A stretch of 64,000 bases of DNA from Pseudomonadota bacterium (GTDB lineage: Bacteria > Pseudomonadota > Alphaproteobacteria > Reyranellales > Reyranellaceae): NCBI GenBank assembly GCA_018240745.1, contig JAFEFF010000193.1, positions 1 through 64,000 on the forward strand, in the 5' to 3' direction. This document shows, piece by piece, positions 1-64,000 of this stretch. Position 1 is the stretch's first letter, and every line of letters begins with the position of its first letter. The translations under genes and the position numbers were made by a program. The notes below the pieces were generated by a model. The model was not told where the DNA came from. It saw only the letters and a list, made by a program, of their open reading frames with translations, and did no database searches.

Positions 1-127
1 CAGCCACCAGGCTGCCGCGCGGCCGGGGTCAAGGCCGAAGCCGCCGAAGGCGGGGGCGCGCAGCGCCAGCCTTGACGCCGGACGAGCGGCAGCCTACCCG
101 CTGCAACACGGTTGCTCCGTCGCGGAT

Positions 128-158
128 AGAGCATTTCACGCGAAGCGTGAAATGCTCT
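128..158. repeat. Perfect 14-bp hairpin in the leading intergenic region
   Basis: Two perfect 14-base arms (AGAGCATTTCACGC and its complement) flank a GAA loop. It may be a terminator for a gene left of the window, although no T-run follows, or a dispersed palindromic repeat. The first 127 bases hold no gene I can support. Confidence 0.6.
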
Positions 159-167
159 GACGCGCCA

Positions 168-189
168 CCTCCCCAGAAGACTGGGGAGG
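168..189. repeat. CCTCCCC...GGGGAGG intergenic hairpin
   Basis: Arms CCTCCCCAG and CTGGGGAGG enclose an AAGA loop, preceded by CGCGCCA. The same CGCGCCACCTCCCC...GGGAGG arrangement recurs beside metY near position 48185, so this is probably a dispersed palindromic repeat. It lies about 25 bases upstream of the mmsB start and could also shape its 5' untranslated region. Confidence 0.55.
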
Positions 190-213
190 GAAGCTTGTAG
201 AGGGAGCTAGCAA

Positions 214-1095
214 ATGGCGAAAATCGCCTTCATCGGTCTCGGTAACATGGGCGGCCCGATGGCCGCCAATCTCTGCAAGGCACAGCATCACGTGACGGCC
301 TTCGATCTCTCCGCGCCGGCAGTCGCGGCGGCGGTCGAGAAGGGCGCCCACAGGGCGGCGAGCGCCGCCGAGGCGGTGAAGGACGCCGAGATCGTCGTCA
401 CCATGCTGCCGGCCGGCAAGCATGTGCGCGAGGTTTACGAGAAGGACGTGCTGCCCAACGTCGCCAGGGGCGCGCTGCTGATCGACTGCTCGACGATCGA
501 CGTCGAGAGCGCACGCCATGTCGCGTCGGCGGCCAAGGCGAAGGGCTTCGAGATGATCGACGCGCCGGTGTCGGGCGGCGTCCGTGGCGCCACGGCGGGA
601 ACGCTCACCTTCATGGTCGGCGGACCGGAGGCGGCCTTCGCCAAGGCCAGGCCGATCCTCGACAAGATGGGCAAGAACATCGTCCATGCCGGCGAGAGCG
701 GCAGCGGGCAGGCGGCCAAGATCTGCAACAACATGATCCTCGGCATCTCCATGCTGGGCGTGTGCGAGGGCTTCATGCTGGGCAAGCGGCTGGGGCTCGA
801 TGCGCAGAAGCTGTTCAACGTGGTGTCGACCGCCTCCGGCTCGTGCTGGTCGCTGGTCAACTACTGCCCGGTGCCGGGCCCGGTGCCGACGTCGCCGGCC
901 AATCGCGACTACCAGGCGGGCTTCACCGCGGCGATGATGCTGAAGGACCTGCTGCTCGCGCAGCAGGCGTCGGCCGCGTCCGGCGCCGCGACGCCGATGG
1001 GTGCGGAGGCGGCGCAGCTCTTCAGCCTGTTCGTCAACGCCGGCAACGCGGCCAAGGACTTTTCCGGCATCATCAAGATGATCGACGGGAAATGA
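214..1095 (+). CDS. mmsB: 3-hydroxyisobutyrate dehydrogenase
   Basis: Cytosolic beta-hydroxyacid dehydrogenase expected to oxidise 3-hydroxyisobutyrate to methylmalonate semialdehyde with NAD in valine breakdown. The N-terminal Rossmann fold shows IGLGNMGGPMAANL (residues 7-20). The substrate signature DAPVSGG is at 116-122, and the catalytic lysine is Lys169 in GQAAKICNN. The length of 293 residues is usual for the family. Its TGA overlaps the ATG of the next gene by four bases, so the two are co-translated. The family also contains tartronate semialdehyde reductases and similar enzymes, so the exact substrate is less certain than the family. Confidence 0.88.
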   Translation: MAKIAFIGLGNMGGPMAANLCKAQHHVTAFDLSAPAVAAAVEKGAHRAASAAEAVKDAEIVVTMLPAGKHVREVYEKDVLPNVARGALLIDCSTIDVESARHVASAAKAKGFEMIDAPVSGGVRGATAGTLTFMVGGPEAAFAKARPILDKMGKNIVHAGESGSGQAAKICNNMILGISMLGVCEGFMLGKRLGLDAQKLFNVVSTASGSCWSLVNYCPVPGPVPTSPANRDYQAGFTAAMMLKDLLLAQQASAASGAATPMGAEAAQLFSLFVNAGNAAKDFSGIIKMIDGK

Positions 1096-1775
1096 TTACG
1101 CTGTACGACCTCGTCTTCGACAAGGACCTGCGCCCGAGCCCGTTCTGCTGGCGGACCAAGCTGGCGCTGAAGCACAAGGGCCTGACCTGGCGGGACGAGC
1201 CGTGCGGTTTCACCGACAAGCAGAAGATCGCTTTCGCCAACTCGCAGACCTATCCGGTGATCCATGACGCGACCAAGGTGGTGAAGGACAGCTGGACGAT
1301 CGCCCAGCACCTCGACGCGGCCTATCCCGACAAGCCGCTGCTGGCCGATCGCGCCTACGCCCACTTCGTGAACGGCTGGGCGGACACGGCGGTGAACGCC
1401 GCGATCTTTCCGGTGATCGTCGCCGACCTGGTCGATCGCGTGCGGCCGCAGGACAAGGCCTACATCGTCGAATCGCACGGCAAGCGGCTGGGCACGACCG
1501 ACTTCGCGAGCTTCCAGGCCAAGGCGCGGGAGAAGGGCGGCGTGGCCGCGTTCCGTGCCGCGCTCGAGCCGGCGCGCCGCGTGCTGAAGGACCAGAAGTT
1601 CCTGTCCGGCGACGCGCCGGCCTATCCCGACTACATTCTGTTCGGCAGCTTCCTGTGGCCGCGCACCTTGAGCCCGCTCGAGCTGCTGGAGAAGGACGAC
1701 GTCGTCCACGCCTGGCGCGAGCGCATGCTCGATCAGTTCGACGGCTTCGCCCGCAAGGCCCCGTCGGCGGCGTGA
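1092..1775 (+). CDS. Glutathione S-transferase family protein
   Basis: A 227-residue GST-fold protein. The N-terminal thioredoxin-like domain opens with ITLYDLVFDKDLRPSPFCWR, and the cis-proline region is QTYPVIHD (about residues 53-60) followed by DSWTIAQHLD. The C-terminal helical domain fills the rest. The start overlaps the mmsB stop (ATGA). It probably conjugates or reduces a small electrophile, or acts as a glutathione-dependent isomerase; the substrate is unknown. It resembles the ligE/fungal ure2-like branch more than housekeeping GSTs, but that is only an impression from motif spacing. Confidence 0.82.
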   Translation: MITLYDLVFDKDLRPSPFCWRTKLALKHKGLTWRDEPCGFTDKQKIAFANSQTYPVIHDATKVVKDSWTIAQHLDAAYPDKPLLADRAYAHFVNGWADTAVNAAIFPVIVADLVDRVRPQDKAYIVESHGKRLGTTDFASFQAKAREKGGVAAFRAALEPARRVLKDQKFLSGDAPAYPDYILFGSFLWPRTLSPLELLEKDDVVHAWRERMLDQFDGFARKAPSAA

Positions 1776-1851
1776 AACCGACGGGGTGAAAGCCAAACGG
1801 TCCGCTGGTAAGCTCCTTGCAACAAGCAAGCAAGAAGCAGGGAGAACAAGA

Positions 1852-2334
1852 ATGGCGGAAGCCCCATTTGACCCGGGCGCGCACCGTCTCGGGCCGACGC
1901 ACTGGTTCGAGGACCTGCGGGTCGGGCAAAGGTTCTACATAAATTCGCGGACCCAGACCGAAGCGCTGTTCGCGGCCTTCCAGCTCGCGAGCGGCGACAA
2001 TCACCCGATCCACTACGACCGCGAATACTGCAAGGCGCACGGCCATCGCGACCTGCTGGCGCACGGCCTGCAGGTGGCGATCCAGGGCGCGGCCGGCGCC
2101 GGGATATTCCCGCACATCATCGGTGACGCGCTGATCGGCTTCCTCGAGCAGTCGTCGCGGTTCCTGAAGCCGGTCTATTGTGGCGACACGCTCTATCCGA
2201 TGCTGGAAGTCAGCGAGGTGAAGGAGGGGCGGACCACCGGCACCGTCACCCTCCGGCTCACGATCCATAACCAGGAGGGCGTGCTGGTGTGCGATGGGCA
2301 ACACAAGTACCTTCTGAGGAAGCGGCCGATCTAG
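1852..2334 (+). CDS. MaoC-like hotdog dehydratase
   Basis: A 160-residue single-hotdog protein of the MaoC/(R)-specific enoyl-CoA hydratase family. The hydratase signature is visible as ASGDNHPIHYD (about residues 45-55), carrying the Asp/His pair that activates water, followed by HGHRDLLAHGLQV. It would hydrate or dehydrate a CoA thioester. The ATG was chosen because GGAGA lies seven bases upstream; an upstream in-frame extension has no ribosome-binding site. It sits with the valine-type dehydrogenase and GST genes in a forward run, consistent with acyl-CoA catabolism. Confidence 0.85.
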   Translation: MAEAPFDPGAHRLGPTHWFEDLRVGQRFYINSRTQTEALFAAFQLASGDNHPIHYDREYCKAHGHRDLLAHGLQVAIQGAAGAGIFPHIIGDALIGFLEQSSRFLKPVYCGDTLYPMLEVSEVKEGRTTGTVTLRLTIHNQEGVLVCDGQHKYLLRKRPI

Positions 2335-2345
2335 GGAGACTTTGC

Positions 2346-2630
2346 ATGCTCGGCGTCATCGCCAAACTCACCATCAAGCCCGGCACGAATGCCGATTTCG
2401 AAGCGACCATGAAGGCACTCCAGGCCAAGGTGCGGGCCGACGAGCCGGGCAACAAGCTCTATGCGCTGCACAAGACGGCCGACCCCACCGTTTACGTCAT
2501 GTTGGAGCGATATGACGACCAGGCCGCGCTCGACGCGCACCGGGCGGCGCCGCACTTCAAGGAGATTGGCCGCAAGCTCGGCGACTACCTCGCGGGGCGG
2601 CCCGACGTGCAGGTGATGCAGGAAGTCTGA
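2346..2630 (+). CDS. Antibiotic biosynthesis monooxygenase (ABM)-domain protein
   Basis: A 94-residue ferredoxin-like-fold protein of the ABM/YgiN type. It starts with MLGVIAKLTIKPG and has the typical DEPGNKLYALHK and MLERYDDQAALDAH motifs, ending with the APHFKEIG helix. Family members include cofactor-free quinol monooxygenases and small dimeric enzymes that often accompany catabolic operons. GGGAGA lies nine bases upstream of the ATG. It is separated from the MaoC gene by only 11 bases, so it is probably in the same transcript. The substrate cannot be predicted. Confidence 0.82.
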   Translation: MLGVIAKLTIKPGTNADFEATMKALQAKVRADEPGNKLYALHKTADPTVYVMLERYDDQAALDAHRAAPHFKEIGRKLGDYLAGRPDVQVMQEV

Positions 2631-2641
2631 CGAGACGATCC

Positions 2642-3709
2642 ATGGATGGAGTCGTTCATCGCCATACCAAGCCCGGCACCGCGCCGGGCACCCTGGCCGG
2701 GCGGGCGCCCGTGCCGGACGAGGCGCTCGACTTCACCCTGGTCGAGTACACGCAGGAGGACGTCGTAATCCTGCACAATGTCGAGGTCGACGAGTGCCGC
2801 TTCCATCTGGGCACGCCCGGCCGTACCTGGATCGACGTCGCCGGGCGGCCGTCTTCGGAGATGCTGCGCGACCTCGGCATGGCCTTCAACCTGCATCCGC
2901 TGGCGCTCGAGGACGTGTTCCACAGCAACCAGCGGGCCAAGCTCGATCTCTACGAGGGCCAGGGCTTCATCGTTCTGAACGATCCGTCCTACGAGGATGG
3001 CGAGATCGCTCTCCGCCAGGTCAGCATCTTCTTCGGCGAGAACTACGTCATCTCCTTCCACGACCAAAAGCACGACATCTTCAAGCCGGTCCGCGACCGG
3101 GTGCAGACTGCCGGCAGCCGGCTCCGGATGTTCGGCATCGACTATCTCGTGTACGCCCTGATCGATCTGGTCGTGGACCGCAAGTTCCCGCTGATCGAGA
3201 CCCTGGCCAGCCATCTCGAGGAGCTGGAGGACGAGGCGCTCGGCCATCCGACCAACGACACGCTCGGCCACATCCACCAGGCGCGGCGGGCGCTGGTGAC
3301 CTTCCATCGCCTCGAATGGGCGGAGCGCGAGGCCATCCTGCTGGTGATGCGGCCGGAGACGCCGTTCATCATGCCCGAGACGCGCACCTACCTGCGCGAC
3401 TGCTTCGACCATTCGGTCGGCCTGCTCGACCTGGTCGAGAGCTACCGCGAAATGTGCAACGGCCTGATGGAAATCTACCTGCTGCAGGCCTCGAACCGCA
3501 TGTCCGAAGTGATGAAGACCATGGCCGTGATCACGGTCTTCTTCCTGCCGCTCACCTTCCTCACCGGGCTCTACGGCATGAACTTCGACCGGGACAAGGG
3601 CAACATGCCCGAGCTCGGCTGGCAGTTCGGCTACGTGTTCTTCTGGTGCATCGCCCTCTCGGTCGTGGTCGGCCTCTACGTCTGGGTGAAGCGGAAGCGC
3701 TGGCTGTGA
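2642..3709 (+). CDS. corA: CorA-family magnesium/cobalt transporter
   Basis: Inner-membrane Mg2+/Co2+ channel of 355 residues. A large acidic cytoplasmic N-terminal domain is followed by a long stalk helix (about residues 240-290) and two C-terminal transmembrane helices. The first helix ends in the diagnostic YGMNF filter motif, and the second is followed by a basic tail (VKRKRW). Family members work as pentamers driven by membrane potential. The stop overlaps the GTG start of the next gene. Paralogues transporting zinc (ZntB) have the same architecture, so metal specificity is not certain. Confidence 0.92.
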   Translation: MDGVVHRHTKPGTAPGTLAGRAPVPDEALDFTLVEYTQEDVVILHNVEVDECRFHLGTPGRTWIDVAGRPSSEMLRDLGMAFNLHPLALEDVFHSNQRAKLDLYEGQGFIVLNDPSYEDGEIALRQVSIFFGENYVISFHDQKHDIFKPVRDRVQTAGSRLRMFGIDYLVYALIDLVVDRKFPLIETLASHLEELEDEALGHPTNDTLGHIHQARRALVTFHRLEWAEREAILLVMRPETPFIMPETRTYLRDCFDHSVGLLDLVESYREMCNGLMEIYLLQASNRMSEVMKTMAVITVFFLPLTFLTGLYGMNFDRDKGNMPELGWQFGYVFFWCIALSVVVGLYVWVKRKRWL

Positions 3710-4698
3710 GCGTCCATCGCATCTTCGGCTCGGAGCTCTCACCCTATTCGGTGAAGGTCCGGTCGTACTTCCGCTACAAGGGCCTGGCGCACGAATGGCT
3801 GCTGCGCTCGCCTGCCAACCAGGCCGAGTTCCAGAAATTCGCCAAGCTGCCGCTGGTCCCCCTGGTCGTGACGCCGGACGGCGTCGGCATCCAGGACTCC
3901 ACGCCGATCATCGAGACGTTCGAGGCGTCGTCGCCGGTGCTGCGGCCGGACGATCAGGCGCTCGCCTTCCTCTCGGCACTGATCGAGGAGTACGGCGACG
4001 AGTGGGGCAACAAGTGGATGTTCAGCTATCGCTGGGCCTACGTCCCCGACGCCTGGGCGACCGCCGAGCGCATCGCCCAGCAGATGGTGGGCGCCCAGGG
4101 CACGCTTGGCGTCGCGCAGGCCCGCGCCGCGGTCGCCGAGCGCATGACCGGGCGGCTGGGCTTCGTCGGCTCGAATGCGACCACGCGGCCGCTGATCGAG
4201 GCATCGTTCAAGCGGGCGCTCGAGATTCTCGACAAGCACTTGGCGTCCCGGCCGTACCTGTTGGGGGGCCGGCCGGCGATGGCCGACCTGGGCCTGTGGG
4301 CGCAGTTCTACGAAGCTGCGACCGATCCGACGCCCGGCGCGATCATGCGGGCCGCGGCCCCCAACGTCATGGCCTGGGTCCAGCGCATGCTGTCGCCCAA
4401 CGCGGAAGGGCCGTTCGAGGGCTGGTCGTCGCTGTCGGCGGGCTTGATGCCGCTGCTGACCGAAGAGGTCGGCCGGCTGTTCCTGCCCTGGTCGACCGCG
4501 AACGCCAAGGCGATTGCCGGGAACGAGAAGACCTTGACCGTGACTCTCGCGGGCGCCGAGGGGACGCAGGAGCCGCAGAAATACCACGCGCGCTCGCTGC
4601 AGGAGATCCGCCGCAAGTACGCCGCCGCCAGGAGCGCGGCGCTCGACGGGATTCTCGAGAAGGCAGGCTGCCTCAGCGTCCTGCGCAGTGGGGTTTAG
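3706..4698 (+). CDS. Glutathione S-transferase-like protein, extended C-terminus
   Basis: A 330-residue protein starting at a GTG that overlaps the corA stop (GTGA). The N-terminal thioredoxin-like domain has HRIFGSELSPYSVKVRSYFR and LPLVPLVVTPDG followed by IQDSTPIIE, typical of GSTs. The C-terminal helical domain carries PYLLGGRPAMADLGLW (about residues 184-199). It is about 100 residues longer than a classical GST because of a C-terminal extension after residue 240, where I recognise no domain. The function is probably glutathione-dependent, but the substrate is unknown. Confidence 0.8.
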   Translation: MSVHRIFGSELSPYSVKVRSYFRYKGLAHEWLLRSPANQAEFQKFAKLPLVPLVVTPDGVGIQDSTPIIETFEASSPVLRPDDQALAFLSALIEEYGDEWGNKWMFSYRWAYVPDAWATAERIAQQMVGAQGTLGVAQARAAVAERMTGRLGFVGSNATTRPLIEASFKRALEILDKHLASRPYLLGGRPAMADLGLWAQFYEAATDPTPGAIMRAAAPNVMAWVQRMLSPNAEGPFEGWSSLSAGLMPLLTEEVGRLFLPWSTANAKAIAGNEKTLTVTLAGAEGTQEPQKYHARSLQEIRRKYAAARSAALDGILEKAGCLSVLRSGV

Positions 4699-4786
4699 GC
4701 CGGGCTTTCAGGAACGCCGCGACGTCCCACGCTCCCTGGAGCGAGAGCTGCGGTTGCGTCGGATGGATTCTGCAGAAGCTGTAGGC

Positions 4787-5533
4787 TCATCCGAGCGAGG
4801 AGGCGATCAGGGTCAGGCCCGAGAGGCCGAGCAACACCAGGATGATGCGACGGAACTGCATCTCGTCGACGCGCCGAAAGAGACGCAGCCCGGTCTGCGC
4901 GCCGATCACCGTCACCGGCAGGACGATCGCGGCCCACAGGAAGAAGGTGCGGTCGAGGAAGCCGGCGACGGCGGCGGTGACGACCGAGAAGGCAAGGACG
5001 CTCATGTTGAAGGGTTGGGTGATGCCGCGCTGCGCCAGCATCGTCCAGCCGCGCAACTGGGTCCAGATCACGGGGATCGGGCCGCTGAGGCTCGCCATGC
5101 CGCCGAGCACGCCGCCGCCCAGTCCGGCGATGCCGTCGGCCAGACGGCCGCCGGACAGGATCACCGGCGGGCGCCGGACGAACGCCATCCACGAGCAGTA
5201 GAGGATCAGCAGCAGGCCGACGGCCGTCTTCAGCGGCTTGATCTCGACATGGCCGAGCAGGGCGGTACCGAGCGGCACGCCGATCAGGCCGCCGACGAGG
5301 AACGGCCATAGCCGCGACCAGATCAGGCCCTTCCAGATCCGGGGCAGCGACTGCACATGGCCGCACACCGAGCAGAGGGCGACGAGAGGAGCGGCGGTGG
5401 TCGGCGGCATGGCGTGCAGCCAGAAGCCGAGCGATACCAGTCCGTAACCGGTGCCGCTCAAGCCGTTGACGAAGCCTGCCGCCGCCGCGCCGGCGACGAC
5501 CAGCGCCATGTCGCCGAGCGGCGGCACCTCCAC
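4787..5533 (-). CDS. TauE/SafE-type sulfite exporter family membrane protein
   Basis: A polytopic inner-membrane protein of about 248 residues with alternating hydrophobic helices and glycine-rich repeats such as GFVNGLSGTGYGL near the start and ADGIAGLGGGVLGGMASLSG in the middle. This duplicated glycine-rich layout is typical of the TauE/SafE/YfcA anion exporters. The GTG start lies 17 bases after the gcdH stop with GAAGG upstream; an ATG eight codons further in (5509) is the alternative. It is probably co-transcribed with gcdH. The exported compound, perhaps a sulfonate- or organic-acid-type anion, is not evident. Confidence 0.82.
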   Translation of the reverse strand: MEVPPLGDMALVVAGAAAAGFVNGLSGTGYGLVSLGFWLHAMPPTTAAPLVALCSVCGHVQSLPRIWKGLIWSRLWPFLVGGLIGVPLGTALLGHVEIKPLKTAVGLLLILYCSWMAFVRRPPVILSGGRLADGIAGLGGGVLGGMASLSGPIPVIWTQLRGWTMLAQRGITQPFNMSVLAFSVVTAAVAGFLDRTFFLWAAIVLPVTVIGAQTGLRLFRRVDEMQFRRIILVLLGLSGLTLIASSLG

Positions 5534-5550
5534 GCGTTTACGCCTTCGCG

Positions 5551-6783
5551 TCAGCCTTGGGCGGTGAACGCCTGGATGCCGGTGATGGCGCGGCCGAGGA
5601 TCAGGGCGTGCACGTCGTGCGTGCCCTCGTAGGTGTTGACCGCCTCGAGGTTCATGGCGTGACGGATCACGTGGTATTCGTCCGACACGCCGTTGCCGCC
5701 GTGCATGTCGCGGGCGACGCGGGCGATATCGAGCGCCTTGCCGCAGTTGTTGCGCTTGATGATCGAGATCATTTCCGGCTGGGCATGGCCCTGGTCCTTG
5801 AGCCGGCCGACGCGCAGGCAGGCCTGCAGGCCGAGCGCGATCTCGGTCTGCATGTCGGCGAGCTTCTTCTGTATGAGCTGGTTGGCGGCGAGCGGCCGGC
5901 CGAACTGCTTGCGGTCGAGCGTATAGTTGCGCGCGCGCTTCCAGCAGAACTCCGCCGCGCCCATCGCGCCCCAGGCGATGCCGTAGCGGGCATTGTTGAG
6001 GCAGCCGAACGGTCCGCCGAGGCCCGAGACGTTGGGCAGCATGTTCTCGGCCGGCACGAACACGTCGTCGAGCATGATCGCGCCGGTCACCGAGGCGCGC
6101 AGCGAGAACTTGCCCTCGATCTTGGGCGTCTCGATGCCCTTCCAGGCGCGCTCGAGGATGAAGCCGCGGATCGCACCGCCGTCGAGCTTGGCCCAGATCA
6201 CCAGCACGTCGGCGATCGGCGAGTTGGTGATCCACATCTTCGAGCCCGAGACTTTGTAGCCGCCGGGCGCGGTGACGGCGCGGGTCTTCATGCTGCCGGG
6301 GTCGGAGCCGTGGTCGGGCTCGGTCAGCCCGAAGCAGCCCACCCATTCGCCGGTAGCGAGCTTGGGCAGGTACTTCATGCGCTGCTCTTCCGAGCCGTAG
6401 GCGTAGATCGGGTGCATGACCAGCGAGGACTGCACGCTCATCGCCGAGCGGTAACCCGAGTCGACGGCCTCGACCTCGCGTGCAACCAGGCCGTAGGTCG
6501 TGTAGTTGGCGGCGGCGCAGCCGTACTTCTCCGGCAGCGTCGAGCCGAGGAGGCCGAGCGCGCCCATCTCGTTCATGATCTCGCGGTCGAACTTCTCGTG
6601 GCGATTGGCCTCGATCACCCGCGGCATCAGCTTGTCCTGGCAGTAGTCGCGCGCGGCGTCGCGGATCGCGATCTCCTCCTCGGTGAGCTGGTCGTCGAGG
6701 AAGAACGGGTCCTCCCAGTCGAACGGCTTGGCGTCGGCGGCGATGCCGCGCGCGGCGCTCTTCATCGGGGTGGCGGTTGCCAT
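5551..6783 (-). CDS. gcdH: Glutaryl-CoA dehydrogenase
   Basis: A 410-residue FAD acyl-CoA dehydrogenase that oxidises and decarboxylates glutaryl-CoA to crotonyl-CoA in lysine, tryptophan and aromatic catabolism. [15 protein letters not shown] contains Arg112, equivalent to the arginine that binds the glutarate carboxylate and distinguishes this subfamily. The catalytic base is Glu386 in [25 protein letters not shown] is the FAD-binding signature. Electrons would pass to electron-transfer flavoprotein. No regulator is adjacent; the downstream TauE-type gene follows closely. Confidence 0.94.
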
Positions 6784-6856
6784 GGCTGCTCCTGTTGCGT
6801 CCTTCGGCGCGTCTTATCAGGCAGCGCCGATCCCGCCAACCCGCACTCCGACGGGG

Positions 6857-7657
6857 TTAGACGCCCGTGTCCGCTCCTGCACGGCCCGTCAGGGTTCGGA
6901 AGATCTCCAGGCTGAGCTGGCCGAAGGGCTCCGAGGCGCGCAATTCGACGGTGCGCGGGCGGGGCAGCTCGATCCGCAGGTCGGCCGCAACACGGCCAGG
7001 GCGGGGCGACATCACGATCACCCGGTCGGACAGGAAGACCGCCTCGGGAATGGAATGGGTCACGAACAGCACCGTCTTGCGCTGCTCGCGAGCGAGGTCG
7101 CGCTCGCCCCAGATGCGCAACAGCTCGAGCGCCATGTCATCGCGCGTCATGGCATCGAGCGCGCCGAACGGCTCGTCCATCAGCAGGAGCGGCGGGTCGA
7201 GGAGCAGGGCGCGGCACAGCGAGGCACGCTGCTGCATGCCGCCCGACAGCTCGCGCGGCAGCTTGTCGGCGAAGCCGTGCAGACCGGCCATCTCCAGGAG
7301 CTCATGGGCGCGTGCCCAGTAGGCGCGCTTCTCCTTTCCGGCCAGTTCGGCCGGCAGGAGGATGTTGTCCAGGATGGTACGCCACTTCAGCAGGATCGGC
7401 GCCTGGAAGACCATGCCGACATCGGCAATCGGCTCGGTCACGCGCTGCCCTTCGACGACGACGTCACCGACCGTCGCCGGCCGCAGGCCCGCCACGATGC
7501 GCAGCAAGGTGGACTTGCCGCAGCCGCTCGGGCCGACCAGCGACACGAACTCGCCCGCGCCGACGGTGAGCGAGATGCCGGCGAGCGCCTCGACCGGGCC
7601 GCTCGCCGCCTCGTAGGTCATGCCGACCCGGGAGAGGTCGATCAGGGACTCCGCCAC
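6857..7657 (-). CDS. Nitrate/sulfonate/taurine-type ABC transporter ATP-binding protein
   Basis: A 266-residue ATPase subunit of a SsuB/TauB/ThiZ-like importer. Walker A is VGPSGCGKST (residues 41-50), the signature is LSGGMQQRA, and Walker B is LLLMDEPFGALD followed by FVTHSIPEAVFLSDR. The GTG start lies two bases after the stop of the binding-protein gene. It is the last gene of a three-gene importer operon (permease, binding protein, ATPase). The substrate could be an aminopyrimidine, sulfonate or aromatic acid; the sequence does not decide. Confidence 0.92.
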   Translation of the reverse strand: MAESLIDLSRVGMTYEAASGPVEALAGISLTVGAGEFVSLVGPSGCGKSTLLRIVAGLRPATVGDVVVEGQRVTEPIADVGMVFQAPILLKWRTILDNILLPAELAGKEKRAYWARAHELLEMAGLHGFADKLPRELSGGMQQRASLCRALLLDPPLLLMDEPFGALDAMTRDDMALELLRIWGERDLAREQRKTVLFVTHSIPEAVFLSDRVIVMSPRPGRVAADLRIELPRPRTVELRASEPFGQLSLEIFRTLTGRAGADTGV

Positions 7658-7659
7658 GA

Positions 7660-8646
7660 TTACTTCGGCACGTCGATCTTGGTGTAGAAGTCCTTGGTGT
7701 AGACGTCCTTGCACTCGACCTTCTTGGGCAGGCCCATGTAAGTGTTCACCAGGTCGACCGAGGCGCACATGCGCTTGTCGTCGATCGAGCCGATGCCGCC
7801 CTCCGCGTACTGCCTGGTCTTCATCAGGTCGAGGCCCATCATCATGTTGGCGGTCAGTGCGTCGACGTCGATCTCGGGCACGCGCTTCTTGAAGATCACC
7901 ATCGCCGCCTTCGGATCGGCCATGACGTCCCGCCAGCCCATGTAGGAGGCTTCGAGGAAGGCCTTCAGCTGCTTGGGCTTCTCCTTCATGGTCTTTTCGC
8001 TCGCCATGATCGACATCGAGTAGAGGTCGAAGCCGAAATCGGCCCACGGCATCATCTGGATGTTGCCCTTGCCGCCGGCCTTCTCGTAGAGCGGCAGGCC
8101 GGTCGTGTAGTCGCTGACGCCATCCATGCGCTTCTCGACGACAGCGGCGATCTTGGCGGCGGGCTCGATGTTGACCCACTTGACCTTGCTGGCGTCGACG
8201 CCGTTGGCCTTGGCGAAGGCCGGGAACATCTGGCGCTGCGCGTCGCCCGGCGGAGAGCCGAGCGTGGCGCCTTCGAGGTCCTTGGGCTTGACGAGCGGCT
8301 TGCTCTTGAGGCTGAAGATGTTGAGCGGCGTCTTGTCGAACACCATGCCGATGGTCTTCACGGTCGTGCCGCGCGCCTTCGAGGCGATCAGCACGGCGGC
8401 GTCGGCGAGGCCCGCGTCGGCGCGGCCGGTGTCGACCTTGGCGATGGAGTCGCCCGAGCCCTTGGAGTTCTCGAGGACCACGTCGAGGCCCTTGGCCTTG
8501 TAGTAGCCCTTGTCGAGCGCGACCCAGTAGGCGGCGTGGTCGCCGACCGGAAACCAGTTCAGCGCGAAGGTCCACTTCTCCTGCGCCGAGGCGCTGCCGG
8601 TCGCCGCGAGCAGCGCGGCGAGTGCGATCGATATTGTCCGATTCAT
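7660..8646 (-). CDS. NMT1/THI5-like periplasmic substrate-binding protein
   Basis: A 328-residue secreted solute receptor with signal peptide MNRTISIALAALLAATGSASA (cleavage near residue 22). The mature part begins with WTFALNWFPVGDHAAYWVALDKG, typical of the NMT1/THI5 fold, then GLDVVLENSKGSGDSIAKV and TLGSPPGDAQRQ. Such receptors feed SsuBC-like importers and bind pyrimidines, sulfonates, taurine or aromatic acids. It lies between the permease and ATPase genes. Divergence from the catabolic operon at 9495 suggests the imported compound may be what that operon breaks down; this is inference. Confidence 0.9.
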   Translation of the reverse strand: MNRTISIALAALLAATGSASAQEKWTFALNWFPVGDHAAYWVALDKGYYKAKGLDVVLENSKGSGDSIAKVDTGRADAGLADAAVLIASKARGTTVKTIGMVFDKTPLNIFSLKSKPLVKPKDLEGATLGSPPGDAQRQMFPAFAKANGVDASKVKWVNIEPAAKIAAVVEKRMDGVSDYTTGLPLYEKAGGKGNIQMMPWADFGFDLYSMSIMASEKTMKEKPKQLKAFLEASYMGWRDVMADPKAAMVIFKKRVPEIDVDALTANMMMGLDLMKTRQYAEGGIGSIDDKRMCASVDLVNTYMGLPKKVECKDVYTKDFYTKIDVPK

Positions 8647-8661
8647 TTCCAGTTCCTCCCT

Positions 8662-9426
8662 TTAGTCGATTCCTTCCGCCCACGGCGCCCACAGATGGGC
8701 CAGCAGCACGACCAGGCCGTAGAGAACCAGGCCCACGACCGAGATCCAGATCAGGGCCGCGAAGGCGAGGCCGGTGTTCATGCTGCTCTGGGTCGTGACG
8801 ATGACGTAGCCCAGGCCCTTTTGCGAGGCCACGAACTCGCCGACGATCGCGCCGACCACGGCGGCGGTCGCGGTGATCTTGAGTGCGCTCAGGATGTAGG
8901 GCAGGGCGTTGGGGATGCGGATCTTGGCGAAGATCTTCCATTTCGGCGCATTGAACACGCGGCCGAGGTCGAGCATGTCCTGCTCGACCTGGCTCAGGCC
9001 GACGGCGGTGTTGATCACGACCGGGAAAAAGCCGATCAGCGCGCCCATCAGCATGTTGGGAAAGATGCCGTAGCCCATCCAGATCAGGAACAGCGGCGCG
9101 ACTGCAACCTTCGGCAGGGTGTTCACGAATACCAGAAACGGCACGAGCGCGTTGGCGAGCAGCGGCGACCACGCAATCGCGACGCCAAGCAGTACGCCGA
9201 CGACGCCGGCCATCAAGAACGCACCGACGATCTCCCAGCTGGTGGTCCACAGGTGTTCCGCCCAGGCGACTTCGGGGTACCACAGCGCGTTCCAGACCGA
9301 GGCCGGCGCGGGCAGGAGATATTCGCGGATGCCGCCGATCGACACGGCGATCTGCCACAGCCCGAGCAATGCGACGAACAGCGCGACAGTGGGCGCGTAC
9401 TGCCGGACCAATGCCTTGATTTTCAT
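8662..9426 (-). CDS. ABC transporter permease (SsuC/TauC-like)
   Basis: A 254-residue inner-membrane permease with about six helices. The binding-protein-dependent transport signature region is present in the cytoplasmic loop as AKIRIPNALPYILSALKITAT (about residues 168-188), including the EAA-loop glycine equivalent. It is the first gene of the importer operon. Its start is 68 bases from the divergently transcribed isomerase gene, so both promoters must share this short region. No operator could be assigned by eye. Confidence 0.9.
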   Translation of the reverse strand: MKIKALVRQYAPTVALFVALLGLWQIAVSIGGIREYLLPAPASVWNALWYPEVAWAEHLWTTSWEIVGAFLMAGVVGVLLGVAIAWSPLLANALVPFLVFVNTLPKVAVAPLFLIWMGYGIFPNMLMGALIGFFPVVINTAVGLSQVEQDMLDLGRVFNAPKWKIFAKIRIPNALPYILSALKITATAAVVGAIVGEFVASQKGLGYVIVTTQSSMNTGLAFAALIWISVVGLVLYGLVVLLAHLWAPWAEGID

Positions 9427-9494
9427 GATAACTTGCGCCCCATTTCAGTCAGACTGGCGCAGCACCCGTTGCGCCGTCAAGGCGAGGACCGACG

Positions 9495-10310
9495 GTGAAG
9501 CTTTCCCTGTGCAACGAGGTGGTTCGGGAGCTCCCCTTCGCTCGACAATGTACGCTCGCGGCAAGCCTCGGCTACGGCGGCCTCGAGGTCGCGCCCTTCA
9601 CCTTCGGCGATGATGGCTGGCGCATGCCGGCGCATCAGCGTGCCGAAATCCGGAACGCGTGCCGCGATAGCGGCCTCTCGGTGAGCGGCCTGCATTGGCT
9701 GCTCGCGGCGCCGGCGGGACTCTCCATCACGACCGCAGACCGCACGGTCTGGCAGAAGAGCGTCGATGTGATGCTGGCATCGATCGATCTCTGCGCCGAG
9801 CTCGGCGGCGCCTATCTCGTGCACGGCTCGCCAGCCCAGAGACGCGTGGACGCTGCCTCCGACGCGAAGCGCGCGGAGGCAGCGTGGGGATTGGCGGCGG
9901 AACGGGCCCAGAAGGCGGGCGTCGTCTATTGCCTCGAAGCGCTCGCGGCGCCCGATTGCAACTTCGTGAACACGCTCGCGGAAGCGGTCGCGATCGTGAG
10001 GCGGATCGGCAACCCCGCGTTCCGGACGATGGTCGATACCCTGGCAGCGAGCCTGATGGAGCGCGAGCCGGTCGCTGATGCGATCGTCCGGCTCATGGCG
10101 ACGGGCTTCATGGCGCACATCCAGCTCAACGACCGCAACAAGCGTGGGCCGGGGCAGGGTGACGACAGGTTCGCACCGGTCATGCGGGCTCTGCGCGAAA
10201 CGAGATATGACGGCTGGATCGCGATGGAGCCTTTTGTCTATGAGCCTGACGGCGCGACCTGTGCGGCGCGGATGATCGGCTACGTTGCGGGACTTCTGGA
10301 GCAGGGATGA
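9495..10310 (+). CDS. Sugar phosphate isomerase/epimerase-type TIM barrel protein
   Basis: A 271-residue protein of the AP-endonuclease-2/xylose isomerase-like fold (IolE, hydroxypyruvate isomerase relatives). Opening MKLSLCNEVV and GYGGLEVAPF are typical of the first strands. Metal/substrate positions are suggested by YCLEALAAPDCN, MVDTLAASL, HIQLNDRNKRGPG and WIAMEPFVYEP. The GTG start is supported by GAGG seven bases upstream. It opens a run of overlapping catabolic genes and shares an intergenic promoter region with the divergent ABC importer. The exact substrate is unknown. Confidence 0.82.
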   Translation: MKLSLCNEVVRELPFARQCTLAASLGYGGLEVAPFTFGDDGWRMPAHQRAEIRNACRDSGLSVSGLHWLLAAPAGLSITTADRTVWQKSVDVMLASIDLCAELGGAYLVHGSPAQRRVDAASDAKRAEAAWGLAAERAQKAGVVYCLEALAAPDCNFVNTLAEAVAIVRRIGNPAFRTMVDTLAASLMEREPVADAIVRLMATGFMAHIQLNDRNKRGPGQGDDRFAPVMRALRETRYDGWIAMEPFVYEPDGATCAARMIGYVAGLLEQG

Positions 10311-11719
10311 AGGTCAGACTCGAAGAGGTCGAGCGTTACGAACGGCCGATGAAGAATCGGCTCGCGTTCCGATTCGGCGTGATCACGGTGACGGGCGGGA
10401 CGCAGGCGGTGATCCGCGTGCGCATTTCGCTGCCCGACGGCCGTTCGAGCCAGGGCGTGGCCGCGGAGGCGTTGGCCGCCAAGTGGTTCGAGAAGAGCCC
10501 GGAGTTCACCGACGAGCAGAACCTCGACCAGCTTCGCCAGTCGTTGGACCTCGCGATCGAGCACTACAAGGCCTACGGCGCGGCGACGCCCTTCGGTCTG
10601 TTCATCGGCACCTACCGCGAGCAGCAGAAGAAAGGCGCGGCGCTGCGGCTCAATCCCCTGGTCGCCTCGTACGGCCCCGCGCTGCTCGATCGGGCGATCC
10701 TCGATGCGCTGGGCAAGGTCACCGGGAATTCCTTCGCCCAGATGATCACCCAGAACCTGCCGGGCATCGCGACGAGCGACCTCACGCCCGACATCGAGCA
10801 GGTGCCGTTGCAGCGTTTCCTCGCCGGGCTGAAGCCGCAGCCGTCGATCGAGCTGCGGCACACGGTCGGGCTGGTCGATCCGCTGACAGCAGGCGACCGC
10901 ACGCCGATGGAGCGCATCAACGATGGCCTGCCGGAGACACTGGAGGAGGTGGTGTCCTACTATCGCGGCCGTTACTACAAGCTGAAGGTCGGCGGCGACA
11001 TCGAGGCCGACCTCGAGCGGCTGAGCAGGATCGCCTTCGTCCTCGACCACCGGCTGCCGGAGTACCGGACCACGCTCGACGGCAACGAGCAGTACGACGA
11101 CGTCGAAGGCATCGTCGAGCTGTGGCGCAAGGTGACCGAGACGCCGGCCCTCAAGCGGCTCGCCGAATCGATCCTGTTCATCGAGCAGCCGATCAAGCGC
11201 CAGGTGGCGCTCAGCCGTTCGGTCGAGCCGCTGGCCAAACTGCGGCCGGTCATCATCGACGAATCGGACGGCGAGCTCTCGTCCTTCCCGACCGCGCTCG
11301 AGCTCGGCTACACCGGCGTCTCGAGCAAGAACTGCAAGGGCTTCTACAAGTCGATCCTCAACGCTTCGCGCGTGTCGCGGCTGAGCCCGGGCTACTTCAT
11401 GTCGGCCGAGGATCTCACGACCCTGCCGGGCGTCAGCGTGCAGCAGGATCTCGCCCTGGTGTCGCTGCTCGGCATGACCCATGTCGAGCGCAACGCCCAT
11501 CACTTCGTCGACGGCATGTCTTTTGCGTCGGATGCCGAGCAGAAGGCGTTCGTCCGCGTGCACCGCGATCTCTACGAGCGCAAGGCCGGTCATCCGGCGC
11601 GGCTGAAGGCGCCTGGCGGACGGATCGCGCTCGGCTCGCTGAACGTGCCGGGCTTTGCCGTCGGCGCGGAGATGGACTTCCGGGCGATGACGCTCCGGAC
11701 AACGGGAGTAGCGATATGA
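10307..11719 (+). CDS. Enolase-superfamily (mandelate racemase/muconate lactonizing-like) enzyme
   Basis: A 470-residue enolase-superfamily protein. The barrel domain has the lysine strand YYKLKVGGDIEADLERL, the metal-ligand strands LDGNEQYDD and FIEQPIKR, and a third position VIIDESDG. These resemble the MLE/dipeptide epimerase pattern with KxK on strand two. Members abstract a proton alpha to a carboxylate and then dehydrate, racemise or lactonise. It is about 80 residues longer than typical family members. The start overlaps the isomerase stop and the stop overlaps the next ATG. The substrate is unknown; a sugar acid is a reasonable guess. Confidence 0.82.
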   Translation: MKVRLEEVERYERPMKNRLAFRFGVITVTGGTQAVIRVRISLPDGRSSQGVAAEALAAKWFEKSPEFTDEQNLDQLRQSLDLAIEHYKAYGAATPFGLFIGTYREQQKKGAALRLNPLVASYGPALLDRAILDALGKVTGNSFAQMITQNLPGIATSDLTPDIEQVPLQRFLAGLKPQPSIELRHTVGLVDPLTAGDRTPMERINDGLPETLEEVVSYYRGRYYKLKVGGDIEADLERLSRIAFVLDHRLPEYRTTLDGNEQYDDVEGIVELWRKVTETPALKRLAESILFIEQPIKRQVALSRSVEPLAKLRPVIIDESDGELSSFPTALELGYTGVSSKNCKGFYKSILNASRVSRLSPGYFMSAEDLTTLPGVSVQQDLALVSLLGMTHVERNAHHFVDGMSFASDAEQKAFVRVHRDLYERKAGHPARLKAPGGRIALGSLNVPGFAVGAEMDFRAMTLRTTGVAI

Positions 11720-12744
11720 AGCTGCCCGACCGCTTCGAGAGCGTGGCTGCGCTCGAGGACTTCATGACCACGCCACCGCCCGAGTTGATCACCGACATGA
11801 AGACGGTGAAGGGCGACATCCTGGTGCTGGGCGTCGGCGGCAAGATGGGCCCGACGCTTGCGCGCATGGCCAAGCGGGCGACGGCGCTCGGTCAGCGGGT
11901 GATCGGCGTGGCGCGCTTCAGCGAGCCCGGCCTGCGCGACACTCTCGCCAAGTACGGCATCGAGGCGATCATGGCCGATCTGCTGGACCGTGCGGCACTC
12001 GAACGGCTGCCCAAGGCGCCCAACGTGATCTTCATGGCCGGGCGCAAGTTCGGTGCGACCGGTGATGTGCCGCTCACCTGGGCAATGAACGTGCATGTGC
12101 CGGCGATGGTGGCCGAGGTGTTCAGGGGCTCGCGTATCGTCGCCTTCTCGACCGGCTGCGTTTATCCCTTCGTGCCGGTCGACAGCGGCGGTGCGACCGA
12201 GGACATCCCGCCGGTGCCGCCGCCGGGCGACTACGCCGCGTCCTGTGCTGGCCGCGAGCGCATGTTTGAGTATTTCTCGGCGCGCCACGGCACCCCGGGC
12301 CGGCTGTTCCGCCTGAACTACGCGATCGACATGCGCTACGGTGTGCTGCACGACGTCGGCCGCAAGGTGCGCGACGGCGAGACGATCGATCTTGCGATGG
12401 GCCATGTGAACGTGATCTGGCAGGGCGATGCCAACGCAGTTGCGCTGCGCTGCCTCGCCCACGTCACGACGCCGACCACGCCAATCAATGTCACCGGCCC
12501 GGAGACGATCGAGGTGCAATGGCTGGCGCGCGAGTTCGGCAAGCTGCTGGGCAAGACGCCCAAGTTCAGCGGCAGGCCGGCGCCGACGGGTTGGCTCAAC
12601 GATTCGAGTCGCATGATGAAGGAATTCGGTGCGCCGAACGTACCGCTCGCGAAGATGATCGAATGGACGGCCGACTGGCTCTCTCGCGACATGGCCAGCC
12701 TCAACAAGCCGACGCACTACGAGGTGCGTGATGGCAAATACTGA
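11716..12744 (+). CDS. NAD-dependent epimerase/dehydratase family protein
   Basis: A 342-residue extended short-chain dehydrogenase. A modified glycine-rich dinucleotide loop, VLGVGGKMGPTLARMAKRA, follows an N-terminal extension of about 35 residues. The usual active-site YxxxK is not clear: the equivalent area reads DYAASCAGRERMFEYF, so the catalytic tyrosine/lysine pair appears changed. STGCVYPF matches the serine strand of the family. Translation is coupled by ATGA overlap to the enolase-like gene. It may act on a sugar acid or be a non-canonical oxidoreductase. Confidence 0.78.
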   Translation: MKLPDRFESVAALEDFMTTPPPELITDMKTVKGDILVLGVGGKMGPTLARMAKRATALGQRVIGVARFSEPGLRDTLAKYGIEAIMADLLDRAALERLPKAPNVIFMAGRKFGATGDVPLTWAMNVHVPAMVAEVFRGSRIVAFSTGCVYPFVPVDSGGATEDIPPVPPPGDYAASCAGRERMFEYFSARHGTPGRLFRLNYAIDMRYGVLHDVGRKVRDGETIDLAMGHVNVIWQGDANAVALRCLAHVTTPTTPINVTGPETIEVQWLAREFGKLLGKTPKFSGRPAPTGWLNDSSRMMKEFGAPNVPLAKMIEWTADWLSRDMASLNKPTHYEVRDGKY

Positions 12745-13582
12745 GCTCGCCATCACGCCGATCGACGCCGGAGAGAGCGCGGCGGTGTGGCCGCTCTCGA
12801 TCGAGGCCGGCTGGAACCAGAATATCGCCGACTGGCGCTTCATGCTGGCCGCCGGCCGGGGCTTCGGCTTGCGCGCCGGCGACGGCAGATGGGAAGCGAG
12901 CTCGCTGGTCCTGCCGCTCGGCGACAGGCTCGCCTGGATCAGCATGGTCCTGGTCACCAGGGCGCGTCGGCGCGGCGGCGTCGGAACCGGCCTGCTGAAG
13001 CGCTGCATCGCCGAGGTCCAGGCAAATGGTGCGGTGGCCGGGCTGGATGCGACGGAACAGGGACGGCCGATCTACCTGCCGCTCGGGTTCCGCGATCTCT
13101 ATAGGATCTCGCGCTGGCACCTCGACAGAGCCAAGGAGGCGTCGCCGAGCGAAGCCGTCCGGCCAATGACGGCAACCGACCTCCCGGCGGTGCTGGCCTA
13201 CGACCGAGAGCTCAGTCGCATGGATCGTCCGGCGCTGCTGACCCACCTCGCGGCCCGTCAGCCCGCGATGGCGTTCGTGGCTTATGCCGGCGGCCGGCTC
13301 GCCGGGTTCGTGCTCGGCCGGGAAGGCCGTACCGCCTATTCGATCGGACCGGTCATCGCCGACGACGAGACGACCGGGCTGGCGCTGATCGCCAGGGCAG
13401 CGTCGTCGGCGCCCGGACCGTTCATCATTGACGTCCCGGACGCGCACGCCGACGTTCGGCAATGGCTTGAACGGCAGGGGGCGGTGAGCCCGCGCGGCTA
13501 TGTGCGCATGACGCTGGGCTCGGCACCGGGCCTCGAAGATCCGAGCCATGTCTTTGCCCTCGCCGGGCCCGAACTGGGATAG
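12731..13582 (+). CDS. Tandem-domain GNAT N-acetyltransferase
   Basis: A 283-residue protein with an N-terminal GNAT domain, whose acetyl-CoA loop is TRARRRGGVGTGLLKRCI (about residues 76-93), followed by YLPLGFRDLYRISRW. A C-terminal half resembles the YitH/HsdM-type acetyltransferase extension (RPMTATDLPAVLAYDREL onward). The gene begins inside the previous gene's 3' end (14-base overlap) with GAGG six bases before the ATG. In this operon it could acylate an amine intermediate or be an accessory detoxifier; no specific substrate can be given. Confidence 0.8.
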   Translation: MANTELAITPIDAGESAAVWPLSIEAGWNQNIADWRFMLAAGRGFGLRAGDGRWEASSLVLPLGDRLAWISMVLVTRARRRGGVGTGLLKRCIAEVQANGAVAGLDATEQGRPIYLPLGFRDLYRISRWHLDRAKEASPSEAVRPMTATDLPAVLAYDRELSRMDRPALLTHLAARQPAMAFVAYAGGRLAGFVLGREGRTAYSIGPVIADDETTGLALIARAASSAPGPFIIDVPDAHADVRQWLERQGAVSPRGYVRMTLGSAPGLEDPSHVFALAGPELG

Positions 13583-13591
13583 ACTGACGCC

Positions 13592-14647
13592 ATGCAATGG
13601 AACGACCTTCCCGCAGCGGTTCTCGCCCAGCTTCGCCAGGGTACCGTGATCCCCGCCCATCCGCTCGCGCTGGGGCCTGACCGTCGGTTCGACAAACAGT
13701 CCCAGCGCGCGATCAGCCGCTACTACGTCGATGCCGGCTCGGGTGGACTGGCGGTCGGCGTGCACTCGACCCAGTTCGCGATCCGCGAGGTCGGCCTCTA
13801 CAAGCCGGTGCTTGAGCTCGCGATCGAGACGGCGCGAGACTGGACCGACCGTCCGCTGGTCATGATCGCCGGCGCCGTCGGCAACACCGCGCAGGCGGTC
13901 GAGGAAGCGCGGACCGCCCGGGCGATGGGCTATCACGCGGTCCTGCTGTCGCTCGCGGCGATGAAGGGCGCGAGCGAGGACGAGCTGATCGAGCATTGCA
14001 CCGCCATCGCGAAGGAGATGCCGCTGATCGGCTTCTACCTGCAGACGGCGGTCGGCGGCATTCCGCTGTCGCGCGGCTTCTGGGGCCGGTTCGCGGCGAT
14101 CGACAACGTGGTCGCCATCAAGGTTGCGCCGTTCAATCGCTACCGCACGCTCGACGTCGCCTTCGGCATCGCTTCGGCGCACGCCGAGGATCGCATCACG
14201 CTGTACACCGGCAACGACGACCACATCGTCGCCGACCTCGTGATGCCGCTCACCGTGCGCACCGGCAACCGCGAGGTGACGCTGCGCTTCCAGGGTGGCC
14301 TGCTCGGCCACTGGAGCGTGTGGACGCGCGGCGCGGTCAAGCTGCTCGAGCGGCTGAAGCTCTCGGTCTCGGCCGGGGCCATTCCGCCGGAGGTGCTGGC
14401 GCTCGATTCGTTCGTCACGGATTGCAACTCGGTGGTGTTCGACGTCGACAACAACTTCGCGGGCTGCATCCCGGGCTGCCACGAGATCCTGCGCCGGCAG
14501 GGGCTGATGAGCTCGATCGAATGCCTCGACCCGCACGAGAAGCTGAGCCCGGGCCAAAGCGACGGCATCGACCGGCTCTACGCGACCTATCCGGAGCTGC
14601 ACGACGACGCCTTCGTCGCCGCCAATCTCGACCGCTGGCGGAACTAG
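13592..14647 (+). CDS. Dihydrodipicolinate synthase-family lyase/aldolase
   Basis: A 351-residue TIM-barrel protein related to DapA/NanA/KDG aldolases but longer. A lysine sits at the Schiff-base strand in NVVAIKVAPFNRYRT (about residue 176). The strand usually carrying the catalytic tyrosine reads LIGFYLQTAVGG. Reactions in the family are pyruvate-dependent aldol cleavage or dehydration of keto-deoxy sugar acids. Placement after an isomerase, an enolase-type dehydratase and an epimerase suggests the carbon-carbon cleavage step of a sugar-acid-like pathway; this is inference. Confidence 0.8.
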   Translation: MQWNDLPAAVLAQLRQGTVIPAHPLALGPDRRFDKQSQRAISRYYVDAGSGGLAVGVHSTQFAIREVGLYKPVLELAIETARDWTDRPLVMIAGAVGNTAQAVEEARTARAMGYHAVLLSLAAMKGASEDELIEHCTAIAKEMPLIGFYLQTAVGGIPLSRGFWGRFAAIDNVVAIKVAPFNRYRTLDVAFGIASAHAEDRITLYTGNDDHIVADLVMPLTVRTGNREVTLRFQGGLLGHWSVWTRGAVKLLERLKLSVSAGAIPPEVLALDSFVTDCNSVVFDVDNNFAGCIPGCHEILRRQGLMSSIECLDPHEKLSPGQSDGIDRLYATYPELHDDAFVAANLDRWRN

Positions 14648-14652
14648 GCGAC

Positions 14653-16041
14653 GTGGACGAGCTGTTCGCGACGCACGACGGGCTTGCCGTCGCCAACCTC
14701 GTGCGGACGCGCAAGCTCGGCGCCAGGGAGGTTCTCGACGGCACGCTCGCCCGCCTGCGCCGGCTCAACGCCTCGCTGAATGCGATCACGGATTTCTACG
14801 ACGACGCGCCGCCCGCAGCCGATGGGCCGTTTCACGGCGTGCCCTACGTCATCAAGCAGCTGATGGCCGATTGCGCCGGCCATCCGACGACGGTCGGCTC
14901 GAAGTTCTTCGCCCAACAGCCAGTCGCGGCGGTCGACAGCGCTGCCGTCGCGCGCATGCGCCGCGTCGGCCTGGTCATCGTCGGCCGCACCAACACCAGC
15001 GAGTTCGGCCTGGCGCCGACGACCGAGCCGGCGTTCGGCGGTCCGACCATCAATCCGTGGCGCAAGGACCTCTCGCCGGGCGGCTCGTCCGGCGGTTCTG
15101 CGGCGATCGTCGCAGCGCGCGGTCTGCCGATGGGACATGCGACCGACGGCGGTGGCTCGATCCGCATCCCGGCGACCCTGTGCGGTCTCTTCGGGCTGAA
15201 GCCGTCGCGTGGCCGCATCAGCCTGGCGCCGATCGGCGAGACCCTGGCCGGAGCCGGAGCGCAGCACTGCGTCTCGATCTCGGTGCGCGACAGCGCCGCG
15301 CTGCTCGATGCTCTGGCGGGCAGCGAGCCGGGCGATCCCTATAGCGCGCCGCCGGCGTCCAGCACGTTCCTCGCCGCCACCGAGCGGTCGCCCGGCAAGC
15401 TGCGCGTCGCCTTCGTGCGCAAACCGGTGGGCGGCGAGGGCCTCGATCCGGTGCTGGTGCGAGCGATCGAGCGCACGGCGAAGCTGCTCGAAGAGCTCGG
15501 CCACCGGGTAGAGGAGGCATCGCCTCAGTACGATGCCGCAAGCCTCGATGCCGCGTTTTGGCGGATCATGAGCGCCAACACCTGGAGCAACATCCAGCTT
15601 CGCGCCGCCGGCCGCGTGCCAGGGCCGGACGATCTCGAGCCGGTAACCCGGCTCACGGCCGAGCGCGGCCGCGCGGTCACGGCCGACGAATACATCCGCA
15701 GCGTCCAGACCTTCCATCGCACCGGCCGGCAACTCGGCGCGTTCTTCGAAAAGCACGACGTGCTCCTCTCGAGCACGATCGCGCGCACCCATCTGCCGCT
15801 CGGGACAGTGCGCATGGACGGCACGCTGGAAGCTTTCGAGGGACAAGTGGCGCCTATGACGGCGTTCACCGCCGTCTGCAATGCGACCGGCGTGCCGGCC
15901 ATGTCGGTGCCGATCGAATGGACCGATGACGGCCTGCCGATCGGCATGCATTTCGTTGCGCGCTATGGGGCGGAGGAGACGCTCTATTCGCTCGCAGCCC
16001 AACTCGAACGAGCACGCCCCTGGAGGAACCGCCGGCCATGA
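14653..16041 (+). CDS. Amidase (amidase signature family)
   Basis: A 462-residue Ser-Ser-Lys amidohydrolase. The signature loop SPGGSSGGSAAIVAARG carries the cis-serine and nucleophile serine, followed by TDGGGSIRIPATLCGLFGLKPS. The catalytic lysine lies in GVPYVIKQL (about residue 65). Relatives hydrolyse aliphatic or aryl amides or act as GatA. Lack of gatB/gatC neighbours and the catabolic context argue for a free amidase. The GTG start five bases after the previous stop is the only start giving family length. The stop overlaps the next ATG. Confidence 0.9.
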   Translation: MDELFATHDGLAVANLVRTRKLGAREVLDGTLARLRRLNASLNAITDFYDDAPPAADGPFHGVPYVIKQLMADCAGHPTTVGSKFFAQQPVAAVDSAAVARMRRVGLVIVGRTNTSEFGLAPTTEPAFGGPTINPWRKDLSPGGSSGGSAAIVAARGLPMGHATDGGGSIRIPATLCGLFGLKPSRGRISLAPIGETLAGAGAQHCVSISVRDSAALLDALAGSEPGDPYSAPPASSTFLAATERSPGKLRVAFVRKPVGGEGLDPVLVRAIERTAKLLEELGHRVEEASPQYDAASLDAAFWRIMSANTWSNIQLRAAGRVPGPDDLEPVTRLTAERGRAVTADEYIRSVQTFHRTGRQLGAFFEKHDVLLSSTIARTHLPLGTVRMDGTLEAFEGQVAPMTAFTAVCNATGVPAMSVPIEWTDDGLPIGMHFVARYGAEETLYSLAAQLERARPWRNRRP

Positions 16042-16874
16042 TGATCTGTGACGCACAGGTCCATATCTGGGCGGCCAACACGCCGGAGCGGCCGTGGCCT
16101 GCGCGCGCCGAGCCGCACCGCGCGCCGCTCGGCAAGGAGGAGCTGCTGGCCGAGATGGACAGTGCGGGCGTCGACCGGGTCGTGATCGTGCCGCCGTCCT
16201 GGGAGGGCGACCGCAACGACCTCGCGATCGACGCGGCCACGAGCCACCCCCGCCGCTTCGCCGCCATGGGACGCTTCGACCCCGACGCCCCCCATGCGCG
16301 CGAGACGATCAAGGGCTGGAAGAAGCAGTCGGGCATGCTCGGCATGCGCTTCACCTTCCATACGCCCGTACTGCGTCAGCCCCTGCTCGACGGCAAGTTC
16401 GACTGGGTGTGGGGCGAGATGGAGAAGCTCGGCATCCCGGCGATGGTGCTGTTCCATCACGAGTACATGCATCTCGCCGACAAGGTGGCGGAGCGCTACC
16501 CGGGCCTGCGGCTGGTGCTCGACCATCTCGGCCTGAAGAGCGGCAAGGAGAAGCGCGAGGTCGAGAATTTCGGCTCGCTCGACAAGGTGCTGGCGCTGGC
16601 CAAGCGCCCCAACGTGGCGGCCAAGGTCACGGCGATGCCGTGCTACGCCGACGATAAGACCTATCCCTTCAAGTCGGTCCATCGGCACATCAGGCGGGTG
16701 TTCGATGCCTTCGGGCCCAAGCGCACCTTCTGGGGCACCGACTGGTCGCGGCTACCCTGCAGCTATCGGCAGGGCGTCACCATGTTCACCGAGGAGCTGC
16801 CCTGGCTGAAGGGCGAAGACCTCGACTGGGTGATGGGCCGCGGCGTCTGCGAATGGATCGGCTGGAAACTTTGA
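16038..16874 (+). CDS. Amidohydrolase family protein (PF04909-like)
   Basis: A 278-residue metal-dependent hydrolase or decarboxylase of the amidohydrolase-2 type. The first strand shows DAQVHIW, a D-x-x-x-H variant of the usual D-x-H metal motif (ending residues 5-9). LVLDHLG provides the third metal/active-site histidine, and TFWGTDWSRLP carries the catalytic aspartate. Relatives include lactonases of the 2-pyrone-4,6-dicarboxylate and L-fucono/rhamnono-lactone types. It ends the catabolic run and overlaps the amidase gene by four bases, so it may open a lactone or process the amide product. Confidence 0.86.
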   Translation: MMICDAQVHIWAANTPERPWPARAEPHRAPLGKEELLAEMDSAGVDRVVIVPPSWEGDRNDLAIDAATSHPRRFAAMGRFDPDAPHARETIKGWKKQSGMLGMRFTFHTPVLRQPLLDGKFDWVWGEMEKLGIPAMVLFHHEYMHLADKVAERYPGLRLVLDHLGLKSGKEKREVENFGSLDKVLALAKRPNVAAKVTAMPCYADDKTYPFKSVHRHIRRVFDAFGPKRTFWGTDWSRLPCSYRQGVTMFTEELPWLKGEDLDWVMGRGVCEWIGWKL

Positions 16875-16931
16875 GCCGTTGATAATAGTTATTGGGAGGG
16901 ATACAAAAGCGATCCAATCGCGGAGCGATCC

Positions 16932-17192
16932 ATGGCCAGTAGTGTCGATCTGGGCCGTCAGCTCGAGAAGTTCGTCTCTTCGCTTGTTGCCAGCGGCCGA
17001 TACAACTCGAAGAGTGAAGTGCTGCGTGAAGGCCTTCGCCTCCTGGAGGAGCGTGAGAAGCGCATGGCCGCGCTCGACGCGGCCATCGCCCGCGGGCGCG
17101 CCGACATCGGGGCAGGCCGTGCGAAGCCTGCAGAGGAAGTCTTCGATCGGCTGGAGGCAAAATATCGGGCGATGGCGAAGCAGCGGCTGTGA
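16932..17192 (+). CDS. parD: ParD-family antitoxin
   Basis: An 86-residue type II antitoxin. The N-terminal ribbon-helix-helix DNA-binding part is [20 protein letters not shown] followed by [19 protein letters not shown]-terminal toxin-wrapping segment rich in Ala, Arg and Lys (residues 45-86) follows. GGAG stands six bases before the ATG. Its stop overlaps the GTG of the toxin gene, the standard antitoxin-first order, so the pair should be autoregulated by ParD binding upstream. Confidence 0.93.
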
Positions 17193-17494
17193 AGGTCGTT
17201 CTTTCGCGTAACGCCGAACGCGATCTTGAGGAGATTGGCGACTGGATCGCACAGGACAGCCCCGGTCGTGCGGTTTCATTTGTCGCTGAATTGAGAGAGG
17301 CCTGTCGGGCGCTTGGATCGAACTCGCGCGGTCATCCGTTGGTCGATCAAGCACGCGATCCAATGCTGCGACGCAAAGTCTTTGGGAACTACCTGATCTT
17401 TTACGACGTTGGCGCCGATGCCGTCGAAATCCTGCATATCCTTCACGGCGCGAGGGACTATGCGCAAATTATCTTTCCTGGCGAACCCGAGTAA
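17189..17494 (+). CDS. parE: ParE-family toxin
   Basis: A 101-residue RelE/ParE-superfamily toxin with [20 protein letters not shown] at the N-terminus, a central [22 protein letters not shown] and the C-terminal strand [12 protein letters not shown]. ParE members poison DNA gyrase; RelE-like ribonuclease activity in this superfamily cannot be excluded from sequence alone. Starts at a GTG overlapping the parD stop. All core elements appear present, so the pair looks functional. Confidence 0.93.
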
Positions 17495-17554
17495 TTGATG
17501 GAAACCCTGAGGACCCCCAGATCGTAGAGTCCGGAGGACCAAGGAGGAATGATG

Positions 17555-17746
17555 ATGCTTGGAGAGAAGAAGACGTTGCCGTTCTGGCGCCGGCGCAAGC
17601 CGAACTTCCTCGAGCTCGAGCGCGCCCTCGCGCCCGAAGGCCCACGCCGCGACCGACAGACCGACGCCGAGCACGCCGTGATCGAGCGCAAGATCGCGCG
17701 AGACCGCTTCGAGGTCTCGAAAGGCAGGATCCATCCGTCGGCCTGA
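17555..17746 (+). CDS. Small basic hypothetical protein
   Basis: A 63-residue, highly charged protein beginning MLGEKKTLPFWRRRKPNF, with no recognised domain, no membrane segment and no signal peptide. It is preceded by a strong ribosome-binding site (AAGGAGG) exactly seven bases before the third of three consecutive in-frame ATGs, which decides the start. It stands alone between parE and the converging paralogue pair. The strong initiation signal argues that it is real; its function is unknown. Confidence 0.55.
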   Translation: MLGEKKTLPFWRRRKPNFLELERALAPEGPRRDRQTDAEHAVIERKIARDRFEVSKGRIHPSA

Positions 17747-17752
17747 CGATCG

Positions 17753-18721
17753 TCAGAGCTTGCGCATCACCGTTTGCGAGCCGCCGCCCCAGATCGGCAG
17801 GTAGCTCATTTTGTAACCGGCGCCGCCGGTGACGATCGGATGGATCGCCTCCGGGGCGCGCGCGATTCCGTCGCCCGTCTCGAAGACGTAGCGCTGGACA
17901 CGGGCGATATCCCAGTCGTGCCTGGCGATCTTCTCCGCCATCTCGAGCGGCAGCAGGAAGACCTGCTCGCCGCGCTCGTTGCGGCGACTCATGCTCGACA
18001 TCACCAATGCCGCCTTCATGCCGGCGACGACCGGCGACAGGATAGCTTCGGGGGTCGCGCCTTCGCCGTCGCCCGGCAGCACCTCGGCGGTGCCGGAGAT
18101 GCCCATCACGGTGATCGCGCTCGCATCCTTTCCCAGGCCGCGGCGCTGGGTGAGGGTGGGGAAGGGGCCATCGTTGCGCTCGGCGAAGCACAGCGAGTAC
18201 TTGCCCGGCTGCCCCATGGTCGCCATGTCGCCGGTGTCCGGACGCGCGCCGCCGATGTTGCGGATGCAGAGCTGCAGGGCGCGGCCGATCGTGGCATTGG
18301 CCCGGTTCCCCGGCCCCAGGCAATTGGTGCCTGAATTGATTCCGAGCTGCCGGGCGATCGGGCCATGCACGCAGAGCGCCACGCAGGCCGTGCCGGTGGT
18401 CGTCGCGATGCCCAGCAGATTGAAATCGGGTTCGAGCGTGGCTTCGGCTGCAGTCAGCACGACCGCCAGCTCGGACGGGCGCGCGCCGGCGATGACGCAC
18501 TGATAGGCAACGGCATCGGGCGTGATGTCGCCGAACATTGGCGGCATCATGCCCCGCGAGTCGCCGCGATTGTCGAGGCCGGCGACCATAGCCTCTAGGC
18601 GACGCCGTGTCGGCGGCACCAGCGGCAGACCGTCGCTCAGCTCGGCGTCGGTCAGGATCTGCTGCGCGGTCTCCCAGGTCGTCGCCTCGTCGACGACCGG
18701 CCAGCCGCACCATTCCGTCAT
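17753..18721 (-). CDS. Uncharacterised protein, paralogue B of the selenoprotein operon
   Basis: A 322-residue soluble protein of unknown function, homologous end to end to the neighbouring gene at 18732-19772. Shared blocks are SDGLPL (residues 29-34), IAGARP, ATTTG, HGPIA, GTNCLGPGNRANATIGRAL (131-149), PGKYSLCFAE and, near the end, IVTGGAGYKMSYLPIWGGG. Cys134 and Cys178 align with Cys136 and Cys180 of the paralogue and are candidates for redox or metal chemistry. It lies 10 bases downstream of its paralogue and ends the operon headed by the thioredoxin-reductase-like gene. A heteromeric complex with the paralogue is my inference. Confidence 0.75.
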   Translation of the reverse strand: MTEWCGWPVVDEATTWETAQQILTDAELSDGLPLVPPTRRRLEAMVAGLDNRGDSRGMMPPMFGDITPDAVAYQCVIAGARPSELAVVLTAAEATLEPDFNLLGIATTTGTACVALCVHGPIARQLGINSGTNCLGPGNRANATIGRALQLCIRNIGGARPDTGDMATMGQPGKYSLCFAERNDGPFPTLTQRRGLGKDASAITVMGISGTAEVLPGDGEGATPEAILSPVVAGMKAALVMSSMSRRNERGEQVFLLPLEMAEKIARHDWDIARVQRYVFETGDGIARAPEAIHPIVTGGAGYKMSYLPIWGGGSQTVMRKL

Positions 18722-18731
18722 GAACGCCCGC

Positions 18732-19772
18732 TCATCGTGCGATGCGCACCGAGGCGACGGTCGTGCCGCCGAACGACGGGATGAAGGCCGAGTGCTTGCC
18801 TGGTCCGCCGGCAACGGTGATGTGGATGTCCTGCGGCGAGCGGCCGATGTGCAGGTAGTCCCCGTCCGGCTTGTGGCCGGTGCTGCTGTACGTCTCGAGG
18901 TTCTCCTTCGAGATTCGCGACAGATGCACCTTCGAGCGCTTCCACAGTTCCTCGCGGATGCTGTTGATCGTGTAGCCGTCACGCTTCAAGGTTGCCGCGT
19001 GCTCGGGTCCGATGATCACGAACATCGGCCCCTTGCCGTAGATCGTGTTGGCGCCGGGGTTCGACATGCCGCCCGCGAAGGTCGTCAGCAGGCCATCGCC
19101 CGTGGTCGAGCCGTGGTCGTTCAGATTGTGCGGGCCTTCAGCCGACATCACCGTCACCACGTTGTCGGTCGGCGCGAAGCCGCGCTGCACGTGATACGGC
19201 GTCCAGGGATTTTCCTCCTCGTTCTCGCCGAAGCAGAAGGTGAACTTGGCGGGATTGCCCTGTGTCGAACGGTCCATCTCGCCGGGCTTGGCGCCGGCGA
19301 TGTTGAGCAGCATCAGCCCGAGCGCGCGGCCAATGGTGGCATTGGCCTGCCAGCCCTGGCCGAAGCAGTTCGAGCCGCAGTTGATGTTGAGCTCCTTGCG
19401 GATCGGCCCGCTCACCATGACCATCGGTGCGCAGGAGTGCGTCGTGGCCAGGCTGCCGTGCAGATTGTACTCGGGGTCGAGCACGCCGCGCAGCGCGGCA
19501 ATCGCCACCGGGAAGTACTCCGGCCTGCAGCCCGCCATCACGGCATTGGCCGCGAGCGCCTGCACCGTCGGGACGACCTGGCGCGGCGGCACCGGCACAT
19601 AGGGGCGGTTGTCCCCGCGCACCGTCTGGACGAACTTCGCGACCTTCTCCTCGGTCGGAATGAAGAGCGGCATGCCGTCGCTCCAGCCCTGCTCGCGGGC
19701 GAAGTCGTTGAATGCCTCGACGTCCATCTTGTCGTCGAGCTCGATCACTTCCTGTTCGGCGATGTCCGTCAT
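18732..19772 (-). CDS. Uncharacterised protein, paralogue A of the selenoprotein operon
   Basis: A 346-residue soluble protein without recognised function. Conserved blocks with paralogue B are WSDGMPL (residues 30-36), MAGCRP, SLATTH, SGPIRKELNINCGSNCFGQG (121-140), ANATIGRALGLML, AKFTFCFGE and VAGGPGKHSAFIPSFGG. Cysteines 132 and 136 form a CxxxC, but only Cys136 and Cys180 are shared with the paralogue. The ATG overlaps the terminal TGA of the UGSC gene (ATGA), so it is translationally coupled to the selenoprotein. This implies a direct partner role, such as a substrate-binding or catalytic subunit, but none is proven. Confidence 0.78.
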   Translation of the reverse strand: MTDIAEQEVIELDDKMDVEAFNDFAREQGWSDGMPLFIPTEEKVAKFVQTVRGDNRPYVPVPPRQVVPTVQALAANAVMAGCRPEYFPVAIAALRGVLDPEYNLHGSLATTHSCAPMVMVSGPIRKELNINCGSNCFGQGWQANATIGRALGLMLLNIAGAKPGEMDRSTQGNPAKFTFCFGENEEENPWTPYHVQRGFAPTDNVVTVMSAEGPHNLNDHGSTTGDGLLTTFAGGMSNPGANTIYGKGPMFVIIGPEHAATLKRDGYTINSIREELWKRSKVHLSRISKENLETYSSTGHKPDGDYLHIGRSPQDIHITVAGGPGKHSAFIPSFGGTTVASVRIAR

Positions 19773-20287
19773 TTCGCTGTCGCCTCGGTCAGTCCCTTGG
19801 TGGCCGCTTCGATGCGTTCCCGCAACTCGTCGGCATTGAGGCCGCCGACGGGATGCTTGACCACGATGAGCCGGGGCTCGACCTTGCGGGCTTTCGCCTG
19901 GGCCAGGACCAGCGGCTTGAAAGTCTCAGTGGCGATCACGTAGGCCGTGACGCCGAGCTTCTCGAGTTCGAGGCTGTCGTGGAAACTCCACGATGAGCAG
20001 CTTCCTCAATCACCCAGGGCCAGCAGCGCCGCCTTGTAGTTTGCCGCGACTTCCTGGAGCAGTTCCTTCGGTGCCGGCTGGCTGGCGCTGTTCTTGGCCA
20101 GGAACTTGATGTTCTCGACCTGGCGGTGCGCGCTGAGCTTGTCGCGAACGCCCCATAGCAGCTCGCGGGCATTCGGCTTGGAGTTCGAGATCAGGGCGAT
20201 GGCGTCGGTCTTCCAGTTGACCGGCTTCAATGCCACCTTTTCGGCAGTCGCCGCCGAGTGGCCGAAGGTTGGATTGTAGATGCGCAT
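19769..20287 (-). CDS. UGSC-family selenoprotein with in-frame TGA (Sec94)
   Basis: A 172-residue protein if the TGA at 20006-20008 is read as selenocysteine. Ninety-three codons precede the TGA. The continuing frame then reads G-S-C-S-S-W-S-F-H-D and stays open for 78 codons, ending in a TGA that overlaps the next ATG. The Sec-Gly-Ser-Cys motif (94-97) is the hallmark of the UGSC family. The downstream part (LEKLGVTAYVIATETF, VVKHPVGGLN) resembles the selenocysteine domain of GrdB from glycine reductase. A hairpin begins within four nucleotides of the TGA. The start is set by GAGGAGG seven bases upstream. A Sec/Cys pair of this kind usually forms a reducible selenenylsulfide; the adjacent CxxC flavoprotein is the likely reductant. 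Without selenocysteine machinery elsewhere in the genome it would be a truncated gene. Confidence 0.85.
19973..20008 (-). promoter_or_regulatory. Candidate bacterial SECIS hairpin following the in-frame TGA
   Basis: Read on the coding strand, the TGA is followed by a lower stem GCTG/CAGC, a one-sided four-base bulge CTCA containing a U, and a perfect six-pair upper stem TCGTGG/CCACGA. The apical loop is AGTTT. The loop starts 19 nucleotides after the TGA and has G in its first two positions. Both agree with what is known of bacterial selenocysteine insertion elements bound by SelB. All of it lies inside the coding sequence. Confidence 0.72.
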
Positions 20288-20299
20288 GGAGCTTCCTCC

Positions 20300-21178
20300 T
20301 CAACTCTCACTCTTCTTGAGCATCGCCACGACCGACTTTGCCACACGCTGGCCGTCGGCGATCGCGTCGGACAAATAATAGCGTGCCCCGGCGCGCACGT
20401 CGCCTGCTGCGAACAGCGTCGGTATCGATGTGCGGCCCTCGGCATCCACCACGACATGCCCCGAGGCATCGCGTGCGACGGATGCCGGCAGGCACCCTGT
20501 GGCCGGGCGCTGGTCGAGGTAGACGAAGACCGCGCTGGCCGGAATGTTCTTTCGCTGGCCGCCGGTCTCGATCGTTACCGATTGCAGCCCGTCGCTACCC
20601 TCGAGGCCGACGATGCGGCCCTGTATGTGGTTCACGTCGGCGAGGGCGCTTCGGGCGGCGGCATCGACCATGGTGATCTCGCTCGCGACGCCGATCAGCT
20701 CCTTGGCCTCATAGTCGGCCCAGCCGCCGGCGCCCGCGACGATCACGGGCAGGCCGGCATAAAGCGGGGCGTCGCAGTGCGCGCAGTGCGAGATGCCGCG
20801 GCCTTCGTAGTCGTCCTCGTTCGGCAGGCCCAGGCGGCCCTTGTCGAGTCCGGTAGCGAGAACGACGGCACGTGCGGTGTGCTTGTCGCCCTCGGCGGTC
20901 TCGACAGTCCAGGGGCCGGTGCCGGAGAGGGCAGTCACTTCGCCGAAGCCGATCTCGACGCCGGCGACCGCGGCATCGTCGGTGAGGCGCGAGGCCATGT
21001 CGGGCCCGCTCCAGATCTCGTCGAAGTCGTGCAGTTCGCCGAGGTTGATCAGAACGCCACCCGGAGCGAGCTTGTCGAGGCAGTAGGCCTTGAGGCCGGC
21101 ACGGGCGACTTCCGTGGCAGCGGTGAGGCCGGCCGGCCCGGCGCCGATAACGATGACGTCGTATGCGGGGTTATCCAT
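20300..21178 (-). CDS. Thioredoxin-reductase-like FAD/NAD(P)H oxidoreductase
   Basis: A 292-residue flavoprotein of the low-molecular-weight thioredoxin reductase type. The FAD loop is VIGAGPAGLTAA (residues 10-21). The redox pair is Cys132/Cys135 in SHCAHCDAPLY. The nucleotide-binding loop is VAGAGGWADYEAKEL, and the C-terminal FAD motif is PTLFAAGDVRAG. It would move electrons from NAD(P)H via FAD and its disulfide to a partner. As first gene of the operon and only 12 bases from the UGSC selenoprotein, it is the likely electron donor for the Sec/Cys centre. Of three clustered ATGs, the third has GGAG six bases upstream and was chosen. Confidence 0.88.
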   Translation of the reverse strand: MDNPAYDVIVIGAGPAGLTAATEVARAGLKAYCLDKLAPGGVLINLGELHDFDEIWSGPDMASRLTDDAAVAGVEIGFGEVTALSGTGPWTVETAEGDKHTARAVVLATGLDKGRLGLPNEDDYEGRGISHCAHCDAPLYAGLPVIVAGAGGWADYEAKELIGVASEITMVDAAARSALADVNHIQGRIVGLEGSDGLQSVTIETGGQRKNIPASAVFVYLDQRPATGCLPASVARDASGHVVVDAEGRTSIPTLFAAGDVRAGARYYLSDAIADGQRVAKSVVAMLKKSES

Positions 21179-21283
21179 CGACATCTCCATAGCACAGGCG
21201 CGGCAATCTGGTCCGCGATTTGCAGCCCGTCCGTCGTCAGGTACTGTCGTAGGATAAGAAATGAAAAGGGGGCGGGCGACCGG

Positions 21284-22197
21284 ATGGCGTATTTCACGCA
21301 GCAGCTCATCAACGCCGTCACGCTCGGCGCCATCTACGGCCTGATCGCCATCGGCTACACGATGGTCTACGGCATCATCGGCATGATCAATTTCGCCCAC
21401 GGCGATATTTTCATGATCGGTGCCTTCATCTCCCTGATCGGCTTCATGATCTGCGCCCTGCTGGGCATCAGCTCGGCCCCGGCCGCCATCCTGTTCGTGC
21501 TGCTGCTGTCGATGGTGTTCACCGCCGTCTATGGCTGGACGATCGAGCGCACTGCCTACCGGCCGTTGCGCGGGTCGTTCAAATTGGCGCCCCTGATCTC
21601 GGCGATCGGCGTGTCGATTCTGCTCGAGAACTACGTCCAGCTCGCCCAGGGCGCGCGGCCAAAGCCGGCCGGCTCGGTGGTCCAGGGCGGCTACAACCTG
21701 TTCCGCGCCGACGGCTTCGACGTTCGCGTCACCTGGCTGCAGATCATCATCGTCGTGGTGACGGTGGTGCTGATGGCCGGCTTCTCCTGGGTCATCGCCG
21801 CCACGTCGCTCGGCCGCCAGCAGCGCGCGTGTGAACAGGACATGAAGATGGCGGCGCTGCTCGGCGTCGACGTCGACCGCACCATCTCGCTGACCTTCGT
21901 CATGGGCTCGGCACTGGCCGCCGTCGCCGGCATGCTGTTCCTGATGTACTACGGCGTCGTCGACTTCTTCATCGGCTTCCTCGCCGGCATCAAGGCGTTC
22001 ACCGCCGCGGTGCTGGGCGGCATCGGCTCCCTGCCGGGAGCCATGCTCGGCGGCCTCCTGATCGGCCTGATCGAGGTCTTCTGGGCCGGCTACTTTTCGA
22101 GCGAGTACAAGGACGTCGCGGTCTTTGCCATCCTGGTCCTGGTGCTGATCTTCCGGCCGAGCGGCCTGCTCGGCAAGCCGGAGATCGAGAAGGTCTG

Positions 22198-22198
<1 letters not shown>
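21284..22198 (+). CDS. livH: Branched-chain-type ABC transporter permease LivH
   Basis: A 304-residue inner-membrane permease with eight or so hydrophobic helices. It starts with [35 protein letters not shown], the typical LivH N-terminus, here spanning residues 6-40. The cytoplasmic EAA-like loop includes [17 protein letters not shown]. It is the first gene of a six-gene uptake operon (HMGF, DUF6867, binding protein), divergent from the selenoprotein operon with about 100 bases between the starts. Substrates in this family range from amino acids and amides to urea and aromatic acids. Confidence 0.94.
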
Positions 22199-24422
<2,224 letters not shown>

Positions 24423-24430
24423 GGCCCCTC

Positions 24431-25144
24431 ATGCTTGAAGTAAGGGGAGTCGCCACGTTCTATGGCGCCATCCAGGCGCTGCACGGCGTTGACCTCGACG
24501 TCGCCAAAGGCGAGATCGTTACGCTGATCGGCGCCAATGGCGCCGGCAAGTCGACCCTGCTGATGACGGTCTGCGGCAACCCCCGCGCGCGCTCGGGGAC
24601 CATCAAGCTCGATGGCCAGGACATCACCCACCTGCCGACCCACCAGATCGTCCGCCGCGGCGTCGCCCAGGTGCCGGAAGGCCGGCGCATCTTTCCGCGC
24701 ATGACGGTGTTCGAGAACCTGCAGATGGGCGCGACGCTGGGCGACCCCGCGCACTTCCAGCACGACCTCGACCGCGTGCTCGAGATGTTCCCGCGGCTCG
24801 CCGAGCGGCGCGATCAGCGCGGCGGCACGTTGTCCGGCGGCGAGCAGCAGATGCTGGCGATCGGCCGCGCGTTGATGAGCCGGCCGCGGCTCCTGCTGCT
24901 CGACGAGCCGTCGCTCGGGCTTGCGCCGCTGATCGTTCGGCAGATCTTCGAAGCGATCCGGCGTATCGCCCGCGAAGAGGGCGTCACCATCTTCCTGGTC
25001 GAGCAGAATGCCTTCCATGCGCTGCGCCTCGCCGATCGCGGCTACGTGCTGGTCAACGGCCGCGTGCGGCTTTCCGGAACCGGGCGCGAGCTGCTGGCCA
25101 ACCAGGAGGTGCGCGCAGCCTATCTCGAAGGTGGGCACGCATGA
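24431..25144 (+). CDS. livF: Branched-chain-type ABC transporter ATP-binding protein LivF
   Basis: A 237-residue ATPase with Walker A IGANGAGKST (residues 34-43), RRGVAQVPEGRRIFPRMTV (the LivF-specific Q-loop region), signature LSGGEQQMLAIGRALMS and Walker B LLLLDEPSLGLAP, then FLVEQNAFHAL. It lies eight bases after livG. Its stop overlaps the start of the DUF6867 gene. Forms the nucleotide-binding heterodimer with LivG. Confidence 0.95.
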   Translation: MLEVRGVATFYGAIQALHGVDLDVAKGEIVTLIGANGAGKSTLLMTVCGNPRARSGTIKLDGQDITHLPTHQIVRRGVAQVPEGRRIFPRMTVFENLQMGATLGDPAHFQHDLDRVLEMFPRLAERRDQRGGTLSGGEQQMLAIGRALMSRPRLLLLDEPSLGLAPLIVRQIFEAIRRIAREEGVTIFLVEQNAFHALRLADRGYVLVNGRVRLSGTGRELLANQEVRAAYLEGGHA

Positions 25145-25509
25145 CCTTGAGCCCGCTCGACATGTTCATGTTCGACTGGTTCGGCGACACGCTGGCGATG
25201 GTGCTGCTGTTCAACCTGGTGCTGGTCGGAGCGGCTTCCTACGCGACGGGGCAGGGCGTTGCCTCGACCTGGCGGCCGTGGCGGCAAGTCGTCGTTTATG
25301 CGGCGCTTCTTTCGGCAGGGCTGCGCTTCTTCGACTACGCGCTGGCCGACGGCGAGTTGTGGTCGGTCGGCGGGTTCATGCTCGGCTGGCTCGTGCAGCT
25401 GGCGATCGCCACCCTTGCCTACCGTGTGACTCGCGCACGCCAGATGGTCCGGCAATATCCGTGGCTCTACCAGCGCAAAGGCTTGCTGGGCTGGGAGCAG
25501 CGGCACTAA
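25141..25509 (+). CDS. DUF6867 family small membrane protein
   Basis: A 122-residue protein with three predicted membrane helices (about residues 17-37, 47-65, 75-95) and a basic C-terminus containing RQYPWLYQRKG. It overlaps livF by four bases and precedes the binding-protein gene. Proteins of this kind are known as conserved neighbours of liv-type operons in Alphaproteobacteria, with no assigned function. It may be an accessory subunit or stabiliser of the transporter. Confidence 0.78.
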   Translation: MTLSPLDMFMFDWFGDTLAMVLLFNLVLVGAASYATGQGVASTWRPWRQVVVYAALLSAGLRFFDYALADGELWSVGGFMLGWLVQLAIATLAYRVTRARQMVRQYPWLYQRKGLLGWEQRH

Positions 25510-25521
25510 GCTTCGCTCAAT

Positions 25522-25537
25522 CTCCACGTTCGTGGAG
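25522..25537 (+). terminator. Small intercistronic hairpin before the binding-protein gene
   Basis: CTCCACG and CGTGGAG flank a TT spacer, with no T-run after it. It stands between the DUF6867 gene and the binding-protein gene and may cause partial termination or mRNA processing, so that the periplasmic receptor is made in excess. Confidence 0.35.
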
Positions 25538-25557
25538 GCCCAATAAGGGAGACGTCG

Positions 25558-26670
25558 ATGAGAAGGTTCTACGGCAGCCTGGCGGTCGCGGCGCTGGCGC
25601 TCGCAGCCACGCCCGCAGTCGCGCAGATCAAGATCGCTTCGGTCGGCCCGATGACCGGCCAGTACGCCGCGTTCGGCGAGCAGCTGAAGAAGGGCGCCGA
25701 GATGGCGGTCAAGGACATCAATGCCGCCGGCGGCGTCAACGGCCAGAAGGTCGAGTTGCAGATCGGCGACGATGCCTGCGATCCCAAGCAGGCGACCGCT
25801 GTCGCCAACAAGCTCGCAGCCGACAAGGTCGTGTTCGTGGCCGGCCACTACTGCTCGGGCAGCTCGATTCCGGCGTCGGATATCTACCATGAGGCCAAGA
25901 TCCTGCAGATCACGCCAGCCTCGACGAACGTCAAGCTGACCGACGACGCCTTCAAGAAGGGCAACACCACGGTCTTCCGCACCTGCGGCCGCGACGACGT
26001 GCAGGGAACGACCGTCGGCAACTACCTCATCAAGTATCACAAGGGCAAGCGCATCGCGATCCTCAACGACAAGTCGCCGTACGGCAAAGGCGTCGCCGAC
26101 GAGACCAAGAAGGCTCTGAACAAGGGCGGTATTCGCGAGGCGATGTACGAGTCGTACAACGATACCGACAAGGACTTCACTGCACTGATCAACAAGATGA
26201 AGCAGGCCAAGATCGACATCATCGTGCTCGGCGGCTACCACACGGCGGGTGCGCTGCTGATCAAGCAGTCGCGCGAGCAGGGCTTCGGCGCACAGATGGT
26301 CGGCTTCGATGCGCTCGAGGATGCCGAGTTCGGCAAGCTGGGCGGCGCCGCCACCGACGGTGTGCTGATGTCCTTCCCGCCGAAGGCCGAGGACGACCCG
26401 AAGAATGCCGCCCTGGTGAAGAAGTTCCGCGACTCCGGTTACGAGCCGGCCGGCTACACGCTGTTCACCTACGCCGCCGTGAAGGTGTGGGCCGACGCTG
26501 CGACCAAGGCGAAGTCGGTCGAGGCCGACAAGGTCGCCGCCGCGCTGCGGTCCGGCACCTTCGACTCCGCGGTTGGCCCGCTGACCTATGACCAGAAGGG
26601 CGACATCAAGGATCCGGTCTATGACATCTACGTCTGGAAGGGCGGCAAGTCGTACCCGGCGACCAAGTAA
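25558..26670 (+). CDS. livK: Branched-chain-type ABC transporter substrate-binding protein LivK
   Basis: A 370-residue periplasmic receptor. Signal peptide MRRFYGSLAVAALALAATPA ends near residue 22. The mature protein begins IKIASVGPMTGQYAAFGEQLKKG and continues with DINAAGGVNGQKVEL, the normal LivK fold type I. Ligand-contact features such as GHYCSGSSIPASDIY (usually binding the alpha-amino/carboxylate group) are present, favouring an amino acid or close analogue. GGGAG lies six bases before the ATG, and a strong terminator follows. Confidence 0.94.
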   Translation: MRRFYGSLAVAALALAATPAVAQIKIASVGPMTGQYAAFGEQLKKGAEMAVKDINAAGGVNGQKVELQIGDDACDPKQATAVANKLAADKVVFVAGHYCSGSSIPASDIYHEAKILQITPASTNVKLTDDAFKKGNTTVFRTCGRDDVQGTTVGNYLIKYHKGKRIAILNDKSPYGKGVADETKKALNKGGIREAMYESYNDTDKDFTALINKMKQAKIDIIVLGGYHTAGALLIKQSREQGFGAQMVGFDALEDAEFGKLGGAATDGVLMSFPPKAEDDPKNAALVKKFRDSGYEPAGYTLFTYAAVKVWADAATKAKSVEADKVAAALRSGTFDSAVGPLTYDQKGDIKDPVYDIYVWKGGKSYPATK

Positions 26671-26689
26671 GATCGTCTCCCCGACGCGA

Positions 26690-26717
26690 AAGGGCCCGGT
26701 GCGCCGGGCCCTTTTTC
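26690..26717 (+). terminator. Rho-independent terminator of the liv operon
   Basis: Ten-pair stem AAGGGCCCGG/CCGGGCCCTT with a TGCG loop, followed by a run of T residues, 20 bases after the livK stop. Confidence 0.9.
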
Positions 26718-26829
26718 TTTTGCGTTATCAAGGTCTTGTGTCGCGCCTCCATGATCTGGGGGCCAAGGTGACACCGGTCCCCCCGATGTGGTATCGGGGG
26801 ACTCAATCTGTAGAGGGGCATTTCATCGG

Positions 26830-27279
26830 ATGGCGGGGGCCACCATCGCGGTCGCGGCGGATCACGCCGGCTTCGACCTGAAGGAGATTCTCAAGGGCGA
26901 CCTGCAGGCTGCAGGATACGCCGTGCTTGACCTCGGCACCAACTCGACCGTCTCGGTCGACTATCCGGACTATGGCGCCGCCATGGGCGAGGCGATCGCT
27001 GCCGGCAAGGCCGAGCGTGGTGTCCTCGTCTGCGGGTCGGGCATCGGCATCTCGATCGCCGCAAATCGCAATCCCAAGGTCCGCGCCGTGCTGGCGCACG
27101 ATACGACCTCGGCCCGCCTGTCACGCGAGCACAACGACGCGAACGTCGTGGCATTCGGTCAGCGTCTGATCGGCGTCGAGGTGGCGCGCGAGGCGCTCAA
27201 GGTGTTCCTCAACACGCCGTTCGAAGGCGGCCGTCATGCCGGGCGCGTCGCCAAGCTTTCCGGAGTAACGAAATCATGA
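26830..27279 (+). CDS. rpiB: Ribose 5-phosphate isomerase B
   Basis: A 149-residue LacAB/RpiB-family enzyme that interconverts ribose 5-phosphate and ribulose 5-phosphate, supplying a riboflavin precursor among other roles. Visible features are [12 protein letters not shown] at the N-terminus, the catalytic cysteine in [16 protein letters not shown] (near residue 70), and [15 protein letters not shown]. The ATG giving [12 protein letters not shown] was preferred to an upstream GTG because it gives family length. Its stop overlaps the glyA start. It heads the glyA-nrdR-rib transcript. Confidence 0.93.
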
Positions 27280-28580
27280 GCCAGGCCGCCGCGAAGCACG
27301 ACACGCCGCTGGCGATGTTCACCACGAGCCTCGCCGAGTCCGATCCGGTGATCGAGGAGGTTCTGAAGGGCGAGTTGCACCGCCAGCAGGAGCAGATCGA
27401 GCTGATCGCGTCGGAGAACATCGTCTCGCGCGCCGTGCTCGAAGCGGCCGGCTCGGTGCTGACCAACAAATACGCCGAGGGTTATCCCGGGCGGCGCTAT
27501 TACGGCGGCTGCGAGGAGGTCGACAAGGCCGAGCAGCTTGCGATCGATCGTGCCTGCAAGCTCTTCGATTGCGGCTTCGCCAACGTCCAGCCGCACTCGG
27601 GTGCGCAGGCGAACCAGGCCGTGTTCATGGCGCTGCTGAAGCCGGGCGACACCTTCCTCGGCATGGCGCTCGACCAGGGCGGCCATCTCACGCACGGCTC
27701 GCCCGCCAACCAGTCGGGCAAGTGGTTCAGGGTCGTATCCTACGGCGTCAAGCCCGACACGCACCTGATCGACTACGAGCAGATGGAAGAGGTGGCGCGG
27801 CGGGAGAGGCCGAAGCTGATCATCGCCGGCGCTTCGGCCTATTCGCGACGGATCGACTGGGCGCGCTTCCGCAAGGTCGCGGACGAGGTCGGCGCCTTTT
27901 TCATGGTCGACATGGCGCATTATGCCGGCCTGATTGCCGCCGGCGTCTATCCCAGCCCGCTGCCGCATGCGCATGTCGTGACGACGACCACGCACAAGAC
28001 GCTGCGCGGCCCGCGCGGCGGCATGATCCTTTCGACCGACGCCGAGCTCGGCAAGAAGATCAACTCGGCGGTATTCCCCGGCCTGCAGGGTGGGCCGCTG
28101 ATGCACATCATCGCCGCCAAGGCGGTCGCGCTCGGCGAGGCGCTGCGGCCGGACTTCAAGGCTTATGCGCGGCAGGTCGTCGACAATGCGCAGGCGCTCG
28201 CCGCCGCGCTCACCGAGCGCGGGCTCAAGATCATCTCGGGCGGCACCGATAGCCACGTCATGCTGGTCGACCTGCGGCCGAAGAAGGCAACCGGTATCGC
28301 GGCGGAGAAGGTGCTCGATCGCGCCGGCATCACCGTCAACAAGAACAGCATCCCGGGAGATCCGGAGAAGTTCACCGTCACGTCGGGCGTGCGCCTGGGG
28401 TCGCCGGCCGGCACGACACGCGGTTTCACGGTCGCCGAGTTCCGCCAGATCGGCAACCTGATTGCCGACGTGCTCGACGGAATCGCCAGGAACGGCCCGG
28501 ACGGCGACGCCCAGGTCGAGGCGCAGGTGCGCGGCAAGGTTCGCGATCTGTGCGCCCGCTTCCCGATATACCGCGACTGA
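27276..28580 (+). CDS. glyA: Serine hydroxymethyltransferase
   Basis: A 434-residue PLP enzyme converting serine and tetrahydrofolate to glycine and 5,10-methylene-tetrahydrofolate. Conserved segments include [50 protein letters not shown] and the PLP lysine in [15 protein letters not shown]. The start overlaps rpiB by four bases. The position before nrdR and the riboflavin genes is the common alphaproteobacterial arrangement. Confidence 0.97.
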
Positions 28581-28613
28581 AGAAGCGCAACGATAAACAG
28601 GGGGAACCACTAG

Positions 28614-29081
28614 ATGCGCTGTCCATTCTGCGGTCACGAGGATACCCAGGTTAAGGACTCGCGACCGACCGACGACAATTCGGCGATCCGCCGGCGGCGC
28701 TACTGCCCGTCGTGCGGCTCGCGCTTCACCACGTTCGAGCGCGTGCAGCTGCGCGAGCTCACCGTGGTCAAGAAGAATGGCCAGCGTGTCGCCTTCGATC
28801 GCGACAAGCTCGCGCGTTCGATCTCGGTCGCCTGCCGCAAGCGCCCGGTCGATCCCGAGCGGGTCGAGCGCGTGGTGAACGGCATCGTGCGCCGCCTCGA
28901 AAGCTCCGGCGAGAGCGAGATCCCCTCGACGCAGATCGGCGAGCTGGTGATGGACGCGCTGCGCGCGCTCGATCCCGTGGCCTATGTGCGCTTCGCCTCG
29001 GTCTATCGCAATTTCCGCGAGGCCCGGGACTTCGAGGAGTTCATCTCCGATCTCGCCGAGACCCAGAGCCTGAAGGACTGA
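28614..29081 (+). CDS. nrdR: Transcriptional repressor NrdR
   Basis: A 155-residue repressor of ribonucleotide reductase genes. The N-terminal zinc ribbon has [15 protein letters not shown] and CPSCGSRF (residues 3-34). The ATP-cone domain follows (about 49-139) with [19 protein letters not shown]. Binding of ATP or dATP to the cone controls DNA binding at paired NrdR boxes. Downstream only three bases separate it from ribD. Confidence 0.97.
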
Positions 29082-29084
29082 CGC

Positions 29085-30167
29085 ATGATGCGCGCGGCGC
29101 TCGCGCTGGCGCGCCGATCGCTCGGCCGCACCTGGCCCAACCCCGCCGTGGGTTGCTTGATCGTGAAGGAAGGAGTCGTCGTCGGCCGCGGCCGCACCCA
29201 GGATGGCGGTCGCCCGCACGCCGAGGTCGATGCGCTCGACCAGGCGGGCGAGGCGGCGCGAGGCGCCACGGCCTACGTTACGCTCGAGCCCTGCTCGCAC
29301 TTCGGCAAGTCGCCGCCCTGTGCCGATGCCCTGATCGAGGCGGGCGTGGTGAAGGTCGTGTCGGCGATGGAGGACCCCAATCCGCAGGTGAACGGGCAGG
29401 GGCATGCCCGCCTGCGCTCGGCCGGCATCGAGGTCGAGGTCGGCGTGGGCGCGAAAGAGGCGGCCGAGATCAATGCCGGCTTCCTGCTGCAAGTGCGCGA
29501 GCGTCGGCCGCTTTTCCATCTCAAGGTGGCGTCCTCCCTCGATGGCCGGATCGCGACGGCTTCGGGCGAGAGCAAGTGGATCACCGGTGCCACGGCCCGT
29601 GCCCACGGCCAGCGGCTGCGTGCGACGCATGACGCGATCCTGGTTGGCGCCAACACTGTCGCAGCCGACGATCCCGAGCTGACGTGCCGGCTGCCGGGAT
29701 TGGACGGCTACTCGCCGGTGAGGATCGTGCTCGATTCGAACGCGCGGACATCTCCCGGTTCGAAGCTGGCCCTGACGGCCAACCAGACTCCGGTGTGGAT
29801 TGTGTGCACGCGCGATGCTCCGATGTCGGCGCGCGAGGCATTGCAGGCGAGGGGCGTCCAGGTGATCGAGGTTGCGTCCAATGCGCAAGGGCGGGTCGAC
29901 ATCCTGTCGGCCGCCCGCGCTCTTGCCGAACGCCGGCTGACCCGTGTCCTGATCGAAGGCGGGGGCGAGGTGGCCGCGACCTTTCTCAAGGCCAACCTCG
30001 TCGACCGCCTGACCTCTTATCGGGCCGGCCTGCTGCTGGGGGCGGACAGCCGCTCTGCGGTTGCGCCCCTGGGGCTCGAAAAGCTCGATTTCGCGCCCCG
30101 GTTCACCCTGGTTTCCTCCCGGCCGCTCGGCGGCGACGTGGTGGAAACCTGGCATCGAGCGCCTTAA
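29085..30167 (+). CDS. ribD: Bifunctional riboflavin deaminase/reductase RibD
   Basis: A 360-residue two-domain enzyme for steps two and three of riboflavin synthesis. The N-terminal deaminase has the zinc motifs PHAEVDAL and PCSHFGKSPPC (about residues 44-88). The C-terminal reductase contains KVASSLDGRIATASGESKWI, ILVGANTVAADDPELT and RVLIEGGGEVAATFL. It deaminates then reduces the pyrimidine product of GTP cyclohydrolase II. It is the first of the four rib genes here. Confidence 0.96.
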   Translation: MMRAALALARRSLGRTWPNPAVGCLIVKEGVVVGRGRTQDGGRPHAEVDALDQAGEAARGATAYVTLEPCSHFGKSPPCADALIEAGVVKVVSAMEDPNPQVNGQGHARLRSAGIEVEVGVGAKEAAEINAGFLLQVRERRPLFHLKVASSLDGRIATASGESKWITGATARAHGQRLRATHDAILVGANTVAADDPELTCRLPGLDGYSPVRIVLDSNARTSPGSKLALTANQTPVWIVCTRDAPMSAREALQARGVQVIEVASNAQGRVDILSAARALAERRLTRVLIEGGGEVAATFLKANLVDRLTSYRAGLLLGADSRSAVAPLGLEKLDFAPRFTLVSSRPLGGDVVETWHRAP

Positions 30168-30177
30168 GTAGGCGGCC

Positions 30178-30777
30178 ATGTTCACGGGGATCGTCACCGA
30201 CATCGGTGAAATCGCCGCCCTCACGCCGGGCGGCCAGAAGGGCGACCGCCGCTTCGTCATCCGCACGAAACACGACATGGGGCCGGTGCCGATGGGCGCT
30301 TCGATCGCCTGTTCGGGCTGCTGCCTGACGCTGATCGAGAAGGGGCCCGACTGGTTTGCGGTCGAGGCCTCCGTCGAGACCCTCGACAAGACCCATCTGG
30401 GCGACTGGAAGCAGGGCGACCGCATCAACCTCGAGCTCTCGCTCAAGCTCGGCGACGAGCTGGGCGGCCATCTGGTCTATGGGCATGTCGACGGCGTCGG
30501 AAGGATCGTCTCGATGACGCCGGAAGGCGGCAGCGTGCGCTTCGTGTTCGAAGCGCCGGGCGATCTCGCCCGCTTCGTTGCCTCCAAAGGCTCGATCGCG
30601 GTGGATGGGGTCTCGCTCACCGTGAACGAGGTCGACGGCAATCGCTTCGGCGTGAACATCATTTCTCACACCCAGGCGGTGACGACTCTGGGAAAGGCCA
30701 AAGTCGGCCAGCGGGTCAACCTTGAGGTCGATATGCTCGCGCGATACGTTCAGCGACTGTTGGAGCACAGACCATGA
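30178..30777 (+). CDS. ribE: Riboflavin synthase alpha subunit
   Basis: A 199-residue enzyme dismutating two lumazine molecules to riboflavin. The N-terminal MFTGIV is diagnostic, and the protein consists of two lumazine-binding repeats (about residues 1-97 and 98-195): GCCLTLIE with VEASVETLDKT in the first, and GVSLTVNEVDGNRFGVNII in the second. Works as a trimer, often with RibH capsids. Stop overlaps the ribBA start. Confidence 0.96.
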   Translation: MFTGIVTDIGEIAALTPGGQKGDRRFVIRTKHDMGPVPMGASIACSGCCLTLIEKGPDWFAVEASVETLDKTHLGDWKQGDRINLELSLKLGDELGGHLVYGHVDGVGRIVSMTPEGGSVRFVFEAPGDLARFVASKGSIAVDGVSLTVNEVDGNRFGVNIISHTQAVTTLGKAKVGQRVNLEVDMLARYVQRLLEHRP

Positions 30778-31928
30778 GTGCGCTCGAAAAGGACGCCTGG
30801 CGGATCACCTTCGGTGAGGTGAAGGCCGCGGCCGAGGACATCATCGAGGAGGCCCGCAAGGGCCGGATGTTCATCCTGGTCGATGACGAAGACCGGGAAA
30901 ACGAAGGCGACCTGGTCATCCCGGCGCAGTGGGCGACCGCCGAGGCGATCAACTTCATGGCCAAGCATGCACGCGGGCTGATTTGCCTCGCCCTGACCCG
31001 CGAGCGTGTCGAGCAGCTCGGCCTCAAGCTGATGGCGCAGAACAACGGCACCCGCCACCAGACCGCCTTCACCGTGTCGATCGAGGCGCGCGAGGGCGTC
31101 ACCACCGGCATCTCCGCCGCCGACCGTGCGCGCACCGTCTCGGTCGCGATCGACCCGTCGTGTGGTCCGCAGGACATCGTCACGCCGGGCCACGTCTTCC
31201 CGCTGGTCGCCAAGGACGGCGGCACCCTGGAGCGTACGGGCCACACCGAAGCGGCGGTCGACCTGGCGCGGCTCGCGGGCCTGACGCCGGCCGGTGTGAT
31301 CTGCGAGATCATGAACGACGACGGCACGATGGCCCGCCGCAACGACCTGATCAGCTTCGCCCAGCGCCACAACCTCAAGATCGGCACCATCGCCGATCTG
31401 ATCGCCTACCGCCGGCGCTACGATTCCATCATCAAGCGCATCAGCGAGACCAAGCTCGACAGCATCTATGGCGGCGACTTCCGTTGCGTCGTCTACATCA
31501 ACAAGGTGACGATGGCCCAGCACGTGGCGCTGGTGAAGGGCGATCCGGCTGCGCCCGGCCCGATCACCGTGCGCATGCACGCGGTCAACCTGTTCACCGA
31601 CGCGCTGGGGCAGAGGAGCGGCGGTCGCGGGGGCGAGATCGAGGCATCGATGCGCTACATCGCGGAGCAGGGGCGCGGCGTGATCGTGCTGATCCGCGAG
31701 CCGCTCACCGTCGTGCTGGCCGAGCAGCGCCGGCGCGCCGGCGAGCCGATCCCGCCGGCAGGCGTCGAATTGCGCGACTACGGCGTCGGCGCCCAGATCC
31801 TGATCGACCTCGGGGTCAAGGAAATGGTCCTGCTGACCAACAGCAGGAAGAGCATCGTCGGCATCGAGGGATTCGGCTTGAAGGTCGTCGGCCAGAAGCC
31901 GGTGCCCGGTCGTCCGTCGCGGGCCTGA
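30774..31928 (+). CDS. ribBA: DHBP synthase fused to a degenerate GTP cyclohydrolase II domain (RibBA-like)
   Basis: A 384-residue protein. The N-terminal half is a complete 3,4-dihydroxy-2-butanone-4-phosphate synthase (DDEDRENEGDL, RHQTAFTVSIEAREGVTTG, PGHVFPLVAKDGG, RTGHTEAAVDLARLAG). The C-terminal half aligns with GTP cyclohydrolase II. However, the zinc cysteines normally seen in HSECLTGD...LRCDCG are replaced (HAVNLFTD...QRSGGRG), and the catalytic tyrosine region is absent. The second half is therefore probably inactive in GTP hydrolysis, so a separate RibA should exist elsewhere. It may be regulatory or structural. Confidence 0.9.
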   Translation: MSALEKDAWRITFGEVKAAAEDIIEEARKGRMFILVDDEDRENEGDLVIPAQWATAEAINFMAKHARGLICLALTRERVEQLGLKLMAQNNGTRHQTAFTVSIEAREGVTTGISAADRARTVSVAIDPSCGPQDIVTPGHVFPLVAKDGGTLERTGHTEAAVDLARLAGLTPAGVICEIMNDDGTMARRNDLISFAQRHNLKIGTIADLIAYRRRYDSIIKRISETKLDSIYGGDFRCVVYINKVTMAQHVALVKGDPAAPGPITVRMHAVNLFTDALGQRSGGRGGEIEASMRYIAEQGRGVIVLIREPLTVVLAEQRRRAGEPIPPAGVELRDYGVGAQILIDLGVKEMVLLTNSRKSIVGIEGFGLKVVGQKPVPGRPSRA

Positions 31929-31955
31929 TCATGTTGCGGGAAGCTCACGTCTTCC

Positions 31956-32011
31956 GGACCGCGCGCATCCCGCGCGCTCATGATCATGAGCGCGCAGGAT
32001 GCGCGCGGTCC
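31956..32011. repeat. Near-perfect 56-bp palindromic element, copy 1
   Basis: Two 28-base arms match with a single mismatch and meet without a spacer. Each arm contains the inner palindrome GCGCGCATCC/TGCGCGC type and starts GGACCGCGCGC. The right arm recurs almost identically at 57615-57642. It is a dispersed intergenic palindromic repeat, here placed between ribBA and ribH, and it would form a strong hairpin in the rib transcript. Confidence 0.8.
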
Positions 32012-32019
32012 AAAAGACC

Positions 32020-32496
32020 ATGAGCACACGTACCGAAAATCCTACTGCGCGACCCCCCGTCGGAGGGGTCGACGGCGCGCGCATCCTGATCGTCGAATCG
32101 CGCTACTATCCCGAGATCGCCGACGCGCTGATCTCCGGTGCCGACGCCGAGATCAGGAAGAACGGCGCGATTTACGAGCGCGTGGTCGTGCCGGGCGCGT
32201 TCGAGATACCAGGGGCGATCGCCCTCGCCGCCGACCGCTACGACGGCTTCCTGGCATTGGGCTGCGTCATTCGCGGCGAGACCACGCATTATGACTATGT
32301 CTGCGGCGAGAGCGCGCGCGGGCTGATGGACCTGTCGGTCCACAGGAAGCTCGCCATCGGCTACGGCATCGTCACGGTCAACACCATGGAGCAGGCCAAG
32401 GCGCGCGCCGAGACGCATCGCGGCGACAAGGGTGGCGACGCGGCCCACGCCTGTCTCGCCATGGTGGCGCTGCGGCGCCGTTGGCGCAATTCGTGA
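32020..32496 (+). CDS. ribH: 6,7-dimethyl-8-ribityllumazine synthase
   Basis: A 158-residue enzyme condensing the RibD product with the DHBP synthase product. Conserved strands are ILIVESRYYPEIADALI, VPGAFEIPGAIALA, GCVIRGETTHYDYVC with the catalytic histidine, and GIVTVNTMEQAKAR. The ATG eight bases after the palindrome gives MSTRTENP; a more upstream start would be inside the palindrome and is unlikely. Its stop overlaps the GTG of nusB. Confidence 0.95.
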   Translation: MSTRTENPTARPPVGGVDGARILIVESRYYPEIADALISGADAEIRKNGAIYERVVVPGAFEIPGAIALAADRYDGFLALGCVIRGETTHYDYVCGESARGLMDLSVHRKLAIGYGIVTVNTMEQAKARAETHRGDKGGDAAHACLAMVALRRRWRNS

Positions 32497-32963
32497 GCAC
32501 CCAGCCGAAGCCTCCGAGTCGCCGTCAGGCCGCGCGCCTTGCGGCCGTGCAGGCGCTCTACCAGTGGCAGGAAGGCCAGGACGAGCCGGGCGACATCGTC
32601 GCGCAGTTCCTGAACGTGCGTGCCGGCGAAGCGGGCGAGGGCGGCATGCGCCGGGACGCCGACAAGCCATTGTTCAAGGACGTGGTCGAGGGCACGGCCA
32701 GCCACAAGGACGAGCTCGAGAAGACGGTGTCCTCGGCGCTGGCCGAGAACTGGACCTGGGGCCGCATCGACCGGCTGGTGCGCGCGATCTTGCTGGCCGG
32801 TGCCTACGAGCTGGTCCATCGCCGCGACGTGCCCCCCAAGGTGGCGATCAACGAGTATGTCGAGATCGCCCACGCCTTCTACGACCAGGGCGAAGCGACC
32901 TTCGTGAACTCCGTGCTCGATCGCGTGGCGCGCCAGGAGCGCGCGGCCGATCTCGCGGGATAA
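32493..32963 (+). CDS. nusB: Transcription antitermination factor NusB
   Basis: A 156-residue all-helical RNA-binding protein that pairs with NusE at boxA in rRNA leader antitermination. The N-terminal RRQAARLAAVQALYQWQ and the C-terminal IDRLVRAILLAGAYELVHR with AINEYVEIAHAFYDQG and FVNSVLDRVAR are typical. The GTG start overlaps the ribH stop (GTGA), the regular alphaproteobacterial ribH-nusB coupling. Confidence 0.95.
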   Translation: MSTQPKPPSRRQAARLAAVQALYQWQEGQDEPGDIVAQFLNVRAGEAGEGGMRRDADKPLFKDVVEGTASHKDELEKTVSSALAENWTWGRIDRLVRAILLAGAYELVHRRDVPPKVAINEYVEIAHAFYDQGEATFVNSVLDRVARQERAADLAG

Positions 32964-32970
32964 GCTCTCC

Positions 32971-33936
32971 ATGGCGAAGCGGCGGATCGGTGAGTTCGAG
33001 CTGATCGCCCGCTACTTCGCGCCGCTCGCCAGGGGCTTCGCCGGCGCGCGCGGGCTCAAGAGCGACAATGCGTTTCTGGCAGCGGATGCCAGGCACGATC
33101 TGGTCGTGAAGACGGACACCATCGTCGCCGGCGTTCACTTCCTCGCCGACGAAAAGCCCGAGCTCGTGGCTGCGCGGGCACTGCGCGTCTGTCTGTCCGA
33201 TCTCGCGGCGGGCGGGGCCACGCCCTATGCCTATCAACTGTCGCTGTCGCTGACGCTCGACTGGACCGAGCGTTGGGTAGCGGGCTTTGCGCGCGGACTC
33301 GCGGCCGACCAGCGCCGCTTCGGCATTGCGCTGAGTGGTGGCGACACGACCGGCACGCCGGGGCCGACGACGGTGACCATCGCCGCCTTCGGGCGCGTGG
33401 CTCGTGGCAAGGGCTTGGGCCGCGACGGTGCTCGGGCAGGGGACGAGCTCTGGGTAACCGGCACGATCGGCGATGCCGCGCTCGGCCTGCTCGCGGCGCG
33501 CGGCGAGCTGAAGGCGCCGGCGCTCGAGAAGCGTTATCGCCTGCCGCAGCCTCGCACGGCGTTCGGGCCGCGTCTGGTCGGCATTGCGAGCGCGACGGCG
33601 GACATATCGGACGGTCTGCTGGCTGACGCCGGACACATCGCCGATGCCTCGCGGCTGTCGGTCCACATCGAGCGGGATCTCGTGCCGCTGTCGGCTGAGG
33701 CCCGACGCATACTCGCTGCGAAGCCCGCGCTGTGGAGCAATGTCCTTGGTGGCGGCGACGATTACGAGCTCGCGATCGCCGTTCCGCCGCGAAAGGGCGC
33801 GCGGCTGCTGGCGGCGTCGCGTGCGACAGGTGTGAAGGTCACCCGCATCGGTGGCTTCGCAAAGGGCAGGGGAGTCGTCCTGACCGTTGCGGGGCATGCG
33901 CGGCGCGCAGCCCAGACCGGCTACGTCCACTTCTGA
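32971..33936 (+). CDS. thiL: Thiamine-monophosphate kinase
   Basis: A 321-residue PurM-fold kinase that phosphorylates thiamine monophosphate to the diphosphate cofactor. It begins with RRIGEFELIARYFAPLA and has the metal-binding VVKTDTIVAGVHFL, SDLAAGGATPYAYQLSLSL and SATADISDGLLADAGHIA. The distance to nusB is only seven bases, so it is likely the last gene of the rib-nusB transcript. Confidence 0.94.
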   Translation: MAKRRIGEFELIARYFAPLARGFAGARGLKSDNAFLAADARHDLVVKTDTIVAGVHFLADEKPELVAARALRVCLSDLAAGGATPYAYQLSLSLTLDWTERWVAGFARGLAADQRRFGIALSGGDTTGTPGPTTVTIAAFGRVARGKGLGRDGARAGDELWVTGTIGDAALGLLAARGELKAPALEKRYRLPQPRTAFGPRLVGIASATADISDGLLADAGHIADASRLSVHIERDLVPLSAEARRILAAKPALWSNVLGGGDDYELAIAVPPRKGARLLAASRATGVKVTRIGGFAKGRGVVLTVAGHARRAAQTGYVHF

Positions 33937-33985
33937 AGTTAATTCGCTTTGGGGCTGCGGCACCCGCCAGTATGGTGCGCGCCCT

Positions 33986-35215
33986 ATGGACGGTTCGGGC
34001 AAAATCGAGGCCGCGCCTGCGATCGCGGCAGGCATGCCGGCGCGGTCCGCGCGCAACATCGCGCTGCTTGCGATGTGCCAGGCGCTGACGCAGAGCGGCA
34101 ACACCCTGATGTTCGCCTCGTCGGCGCTTGCGGTGCTGACCATCGTCGGCGCCGACTTGCGCATGTGGGCCAATCTTCCGGTCACCATGCAGCACCTCGG
34201 TGTCATGCTGTCGGTCTTCCCGGCCTCGCTGCTGATGATGAAGCGGGGCCGCAAATTCGGCTTCCGCATGGGTTCGCTGTTTGGCATGGCGGGGGCGTCC
34301 TGCTCGGCGATCGGGCTGCAGCTCGCGAGCTTCCCCATCATGTGCCTGGGCGGCATGCTGCTGGGCAATGCCGTGGCCAACATGCAGCTTTATCGCTTCG
34401 CGGCGGTCGAGCTCGCGCCGCCGTCGTTCCGTGCCAAGGCGATCTCCTACGTCACCTCCGGCGGCGTGATCGCGGGCGTCGTCGGGCCGACCCTGGCGCG
34501 CTGGACCCCGGATCTCTGGCAGCCGCTGTTCCAGGCGAGCTTCGTCGGCGTGATCATCCTGCATGCCATCGTGTTCACCATCCTGGGATTCATCGAATTT
34601 CCGGTAGTGAAAACCGACGACACGAGCGGGCCGCAGCGGCCGTTGCTCCAGATCGTCACCCAGCCGGCCTACATGGTGGCCGCCGCGGGCGCGATGATCG
34701 CCTTCGGCGTGATGTCCTTCGTCATGGCGGCTTCCCCGCTCGCCATCGTGCAGTGCGGCCTCGACAAGAGCGAGGCGCCGGTCACGATCTTCGTCCATGT
34801 CATGGGCATGTTCCTGCCGGCCTTCTTCACCGGCCACCTGATCCAGCGCTTCGGCGTGTTCAACATGATGCTGACCGGCATCGCGCTGCTGATCTGCGGT
34901 GTCGCGATCGCGCTGCTCGGCACGACCGAGTGGCACTTCCGCATCGCGCTCGGCCTCAACGGCTCGGGCTGGAACTTCCTGTTCGTCGGCGCCACGACGC
35001 TGCTCACCACGACCTATCGGCCGGCCGAGCGCGGCAAGGCTCAGGCGTTCAACGACTTCATGGTGTTCGGCACCACGGCGACGGCGAGCCTGATGGCGTC
35101 GGTCGTGCTCGAGCTGAAGGGCTGGGCCTTCCTCAACTACCTTGCCTTCGCGCTGGTCTTCATCGCGCTGGTGGTGATCGGTGCCTTCCGGTTACGTCAT
35201 CCCGCTCGCGCGTAA
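33986..35215 (+). CDS. Major facilitator superfamily transporter
   Basis: A 409-residue, 12-helix inner-membrane carrier. The loop between helices 2 and 3 reads MKRGRKFGFRMGSLFGMAGA, an MFS motif A variant. TYRPAERGKAQAFNDFMVFGTTATASL near helix 11 resembles the duplicated motif. The ATG was chosen at MDGSGKIE; an upstream extension has no signal. The substrate is unknown; the protein resembles uncharacterised MFS carriers often found near thiL in this class. Confidence 0.86.
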   Translation: MDGSGKIEAAPAIAAGMPARSARNIALLAMCQALTQSGNTLMFASSALAVLTIVGADLRMWANLPVTMQHLGVMLSVFPASLLMMKRGRKFGFRMGSLFGMAGASCSAIGLQLASFPIMCLGGMLLGNAVANMQLYRFAAVELAPPSFRAKAISYVTSGGVIAGVVGPTLARWTPDLWQPLFQASFVGVIILHAIVFTILGFIEFPVVKTDDTSGPQRPLLQIVTQPAYMVAAAGAMIAFGVMSFVMAASPLAIVQCGLDKSEAPVTIFVHVMGMFLPAFFTGHLIQRFGVFNMMLTGIALLICGVAIALLGTTEWHFRIALGLNGSGWNFLFVGATTLLTTTYRPAERGKAQAFNDFMVFGTTATASLMASVVLELKGWAFLNYLAFALVFIALVVIGAFRLRHPARA

Positions 35216-35398
35216 GCCCCGTCTGGATGACATGGTACGGACCCTCAACCCCTTGAGGGGACGGGGAATTCTTCCTCTACCCGCTGTTGCGCGTTTGGGG
35301 CCGTTCTGTCATTTTCCGCCCGCCTCGCGCCGAGGGGAGAGTGGTTTCATCGGCGCAAACGGGTTGAGAACACCTTAAGAAACAACAGGTTACCCATT

Positions 35399-37507
35399 AT
35401 GTCATCTGTCCTCTGGGCCGTCGTAGCGTGCGGCGTGATCGCCGTGCTGTACGGCATCATTACCGCGGCGCGGGTCATGGCCGCCGATGCCGGCACGCCG
35501 CGCATGCAGGAGATTGCGCAGGCCGTGCAGGAAGGTGCGGCTGCCTACCTCCGCCGCCAGTACACGACCATCGCCATCGTCGGCGTCGTCGTGCTGGTGC
35601 TGCTGTTCATCTTCCTCGGCAAGTTCGCCGCGGGCGGCTTCCTGATCGGCGCCGTGCTGTCGGGCGCCACGGGCTTCATCGGCATGAACGTGTCGGTGCG
35701 CGCCAACGTGCGCACTGCCGTCGCCGCGCAGAAGAGCCTGGGACAGGGCCTCGACCTCGCCTTCAAGTCGGGCGCCATCACCGGCATGTTGGTCGCCGGC
35801 CTCGCGCTGCTGGGCGTGGCCGGCTACTACATGTTCCTAGGCAGCATCGGAATTGCCGCGGGCAGCCGCGACATGATCGACGCGCTGGTCGCGCTCGGCT
35901 TCGGCGCCTCGCTGATCTCGATCTTCGCCCGTCTCGGCGGCGGCATCTTCACCAAGGGTGCGGACGTCGGGGGCGACATGGTCGGCAAGGTCGAAGCCGG
36001 TATCCCGGAAGATGACCCGCGCAACCCGGCCACCATCGCCGACAACGTCGGTGACAATGTCGGCGACTGCGCCGGCATGGCGGCCGACCTGTTCGAGACC
36101 TACGCGGTGACCACCGTCGCCACCATGGTGCTCGCCTCGATCTTCTTTGCCGGCAATGCGGACCTGGTCGCCAAGCTGATGACCTATCCGCTGACGATCG
36201 GCGCCGCCTGCATCATCACCTCGATCATCGGCACCTACTTCGTGAGGCTCGGCGAAAACGGCCACATCATGTGGGCGATGTACAAGGGCGTGATTGCCGC
36301 CGCCGTGCTGTCGATCCCGGCCATCTGGCTGGTCACCAGCAACATCGTCGGCATGGATACCGTCCTGACGGTGGGAGACCGCAGCTTCACCGGCATGTCG
36401 TTGTTCTGGTGCTCGCTGGTCGGCATCGCCATCACCGGCCTGATCGTCTGGATCACCGAGTACTACACCGGCACCGACTATCGTCCGGTCAAGGCGGTGG
36501 CGCAGGCTTCGGTCACCGGTCACGGCACGAACGTCATCGCCGGTCTGGCGATGTCGATGGAAGCGACCGCCATGCCCGCGCTGCTGATCTGCGCCGGCAT
36601 CGTGATCTGCTACGTGCTGGCGGGTCTGTTCGGCATCGCCGTCGCCACGACAGCGATGCTGGCGCTGGCCGGCATGGTGGTGGCGCTCGACGCCTACGGT
36701 CCGGTCACCGACAACGCCGGCGGCATCGCCGAGATGTCGGGCCTGCCGAAGGACGTGCGCAAGAACACCGACGCGCTCGACGCGGTCGGCAACACCACCA
36801 AGGCGGTCACCAAGGGCTACGCCATTGCCTCGGCCGGCCTCGGTGCGCTGGTGCTGTTCGCGGCCTACACCTCGGACATTCATTACTTCATCAGCCAGGG
36901 CAAGCTCGGCGTGAAGGAAGTGGTGTTCGAACTCCAGAACCCGTACGTCGTGGTCGGCCTGCTGATCGGCGGCCTGCTGCCGTACCTGTTCGGCGGCATG
37001 TCGATGCTCGCCGTCGGCCGCGCCGCGCAGTCGGTGGTCGAGGAGGTGCGCCGTCAGTTCAAGGAGAAACCCGGCATCATGCAGGGCACGGACCGGCCCG
37101 ACTACGGCCGGGCCGTCGACATGCTGACCCGCGCTGCGATCAAGGAGATGATGATCCCGTCGCTCTTGCCGGTGCTGTCGCCGATCGTCGTCTTCTTCGT
37201 GATCAGCGCCATTGCCGGCCGGGCCAACGCCTTCGCCGCGGTCGGCGCCATGCTGCTGGGCGTGATCGTCACCGGCATCTTCGTCGCCATCTCGATGACG
37301 GCCGGCGGCGGGGCCTGGGACAATGCCAAGAAGTACATCGAGGAAGGCCACTTCGGCGGCAAGGGCTCGGAAGCCCACAAGGCCGCGGTGACCGGCGACA
37401 CGGTCGGCGATCCGTACAAGGACACGGCGGGGCCGGCCGTGAACCCGATGATCAAGATCACCAACATCGTGGCCTTGCTGCTGCTGGCCGTGCTGGCGCA
37501 CGGCTGA
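35399..37507 (+). CDS. hppA: Proton-translocating membrane pyrophosphatase, K+-independent type
   Basis: A 702-residue H+-pumping inorganic pyrophosphatase with about 16 membrane helices. The pyrophosphate site is visible in [20 protein letters not shown] and [18 protein letters not shown], and a second acidic site near [27 protein letters not shown] at the C-terminus. Lys468 in [10 protein letters not shown] is the residue that marks the potassium-independent subtype; the dependent type has Ala. It conserves energy from pyrophosphate in the inner membrane. The gene stands alone with about 180 bases upstream and its own terminator. Confidence 0.96.
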
Positions 37508-37530
37508 TCGCAACGGACCCCGACAAGACG

Positions 37531-37562
37531 AAAGCCCCGGCCGAATGGCCGGGGCTTTTTCT
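37531..37562 (+). terminator. Rho-independent terminator of hppA
   Basis: Twelve-pair stem AAAGCCCCGGCC/GGCCGGGGCTTT with a GAAT loop and a trailing T-run, 24 bases after the stop. Confidence 0.92.
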
Positions 37563-37599
37563 TTGGCGGACGCGGGGGAGTGGCCGGGACAGGGACACG

Positions 37600-37665
37600 A
37601 AAATCTCTGAGCCATCGGCATCGGGCGTTTCCCATCGAAGTGGGAAACGCGCTCGGCCTCTCAGG
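37600..37665 (-). terminator. Probable terminator of bamE
   Basis: Just after the bamE stop on the reverse strand, GCGTTTCCCA and TGGGAAACGC form a ten-pair hairpin within flanking CTGAG/CTCAG, followed by ATTTT. It faces the hppA terminator in the convergent space. Confidence 0.6.
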
Positions 37666-38148
37666 CTAGATGCCCCCGCCACCGGGGACCGGTGCGCCCG
37701 GGTTGGTTTCCTGGCGCGGACCGCTGAAGCGGCCGACGTTGCCCATGATCTGCTCGAGCACCGTCAGCTCCTTGCCGGCAGTCGGGGTGATGCGCGAGAC
37801 CATATCGATGTCGCGACCGTCGCTCAGGTCGTACTTCTTGATCGCCTGCAGGCGGCCGGAGTCGTTGAACGACAACTGCATCACGTTCTGCTCCAGCATC
37901 ACCGGCTTGAGGAAAGCCCAGGTTTCCTGCTTCTGGCTGATGTAATACCAGACGTTCGGATTGAAGGTGGCGACGGCCGACGGCGAGCCGATCAGGCGGA
38001 CCACGTCCTCGCGGCTCTGGGTGCCGACCTCGAGCTTCTCGACCGATCCGGGCGTCGGAGCAAAGCCGCGCTGGTCGACGATCGTCGCGCATGAGGCGAG
38101 CAGGGGCACGAGGGCGCCAACGAGGAGGAGCGGGGCGGTGCGACGCAT
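37666..38148 (-). CDS. bamE: Outer membrane protein assembly factor BamE
   Basis: A 160-residue lipoprotein of the SmpA/OmlA family, a small subunit of the BAM complex that inserts beta-barrel proteins in the outer membrane. The N-terminal signal ends in a lipobox (LLASC, lipidated Cys20). The SmpA fold shows VEKLEVGTQSREDVVRLIGSPS and VWYYISQKQETW. The C-terminal tail is glycine/proline rich. Divergent from the CBP3-like chaperone gene, as is usual in this class. Confidence 0.93.
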   Translation of the reverse strand: MRRTAPLLLVGALVPLLASCATIVDQRGFAPTPGSVEKLEVGTQSREDVVRLIGSPSAVATFNPNVWYYISQKQETWAFLKPVMLEQNVMQLSFNDSGRLQAIKKYDLSDGRDIDMVSRITPTAGKELTVLEQIMGNVGRFSGPRQETNPGAPVPGGGGI

Positions 38149-38240
38149 GGACGGTTTCTTCGATCCGATGGAGAGAGGGCGCCCAACATGTCGTGGCGCC
38201 GTTCGGGGGTCAATCGCCCGATGCCGAGAAGGAGTCGATC

Positions 38241-38732
38241 GTGTTTCGCCGTCGCCAGCCCGCTGAGGAGTTCGCCGCCGCGCTCTATGTGCGGACAGCC
38301 GAGCGGGCGCGCGCGCCCGAATTGTTCGGGTCCTGCGGCATCCCCGACACGCTCGACGGGCGGTTCGATGCGCTCGCCCTGCACGCCGCCCTGATGATCG
38401 GTCGCCTGCAACGGGAGTCGGATGGCGAGGCGCTGGCGCAGGCCTATTTCGACGCCATGTTCCGCCATCTCGACCTCACCCTGCGCGAGATCGGTGTCCA
38501 GGATCTGGGCGTCGGGCGGCGCATCAAGATCATGGCCGAGGGTTTCCATGGCCGGGCCCTCGCGTACCGCGAGGCCTTGGTCAGCGGCCAGCCGCTCGCC
38601 GCGGTCTTGCGGCGCAACGCCTACGGCGGTAGTCCCCCTGCGGACGCCGAGCCGGTCATTCGCCTCGAGGCGTATGTCCGCGACGAGGTCGACCGGCTCG
38701 CCCGAACGACGCGGGAAGACTTGATAAAATAG
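38241..38732 (+). CDS. Ubiquinol-cytochrome c chaperone (CBP3-like) family protein
   Basis: A 163-residue protein of the CBP3/UPF0174 family, whose mitochondrial relatives assist cytochrome b assembly. Characteristic segments are AAALYVRTAERARAP, DTLDGRFDALALHAALMIGRL, QAYFDAMFRHLDLTLREIGV and GRRIKIMAEGFHGRA. The GTG start has GAAGGAG six bases upstream, which overrides longer in-frame alternatives. It lies directly before the DUF177 gene, ten bases apart, matching the conserved alphaproteobacterial order. Confidence 0.88.
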   Translation: MFRRRQPAEEFAAALYVRTAERARAPELFGSCGIPDTLDGRFDALALHAALMIGRLQRESDGEALAQAYFDAMFRHLDLTLREIGVQDLGVGRRIKIMAEGFHGRALAYREALVSGQPLAAVLRRNAYGGSPPADAEPVIRLEAYVRDEVDRLARTTREDLIK

Positions 38733-38741
38733 ATTAGGAAA

Positions 38742-39326
38742 ATGCCTCAACCTACTAAAACAGAACAAAAATCAGAGATAGAGCGTATCGTCGATATCGA
38801 CCGCATGGGTCCGAATGGCACGGCCTTGGAGATCGCGGCCAGCGACACCGAACGGGCGGCCCTAGCCAAGCGATTCGGTTTCCTCGGCCTGCGGGCCTTT
38901 TCGGCCCGTGTGACCGCGGATCGCCGGCCGGGCGGACAGGTCGTGGTCGAGGGCCGGCTGCGCGGGCGGATCGTGCAGGCCTGCATCCTGACGCTGGATC
39001 CGGTGACCCAGGACCTCGACGAGACGTTCCGCATCGTCTTCAAGCAGGACTTGGCCGAGGAGCGCGATCCCGAGAGCGGCGAGGCGCTGGTGAGCGCCCA
39101 GGCCGAGGCGCCCGAGCCCCTGACCGGGAACCTTCTCGACGTCGGCGAAATCGTCGCAGAGCAACTGTCGCTCGCCGCGGATCCCTATCCCCGCAAGCCC
39201 GGCGTCAAGCTGGATGATGTCCTGCCCAAGCCGCGCAAGGAGGGCCGGCAGGGCAGGCACGAGCAGCGCCGCCATCCCTTCGCCGGACTGGCAGCCTTGC
39301 GCGACAAGCCGCGCCGCGGCCGCTAA
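38742..39326 (+). CDS. yceD: DUF177 / YceD family protein
   Basis: A 194-residue protein of the YceD family, needed for normal 23S rRNA accumulation in E. coli and usually placed before rpmF. The core shows LRAFSARVTADRRPGGQVVVEGRLRGRIVQAC (residues 47-78), with the single cysteine of the family region, and DLLDVGEIVAEQLSLA-type text as NLLDVGEIVAEQLSLAADPYPRKPG. The first 12 codons are unusually AT-rich compared with the rest, which would keep the start region unstructured. Confidence 0.9.
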   Translation: MPQPTKTEQKSEIERIVDIDRMGPNGTALEIAASDTERAALAKRFGFLGLRAFSARVTADRRPGGQVVVEGRLRGRIVQACILTLDPVTQDLDETFRIVFKQDLAEERDPESGEALVSAQAEAPEPLTGNLLDVGEIVAEQLSLAADPYPRKPGVKLDDVLPKPRKEGRQGRHEQRRHPFAGLAALRDKPRRGR

Positions 39327-39434
39327 ATTGTTGCGGTGGCGTAACGTTTTGGCTAGAGAAGTCGGCCCGCCGCGCCTAGGAAGCGCGGCCTAGCTATTTT
39401 GGGGACAGGCATTGCCGCCCCGTTGGAGATCGTC

Positions 39435-39626
39435 ATGGCTGTACCCAAGAAGAAGGTTTCGAAGTCGCGCCGCAACATGCGCCGGGCCCATCACAGCATT
39501 CCGTCGATGGCCCATGTCGAGTGCAAGAACTGCGGTGAGCTGAAGCGCCCGCACATGGTGTGCTCGCATTGCGGCTACTATCGCGAGGACATGCCGGTGC
39601 TGGCTGACGCATCGGCCGAGAAGTAG
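39435..39626 (+). CDS. rpmF: 50S ribosomal protein L32
   Basis: A 63-residue ribosomal protein with the N-terminal [20 protein letters not shown] and the zinc-binding pairs CKNC and CSHC (about residues 30-48). The ATG giving MAVPKKK is the normal start. It lies between yceD and plsX, the classic order that links ribosome and lipid synthesis genes. Confidence 0.97.
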
Positions 39627-39676
39627 TCGCAAGCAACGCCGGCGATGCGCTGGCTGCGGGTGGGACCGGTTCCTCG

Positions 39677-40753
39677 ATGAAGTCGGGTAAAGTCGTCCTG
39701 GCGCTCGACGGGATGGGCGGCGATCGCGCGCCGGACGTCGTCGTGAACGGCGCCGACATCGCCCGCGAGCGCTATCCCGACACCAGCTACCTGCTGTTCG
39801 GCGATCCGGCGCGCCTGAAGCCGCTGGTCGACAAGCGCAAGGGTCTGGCGCCTGCGGTCGAGATCGTGCCGGCGGCCGATGCCGTCACCGCGGACGACAA
39901 GCCGTCCTTTGCGCTGCGCCGCCGCCGCCAGTCGAGCATGTGGCTGGCCTGCCAGGCCGCCGCCGAGGGCCGTGCCGATTCGGTCGTCTCGGCCGGCAAT
40001 ACCGGGGCGCTGCTGGCGATCTCGATGTTTGCCATGCGCATGCTCGAGGGCGCGCACCGGCCGGCGCTGGCGTCGTTCCTGCCGACCTCGCGCGGCGAGA
40101 CGGTCATGCTCGATCTCGGCGCCAACATCGAATGCGATGCCGACAACCTCGCCGAGTTCGCGGTGATGGGCAGCGTGTTCGCCCAGGTGCTGCTGGGCCT
40201 CGATGCGCCCAAGGTCGGCCTGCTGAACGTCGGGTCGGAGGAACTCAAGGGCCATGAGGAAGTGCGCCAGGCGGCGGCCTGGCTGCGCCGCGACGGCTCG
40301 CCGGTGAACTTCCACGGCTTCGTCGAGGGTAACGATATCGGCGCAGGCGTCGTCGACGTCGTCGCGACCGACGGCTTCACCGGCAACGTCGCGCTCAAGG
40401 CCATCGAAGGCACGGCCAAGCTCTACACCGGCTTCGTGCGCGATGCCTTCCGGACTTCCACCTTCGCCAAGATCGGCTACCTGTTCGCCTCTGGCGCCTG
40501 GGTCAAGCTGCGCAAGCGGGTCGATCCGCGGCGCTACAATGGCGGCGTCTTCCTGGGACTCGACGGCATCTGCGTGAAGAGCCACGGCGGCACCGACCAG
40601 CTCGGTTTCGCCTACGCCATCGGCGTGGCGCGCGACCTGGTACGCTACGAATACAAGAGCAAGCTCGTCGAGGGCCTGGCCAGGCTGCGTCAGGTCACCT
40701 CGGCGCCTGACTCGCCCGAAGAGGCGCTGCAGGCAAGCGGAGGGACTGCGTGA
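39677..40753 (+). CDS. plsX: Phosphate acyltransferase PlsX
   Basis: A 358-residue enzyme transferring acyl groups from acyl-ACP to phosphate to make acyl-phosphate for phospholipid synthesis. It starts [21 protein letters not shown] and has [51 protein letters not shown] and [20 protein letters not shown], all typical. The stop overlaps the GTG start of fabH. Confidence 0.97.
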
Positions 40754-41721
40754 TCCGTTCGGTCGTCCAGGGCTGCGGCGCCTATCTGCCCGAGAAGATC
40801 GTCACCAACGCCGACCTGGCCAAGCGGATGGACACCTCGGACGAGTGGATCCAGCAGCGCACCGGCATCCGCCAGCGCCATATCGCTGCCGACGGCGAGT
40901 TCACCTCCCACCTTGCCACGAGGGCCGCGCAGCGCGCGCTCGACCGCGCCGGCATGAGGGCGGGCGACCTCGATCTGATCGTGCTCGCCACCGCCACGCC
41001 CGACGAGACCTTCCCCGCGACCGCGACCCGCGTGCAGGCGGCGCTCGGCATGACGCGCGGCTCGGCGTTCGACGTCCAGGCAGTGTGCGCAGGCTTCATC
41101 TACGGGCTGTCGGTTGCCGACAGCATGATCAAGAGCGGGATCGCGTCGACCGCCCTGGTGATCGGCGCCGAGACCTTCTCGCGGATCCTCGACTGGAGCG
41201 ACCGCGGCACCTGCGTGCTGTTCGGCGACGGCGCCGGCGCGATCGTGCTGAGAGGCGAGCAGGAGGAGGGAACGTCGCACGATCGCGGCGTGCTCGCCCA
41301 TGCGCTGCACTCCGACGGCCGCCAGCACGACATCCTGTACGTCGACGGCGGCCCGTCCTCGACCCGCACCACCGGCCTGTTGCGCATGGAAGGCAAGGAG
41401 GTCTTCAAGCACGCGGTGGTCAACATGGCGACCGTGGTGGGCGAGGTCCTGGAGAAGGCGGGCCTGACGGCCAAGGACATCGACTGGCTGGTGCCGCACC
41501 AGGCCAACAAGCGCATCATCGACGGGACTGGACGGAAGCTCGGCCTGCCGCCCGAACGGGTCGTCGTGACTGTGGATAAGCACGCCAATACCTCGGCCGC
41601 CTCGATCCCGCTGGCCCTCGAAACGGCGGTCAGCGACGGCCGGATCAAGCGCGGCGACTTGCTCCTTTTGGAAGGAATCGGCGGCGGATTGGCCTGGGGA
41701 GCCTCACTCGTCCGCTGGTAG
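40750..41721 (+). CDS. fabH: 3-oxoacyl-ACP synthase III (KAS III)
   Basis: A 323-residue initiating condensing enzyme of fatty acid synthesis, joining acetyl-CoA with malonyl-ACP. The catalytic triad is visible as Cys113 in AVCAGF, His in [10 protein letters not shown] and Asn in [15 protein letters not shown]. The N-terminal segment [21 protein letters not shown] is characteristic. It is translated from a GTG that overlaps plsX by four bases. Confidence 0.97.
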
Positions 41722-41826
41722 CAGGGCTTTCCTGATACAAAATTTAGGGAAGTCCGCTATCCCCCTGATATTGACCGCTTTCCCCGCGCGGGGTAAGCAT
41801 GAAGTCGGGGGAAGGAAGGGTGCCGG

Positions 41827-42150
41827 ATGGAAGGCCGGACAATTACGCGAGCTGATCTCAGCGAGTCGGTGTTCCAGGAAGTGGGCCTGTCTCGCAACGA
41901 GTCCAGCGACCTTGTGGAGACGATTCTCGCCGAAGTCGTCGAGGCTTTGGCGCGTGGAGAATCCGTAAAGATCTCGTCGTTCGGGAGCTTCACGGTCCGC
42001 GACAAGGGGCAGCGTATCGGCCGAAATCCAAAGACGGGACAGGAAGTGCCAATCCTGCCCCGCCGCGTCCTTGTCTTCCGTGCGTCGAACGTCCTGAAGT
42101 CCTTGATCAACGGGACGCCGGCGGAATCTGGCAAGGGGTCGTTGGGGTAA
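41827..42150 (+). CDS. ihfA: Integration host factor subunit alpha
   Basis: A 107-residue DNA-bending protein of the HU/IHF family. [21 protein letters not shown] forms the N-terminal helices. The beta-arm region is [36 protein letters not shown], including the conserved GRNPKTG...P intercalating arm tip (roughly residues 62-75). It partners with IhfB made elsewhere. It is placed between fabH and the MerR gene, as usual in Alphaproteobacteria. Confidence 0.96.
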
Positions 42151-42166
42151 TGTGGGGGGACAGGAT

Positions 42167-42691
42167 ATGGCGGTAGCAGCTCAAGCCGTTGAACGGCGTG
42201 TAGAGAAATCAGCCCAGGCATTCCGCACCATCAGCGAGGTCGCGGCGGAATTGGACGTGCCGCAGCACGTCCTGCGCTTCTGGGAAAGCAAGTTCAGCCA
42301 GGTACGCCCGCTCAAGCGCGGCGGTGGCCGGCGCTACTATCGGCCGGAGGACATCGATCTTCTGCGCCGCATCCGTTCGCTGCTCTACGAAGACGGTTAC
42401 ACCATCAAGGGCGTCCAGCGTCTCCTGAAGGAGGGCCGGGGCCGTCTGCCGTCGCAGCGCCTCGACAACGTCGCCGAGAGTGCGCTCGAGAGCCTGCGCA
42501 TCGTGTCGGCCCGCGCCGAGGCGATGGCGGCGGGCCAGCGGCCGATGCCGCGCACCGGCCCGCAGCCGCCGACCAGCGCACCGCGCGCCGCAACGCTCGA
42601 CCTGCACAAGCGGCGCGAGATCGAAACCGTGCTCGAGGATCTCGAACAGGCGCTGACCCAGCTGCGCTCGACCTTGAAGCAGCAGAACTAG
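42167..42691 (+). CDS. MerR-family transcriptional regulator
   Basis: A 174-residue regulator with an N-terminal winged-helix MerR domain: [25 protein letters not shown] followed by [35 protein letters not shown] (about residues 20-95). The C-terminal part is a Pro/Ala linker and a short coiled coil ([17 protein letters not shown]) likely for dimerisation. It has no metal-binding cysteines. It is the conserved ihfA neighbour in this class; its effector is unknown. The ATG with GGACAGG just upstream was preferred over a GTG five codons earlier. Confidence 0.9.
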
Positions 42692-42750
42692 ACACCGGCA
42701 AAATTCCTCCCGCTCAACGAGTGGGAGTCCGCGACTCGACGCGACACCAG

Positions 42751-42795
42751 ATCAGGTGGTTATTGGGAGAACAATCCAATAATCGCCTGATTTTT
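42751..42795 (+). terminator. Rho-independent terminator of ihfA-merR
   Basis: Interrupted stem ATCAGG-TG-GTTATTGG against CCAATAAT-CG-CCTGAT, with a loop of about nine bases and a TTTTT run. A smaller hairpin (CTCCCGCTC/GAGTGGGAG, 42707-42727) precedes it. Confidence 0.8.
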
Positions 42796-42872
42796 CTTGG
42801 GTTTCTGGCAAATCGGCGTATCCTGTTTTTGAGGGGTAATTGCAACTAGGCAACGTCAAGGGGGACGCCGCC

Positions 42873-43169
42873 GTGCTTGCCGATCAGGAAAAGGCCGTTG
42901 GGCCTGCCGTCGCGCTTTGCGCGACGAACGACAACGATGTCTGCGAGATCCAGCCGTCGCTGCCGGAGCTGTTCTACCTGCGGCGCGGGCTCGCTCAGCC
43001 GGGCGGCAAGCTGCCGCTGTTCGATCTCGACGGCCAGGCGATCGCGCCCGAAGTGGTGCGGGCCTGCCTCGATCGCGGCTGGGCCGAGCCGTGGTTCAAC
43101 AATCCGCTGAAGCCGGATTGGCTGGTCTGCAAACTCACGGAGGCCGGGCGGCGGCTGGCTTCCGCGTAG
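42873..43169 (+). CDS. Conserved-looking hypothetical protein
   Basis: A 98-residue soluble protein with no domain I recognise. The central part, LPELFYLRRGLAQPGGKLPLF with DLDGQAIAPEVVRACLDRGW, looks ordered, and the end (LVCKLTEAGRRLA) resembles the last helix-strand of a winged-helix fold. GTG was chosen because AAGGGGG lies about seven bases upstream. The extreme 3' end touches the remnant of a reverse-strand transporter gene. Confidence 0.6.
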   Translation: MLADQEKAVGPAVALCATNDNDVCEIQPSLPELFYLRRGLAQPGGKLPLFDLDGQAIAPEVVRACLDRGWAEPWFNNPLKPDWLVCKLTEAGRRLASA

Positions 43170-43323
43170 CCCACAATGGCGAAGGTGGCGAGCAGCACGA
43201 GTGCCGAGCAGATGCCGACGAAGGCCAGGGTCAGGCCGATAGCGGTTTCGCCCCAACCGTAGCGGTAGCCTCGGCATAGAGCACGAAGGCGGCGGCCGGC
43301 ACCTGATGGGCGACCTGGCGGAA
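43164..43323 (-). pseudogene. Decayed Tet/TCR-type MFS transporter fragment
   Basis: On the reverse strand one frame reads FRQVAHQVPAAAFVLYAE. After a two-base shift another reads YRYGWGETAIGLTLAFVGIC, then SALVLLATFAIVGYA. Together these match the helix 7-8 region of tetracycline-resistance-type MFS exporters (typically AHQV...FVLYxDYRYGW). Both flanks have no further matching sequence, and there is an apparent internal deletion after SALV. It is a short relic without start or stop. Confidence 0.55.
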
Positions 43324-43397
43324 GGTCGAGCGCCGCGTCGCTCAGGCGGCAGGGCGCGCCGCTGATCCATCGCCTGGCTTATGGCAGGGGAGAGAAA

Positions 43398-43474
43398 TGG
43401 TCGGGGCGGCCGGATTTGAACCGACGACCCCCAGTCCCCCAGACTGATGCGCTACCAGACTGCGCTACGCCCCG
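43398..43474 (-). tRNA. tRNA-Pro (anticodon GGG)
   Basis: A 77-nucleotide cloverleaf on the reverse strand including an encoded CCA. Acceptor arm CGGGGCG pairs with CGCCCCG, the D-arm is GCGCAGTCTGGTAGCGC, the anticodon loop CTGGGGG carries GGG, and the T-arm contains GGTTCGAATCC. Confidence 0.95.
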
Positions 43475-43558
43475 ACCGGATAGGCGCGTGTAGCGCGAAT
43501 GGCAGCGATACCGCAAGCCGCCTTGGCGGTGCATCCGAGGGGAGCCTATACACGCGCC

Positions 43559-44764
43559 ATGAAAAGCGCCGCCGACCGCGTCCTGTTGTTTTCCTCGATC
43601 GGCCACGGGCTGATGCACCTGATGACGGCGTTCTACGCCGTGATCGTGCTGACTCTGGCAGCGGTGTGGCAGTTGCCGGTGGAGACGCTGCTCGAGCTCT
43701 ATGCGCCGGCGACCGTGCTGCTGGGCATCATGTCGCTGCCGGCCGGCTGGGCGTCCGACAAGTTCGGCGCGCCGGTCATGATGGTCGTGATGTTCCTCGG
43801 CATGGGCCTGTCGTCGATCGCCTGCGGCCTCGTGCCGACCGGCGACACGCTCGCTTTGTCGATCGGCCTGTGCGGTATCGGCGCGTTCGGCGCGATCTAC
43901 CATTCGGTCGGCATTGGCTGGGTGATCCGAACCGCCCGGGAGCAGGGCCATGCGATGGGCGTGAATGGCCTGTGGGGCAGCGCGGGTCTGGCGCTCTACG
44001 GCGTCGTGCCCGGCGTGCTGATCACGCTTGCCTCGTGGCGCGCGGCCTTCATCGTTCCCGGCGTCATCTGCCTGGCGATGGGCGCAATCGTCGCCTGGCA
44101 GGCCGCGGCCGGCCGCATCGGCGACCGCCCGATGCCGGCGACGCCGGGCGTGAAGGCGGGCCGCACCGAGTTCTGGCGGGTCTTCTCCGTGCTCTCGGTC
44201 ACGATGGCGCTGGAAGGCGTGATCTGGCAGTCGGTGATGTTCGGCGCCGCGCTCGTGTTCGAGACGCGCTTTCAGGCGACGTCCGTGCTGTGGGTCGGCC
44301 TCGCCACCTCGATGATCTACGTCATCTCGGGCTTCGCGCAGTACGCACTGGGCCGGCGCATCATCGACCGCTATCCACTCAAGAACACCTACGTCGCGGC
44401 GTCGGGCCTGCAGGTCGTGGCGATGCTGGGCCTCGCCGTCGGGAACGGCTACGTCGCACTGCTGGGCGCGATCTTCTCCGCGGTGCTGAGCGCCGCCGCT
44501 GGGCCGGTCGAGAACATCCTGATCGCGCGCTATACGCCGAGCCGCTATCACGGCCTCGGCTTCGGCGCCAAGTTCGTGGTGGCGTTCGGCGCCAGCCCTC
44601 TTGCGATCCTGCTGATCGCCTGGGTGCGCAAGACGACCGGAAGCCTCGACCTGATGTTCCTCGGTCTCGCGGTCACATCGGTCGTGATTACGGCGGTGGC
44701 GCTGCTGCTGCCGAACGAGCGGGCCGTGTCGATCGCCGTGCCGCAGCCCGCGCCGGCCGAGTAG
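43559..44764 (+). CDS. Major facilitator superfamily transporter
   Basis: A 401-residue 12-helix carrier. Motif A variant PAGWASDKFGAPVMMVVMF stands between helices 2 and 3, and ARYTPSRYHGLGFGAKFVVAFGASPLAI lies in the C-terminal half. HGLMHLMTAFYAVIVLTLA in helix 1 resembles the FAR-17a/fosmidomycin-resistance-like MFS group, but the substrate is unclear. It is transcribed away from the tRNA-Pro gene; the ATG at MKSAADRV was chosen by helix topology. Confidence 0.85.
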   Translation: MKSAADRVLLFSSIGHGLMHLMTAFYAVIVLTLAAVWQLPVETLLELYAPATVLLGIMSLPAGWASDKFGAPVMMVVMFLGMGLSSIACGLVPTGDTLALSIGLCGIGAFGAIYHSVGIGWVIRTAREQGHAMGVNGLWGSAGLALYGVVPGVLITLASWRAAFIVPGVICLAMGAIVAWQAAAGRIGDRPMPATPGVKAGRTEFWRVFSVLSVTMALEGVIWQSVMFGAALVFETRFQATSVLWVGLATSMIYVISGFAQYALGRRIIDRYPLKNTYVAASGLQVVAMLGLAVGNGYVALLGAIFSAVLSAAAGPVENILIARYTPSRYHGLGFGAKFVVAFGASPLAILLIAWVRKTTGSLDLMFLGLAVTSVVITAVALLLPNERAVSIAVPQPAPAE

Positions 44765-44767
44765 CGC

Positions 44768-45376
44768 CTACTTGGTGGCCTTCGCGGCCTTGTAGGAGGA
44801 TCGCGCCAGGCAGCGGTCGAGCCAGGCTCCGGCGTTCGGGTACGGCTTGAAGTCGTACTTGATCGGGCGCGACCAGCTCAGGATCGAAGCGAGGTTCAAA
44901 TCCGCCACGGTGAAGGTCGGTCCGAGCAGGTACTCGCGCCCCTCGAGCGCGGTATTCAGCACGGCAAGCGGCTTGGGCAGCGCCTTCTGCGCCTCGGCGA
45001 CCGCCTCCGGCTTCCGCTTGTCGGGCGCGGTCATGAACATGTCGATCAGGATGGTGAGCAAGGGCTTCTCGACCTCGGTCATTCCCCAGAAGCTCCACTG
45101 GTAGCAGCGCGCCTGGTCCTCGGGCGTCGCCGGCCAGAAGCCGTCCTTGTTGAAGCGCTTGGCGAGATAGAGGTTGATCGCCATCGATTCGAACAGCTTG
45201 AAATCGCCGTCGACCAGGGCCGGCACCTTGCCGTTGGGATTGATCTTCAAGTACTCCGGCGTCTTCAGGTCCTTCATTTCCATGGCCATGTGCTCGAACG
45301 GGATGCCGAGCTCATGAACGATCCAGAGCGCGCGCGCGGCGCGCGAAGCGGTAGGTCCGTAGATCTGTATGGTCAC
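44768..45376 (-). CDS. Glutathione S-transferase
   Basis: A 202-residue cytosolic GST. The N-terminal thioredoxin-like domain has IYGPTASRAARALWIVHELGI with the likely catalytic Ser in TASRAAR, PNGKVPALVDGDFKLFESMAINLYLAK (cis-Pro and the ES glutathione motif) and, in the C-terminal domain, YLLGPTFTVADLNLASIL. It is 18 bases downstream of the Rieske oxygenase gene and probably in the same transcript, suggesting a role in detoxifying or cleaving an oxygenation product. Confidence 0.92.
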   Translation of the reverse strand: MTIQIYGPTASRAARALWIVHELGIPFEHMAMEMKDLKTPEYLKINPNGKVPALVDGDFKLFESMAINLYLAKRFNKDGFWPATPEDQARCYQWSFWGMTEVEKPLLTILIDMFMTAPDKRKPEAVAEAQKALPKPLAVLNTALEGREYLLGPTFTVADLNLASILSWSRPIKYDFKPYPNAGAWLDRCLARSSYKAAKATK

Positions 45377-45394
45377 GCCAATTCTCCCAAGCCC

Positions 45395-46732
45395 TTAGTC
45401 GGCGAGCCCGTGCTCGTTGCCGACATAACCGTGGCGATGGCCGAACCGTTCGGTCATCACCGTTGCGAAATCCTTGTCCGGCCCGGCGATCCAGCCGCCG
45501 GCGCGTACAGCATAGCGCGCGGCCGAGCCGGCCGCCTTGGGCACCTCGCCGCTGGCCAGGGCCCGCGCCGCGCCCATGATCAGCTTGCGGAACTCGACGA
45601 TGCCGAAATCGGTCGGGCCGAGATGCTCGCGCGTGCGGTCCTGGATAGGGCCCTGGCTGTCCTGGATGGCGGCGTCCTGCTCGCTCACGCCCATGATGCC
45701 GGTGAAGCTCTCGGTCTTCTGCTTCTCGCGGTCGAGCATGTAGTCGTTGCGGATATTGCGTACCGGCACGTAGTCGGCGTCGACCTCGGCATGCAGGCTG
45801 AGACCGCTGGCGTACTTCTCGCGTTCGGAGTTCGTGAACGGCCGGTCGGGCAGCCAGCTGTAGGTGTAGATCCAGCACGTGACGTCATCGACCGGCACCC
45901 AGCACTGGCCGTGATAGACGTCGCCCGGAAAGGCGACCGGCACCAGCGCATGGTTGGGCATCAGGAACTGCGAGATGCGCCAGTACTTGTCGGCTGAATC
46001 GGTCTGGCGCGCCGCGCCGATCGCAAGCCCGGTATCGTGACCGAGGATCGCGAACCTGGGCCGCGGATCGTCCATCACCCAGCGGATGCGGTCCTGCAGC
46101 TCCTGTCCCGCACCGATCGCCGAGGTGGTCCGGAAGATCTCCAGCTTGGCCTTCTCGTCCCTGGTCGGCACCCTGTGCAGGAACGAGAAGTGCGCCGTGT
46201 CGATCGCGCCTTCGAGGCTCTGCACCCAGTTGCAATCCTGCCATTTCTTGGAGACGTAGCGATGCGATGCCGGCACGAGCCCGAGCTCGAGTTGCGGCAG
46301 CTCCGGCACCTGCTCTCGCGGGCCCATGTATACCCAAACGATGTCGGCCCACTCGCGCACCGGATAGGCGTGCAGCTTGATGGTATTCTTGTACGAAGAC
46401 TCGGGCGGGGACGTCGGCAGGTCGACGCAGTTGCCCTGGACGTCGAACTTCCAGCCGTGGAAGGCGCAGCGCAGGCCGCACTCCTCGTTGCGGCCGTAGT
46501 ACAGATTGGCGCCGCGATGCGGGCAGTGCGGCTCGACGATGCCGATGCGGCCTTCTGTGTCTCGGAAGGCGAGCAGGTCTTCGCCCAGAATCCTGATCTT
46601 CTTCGGGGGGCCGTCGCGCCCGGGCAGTTCCTCGCTCAGCAGGGCCGGCATCCAGAACCGGCGCAGCAGCGCGCCCATCGGCGTGTCCTTGCCGCTTCTC
46701 GTGAGGAACTCGTTGTCGGCCCTGCTGAGCAT
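45395..46732 (-). CDS. Rieske non-heme iron oxygenase (copy 1)
   Basis: A 445-residue aromatic-ring oxygenase component of the single-polypeptide VanA/phthalate-oxygenase type. The Rieske 2Fe-2S ligands are in CPHRGANLYYGRNEECGLRCAFHGW (two CxH/CxxH pairs, about residues 70-94, spaced over the loop). The mononuclear iron site is EGAIDTAHFSFLH. It hydroxylates or O-demethylates an aromatic substrate and needs a separate reductase, which is not seen here. It overlaps the homologous upstream gene by one base (TGATG). Confidence 0.92.
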   Translation of the reverse strand: MLSRADNEFLTRSGKDTPMGALLRRFWMPALLSEELPGRDGPPKKIRILGEDLLAFRDTEGRIGIVEPHCPHRGANLYYGRNEECGLRCAFHGWKFDVQGNCVDLPTSPPESSYKNTIKLHAYPVREWADIVWVYMGPREQVPELPQLELGLVPASHRYVSKKWQDCNWVQSLEGAIDTAHFSFLHRVPTRDEKAKLEIFRTTSAIGAGQELQDRIRWVMDDPRPRFAILGHDTGLAIGAARQTDSADKYWRISQFLMPNHALVPVAFPGDVYHGQCWVPVDDVTCWIYTYSWLPDRPFTNSEREKYASGLSLHAEVDADYVPVRNIRNDYMLDREKQKTESFTGIMGVSEQDAAIQDSQGPIQDRTREHLGPTDFGIVEFRKLIMGAARALASGEVPKAAGSAARYAVRAGGWIAGPDKDFATVMTERFGHRHGYVGNEHGLAD

Positions 46733-48066
46733 CAGTCCCCCAGACCGTATTGCTGGCCGACGTAGCCGCGCGTGTGGCCGAAGCGCGCCGTCATCACGGC
46801 ATCGAGATTCTTGTCCGGTGCGGCGACGGCGCCGCCGGCGCGCACGGCATAGCGGCTCGACGAGCCGGCGGCCTTCGGTTCTGCGCCGGTCTGCAGGGCA
46901 CGCGCCGAGCTCATCAGCAGCTTGCGGAACTCGACGATGGCGACGTCGGTCGGGCCGAGATGCTCCTTCGTGCGATCCTGGATCGGACCCATGCTGTCCT
47001 GGATCGCGGCATCCTGCTCGCTGACGCCGACGATGCCGGTGAAGCTCTCGTCCTTCTGGGCCTGGCGATCGAGCAGGTAGTCGTTGCGCGGGTTGCGCAG
47101 CGGCACGTAGTGGTCGTCGATCTCGGCATGCACGTTGAAGCCTGAATCGAACTTGGCACGTTCTGTATTGCTGAACGGCCGGTCGGGCTGCCAGCAGTAG
47201 GTGTAGATCCAGCACGACTTGTCATCGACCGGCACCCAGCACTGGCCGTAGTAGATCTCGCCGGGAAAGGCGGTCGGCGTGTAGGCGTGATTGGGCATCA
47301 GGAACTGGGAGATGCGCCAGTAGAGGTCGGCACCATCGGTCTTGCGCGCCGCGCCGATCAGCAGGCCGGCATCGTGGCCGTGGACGGTGAACTTCGGCCG
47401 CGGGTCGTTGTGAATCCAGCGGATGCGGTCGTCGGGCGTCGACTGGTCGGCGATCGCGGCCTTGGCGAGCGCCGCGCGCGCCTTGGCATCATCCTTGGCC
47501 AGCACGGCATGCAGGAAGGAGAAGTGCGCGGTATCGAGCGCGCCTTCGACGCTCTGCACCCAGTTGCAGTCCTGCCATTTCTTGGTGACGTAGCGGCTCG
47601 ACGCCGGCACGAGACCAAGCTCGAGCTGGGGCAGCTCGGGCATCTTGTCCCTGGGGCCCATATAGACCCAGACGATGTCGGCCCATTCGCGCACCGGATA
47701 GGCGAGCAGCTTGATGGTGTCCTTGTAGGAGGATTCGGGTGGCGAGGTCGGCAGGTCGACGCAGTTGCCATCGACATCGAACTTCCAGCCGTGGAAGGCG
47801 CAGCGGATGCCGCACTCCTCGTTGCGGCCGTAGTAGAGACCGGCGCCGCGATGTGGGCAGTGCGGCTCGACGATGCCGATACGGCCGTTGGTGTCGCGAA
47901 AGGCCAGCAGGTCCTCGCCGAGTACCTTGATCTTCTTGGGCGGCCCGTCACGTTCCGGCAGCTCCTCGCTGAGCAGCGCCGGCATCCAGAACCGGCGCAG
48001 CAGGTCGCCCATCGGCGTGCCCGGGCCGGTGTGGGTGAGGAAGTCGTTGTCCGCCTTGCTCAGCAT
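46732..48066 (-). CDS. Rieske non-heme iron oxygenase (copy 2)
   Basis: A 444-residue close paralogue of the downstream gene, with the same Rieske segment (CPHRGAGLYYGRNEECGIRCAF...) and iron site EGALDTAHFSFLH. The two differ mainly in the middle third (ILAKDDAKARAALAKAA-type region versus VPTRDEKAKLEIFRTTSA), the part that usually lines the substrate pocket. GAGGAG precedes the ATG. This gene is first in the oxygenase-oxygenase-GST transcript and is separated from metY by a long palindromic element. Confidence 0.92.
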   Translation of the reverse strand: MLSKADNDFLTHTGPGTPMGDLLRRFWMPALLSEELPERDGPPKKIKVLGEDLLAFRDTNGRIGIVEPHCPHRGAGLYYGRNEECGIRCAFHGWKFDVDGNCVDLPTSPPESSYKDTIKLLAYPVREWADIVWVYMGPRDKMPELPQLELGLVPASSRYVTKKWQDCNWVQSVEGALDTAHFSFLHAVLAKDDAKARAALAKAAIADQSTPDDRIRWIHNDPRPKFTVHGHDAGLLIGAARKTDGADLYWRISQFLMPNHAYTPTAFPGEIYYGQCWVPVDDKSCWIYTYCWQPDRPFSNTERAKFDSGFNVHAEIDDHYVPLRNPRNDYLLDRQAQKDESFTGIVGVSEQDAAIQDSMGPIQDRTKEHLGPTDVAIVEFRKLLMSSARALQTGAEPKAAGSSSRYAVRAGGAVAAPDKNLDAVMTARFGHTRGYVGQQYGLGD

Positions 48067-48085
48067 CGTCTCCTCATTCCATTCT

Positions 48086-48215
48086 TTCCTCCCTGGCGAA
48101 GCCGGGGAGGTGCGCCGAAGAGGCGGAGGGGTCATGGGCCGCAGTCATGCTGTCACCCATGACCCCTCCGTCGCGCACTACCGCGCCACCTCCCCGCGCT
48201 TCGCGCAGGGAGGAA
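48086..48215. repeat. 130-bp imperfect palindromic element
   Basis: Outer arms TTCCTCCCTGGCGAAGC.../...CGCTTCGCGCAGGGAGGAA and perfect 15-base inner arms CGGAGGGGTCATGGG/CCCATGACCCCTCCG surround a short centre. It begins exactly next to the metY stop codon. The right half shares CGCGCCACCTCCCC with the hairpin near position 168. It could be a MITE-like dispersed repeat and will also fold in the transcript as a terminator-like structure. Confidence 0.75.
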
Positions 48216-49505
48216 TTATGCGCCCGTCGCCTTCTCCAAAGCTTGCGCCAAGTCGGCGATGATGTCCTCAACCGTTTCGATGCCTATCGACAGGCGAATA
48301 ACGTCCGGTCCGGCGCCGGCGGCGGTCCGCTGCTCATCGGTGAGCTGGCGATGCGTGGTCGAGGCGGGATGGATGATCAGGCTCTTGGCATCGCCGATGT
48401 TGGCAACGTGGGAAAACAGATCGACGCTGTCGACCACCTTCATGCCGACCTCGTAGCCGCCCTTGACGCCGAAGGTGAAGATCGAGCCGGCGCCTTTCGG
48501 CAGGTATTTTCGGGCGAGCGCATTGTACTTGTTCGACGGCAGGCCGGCGTAGTTGACCCACGCCACGGCCGGATGCCTCTCCAGCCACTGCGCGACCTCG
48601 AGGGCATTGGCGCAGTGCCGTTCCATGCGCAGTCCCAGCGTCTCCATGCCGAGCATGGTGAGCCAGGCATTCATCGGCGCCTGGGTCGGACCGAGATCGC
48701 GCAGGCCGACGGCGTGGCTGTGGAAGGTGTAGGCCATGTCGCCGAACGTCTCGAAGAAGTTGAGGCCGTGATAGGCAGGCTCCGGCCCGGCAAGGCTCGG
48801 GAACTTGCCGCTCTTCGCCCAGTCGAATTTGCCGGAGTCCACGACAGCGCCGCCCATCGCCGTGCCGGTGCCGCTCAGGAACTTGGTGGTCGAATGGATG
48901 ACCAGCGTCGCGCCGTAGTCGATCGGCTTGCACAGCCACGGCGTCGCCATGGTGTTGTCGACGACCAGCGGGATGCCCGCGTCGTCGGCGATCCTGGCGA
49001 TCGCCTCGAGATCGCTGATCACACCACCGGGATTGGCGAGGCTCTCGATGAAGAAGGCCTTGGTCGTGTCGGTGAGCGCGCGCTTGAAGTTGTCGGGTGT
49101 GTCGGCATCGACGATGTGCGCCTTCCAGCCGAACTTCGGATAGGTGTTCTTCATCTGCTGCAGCGAGCCGCCGTAGAGGCGGGACGAGGCGACGACCTCG
49201 TCGCCCGGCTGCATCAGCGGGAACAGCGCCAGCACCTGCGCCGAGTGACCCGACGCGGTGACGGTGCAGCCGCGGCCGCCCTCCAGCGTCGCCAGGCGAG
49301 TCTCGAGTGCCGCATTGGTTGGATTGGTCAGGCGCGAATAGATGAAGCCCACGGTCTGCAGGTTGAACAGCGCGGCGGCGTGGTCGGCGTCGTCGAAGGC
49401 ATAGGCCGTAGTCTGGTAGATCGGCAGGGCGCGCGCGCCCGTCGCCGGGTCGGGACCGGCGCCGGCATGGATCGACAGCGTTTCGAAGCCGTAGGTCTTG
49501 CTCAT
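48216..49505 (-). CDS. metY: O-acetylhomoserine sulfhydrylase
   Basis: A 429-residue PLP enzyme of the Cys/Met-metabolism family forming homocysteine from O-acetylhomoserine and sulfide. It starts YGFETLSIHAGAGPDPATGARALPIYQTTAYAF. The PLP lysine is in VIHSTTKFLSGTGTAMGG, with VDNTMATPWLCKP before it, and the length plus the GYEVGMKVVDSVDLFSHVANIGDAKSL insert distinguish it from MetB/MetZ. The ATG overlaps the stop of the lactonase gene by one base. No SAM riboswitch is visible upstream. Confidence 0.93.
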   Translation of the reverse strand: MSKTYGFETLSIHAGAGPDPATGARALPIYQTTAYAFDDADHAAALFNLQTVGFIYSRLTNPTNAALETRLATLEGGRGCTVTASGHSAQVLALFPLMQPGDEVVASSRLYGGSLQQMKNTYPKFGWKAHIVDADTPDNFKRALTDTTKAFFIESLANPGGVISDLEAIARIADDAGIPLVVDNTMATPWLCKPIDYGATLVIHSTTKFLSGTGTAMGGAVVDSGKFDWAKSGKFPSLAGPEPAYHGLNFFETFGDMAYTFHSHAVGLRDLGPTQAPMNAWLTMLGMETLGLRMERHCANALEVAQWLERHPAVAWVNYAGLPSNKYNALARKYLPKGAGSIFTFGVKGGYEVGMKVVDSVDLFSHVANIGDAKSLIIHPASTTHRQLTDEQRTAAGAGPDVIRLSIGIETVEDIIADLAQALEKATGA

Positions 49506-50566
49506 CAGGACGCTCCACTGAAGATGATGCAGGCAGGGCTCGGCACCTTCACCCTGATCGAGGTCGGTGACAGTTTGCCGTCGCGCTCGACCTTGTAACC
49601 GACAATCGAATGGCCGCCCTGGTTGGCGACATAGAGGAACCGCTGCCGGGGCTCGAAGCAGAAGAAGCGCGGCACGCCGCCCTTGGTCGGCACCCATTGC
49701 CGCGACGTCAGAGTGCCTTTGGCCGGATCGATGCCGAATACGCCGATGCTGTCGTGGCCGCGGTTGGAGACGTAGACGTTGCGGCCGGCACGATCGACCC
49801 AGATCTCGGCGCCGGTGCTGTAACCGGTGAAGTCCGAGGGCGTCGACGGTATGCGCTGGATCGGCGTGAGCTGGCCGCTCTTGCGGTCCTGGCGATAGGT
49901 CGTCACGGTCGAATCGAGCTCGTTGATCACGTAGGCGAGCGCCTTCCTGGGATGGAAGTCGATGTGGCGTGGCGCGGCGCCCGGGCGTGCGGCGACCTCG
50001 TTGACGTAGACGGCGACGCAGCGCCTGGGATCGATCCGGTAGGTCATGACGCTGTCCGCGCCCTTGTTCGGCACGTAGAAGAAACGGCCCTGGCGATCGA
50101 GCGGATTGTGGTGCGGCCGGATGTTCTTTTGCTCGGTGCGATGCGGACCCAAGGCGCCCCTGAGCGTCGTCAGCGTCGGGTAGGGGCCGAGCGCCCCGTC
50201 CTCCTTCACCGGAAACACCGCGATCGAATCGGTGCCGTAGTTGGTGACGAACAGGAACTTGCCGCTCGCGTCGAGGGCGAGATGGATGGGGTTGTAGCCG
50301 CCGGTCGGTTGGCGGCCGATCACGGCGAGATGACCGGTCCTGCGGTCGATGGCGTAGGCGGTCACGTCACTGCGATCGCCATGCACCGAGTAGAGGAAGC
50401 GACCGGTCTTGTCGATGGCCAGGAACGAGGGGTTCTCGAGTCCACCGAGCAGCTGCACGTGCCTGAAGGCGCCGGTGCGCGGGTCGACGCGATAGACGTT
50501 GATGCCTTTGCCCTGGCCGTTGCGTTCGGGCGTGGTGTAGCAGCCGACGTAAGCGAAGAGTGTCAT
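49505..50566 (-). CDS. Lactonase family (6-phosphogluconolactonase-like) beta-propeller protein
   Basis: A 353-residue seven-bladed beta-propeller of the Pgl/YbhE type. Repeated blade motifs are NPSFLAIDKTGRFLYSV, NPIHLALDASGKFLFVTNYG, APRHIDFHPRKALAYVINE and WVDRAGRNVYVSNRGHDSI. Relatives hydrolyse 6-phosphogluconolactone, and some act on other lactones or have unknown roles. No signal peptide is seen, so it is likely cytosolic. It is the first gene before metY, with 41 bases to the converging-side histidine kinase stop region. Confidence 0.88.
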   Translation of the reverse strand: MTLFAYVGCYTTPERNGQGKGINVYRVDPRTGAFRHVQLLGGLENPSFLAIDKTGRFLYSVHGDRSDVTAYAIDRRTGHLAVIGRQPTGGYNPIHLALDASGKFLFVTNYGTDSIAVFPVKEDGALGPYPTLTTLRGALGPHRTEQKNIRPHHNPLDRQGRFFYVPNKGADSVMTYRIDPRRCVAVYVNEVAARPGAAPRHIDFHPRKALAYVINELDSTVTTYRQDRKSGQLTPIQRIPSTPSDFTGYSTGAEIWVDRAGRNVYVSNRGHDSIGVFGIDPAKGTLTSRQWVPTKGGVPRFFCFEPRQRFLYVANQGGHSIVGYKVERDGKLSPTSIRVKVPSPACIIFSGAS

Positions 50567-50607
50567 GGCGTCAGCATGCCGTCCGGTGACGGTGGCGACA
50601 ATCGCGC

Positions 50608-51984
50608 TTATCGGGTGAGAAGCACCGCCAGGCCCGGATGGTGGTCTTCGAGCTTGAGCGTGATGCCGTGCAGGGTTGCGATCGCCTTGACGAGGGCGAG
50701 GCCGAGGCCGCTGCCCCTGGTGGTGCGGCTGCGGTCGAGGCGATAGAAGCGATCGAACACCTTCTCGCGTTCCTCAGCGGGAATACCGGGGCCATTGTCG
50801 GCGACCTCGGCCTCGAAGCCGTTTGCTTTGGGATACAGGGCGAGGCGCACCGTGCTGCCGTCCGGCGTATGGGTCAGCGCGTTCTCGACCAGATTGGAAA
50901 AGAGCTGCGCCAGCAGCTGGCGGTCGCCGGTCATCGTCACGCCGGGCGCGACGTCGACCTCGAGCTTGTGCCGGGAATCCTCGGCCGACGGCTCGTAGGC
51001 CTCGGCGATGCTGCGCATCAGGTCGGAGAGATTGACGTCGGTGAAGGCGCTCTTCTGCGCGCCGGCCTCGATCTGGGCGATGCGCAGCAGGGCGGAGAAG
51101 ATCTCGAGCAGGCTGTCGGCCTCGGCCAGCGCCGCCTCGGTGGCCGCGTGATACTCCGCGGTGGTCGAGGCGTGCTCGCGCGCATCCTCGAGCTTCTGGC
51201 GCAGCCGGCCGAGCGGCGTGCGCAAGTCGTGGGCGATGTCGCTGCTCACCTGGCGCAGGCCGTCGAGCAGCTGCTGGATGCGGTCCAGCATGGCGTTGAG
51301 GCCGATGACCAGCTGGTCGATCTCGTCGTTGTTGCCGCGCACCGGGATGCGGGCGCTGAGGTCGCCCTCCATGATGGCGCGACTGGTGCGGCCGATCGTG
51401 TCGATGCGGCGCACGAAGTTGCCACCCAGCAGTACGCCGCCGCCGATCGCCAGCAGCAGGGTGAGCCCGCCCGCCCAGATGAAGGCACGCACGATGGCAT
51501 GCTGCATGTCGATCAGCCGGCTCGCATCCTGCGCCACCAGCACGAAGGTGCCGTCGGGCAGGGTGAGGCCGAAGCCGGTCAGCTTGGCGCGCGCATCGTT
51601 GGGCTCGCCGCTGTCGCGGTCGTGCACGAAGTCGACCACGCCCTCGACCGGCGGCATGCCCGGCAGGTTGCCGACCACGACCTGTTGGGTCGGCGCCTGC
51701 ACGAGGTAGTAGATCGGCCCGCGCGTGCGATAGCTCATGCGCCGCGTGACCTGCTCGGCGAGGCCGAGCAGGCCGTAGCGGCGATCGATCTCGGCAAGCT
51801 GCAGGGCCTCGGTGCGCAATACCTCCTGCATGTCGTTCTGCATCGCCGCGGTGGCGATCACGAACACCGTCGCGAACAGCACGCAGGCCGACACCACGAA
51901 CAGACCGGCATAGATCAGGGTCAGCCGAAAGGTGGCCGACCGCAGAATCCGGGCAAGCGGTCTAATCCTGTGTCCGGATGACAT
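50608..51984 (-). CDS. Two-component sensor histidine kinase
   Basis: A 458-residue inner-membrane kinase. Transmembrane helix 1 lies near residues 18-42 and helix 2 near 165-190, bracketing a periplasmic sensor of about 120 residues. A HAMP domain (RRIDTIGRTSRAIMEGDLSARI) follows, then the H-box VSSDIAHDLRTPLGRLRQ with the phosphorylated His, and the ATPase region NLVENALTHTP, NGPGIP and GSGLGLALVKAIA. It overlaps the regulator gene by 23 bases at the chosen ATG. The signal sensed is unknown. Confidence 0.93.
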   Translation of the reverse strand: MSSGHRIRPLARILRSATFRLTLIYAGLFVVSACVLFATVFVIATAAMQNDMQEVLRTEALQLAEIDRRYGLLGLAEQVTRRMSYRTRGPIYYLVQAPTQQVVVGNLPGMPPVEGVVDFVHDRDSGEPNDARAKLTGFGLTLPDGTFVLVAQDASRLIDMQHAIVRAFIWAGGLTLLLAIGGGVLLGGNFVRRIDTIGRTSRAIMEGDLSARIPVRGNNDEIDQLVIGLNAMLDRIQQLLDGLRQVSSDIAHDLRTPLGRLRQKLEDAREHASTTAEYHAATEAALAEADSLLEIFSALLRIAQIEAGAQKSAFTDVNLSDLMRSIAEAYEPSAEDSRHKLEVDVAPGVTMTGDRQLLAQLFSNLVENALTHTPDGSTVRLALYPKANGFEAEVADNGPGIPAEEREKVFDRFYRLDRSRTTRGSGLGLALVKAIATLHGITLKLEDHHPGLAVLLTR

Positions 51985-52636
51985 AGCCTGCACCTCGAAC
52001 GGTGTGCAGCAGCGGCTTGTCGAAGCCCTTGTCGATCTTGGAGCGCAGGCGCGAGATGTGTGTCTCGACGATGTTGGTCTTGGGATCGAAGTGGAAATCC
52101 CAGACTTTCTCCAGGAGCATCGTCCGGGTGACGATCTCGCCGGCGTGCCGCATCAGGTACTCGAGAATCTTGAACTCCTGGGCGAGCAGGTCGATGCGCT
52201 TTCCGCCGCGCGTCACGGCGCGCGACAGCAGGTCGACCTCGAGATCGCCGACCTTGAGCGACGTGGTGGCCACGATCGGCGGGCGGCGGGCGAGGGCGCC
52301 GACGCGTGCCAGCAGTTCCGCGAAGGCGAACGGCTTGACCAGATAGTCGTCGCCACCGGCCTCCAACCCGGCCACCCGGTCGTCGACGCCCGCCATGGTG
52401 GTCAGGAACAGGACCGGGGTTCGCGTCCCGGACGCGCGAGCGGCCTTGACCAGGCTCAGTCCGTCCATCTTCGGCAGGTTTCGGTCGACGATCATCACGT
52501 CATACGGCTCGCCGGTCGCCATGTAGAGGCCGTCCCGGCCATTGTCGGTCTTGTCCACCACGTGGCCATGCTCGCGCAGGCCCTTGGCGATGTAATCGGC
52601 CGTTTGGCTATCGTCTTCAATCAAAAGGATTTTCAC
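51962..52636 (-). CDS. OmpR/PhoB-family response regulator
   Basis: A 224-residue regulator. The receiver domain (residues 1-115) has acidic EDD at 7-9, phosphoacceptor Asp51 in MIVDRNLPKMDG and Lys in DDYLVKPFAF. The C-terminal winged helix has LLAQEFKILEYLMRHAGEIVTR and TNIVETHISRLRSKID with VRGAGYVI. The GTG start gives the canonical VKILLIEDD; a longer ATG version would add a non-conserved 12-residue lead. It is divergent from the htrA gene, which may be a target. Confidence 0.94.
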   Translation of the reverse strand: MKILLIEDDSQTADYIAKGLREHGHVVDKTDNGRDGLYMATGEPYDVMIVDRNLPKMDGLSLVKAARASGTRTPVLFLTTMAGVDDRVAGLEAGGDDYLVKPFAFAELLARVGALARRPPIVATTSLKVGDLEVDLLSRAVTRGGKRIDLLAQEFKILEYLMRHAGEIVTRTMLLEKVWDFHFDPKTNIVETHISRLRSKIDKGFDKPLLHTVRGAGYVIRTQD

Positions 52637-52731
52637 CGGCCCAACTATACAAACATTCAATGTTGCGGCCATGGGGGCGCCATGGGTCGGGACCCATATT
52701 CCTCCTGCGAGCAGACAGGAGGCTCACCCCA

Positions 52732-54234
52732 ATGACCAAGAAGACCACATCCCGCGTCCTTGCCGCCCTTGCGCTGACCACCGCGCTGACGGCCCCGGCA
52801 ATCATCGTTCCCCTGGTGACGGCGCCCCCCGCCATCGCCGGAGAGGCCATCCCGCACGACTTCTCCGACCTCGCCGCCAAGGTGACGCCGGCCGTGGTGA
52901 ACGTGCAGGTGACCATGAAGCTCGGGTCCTCGGACGACGACATGCAGATGTCCGACCGCGACCGCTCCGCCCAGCAGCAACTCGAGGAGTTCATGCGCCA
53001 GTTCGCCGAGCGCTTCGGCCAGCAGGGCCAGCATCAGCAGCGCGTCCATCCCAAGGCCCAGGCGGTCGGCACCGGTTTCATCATCGATCCTTCGGGCATC
53101 ATCGTGACCAACTTCCATGTCGCCGGTAAGGCGGACTCGATCACGGTCACCCTGCAGGACGGCCGCAAGCTGACGGCCAAGCTGCTGGGCGGCGACGAGA
53201 AGACCGATCTCGCCGTGCTCAAGGTCAAGAGCGACAAGCCGCTGCCCTACGTCGAGTTCGAGGAAGCGAACAAGGTCAAGGTCGGCCAGCCGGTGATGGC
53301 GGTTGGCAACCCGTTCGGCCTCGGCGGCACCGTGACGACCGGCATCGTGTCGGCGCGCGGCCGCGACATCCAGTCCGGCCCGTTCGACGACTACATCCAG
53401 ACCGACGCGGCAATCAACCGCGGGAACTCCGGCGGCCCGCTGTTCGACATGGACGGCAAGGTCATCGGCATCAACACCGCGATCTTCTCGCCGACCGGCG
53501 GCTCGATCGGGTTGGGCTTCGCCATCCCGTCCAGCATTGCCCAGCCGGTGGTGAACCAGCTCCGCGATCATGGGCGGGTCGAGCGCGGGCTGTTGGGCGT
53601 CCAGATCCAGCCGGTGACGGACGATATCGCCAGCAGCCTGTCGCTCGGCTCGACCAAGGGCGCCCTGGTGGCCCAGGTCGAACCGAACAGCTCGGCCTCC
53701 AAGGCGGGCGTTCAGTCGGGCGACATCATCAAGAGCGTCGACGGCAAGGATATCCCGACCGTCCGCGACCTGACCCGAACGATCGCCAGCTTCACGCCGG
53801 GCAGCACGGTCAAGCTCGGCCTGGTTCGCGACGGCAAGGACATGACGGTGAGCGCCAAGCTCGGCGACTACGCCAACATGAACAAGCAGGCCAAGGCCGA
53901 CGAGGACAACGACAAGAGCCAGGACAGCAAGGTCTCGCCGGGCTCGTTCGGGTTCTCGCTGGCGCCCATCTCCCCCGAGGCGCGCCAGCAGCTCGGCATC
54001 AAGGACGGCGTCAAGGGTGCCCTGATCGCCTCCGTCGAGTCGGGCAGCCCGGCTGAAGACCAGGGCCTGCGCGCCGGCGACATCATCCAGCAGGTCGGCC
54101 AGCACCCGGTCGACGGACCGAAGGATGCCGCGGCCAAGCTGAAAGAGGCCAAGGAAACCAAGAAGCCTGTGCTCATGAAAGTCTATCGGGAGGGCTCAAC
54201 CCGCTTCGTCGCTGTATCTCCCCGGGCGAGCTAA
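52732..54234 (+). CDS. degP: Periplasmic serine protease, Do/HtrA family
   Basis: A 500-residue quality-control protease/chaperone. The signal peptide ends near residue 36 (APPAIAG). The protease domain shows His129 in TNFHVAG, Asp159 in EKTDLAVL and Ser233 in GNSGGPLF. Two PDZ domains follow (about 280-385 and 405-495). An acidic, charged linker (KADEDNDKSQDS) separates the PDZs. AGGAGG stands about ten bases before the ATG. Divergent from the two-component genes, suggesting envelope-stress control. Confidence 0.95.
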   Translation: MTKKTTSRVLAALALTTALTAPAIIVPLVTAPPAIAGEAIPHDFSDLAAKVTPAVVNVQVTMKLGSSDDDMQMSDRDRSAQQQLEEFMRQFAERFGQQGQHQQRVHPKAQAVGTGFIIDPSGIIVTNFHVAGKADSITVTLQDGRKLTAKLLGGDEKTDLAVLKVKSDKPLPYVEFEEANKVKVGQPVMAVGNPFGLGGTVTTGIVSARGRDIQSGPFDDYIQTDAAINRGNSGGPLFDMDGKVIGINTAIFSPTGGSIGLGFAIPSSIAQPVVNQLRDHGRVERGLLGVQIQPVTDDIASSLSLGSTKGALVAQVEPNSSASKAGVQSGDIIKSVDGKDIPTVRDLTRTIASFTPGSTVKLGLVRDGKDMTVSAKLGDYANMNKQAKADEDNDKSQDSKVSPGSFGFSLAPISPEARQQLGIKDGVKGALIASVESGSPAEDQGLRAGDIIQQVGQHPVDGPKDAAAKLKEAKETKKPVLMKVYREGSTRFVAVSPRAS

Positions 54235-54253
54235 GCGGACGACCTTCCGACGG

Positions 54254-54285
54254 AGCCGGCGATGGCCCCACCATCGCCGGCTTTG
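54254..54285 (+). terminator. Terminator-like hairpin after the HtrA gene
   Basis: A perfect 12-pair stem AGCCGGCGATGG/CCATCGCCGGCT with a CCCCA loop, followed by only a short TT. The remaining bases up to 54441 show no further gene. Confidence 0.7.
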
Positions 54286-54441
54286 CCGTGTCTGGGGGCT
54301 GGAGGTGGGGCCTGCGGACCCTGGGTCTGGGAGTGGGGCTCCCAGACTTCCCGCCTCGGTGGGAAGCCTCCGAAGCTGTTCAGTTGGCGCTTCTCCACGC
54401 TTCTCCGCGCGCACCGTGGACGATGGTAGAATACCGCCCCA

Positions 54442-55215
54442 ATGGCCGAGCAAACCAGGATCGAGTGGGTCGACCACACCTTCAATCCGTGGATCGGCTG
54501 CACGCGGGTCAGTCCCGCCTGCGACAACTGCTATGCCGCCGCGATGTCCCACCGGCGCAAATGGGCGCGCTTCGAGCCGCGGGCGCCACGCCGGCGCACG
54601 GCGGCGACGACCTGGCAGCAGCCGCTGCGCTGGAACCGCAAGGCTGCGGCCGCAGGGCGGCGCGCCCGCGTGTTCGGGCCGAGCCTGGCCGATCCATTCG
54701 ATGCCGAGGTTCCGGCGGAATGGCGTGACGACTATCTGCGGCTGATCGAGGCCACGCCTCATCTCGACTGGATCCTGCTGACCAAGCGGCCGCTGGTGGC
54801 GCGCAAATTCTTCGCCAACCGCAAGGTGCCTGACAATCTCTGGCCCGGCATCACCGCCGAGAACCAGACGATGCTCGACCTGCGCGCGCCACATCTCCTG
54901 GCGATCGAAGCCAAAGTTCATGTCGTTTCGGCCGAGCCATTGCTGGGACCGCTCGACCTCGGCCGCTATCTGCCGGGCATCGGCTGGGTCATCGCCGGCG
55001 GCGAGAGCGGGCCGCGGGCGCGGCCGTCCGATCCCGACTGGTTCCGCTCGCTGCGCATGCAGTGCTCCGCGGCGCGGCTGCCCTTGTTCTTCAAGCAATG
55101 GGGTGAGCACGGCCAGGATATGAAAAAGGTGGGCCGACGAGTCGCAGGCAGGCTGCTCGACGGCCACGACCATCGCGCGGCGCCGACGCCTCAGGCCATG
55201 AGCCCGGCCATCTGA
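54442..55215 (+). CDS. DUF5131 (phage Gp37/Gp68-like) family protein
   Basis: A 257-residue protein with the family N-terminus IEWVDHTFNPWIGCTRVSPACDNCYA, spanning residues 7-32, in which three cysteines (C-x6-C-x2-C) form a radical-SAM-like cluster site. WILLTKRP, NLWPGITAENQ, VSAEPLLGPLDL, IAGGESGPRARP and PLFFKQWGEH are the usual later motifs. The reaction is unknown. The name comes from phage homologues, but no phage genes are near. The 3' end overlaps the converging Hsp70-like gene by 25 bases. Confidence 0.9.
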   Translation: MAEQTRIEWVDHTFNPWIGCTRVSPACDNCYAAAMSHRRKWARFEPRAPRRRTAATTWQQPLRWNRKAAAAGRRARVFGPSLADPFDAEVPAEWRDDYLRLIEATPHLDWILLTKRPLVARKFFANRKVPDNLWPGITAENQTMLDLRAPHLLAIEAKVHVVSAEPLLGPLDLGRYLPGIGWVIAGGESGPRARPSDPDWFRSLRMQCSAARLPLFFKQWGEHGQDMKKVGRRVAGRLLDGHDHRAAPTPQAMSPAI

Positions 55216-56441
55216 GTCAAGCCCATCGCGACGGACAGGAGATCGGAGCCGCCGGCCGGGCGGGCCGCTGGCGCCGCCCGGCCGATCGCGGTGCGCACCG
55301 CCGGCACGCGGCTCGATCCGCCGGTGAGGAAGATCGTGTCGATGGCGGCAGGACGCAGTCCCGCCGCGGCGATGCAATCGCTTGCCGTCCTGTACAACCG
55401 ATCCATCCTCGCTTCGATGGCATGATGGAGCTCGGCGCGTCTCGTCGTGACGGCGAGGCCGGCCTCGAGGAACGCCAGAGGCACCGTCGCATGGTCTTCG
55501 GCGCTGAGCGTGATCTTGGCGTCCTCGACGGCAAACGCGAGGCGATGGCCGAGCCGCCGGCGCACGACTGTCAGGAGACGCTCCACCTTCCCGGGCTCGC
55601 AGGCGAGCGCGACAAGGTCGGCGATCTCGCGCTCGTTGGTGTAGGTGTAGGCGAAGTTGATCGTCACCCAGGTGGCGAGCTCGTGATAGAGCGCGTTCGG
55701 CATCGGCAGGTTCTTCTCGACGAGCTCCGAGCCGAGGCCGAGCAGCGGCATCACCGCGGCGAGGCTGAGCGCGGTGTCGAAGTCGGTGCCGCCGATGCGC
55801 ACGCCGGCGGTCGCGAGCACGTCCTGGCTGCGGTCGGCGCGCCCACGGTGTTGCGGGCCGAGGCGGATGACGGAGAAGTCGCTGGTGCCGCCGCCGATAT
55901 CGGCGACCAGGACCAACTCTTCGCGCTGGATCGTCTGCTCGTAGTGATGGGCGGCCGCGATCGGTTCGTACACGAAAACGATCTCACGGAAGCCCGCCCG
56001 TCGGGCAATGGTTTCGAGCACCGACTGCGCCCGCATATCGGCGGCGGCATCGTCGTCGACGAAGCGCACCGGCCGGCCATGCACCACGGCAGCGATTTCC
56101 TGGCCGGCGAATGCCTCGGCCTTGTGTTTGAGATGCCGCACGAAGACTTCGACCACTTGGGTGAGCGGCACCTTGCGGCTGCCCAGCACGGTCTCTTCCT
56201 CGATCAGGGGTGATCCCAGGATCGTCTTGAGCGCGCGCATCAGCCGGCCTTCGGTCTGGCCGATATAGGCGGAGATGGCGTCGTTGCCGAACAGCACCCG
56301 CCCTTTGGCTTCATAATCGAAGAACACCGCGCTCGGCATCAGCGTGCTGTCCGCTTCGATCGGCGCGAGCGCCGCCATGTTGTCGTGAGCCACGCCGATC
56401 GCCGAGTTCGACGTTCCGAAATCCAGTCCGCAGGCGATCAT
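55191..56441 (-). CDS. Hsp70-family (YegD-like) ATPase
   Basis: A 416-residue actin-fold ATPase lacking the substrate-binding domain of DnaK. The phosphate-1 loop is CGLDFGTSNSAIG (residues 4-16), followed by FVYEPIAAAHHYE, the phosphate-2 loop VADIGGGTSDFSV, and adenosine motif FLTGGSSRVPAVRTAI. This layout matches E. coli YegD. Its clients are unknown. The sequence upstream of the start (56442-56579) is clearly less GC-rich, probably holding its promoter; I see no gene in it. Confidence 0.91.
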   Translation of the reverse strand: MIACGLDFGTSNSAIGVAHDNMAALAPIEADSTLMPSAVFFDYEAKGRVLFGNDAISAYIGQTEGRLMRALKTILGSPLIEEETVLGSRKVPLTQVVEVFVRHLKHKAEAFAGQEIAAVVHGRPVRFVDDDAAADMRAQSVLETIARRAGFREIVFVYEPIAAAHHYEQTIQREELVLVADIGGGTSDFSVIRLGPQHRGRADRSQDVLATAGVRIGGTDFDTALSLAAVMPLLGLGSELVEKNLPMPNALYHELATWVTINFAYTYTNEREIADLVALACEPGKVERLLTVVRRRLGHRLAFAVEDAKITLSAEDHATVPLAFLEAGLAVTTRRAELHHAIEARMDRLYRTASDCIAAAGLRPAAIDTIFLTGGSSRVPAVRTAIGRAAPAARPAGGSDLLSVAMGLTQMAGLMA

Positions 56442-56579
56442 CTTGTCCCCTTTCGAAGCGCGAAGGGGTTCTCATTTATTGAGATATGCCGCGTGTTGCC
56501 AGTCTGTTTCTTTTCGCTTAGCCTATGCGCGATACAGGGATGTCCGCTGCGCCGGCCATCTTTTTTATTGTGCGCGTGC

Positions 56580-57584
56580 CTACAGCGCCGGCATCACTTC
56601 CTTGGCGAACAGCTCCAGGGAGCGCTTGGACTCCTCGAACGACAGGTCGCCGAAGGCGAGACGACAGAGGCAGTAGTTGATGCCGGCAATGTCGTTATCG
56701 CGTTTCATGCGCTCGCGCACGGTGGAGGGCGAGCCGGCGATGATGTAGCCCTGTGCCAGCGCGTCCTCGAACTTCTCGGGGATCAACTGGCGCGGCAGGC
56801 CGACACCGTGCGCGCGCCAGAGATGGATCAGCGCGTCGTACCACAGGAGGAAGGCACGCTTCGCCGCGCTCTGCGCTTCCTTGTCGGTATCGCCGACCAG
56901 GACGTGGCGGCTCAATCCGACGAACGGCATCTGCGTCTCGTCCCGGCCGAGCGCCTTCCAGGCGGCGCGGTACCGCGCGGTGAAGGCGCCGACGCCCTCG
57001 GCCTTCATGCCGACCACGGTGTTGTATCCCTGCTTGGCGAGGCGGTCGGCGCTGTCCAGCGAATTGGCGCCGTACCACAGCGGCGGGTAGGGCCGCTGCA
57101 CCGGCTGCATCTCCATCGGTACGTCCGTGAAGGTGAAGTACTTGCCGTGATGGTCGAGGCGCTTCTGCGTCAGGCCCTTCAGGATCACCTCGGACGCCTC
57201 GGCGAAGCGCTCCGGACCGGTCGCCGGATCGACGCCGTAGTAGCCGACCTCGTACGGCGAGATGCCACGGCCGAGCCCGAGCTCGAGGCGGCCGCCGCTC
57301 AACTGGTCGAGCATGCAGATCTCGTCGATCAGGCGCAGCGGGTGATAGAGATTCACCGTGTAGACCAGCGGTCCGAAGCGGAGCGTCGTGGTGCGCTGCG
57401 CGACGGCGGCGAGGAACACGCTGGGCGAGGGCGCCATGCCGAGCGGCGTCGCATGGTGCTCGGCGATGTGATAGGCGTGGAAGCCCGCGCGCTCATAGAG
57501 CTCGATCAGCTTCAGCCGGTCGCCGAACTGCCGGTGCAGGTCGCCGCCCGAGCGGTCCATGTGGTCGAAGACACCGAATCTCAT
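56580..57584 (-). CDS. LLM-class flavin-dependent oxidoreductase
   Basis: A 334-residue luciferase-like TIM-barrel monooxygenase. The N-terminus is MRFGVFDHMDRSGG, then YHIAEHHATPLGMAPSPSVFLAA and RLELGLGRGISPYEVGYYG, with IAGSPSTVRERMK near the end. Such enzymes use reduced FMN or F420 to oxidise small organics. The ATG at MRFGVFDH was used; the further upstream codons lie inside a palindromic repeat and are not coding. The substrate is unknown. Confidence 0.9.
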   Translation of the reverse strand: MRFGVFDHMDRSGGDLHRQFGDRLKLIELYERAGFHAYHIAEHHATPLGMAPSPSVFLAAVAQRTTTLRFGPLVYTVNLYHPLRLIDEICMLDQLSGGRLELGLGRGISPYEVGYYGVDPATGPERFAEASEVILKGLTQKRLDHHGKYFTFTDVPMEMQPVQRPYPPLWYGANSLDSADRLAKQGYNTVVGMKAEGVGAFTARYRAAWKALGRDETQMPFVGLSRHVLVGDTDKEAQSAAKRAFLLWYDALIHLWRAHGVGLPRQLIPEKFEDALAQGYIIAGSPSTVRERMKRDNDIAGINYCLCRLAFGDLSFEESKRSLELFAKEVMPAL

Positions 57585-57586
57585 GA

Positions 57587-57642
57587 GGACCGCGGGCTTC
57601 CAGCCCGCTCTTCCGCATGAGCGCGCAGGATGCGCGCGGTCC
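57587..57642. repeat. Palindromic element, copy 2 (diverged)
   Basis: The right arm (57615-57642) is almost identical to the right arm of the palindrome at 31984-32011. The left arm is a related variant (GGACCGCGGGCTTCCAGCCCGC) and has its own short palindrome. It lies directly before the flavin oxidoreductase start. The matching length (56 bases) shows both copies belong to one dispersed family. Confidence 0.75.
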
Positions 57643-57648
57643 ACTGAG

Positions 57649-58137
57649 TCATAACGCCCTCTTCTTGCTGCTGATCACGCCGCTGGCGATGCCGTGCCAT
57701 TCGATGGTGCCGCTGAGCCGCGAGTGCTCGATCTTGGGGCAGCGGTTCATCACCACCTTGATGCCTGCGTCCTCGGCGCGCTTGGCGGCTTCGTCGTTGC
57801 GCACGCCGAGCTGCATCCACACCACCTTTGCGCCGTGCTCGATGGCGTCGTCGGTGATCGGGCCGGCCGCCTCGGAGTTGCGGAAGATGTCGACCATGTC
57901 GGCTTTCTGCGGCAGCTCGGCCAGCGAGCCGTAGACCTTCTGGCCGAGGATCTCCTGGCCGGCCGCGGCCGGGTTGACCGGGATCACCTTGTAGCCGCGG
58001 TCGAGCAGGTACTTCGCTGCGAAATAGCTCGGTCGATTCCAGTTGGCGGAGAGCCCGACCATGGCGATGGTCTTGGTATTCCGCAGAATTTTGCGAAGAT
58101 AGGCGTCGTCGTAACGGTCGTGATTCACAGCGGCCAT
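57649..58137 (-). CDS. CoA-binding domain protein (YccU-like)
   Basis: A 162-residue Rossmann-like CoA-binding protein. TIAMVGLSANWNRPSYFAAKYLLDRGYKVIPVNP (about residues 23-56) is the family core, followed by VDIFRNSEAAGPITDDAI and VWMQLGVRNDEAAKRAEDAGI and the C-terminal CPKIEH. The family includes succinyl-CoA synthetase-like folds without the ligase domains; the function of the small members is unknown. It is divergent from the OYE-family gene, with only 16 bases between starts. Confidence 0.91.
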   Translation of the reverse strand: MAAVNHDRYDDAYLRKILRNTKTIAMVGLSANWNRPSYFAAKYLLDRGYKVIPVNPAAAGQEILGQKVYGSLAELPQKADMVDIFRNSEAAGPITDDAIEHGAKVVWMQLGVRNDEAAKRAEDAGIKVVMNRCPKIEHSRLSGTIEWHGIASGVISSKKRAL

Positions 58138-58153
58138 GGGAGGCAACTATACA

Positions 58154-59314
58154 ATGACGCAGCCGCTGCTGTTCCAGCCGATTTCGATCCGCGACGTCAC
58201 CTTGAAGAACCGGGTCGTGGTGGCGCCGATGCACCAGTACGCCGCCGACAAGGGCTTCGCGACTGACTGGCACCTGATGAACGCCGGGCGCTATGCCGCG
58301 GGCGGGGCAGGGCTGGTCATCATGGAATCGACCAAGGTCGAGCGGCGCGGCTGCGGCACGGTCGGCGACCTCGGCATCTGGGATGATGCTTTCGTGGCCG
58401 GGCTCAAGCGCTGCGCCGACTTCATCCGCCAGCAGGGCGCGGTGCCGGGCATCCAGCTCGGGCATTCGGGGCGCAAGGCGCGACGTTTCCGGCCATGGGA
58501 GGGCGGGGCGCCGCTGAAGAATGGACCCGGTGTCTGGGACTGGGAGGGGTGGGAGCTGGTCTCCTCGAGCGGCATCAACTCGCCCGAGACCGACCCGACG
58601 CCGCGCGCCCTCACGCGCGCCGAGATCCCGCAAGTGATCGAGCGCTGGGGCCAGGCGGCGCGGCGGGCGCATGAGGCCGGCTTCGATGTGCTCGATATCC
58701 ATGGCGCGCACGGCTACCTGATCCATCAGTTCCTCTCGCCGTCCTCCAACGTGCGCAATGACGAGTATGGCGGCAGCGAGCTCAATCGCATGCGCTTCTG
58801 CATCGAGGTGGTCGAAAGCGTACGCGCGCACTGGCCGGCCTCGAAGCCATTGTTCCTGCGACTGTCGGTCGAGGACGATTCGGGCTGGGGCCCCGACCAG
58901 AGCGTGGCGCTCGCCAGGATCGTGAAGCCCAAGGGCATCGACGTCATCGACTGCAGCTCGGGCGGCATGCGCGGCTCGCCCGTGGTGAGCGCCGGACCGG
59001 TGACCTACGGCTATCAGGTGCCTTATGCAGAACGGTTGCGACGCGACGCGGGCATCATGAGCATGGCGGTCGGCCTGATCGTGCACGCCGACCAGGCCGA
59101 GCAGATCCTCCAGGAGGGCCGCGCCGACCTGATCGCCCTGGCGCGTGAGCTTCTCTACAACCCGAATTGGCCGATGGACGCGGCGCAGAAGCTCGGCATC
59201 GATGCCCAGTTCGGTTCCGTACCGCCGCCGCAGGCCTACTGGCTGGCCAAGCGTGCACAATCGGTCAAGAGCGTCGTGCCGTCGACTTACATGAAAGGCA
59301 TCAACGCCCGATAA
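58154..59314 (+). CDS. NADH:flavin oxidoreductase, Old Yellow Enzyme family
   Basis: A 386-residue FMN TIM-barrel ene-reductase of the YqjM-like subgroup. The N-terminus is LFQPISIRDVTLKNRVVVAPMHQY, with GIQLGHSGRKA, DIHGAHGYLIHQFLSPSSNVRNDEYGG (the HGAHGYL...D motif, about residues 181-207) and, near the end, GLIVHADQAEQILQEGRADL. It reduces activated C=C bonds using NAD(P)H. The substrate is unknown. The last 60 residues carry the normal C-terminal arginine finger region. Confidence 0.92.
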   Translation: MTQPLLFQPISIRDVTLKNRVVVAPMHQYAADKGFATDWHLMNAGRYAAGGAGLVIMESTKVERRGCGTVGDLGIWDDAFVAGLKRCADFIRQQGAVPGIQLGHSGRKARRFRPWEGGAPLKNGPGVWDWEGWELVSSSGINSPETDPTPRALTRAEIPQVIERWGQAARRAHEAGFDVLDIHGAHGYLIHQFLSPSSNVRNDEYGGSELNRMRFCIEVVESVRAHWPASKPLFLRLSVEDDSGWGPDQSVALARIVKPKGIDVIDCSSGGMRGSPVVSAGPVTYGYQVPYAERLRRDAGIMSMAVGLIVHADQAEQILQEGRADLIALARELLYNPNWPMDAAQKLGIDAQFGSVPPPQAYWLAKRAQSVKSVVPSTYMKGINAR

Positions 59315-59394
59315 CGGTCACCGGGTCGTGACGCGCATGCGAACACGCCCGCGCCTATGATCGCCGCCGATTTCAATTCGGTGTGGAGAACATC

Positions 59395-59937
59395 ATGAAG
59401 CGATTTCTTGCGACGGCGCTGCTGCTCGGAACGCTCGCCATGCCGGCTCATGCGAGCATGAAGGTGGGCGACACCGCTCCGACCTTCACCGTGCAGGCGA
59501 CGGTGGGCGGCGACCAGTTCACCTTCTCGCTGGCCGACGCCCTGAAGAAGGGTCCGGTGGTGCTCTACTTCTTCCCGAAGGCTTTCACCAAGGGCTGCAC
59601 GGCCGAGGCGCACGAGTTCGCCGAAGCGGCGGCGCAATTCAAGGCGGCGGGCGCCACTCTTATCGGCATGTCGGCCGACGACATCGGCACCCTGCACAGG
59701 TTCTCGACCCAGGAATGCTCGTCCAGGTTCCCGGTCGCGGCCGATCCCGACCTCAAGGTGATCAAGGCGTTCGACTCGGTGATGGTGAGCACCTCGTCCA
59801 AGGCGTTGAATCTCGCCGACCGCGTGTCCTACGTGATCGCGCCGAACGGCAAGATCGCCTACGCGTTCGCTGATCGAAATCCCGACAAGCACGTCGAGAA
59901 CACGCTGACGGCCGTCAAGGCGCTGACCGGGAAGTAG
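59395..59937 (+). CDS. Exported peroxiredoxin (AhpC/TSA, BCP-like)
   Basis: A 180-residue thioredoxin-fold peroxidase with N-terminal signal peptide MKRFLATALLLGTLAMPAHA (cleavage about residue 20), so probably periplasmic. The peroxidatic cysteine is in PKAFTKGCTAEAHEF (around residue 64), and a second cysteine in TQECSSRFPVAAD could be the resolving one. It would reduce peroxides using a periplasmic thiol donor not seen here. The ATG was chosen with GGAG upstream. Confidence 0.9.
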   Translation: MKRFLATALLLGTLAMPAHASMKVGDTAPTFTVQATVGGDQFTFSLADALKKGPVVLYFFPKAFTKGCTAEAHEFAEAAAQFKAAGATLIGMSADDIGTLHRFSTQECSSRFPVAADPDLKVIKAFDSVMVSTSSKALNLADRVSYVIAPNGKIAYAFADRNPDKHVENTLTAVKALTGK

Positions 59938-60010
59938 GGCAGTCGCGCCGGCCCTCGAACTGACTTAGTATCCGCCCCTCGCGGGCGTGACGCAGCACGA
60001 GGAGCGGACG

Positions 60011-60769
60011 ATGGACACGATGGTGAGCGGTCGAGCCGGAATGAGCGAGGCCGAGTGGCAGGCGCGTTGCGACCTCGCCGCGCTTTACCGGATTACCGAG
60101 CTGTTCGGCTGGACCGACACGATCGACACCCACATGACGGTGCGCATCCCGGGCGAGCCCGACTGCTTCCTGATCAACAACTACGGCGACCTGTTCAACG
60201 AGATCACCGCCTCGAGCCTCGTGAAGCTCGGGATCGACGGCAAGGTCTACAGCACCGATGGCCGCTTCAACGCCGCCGGCTTCACCATCCATAGCGGCGT
60301 CTACAAGGCCAGGCCCGACGCCAACTGCGTCATGCACACCCATACCCGCGCCGGCACCGGCGTCTCGGTGCTGAAGAAGGGATTGCGCCCGATCAGCCAG
60401 GACGTGCTCGCGGTGTGGGATGAACTCGTCTACCACGAGTACGGCATGCCGACATCGGACGAGGAATGCGAGGCGCTCGGCGTCACCTGCCAGGGCGGCA
60501 ACTCGGTCGTGCTGCGCAACCACGGCCTGCTGACGGTGGGCGAATCGATTCAGGGCGCGCTGCGCCGCATGTACATGCTGGAGCGTGCCTGCGAGGTCGA
60601 GGTCATCGCCCGCGGCATGAACGAGGAGCCGGCGCCGATCGAGCCGGACGTCATCCGCCAGTACGGCGAGCGCGCGCGCCAGCAGCGGGCGCATCCGGAG
60701 TACGGCATGGCCTACTGGAGGGCCGCCCTTCGCCAGATCGAGGGCAAGGGCACCGACTGGCGGCAGTAA
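60011..60769 (+). CDS. Class II aldolase/adducin family protein
   Basis: A 252-residue zinc-dependent aldolase-fold protein. Metal-binding histidines are visible in CVMHTHTRAGTGVS and LRNHGLLTVGESI, with FLINNYGDLFNEITASSLVK typical of the substrate-side loop. Family functions include fuculose/ribulose phosphate aldolase and epimerase, and many uncharacterised decarboxylases; the phosphate-binding loop looks unusual, so I give no specific substrate. GAGGAG six bases before the ATG sets the start. Confidence 0.88.
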   Translation: MDTMVSGRAGMSEAEWQARCDLAALYRITELFGWTDTIDTHMTVRIPGEPDCFLINNYGDLFNEITASSLVKLGIDGKVYSTDGRFNAAGFTIHSGVYKARPDANCVMHTHTRAGTGVSVLKKGLRPISQDVLAVWDELVYHEYGMPTSDEECEALGVTCQGGNSVVLRNHGLLTVGESIQGALRRMYMLERACEVEVIARGMNEEPAPIEPDVIRQYGERARQQRAHPEYGMAYWRAALRQIEGKGTDWRQ

Positions 60770-60862
60770 GGCGCCCGGTCGCGGAATCCGGAATGACATG
60801 GGCCTGTCGCAACGCGCCAGGCTTTATCGCCGTTACCTGACAGGTCTATCCGGGACGTAGCG

Positions 60863-62161
60863 ATGACCCGTCGTCTTTCCTTCGCTGTATGGCTGGCGGG
60901 CGCATCGGTGGCGGCAGCGACAGCCTTGGCTGTGGCGGTCGCCGTCGCGCAGACCCAGCAGGCCTTCACGACTCCGGTCGTCGCCGATGCGACCAGGCTG
61001 CCTGATCAGCAGATCGGCCGGCATTTCTCGGTGAGGCCGAGGGACCTGCCGCCGCCCTATAGCGGACCCGTCGCCGCCAACCGACCGGTGACCATCCCCT
61101 ATGCCGGTCAGGTGCCGCGGGTGCCACCGGGTTTCACCGTCACCGCCTTCGTCACGGGTCTGGCGCATCCGCGACGCCTGCTGGTCCTGCCCAACGGCGA
61201 TGTGCTCGTTGCCGAGCAGAAGGCCGGCTATCTGACGCTGCTGAGCGACCACGACGGCGACGGCAAGGCCGAGAAGGTCGAGCGCTACGCCGAGGGCTTC
61301 AATGGTCCTTACGGTCTGGCCTGGCGCGACGGCGACGTTCTGGTCGCCGACCAGGACGGCATCTGGAAGGCGCCTCGCAAACCGGCACCGCACGTTGACG
61401 CCCGGGACATGATCACCCGGAAAGGCGTGTTCGGGGTTGCACGGGGCCATGCCAACCGCCATCTCACGATCGATCCCAGGAATGGCGCGCTGCTCGTCGG
61501 CGTCGGCTCGATCGGCAATATCGACGTCGAGCCCGAGGTGAAGGCGACCATCCAGCGCTTCGAGCGCGACGGATCGGGACAGAGCACCTACGCCTCGGGC
61601 ATGCGCAATCCGACCGCGCTCGCCTTTGAGCCCGGCACCGGCGATCTCTACGCCCTGGTGCAGGAGCGCGACGGGCTGGGCGACAACCTCGTCCCCGACT
61701 ACATGACGCGGGTCGAGAAGGGCGCCTTCTACGGCTGGCCTTACTCCTACATCGGCAAGAATCCGCAGCCGGGCTTTGCGCAGATGCGACCCGACAAGGT
61801 CCAGTCGGCCGTCGTGCCGGACCTATTGTTCCAGGCGCACTCGTCGCTGCTCGATCTGGTCTTCTATACCGGCGATCAGTTTCCGTCGGAATATCGCGGC
61901 GGCGCCTTCGTCGCGCTCAAGGGCTCGTGGAACCGCTCCGAGCCGACCGGCTACAAGGTCGTATACGTGCCGTTCAAGGCCAGCCGGCCGCAGGGCGACT
62001 ACATCAACTTCATGACCGGCTTCTGGGCCAGCGGCGGCCGCCGCGCCGAGGTCTGGGGCCGACCGGCGGCGCTGGCGGTCACCAAGGACGGTGCGCTGCT
62101 GGTCGCCGACGACACCGGCGGCACGATCTGGCGCGTCGCCTACACCGGCGCCGGTCGGTAG
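60863..62161 (+). CDS. PQQ-dependent sugar dehydrogenase-like beta-propeller
   Basis: A 432-residue secreted six-bladed propeller of the soluble glucose/L-sorbosone dehydrogenase type. The N-terminal hydrophobic signal or anchor is residues 7-32. VTAFVTGLAHPRRLLVLPNGDVLVAE opens the propeller; ASGMRNPTALAFEPGTGDLYALVQERD and KGAFYGWPYSYIGKNPQPG are the core motifs, and LVADDTGGTIWRVAY ends it. It would oxidise an aldose or aldehyde in the periplasm with PQQ if the cofactor is made. Its 3' end overlaps the converging exporter gene by 22 bases. Confidence 0.86.
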   Translation: MTRRLSFAVWLAGASVAAATALAVAVAVAQTQQAFTTPVVADATRLPDQQIGRHFSVRPRDLPPPYSGPVAANRPVTIPYAGQVPRVPPGFTVTAFVTGLAHPRRLLVLPNGDVLVAEQKAGYLTLLSDHDGDGKAEKVERYAEGFNGPYGLAWRDGDVLVADQDGIWKAPRKPAPHVDARDMITRKGVFGVARGHANRHLTIDPRNGALLVGVGSIGNIDVEPEVKATIQRFERDGSGQSTYASGMRNPTALAFEPGTGDLYALVQERDGLGDNLVPDYMTRVEKGAFYGWPYSYIGKNPQPGFAQMRPDKVQSAVVPDLLFQAHSSLLDLVFYTGDQFPSEYRGGAFVALKGSWNRSEPTGYKVVYVPFKASRPQGDYINFMTGFWASGGRRAEVWGRPAALAVTKDGALLVADDTGGTIWRVAYTGAGR

Positions 62162-63309
62162 CGCAGTGCGATCCAGAACGAGAGCTGGCCGATCACGCCG
62201 GCTGTCGCCAGGATGATCGCGGCGGTGAGCGCAGGGTCGCTGCCGAAGCCGACCAGTGCCGTGCACAGCGCGCCGACGCCCATCTGCGAGAAGCCGTAGA
62301 GGCCCGAAGCCGAGCCGATCACGCGCGGGTTGACGCTGATCGCCTGGGTGAGCGCCGCGGGCGAGGCGATGCCGGCTCCCATGCCGAACACGAACATCGG
62401 GCCGATCGCCAGCAGCACCGTGAGATGGTGCGTCAGGACCGCGCCGAGGAGGACGAGCGCGCCGGCGACGCTCACCAGGTTCGCCCACACCGCCAGCCGG
62501 TTGATCGGCAGGTGGGGGATCAGGCGCGTGGCGAGCATGCTGCCGATCCACACACCGGCCATCAGGATCGCGGGATAGATGCCGATCTCGTAGTCGGGCC
62601 GGCCGAGCTGGTGGGCGAAGATGAACGGCGAGACGCTGATGAAGGCGTACATCGAGGTGGTGGCGCAGCCGCCGCCGATCGCGAAGCCGAGAAACGCCCG
62701 CGAGGTCAGGAGCTTGCCGTAGTTGCGGGCGAGCCCTCCGGCTTTCGCACCGCTTTTGGAGCCGTGGCTCTCCGGCAGCAGCCACAGCGCAAACAGAACG
62801 TTGACGATGCCGAGCAGCGACAGGACGTAGAAGATCGAGCGCCAGCCGAACGCCGTTGCCAGCGCGCCGCCCAGCAGTGGCGCCAGGCCGGGGCCGAGCA
62901 CGACCATCAGGTTCATGGTGGCGAGCCGTCGCGCCGAGTCCTGGGCCCCTGCCGTGTCGCGCACCATGGCCCGGCCGATCACCATCCCGGCGGAGCCGCC
63001 CAGCGCCTGCAGGAGCCGCGCCACGATCAGGTGATGCACGTCGCCGATGAAGCAGGCGGCGAGGCCGGCCAGGGTGTAGACCGCGAGCCCCGCGACCAGC
63101 ACGGGCCGGCGGCCATAGCGGTCCGACAGCGGGCCGTAGGCGAGCTGCCCGACCGCGAGGCCGAGGATGTAGACGCTCATGGTGAGCTGCATCTCGCCGA
63201 TGCTGGCGCCCAGCGCGCGCGCCGCCTCCGGGAGCGCCGGCACGAAGATGTGCATGGCGAGCGTGCCGCTGAAGGTGATCAGCGTGAGAAGCCAGAGCGG
63301 TGCGGTCAC
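62140..63309 (-). CDS. Bcr/CflA-family multidrug efflux MFS transporter
   Basis: A 389-residue, 12-helix drug:H+ antiporter. GPLSDRYGRRPVLVAGLAVYTLA is motif A between helices 2 and 3. RLLQALGGSAGMVIGRAMVRD matches motif B, and ATMNLMVVLGPGLAPLLGGAL is the antiporter motif C, all typical of Bcr. The GTG start overlaps the marR stop (GTGA), so the exporter is made with its regulator. The substrate is unknown. Confidence 0.93.
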   Translation of the reverse strand: MTAPLWLLTLITFSGTLAMHIFVPALPEAARALGASIGEMQLTMSVYILGLAVGQLAYGPLSDRYGRRPVLVAGLAVYTLAGLAACFIGDVHHLIVARLLQALGGSAGMVIGRAMVRDTAGAQDSARRLATMNLMVVLGPGLAPLLGGALATAFGWRSIFYVLSLLGIVNVLFALWLLPESHGSKSGAKAGGLARNYGKLLTSRAFLGFAIGGGCATTSMYAFISVSPFIFAHQLGRPDYEIGIYPAILMAGVWIGSMLATRLIPHLPINRLAVWANLVSVAGALVLLGAVLTHHLTVLLAIGPMFVFGMGAGIASPAALTQAISVNPRVIGSASGLYGFSQMGVGALCTALVGFGSDPALTAAIILATAGVIGQLSFWIALRYRPAPV

Positions 63310-63770
63310 GCCGCGGTCTCCGGCTGCGGATCGAGGGCACGGCAGACGTGGTCCAACACGCGGATCGCGGTCTCGACGTCCTTGTCGCTGAGGCCGGCCA
63401 GGGCGTCGGTACGGACCTTGCGGGCGATGGCCTCGACCTTGTCGGCGATCGCCCGCCCGCGCGGCGTCAGCACGATGATCCTGGCGCGGCGGTCCTCGCC
63501 TTCGCGCCGCTCGACCAGGCCGGCCGCCTCGAGATTGTCGAGCAGCCGCACCACCGAAGAATTGTCGACGAACAGCGAGGCGGCGAGGTCCTTCTGCCGC
63601 GGCGGCTCGGGCGCACGGGCGATGCGGATCAACGGCAGCCAGGTCGCCTCGGTGAGATCGTAGGGCTGCAGCCGGAGATCGGCGGCGCGCCGCCATTGTC
63701 GGTAGGCGCGGGACAGGAGGGCGCCAAAGGCGGCGCGATTGGATGATCTGGACGAGGGCATTGTGTGCAT
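63306..63770 (-). CDS. MarR-family transcriptional regulator
   Basis: A 154-residue winged-helix repressor. YDLTEATWLPLIRIARAPEPP leads into the recognition segment QKDLAASLFVDNSSVVRLLDNLEAAGLVERREGEDRRARIIVLTPRG, followed by the dimerisation helices. It most likely represses itself and the downstream Bcr/CflA exporter gene and is released by a phenolic or drug-like ligand. Several ATGs are possible; the one at 63770 leaves upstream palindromes free as operators. A downstream ATG at 63761 is the alternative. Confidence 0.9.
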   Translation of the reverse strand: MHTMPSSRSSNRAAFGALLSRAYRQWRRAADLRLQPYDLTEATWLPLIRIARAPEPPRQKDLAASLFVDNSSVVRLLDNLEAAGLVERREGEDRRARIIVLTPRGRAIADKVEAIARKVRTDALAGLSDKDVETAIRVLDHVCRALDPQPETAA

Positions 63771-63786
63771 TAGATGATCGATCAAT

Positions 63787-63802
63787 AAATGATACGTCAT
63801 TT
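63787..63802. promoter_or_regulatory. Candidate MarR operator
   Basis: AAATGA and TCATTT arms separated by TACG lie 17 bases upstream of the chosen marR start, next to the perfect palindrome TGATCGATCA at 63775-63784. Both sit where a self-repressing MarR protein would bind. The remaining bases to the window end show no clear gene. Confidence 0.5.
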
Positions 63803-64000
63803 AATTTGACGAATGACCGGTCTTTCCTTCGCTGGCAGCCCTGCGCTCAGCGAATGGCTACCGGGAGACCTCAGTGGGACCGGCAGTACCGCCGGCGCCC
63901 TGTTGCGCCCGTATCCTCGGCGGATCTGCAGACATGGAATATCGCTGTCGTGACAAGGGTGGGTGACAGAATGACAAAAACGGCCTGAAATGCACGCCGG

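Follow-up and report, generated by a model that had tools for sequence, protein, structure and literature searches.

The 56-nt palindrome at the junction of the ribBA-type gene and ribH raises the question of whether it belongs to the riboflavin operon or entered it from elsewhere, and of what it means for the gene that follows. The features discussed are listed in Table 1; the window is the whole 64,000-nt stretch of DNA that was analysed. A sequence-only reading had described a near-perfect 56-bp palindrome that would form a very stable hairpin in the transcript; the palindrome was confirmed, as was the predicted stability of the fold. At 27 of 28 bases the arms 31956-31983 and 31984-32011 pair as reverse complements, with one mismatch, and an imperfect extension carries the inverted repeat out to 31949-32018 (35 + 35 nt, 91% complementary, no spacer). 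The RNA of 31940-32025 folds with -67.3 kcal/mol, versus a shuffle mean of -29.1 (sd 3.4, n = 200; z -11.4). Two terminator-like sites were found in 31700-32300, and neither is at the element: they map to 31825-31848 on the minus strand. In 26000-33000, near the rib genes, no Rfam family, the FMN riboswitch included, reached the gathering threshold. With neither a terminator-like site at the element nor an Rfam match, the reading of the palindrome as an intrinsic terminator or a riboswitch was ruled out.

Table 1. Coordinates of the features discussed, as positions in the window.
Feature	Position	Strand	Basis
ribBA-type gene upstream of ribH, stop TGA 31926-31928	30774..31928	+	translation, profile match
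30-codon frame from the ancestral ribH ATG to the TGA overlapping the present ATG (ATGA)	31931..32023	+	sequence; expression inferred only
Inferred insert footprint, 91 bp replacing two bases (CG), net +89; includes outer arms and ribH ATG	31935..32025	+	22 relatives
REPIN, two inverted REP hairpins, near-perfect 56-bp palindrome	31956..32011	.	sequence, repeat search, fold
Left REP, GGACC foot and hairpin GCGCGC-ATCCC-GCGCGC	31956..31977	+	sequence pattern
Right REP, the left-REP unit on the other strand, loop ATCCT	31990..32011	-	sequence pattern
ribH, lumazine synthase, start homologous to relatives (M-S-T-R-T-E-N)	32020..32496	+	translation, profile, relatives
Second REPIN, complete element, hybrid stems GCGGGC (left) / GCGCGC (right)	57587..57642	.	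repeat search, pattern

The palindrome is almost certainly a REPIN. It consists of two inverted REPs able to form a hairpin, and it belongs to a multicopy family. The earlier reading had called for a genome-wide count and had allowed for the case that only two copies exist. In the 5.88-Mb draft genome the 14-base arm pattern GGACCGCGNGCNTC has 175 exact matches (87 and 88 on the two strands), versus nine (5 and 4) for the reversed control. Within the window alone, a loose pattern allowing three mismatches found five matches versus 4.9 expected in shuffles; four of the five are exact, and all four lie within the two REPINs. A covariance model built from 16 copies of the REPIN gave at least 150 genome matches at no fewer than 87 places, many of them matched on both strands because the REPIN is nearly symmetrical. 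The best match is the ribH copy with 93.3 bits.

The anatomy of the family was examined in 114 loci of the same genome (427,669 bases, some overlapping). They yielded 69 doublets, of which one was counted double, as well as 46 single halves; since the loci were picked for holding matches, the ratio of doublets to singles is no genome-wide estimate. Two of the loci (L165 and L166) are near-identical, with a single mismatch noted on visual comparison of their flanks; they possibly represent the same locus, present at two contig ends, although they were not flagged as exact duplicates. The REP unit reads GGACC-[GCGxGC-loop-GCxCGC]-TCATGA and is followed by its inverse, with a spacer of 12-14 nt between the halves in 54 of 69 doublets. 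The consensus feet are GGTCC and TCATGA, and the tetranucleotide GTAG/GTGG that marks the hairpin foot of canonical REPs is absent. No CGTC foot occurs in the consensus either and a RAYT is linked to the family, so that it does not correspond to the CGTC REPs.

The sequence-only reading had treated the palindrome as one long hairpin. This part did not stand up to the comparison within the family, which indicates two short hairpins as the conserved unit. Among the 67 doublets of 50-62 nt, the outer stems are identical in 42 and differ in 25. In the differing doublets, two apparently spurious ones (L016:2565 and L176) being kept among them, 273 of 300 positions pair within the halves, versus 118 of 150 between them. 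The within-half score, which is the best of four loop lengths, reaches 5.46 of 6 in these doublets and 4.93 of 6 for mixed halves of random copies scored likewise; the across-half score involves no such choice. Each half still pairs with itself where the stems differ, and therefore the short hairpin is the conserved unit; a single long hairpin was rejected in this role, as the hybrid copies keep the pairing inside each half. It follows that the long palindrome arises when both halves share one subtype. In the alignment of 16 copies, covariation was 0.260 for two hairpins and 0.205 for one long hairpin, both above shuffles and not clearly separated from each other.

High copy number is combined with an intergenic location. 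Called genes contain none of 68 doublets, while they cover 94% of the window. The doublets lie between convergent (28), co-directional (36) and divergent genes (1) or at edges (3). A stop codon lies no more than 12 nt from the element in 33 instances and a start in nine, and seven called starts overlap the element; the distances to starts are approximate, since the genes were called with a simple hexamer caller whose training set was 24 long ORFs from the window. The placement resembles the REP distribution given in the part of PMC3733652 consulted here.

A REP-associated transposase, which the earlier reading had proposed to look for, was found. The genome contains one detected Y1_Tnp gene, located outside the window on contig C138 (G000:C138, L031:1252-1812). 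It sits between two inverted GGACC REPs, as RAYT genes do between their associated REPs, with its start codon directly after the left REP and its stop TGA within the ATGA of the right one. The product scores 89.1 bits with the NCBIfam model REP_Tyr_transpos (cut-off 80), and the sole solved structure matched is TnpA-REP (4er8, E 2.5e-5). By analogy with characterised TnpA-REP proteins, the REPs may be mobilised by this RAYT as single-stranded hairpins.

The RAYT was compared with 20 sequences from congeners and three from named records, giving 24 in total. The tree omits L032/L035 (taken as L086/L089), the G003 fragments and the distant homologues L037-L054 and L098. The 24 RAYTs divide into clades of 16 and 8 with support 100/99, and clade and flanking REP type are concordant in 23 of them. 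By pattern, GGACC REPs stand on both sides of 15 of the 16 first-clade genes; the exception (L036) has a visible, mutated GGACC REP upstream. All eight second-clade genes are flanked by GCGCCAC REPs, in one case (L095) on one side only, and one first-clade gene (L087) has an additional GCGCCAC site. Among the distant homologues, several are flanked by palindromes of other kinds, and in some no flanking palindrome is visible.

Copy number tends to follow the type of the RAYT. Genomes with a GGACC-type RAYT have a median of 117.5 GGACC matches (n = 10, own genome included) versus 13 in those without (n = 15; one-sided p 0.0006, uncorrected for relatedness or completeness, and with G003, whose sole RAYT sequences are fragments not assigned to a type, counted as lacking one). 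About 1-20 arm matches per genome is near the reversed-pattern background. The type-specific test supersedes an earlier split by any RAYT match (median 73 in 14 genomes versus 6 in 11 without, p 0.009). The link between RAYT and copy number is not strict, as three genomes (G002, G005 and G020, of which G005 is 82% complete) have 121-135 arm matches and no RAYT match. A second REP family (GCGCCACTNNAGTGGCGC) occupies 72 sites in the own genome, where only the GGACC-type RAYT was found (e.g. L145:1577, L023:1501), and some GGACC doublets are nested between GCGCCACTNNAGTGGCGC REPs.

The junction itself was compared with that in congeners. Of 24 searched, 22 could be aligned across it; in G008 the contig ends before the junction, and G016 gave no useful match. 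The element is absent from the ribBA-ribH junction in all 22, as is to be expected of a mobile element. The ribH genes of the relatives begin with ATGTCGAC, in the form ATG/GTG-TCG/TCA-AC (GTG in G003, TCA in G011), and CTGATCATGTCG is common to four of them (L103, L106, L111 and L116). At the present junction CTGATCATGT is kept, then come 91 bp and then ACACG; therefore the ATG at 32020 lies in the inserted part. It falls within the right end of the insert (AAAAGACCATGAGC), a CATGA end of a kind found repeatedly among the copies. Insertion at the ribH start would thus have converted an ancestral CTGATCATG-TCGACAC into CTGATCATGT-[91 bp]-ACAC. The comparison suggests that the ribH start codon is likely to have been rebuilt by the REPIN insertion, the present ATG being derived from the end of the insert. 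The sequence-only reading had correctly placed the palindrome between ribBA and ribH, but rather than simply preceding the ribH start it interrupts the ancestral one. We propose, with high confidence, that the REPIN is a non-autonomous inverted REP pair which was dispersed in this Reyranella-type genome by its cognate RAYT and landed on the start of ribH.

The encoded start M-S-T-R-T-E-N is the same as in most relatives. Its serine codon is AGC, where relatives have TCG or TCA. This difference has two possible origins: ATGAGC came in with the insert, or a duplication of CATG was accompanied by a change in the second codon. With the net gain of 89 bp, the ancestral ATG no longer shares the reading frame of ribH. 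It now opens MLREAHVFRTARIPRAHDHERAGCARSKRP, a frame of 30 codons ending in the ATGA of the new start, which can be a chance product. An in-frame ATG at 31999, in the right REP, is an alternative ribH start that would add seven residues; called starts have the same offset in L142 and L167. The ribA domain of the ribBA gene scores only 60 bits versus a cut-off of 205.85. The zinc cysteines of GTP cyclohydrolase II were not seen in this gene, which we take to be possibly a RibBX-like protein.

CATGA ends are frequent around other copies. The motif occurs within nucleotides 5-16 outside GGACC/GGTCC at 64 of 136 ends, versus 4 of 136 at nucleotides 19-30. Eighteen own loci (of 68 doublets) were compared with G023, and 14 junctions were resolved and four were not. 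In G023 the element is present at one of the 14 (L156), four are empty or nearly so and nine contain 52-503 nt of other sequence. The element at L058 is absent in 10 of 10 relatives, and the two copies at L145 are absent from G023. The cleanest empty site is that of L142, for which G023 reads CTCATGAGCGC with a single CATGA and the own genome has CATGA on both sides of the insert. Its layout is that of ribH: CATG, 22 nt, the 56-nt element, 7 nt and CATGAGC, with a net gain of 89 bp in both. At the empty sites of L020, L075, L133 and L161, compared with G023, no CATGA-type or common duplication was found; a general target-site duplication is thus not established. Tentatively, REPINs of this family might mend the junctions that they enter: CATG(A) on both sides would leave a TGA upstream and an ATG downstream, so that both proteins stay intact at overlapping stop-start codons. 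If this is true, ribH is translated from a transposon-made start and coupled via a transposon-made leader peptide. If CATG was duplicated at ribH as at L142, only the change of the serine codon from TCG to AGC remains to be explained.

Folding calculations point to a consequence for ribH. The energy to open positions -15 to +15 at the ribH start is 26.6 kcal/mol here, versus a median of 12.8 (6.6-19.6) in the 22 relatives. It drops to 7.0 kcal/mol when the 34 nt upstream, which form the right arm, are held open, as by a ribosome on the leader. The insert is predicted to keep the ribH start inaccessible except when a ribosome unfolds it, and initiation of ribH translation would be affected. Ribosomes finishing the 30-codon leader could melt the hairpin and re-initiate at ribH. 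To judge from the fold and the ATGA overlap, such re-initiation would keep ribH coupled to ribBA; without traffic on the leader the ribH start would be buried.

The palindrome could alternatively be a regulatory RNA hairpin specific to this operon, under selection because it attenuates or processes the distal rib genes, in line with the effect that the sequence-only reading had envisaged. The stability of the fold (z -11.4) and the predicted burial of the ribH start fit such a function. We regard it as very unlikely, because the element also stands at dozens of other gene junctions and is missing from this one in every assessable congener, and neither the terminator nor the Rfam search returned anything at the element. 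Another possibility is a family of terminal inverted repeats that the RAYT does not move, such as an old IS remnant, with the RAYT gene simply inserted into it. The lack of a GTAG foot would suit this origin, as would the three congeners that keep more than 100 arm matches with no RAYT match. It is nevertheless highly improbable in view of the match between the RAYT clades and the type of REP at their flanks, seen in 23 of 24 cases and for two families in one genus.

A further alternative concerns the start codon. The ATG at 32020 may be native, with the element inserted on its upstream side and the second codon altered from TCG to AGC. The unchanged M-S-T-R-T-E-N speaks for this, and at other copies, e.g. 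L161, L075 and L142, relatives have an equivalent of the ATG that follows the element. Against it, CTGATCATGT, as found in L103, L106, L111 and L116, is preserved left of the insert, so the native start string is already accounted for there. The ATG also lies in a CATGA end that recurs across the family, and TCG to AGC requires three base changes. A native ATG is thus rather unlikely, and a start codon rebuilt from the insert is the reading that we prefer.

The arm had also been reported to recur at 57615-57642. The recurrence is real over 27 of 28 bases, the first base being different, and it forms part of the second REPIN. This element lies between the minus-strand genes 56580-57584 and 57649-58137. 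All three relatives with both flanks resolved (G023, G015 and G022) have other sequence at this site, and comparison with them identifies the gene start adjoining the element as native. A different palindromic repeat, of the CATCCTGAGCGAAGCGAAGGATCT type and with variants, is found in the congener G023 at the junction corresponding to window position 57587 and at those of L018, L070, L134 and L167, which would fit gene junctions serving as common landing sites for different palindromic repeats. Elsewhere in the window, at 45397-47788, two direct repeats spaced 1334-1337 bp apart are 77-85% identical over 300 nt, which suggests tandem paralogous genes.

The ribH site provides a defined before/after case of how a REPIN in an operon may rewire the translational coupling of a riboflavin-pathway gene. 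In the open-licence literature searched, no description of a REP-type element altering the start codon of a conserved gene was found. The system also adds an alphaproteobacterial REPIN/RAYT pair without a GTAG foot, and with two REP/RAYT pairs in one genus the co-evolution of REPs and transposases becomes testable by partner swapping. In the portion of PMC3116915 consulted, the REPINs of Pseudomonas fluorescens SBW25 are likewise inverted REP doublets that form a hairpin, are extragenic and RAYT-linked and show compensatory changes; the present ones differ in their alphaproteobacterial host and in the GGACC/TCATGA flanks of the hairpins. REPtrons and TIRtrons/TIRYTs, as presented in the sections of PMC3733652 at hand, similarly have a tyrosine transposase gene enclosed by inverted REPs or TIRs, and these repeats are also found dispersed, many of them as dimers. 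There, the ends of GTAG REPs often provide stop codons for neighbouring ORFs, whereas at ribH the effect is on the start codon of a conserved gene. As the GTAG foot is absent, the present elements are nearer to the TIRYT kind outlined in the same sections. The CGTC REPs of Alphaproteobacteria share the host class, the dimers and the intergenic placement, but according to those sections they have no dedicated transposase, while the GGACC REPs have one. The E. coli TnpA-REP (PDB 4er8), in the part of PMC8266576 consulted, shares a homologous core over residues 76-180; REPs of E. coli have the GTAG motif and a bulge in the stem, in contrast to the short, mostly perfect stems found here. The REPIN/RAYT pair described here thus joins a known kind of system, without the GTAG foot and with an unusual consequence at ribH.
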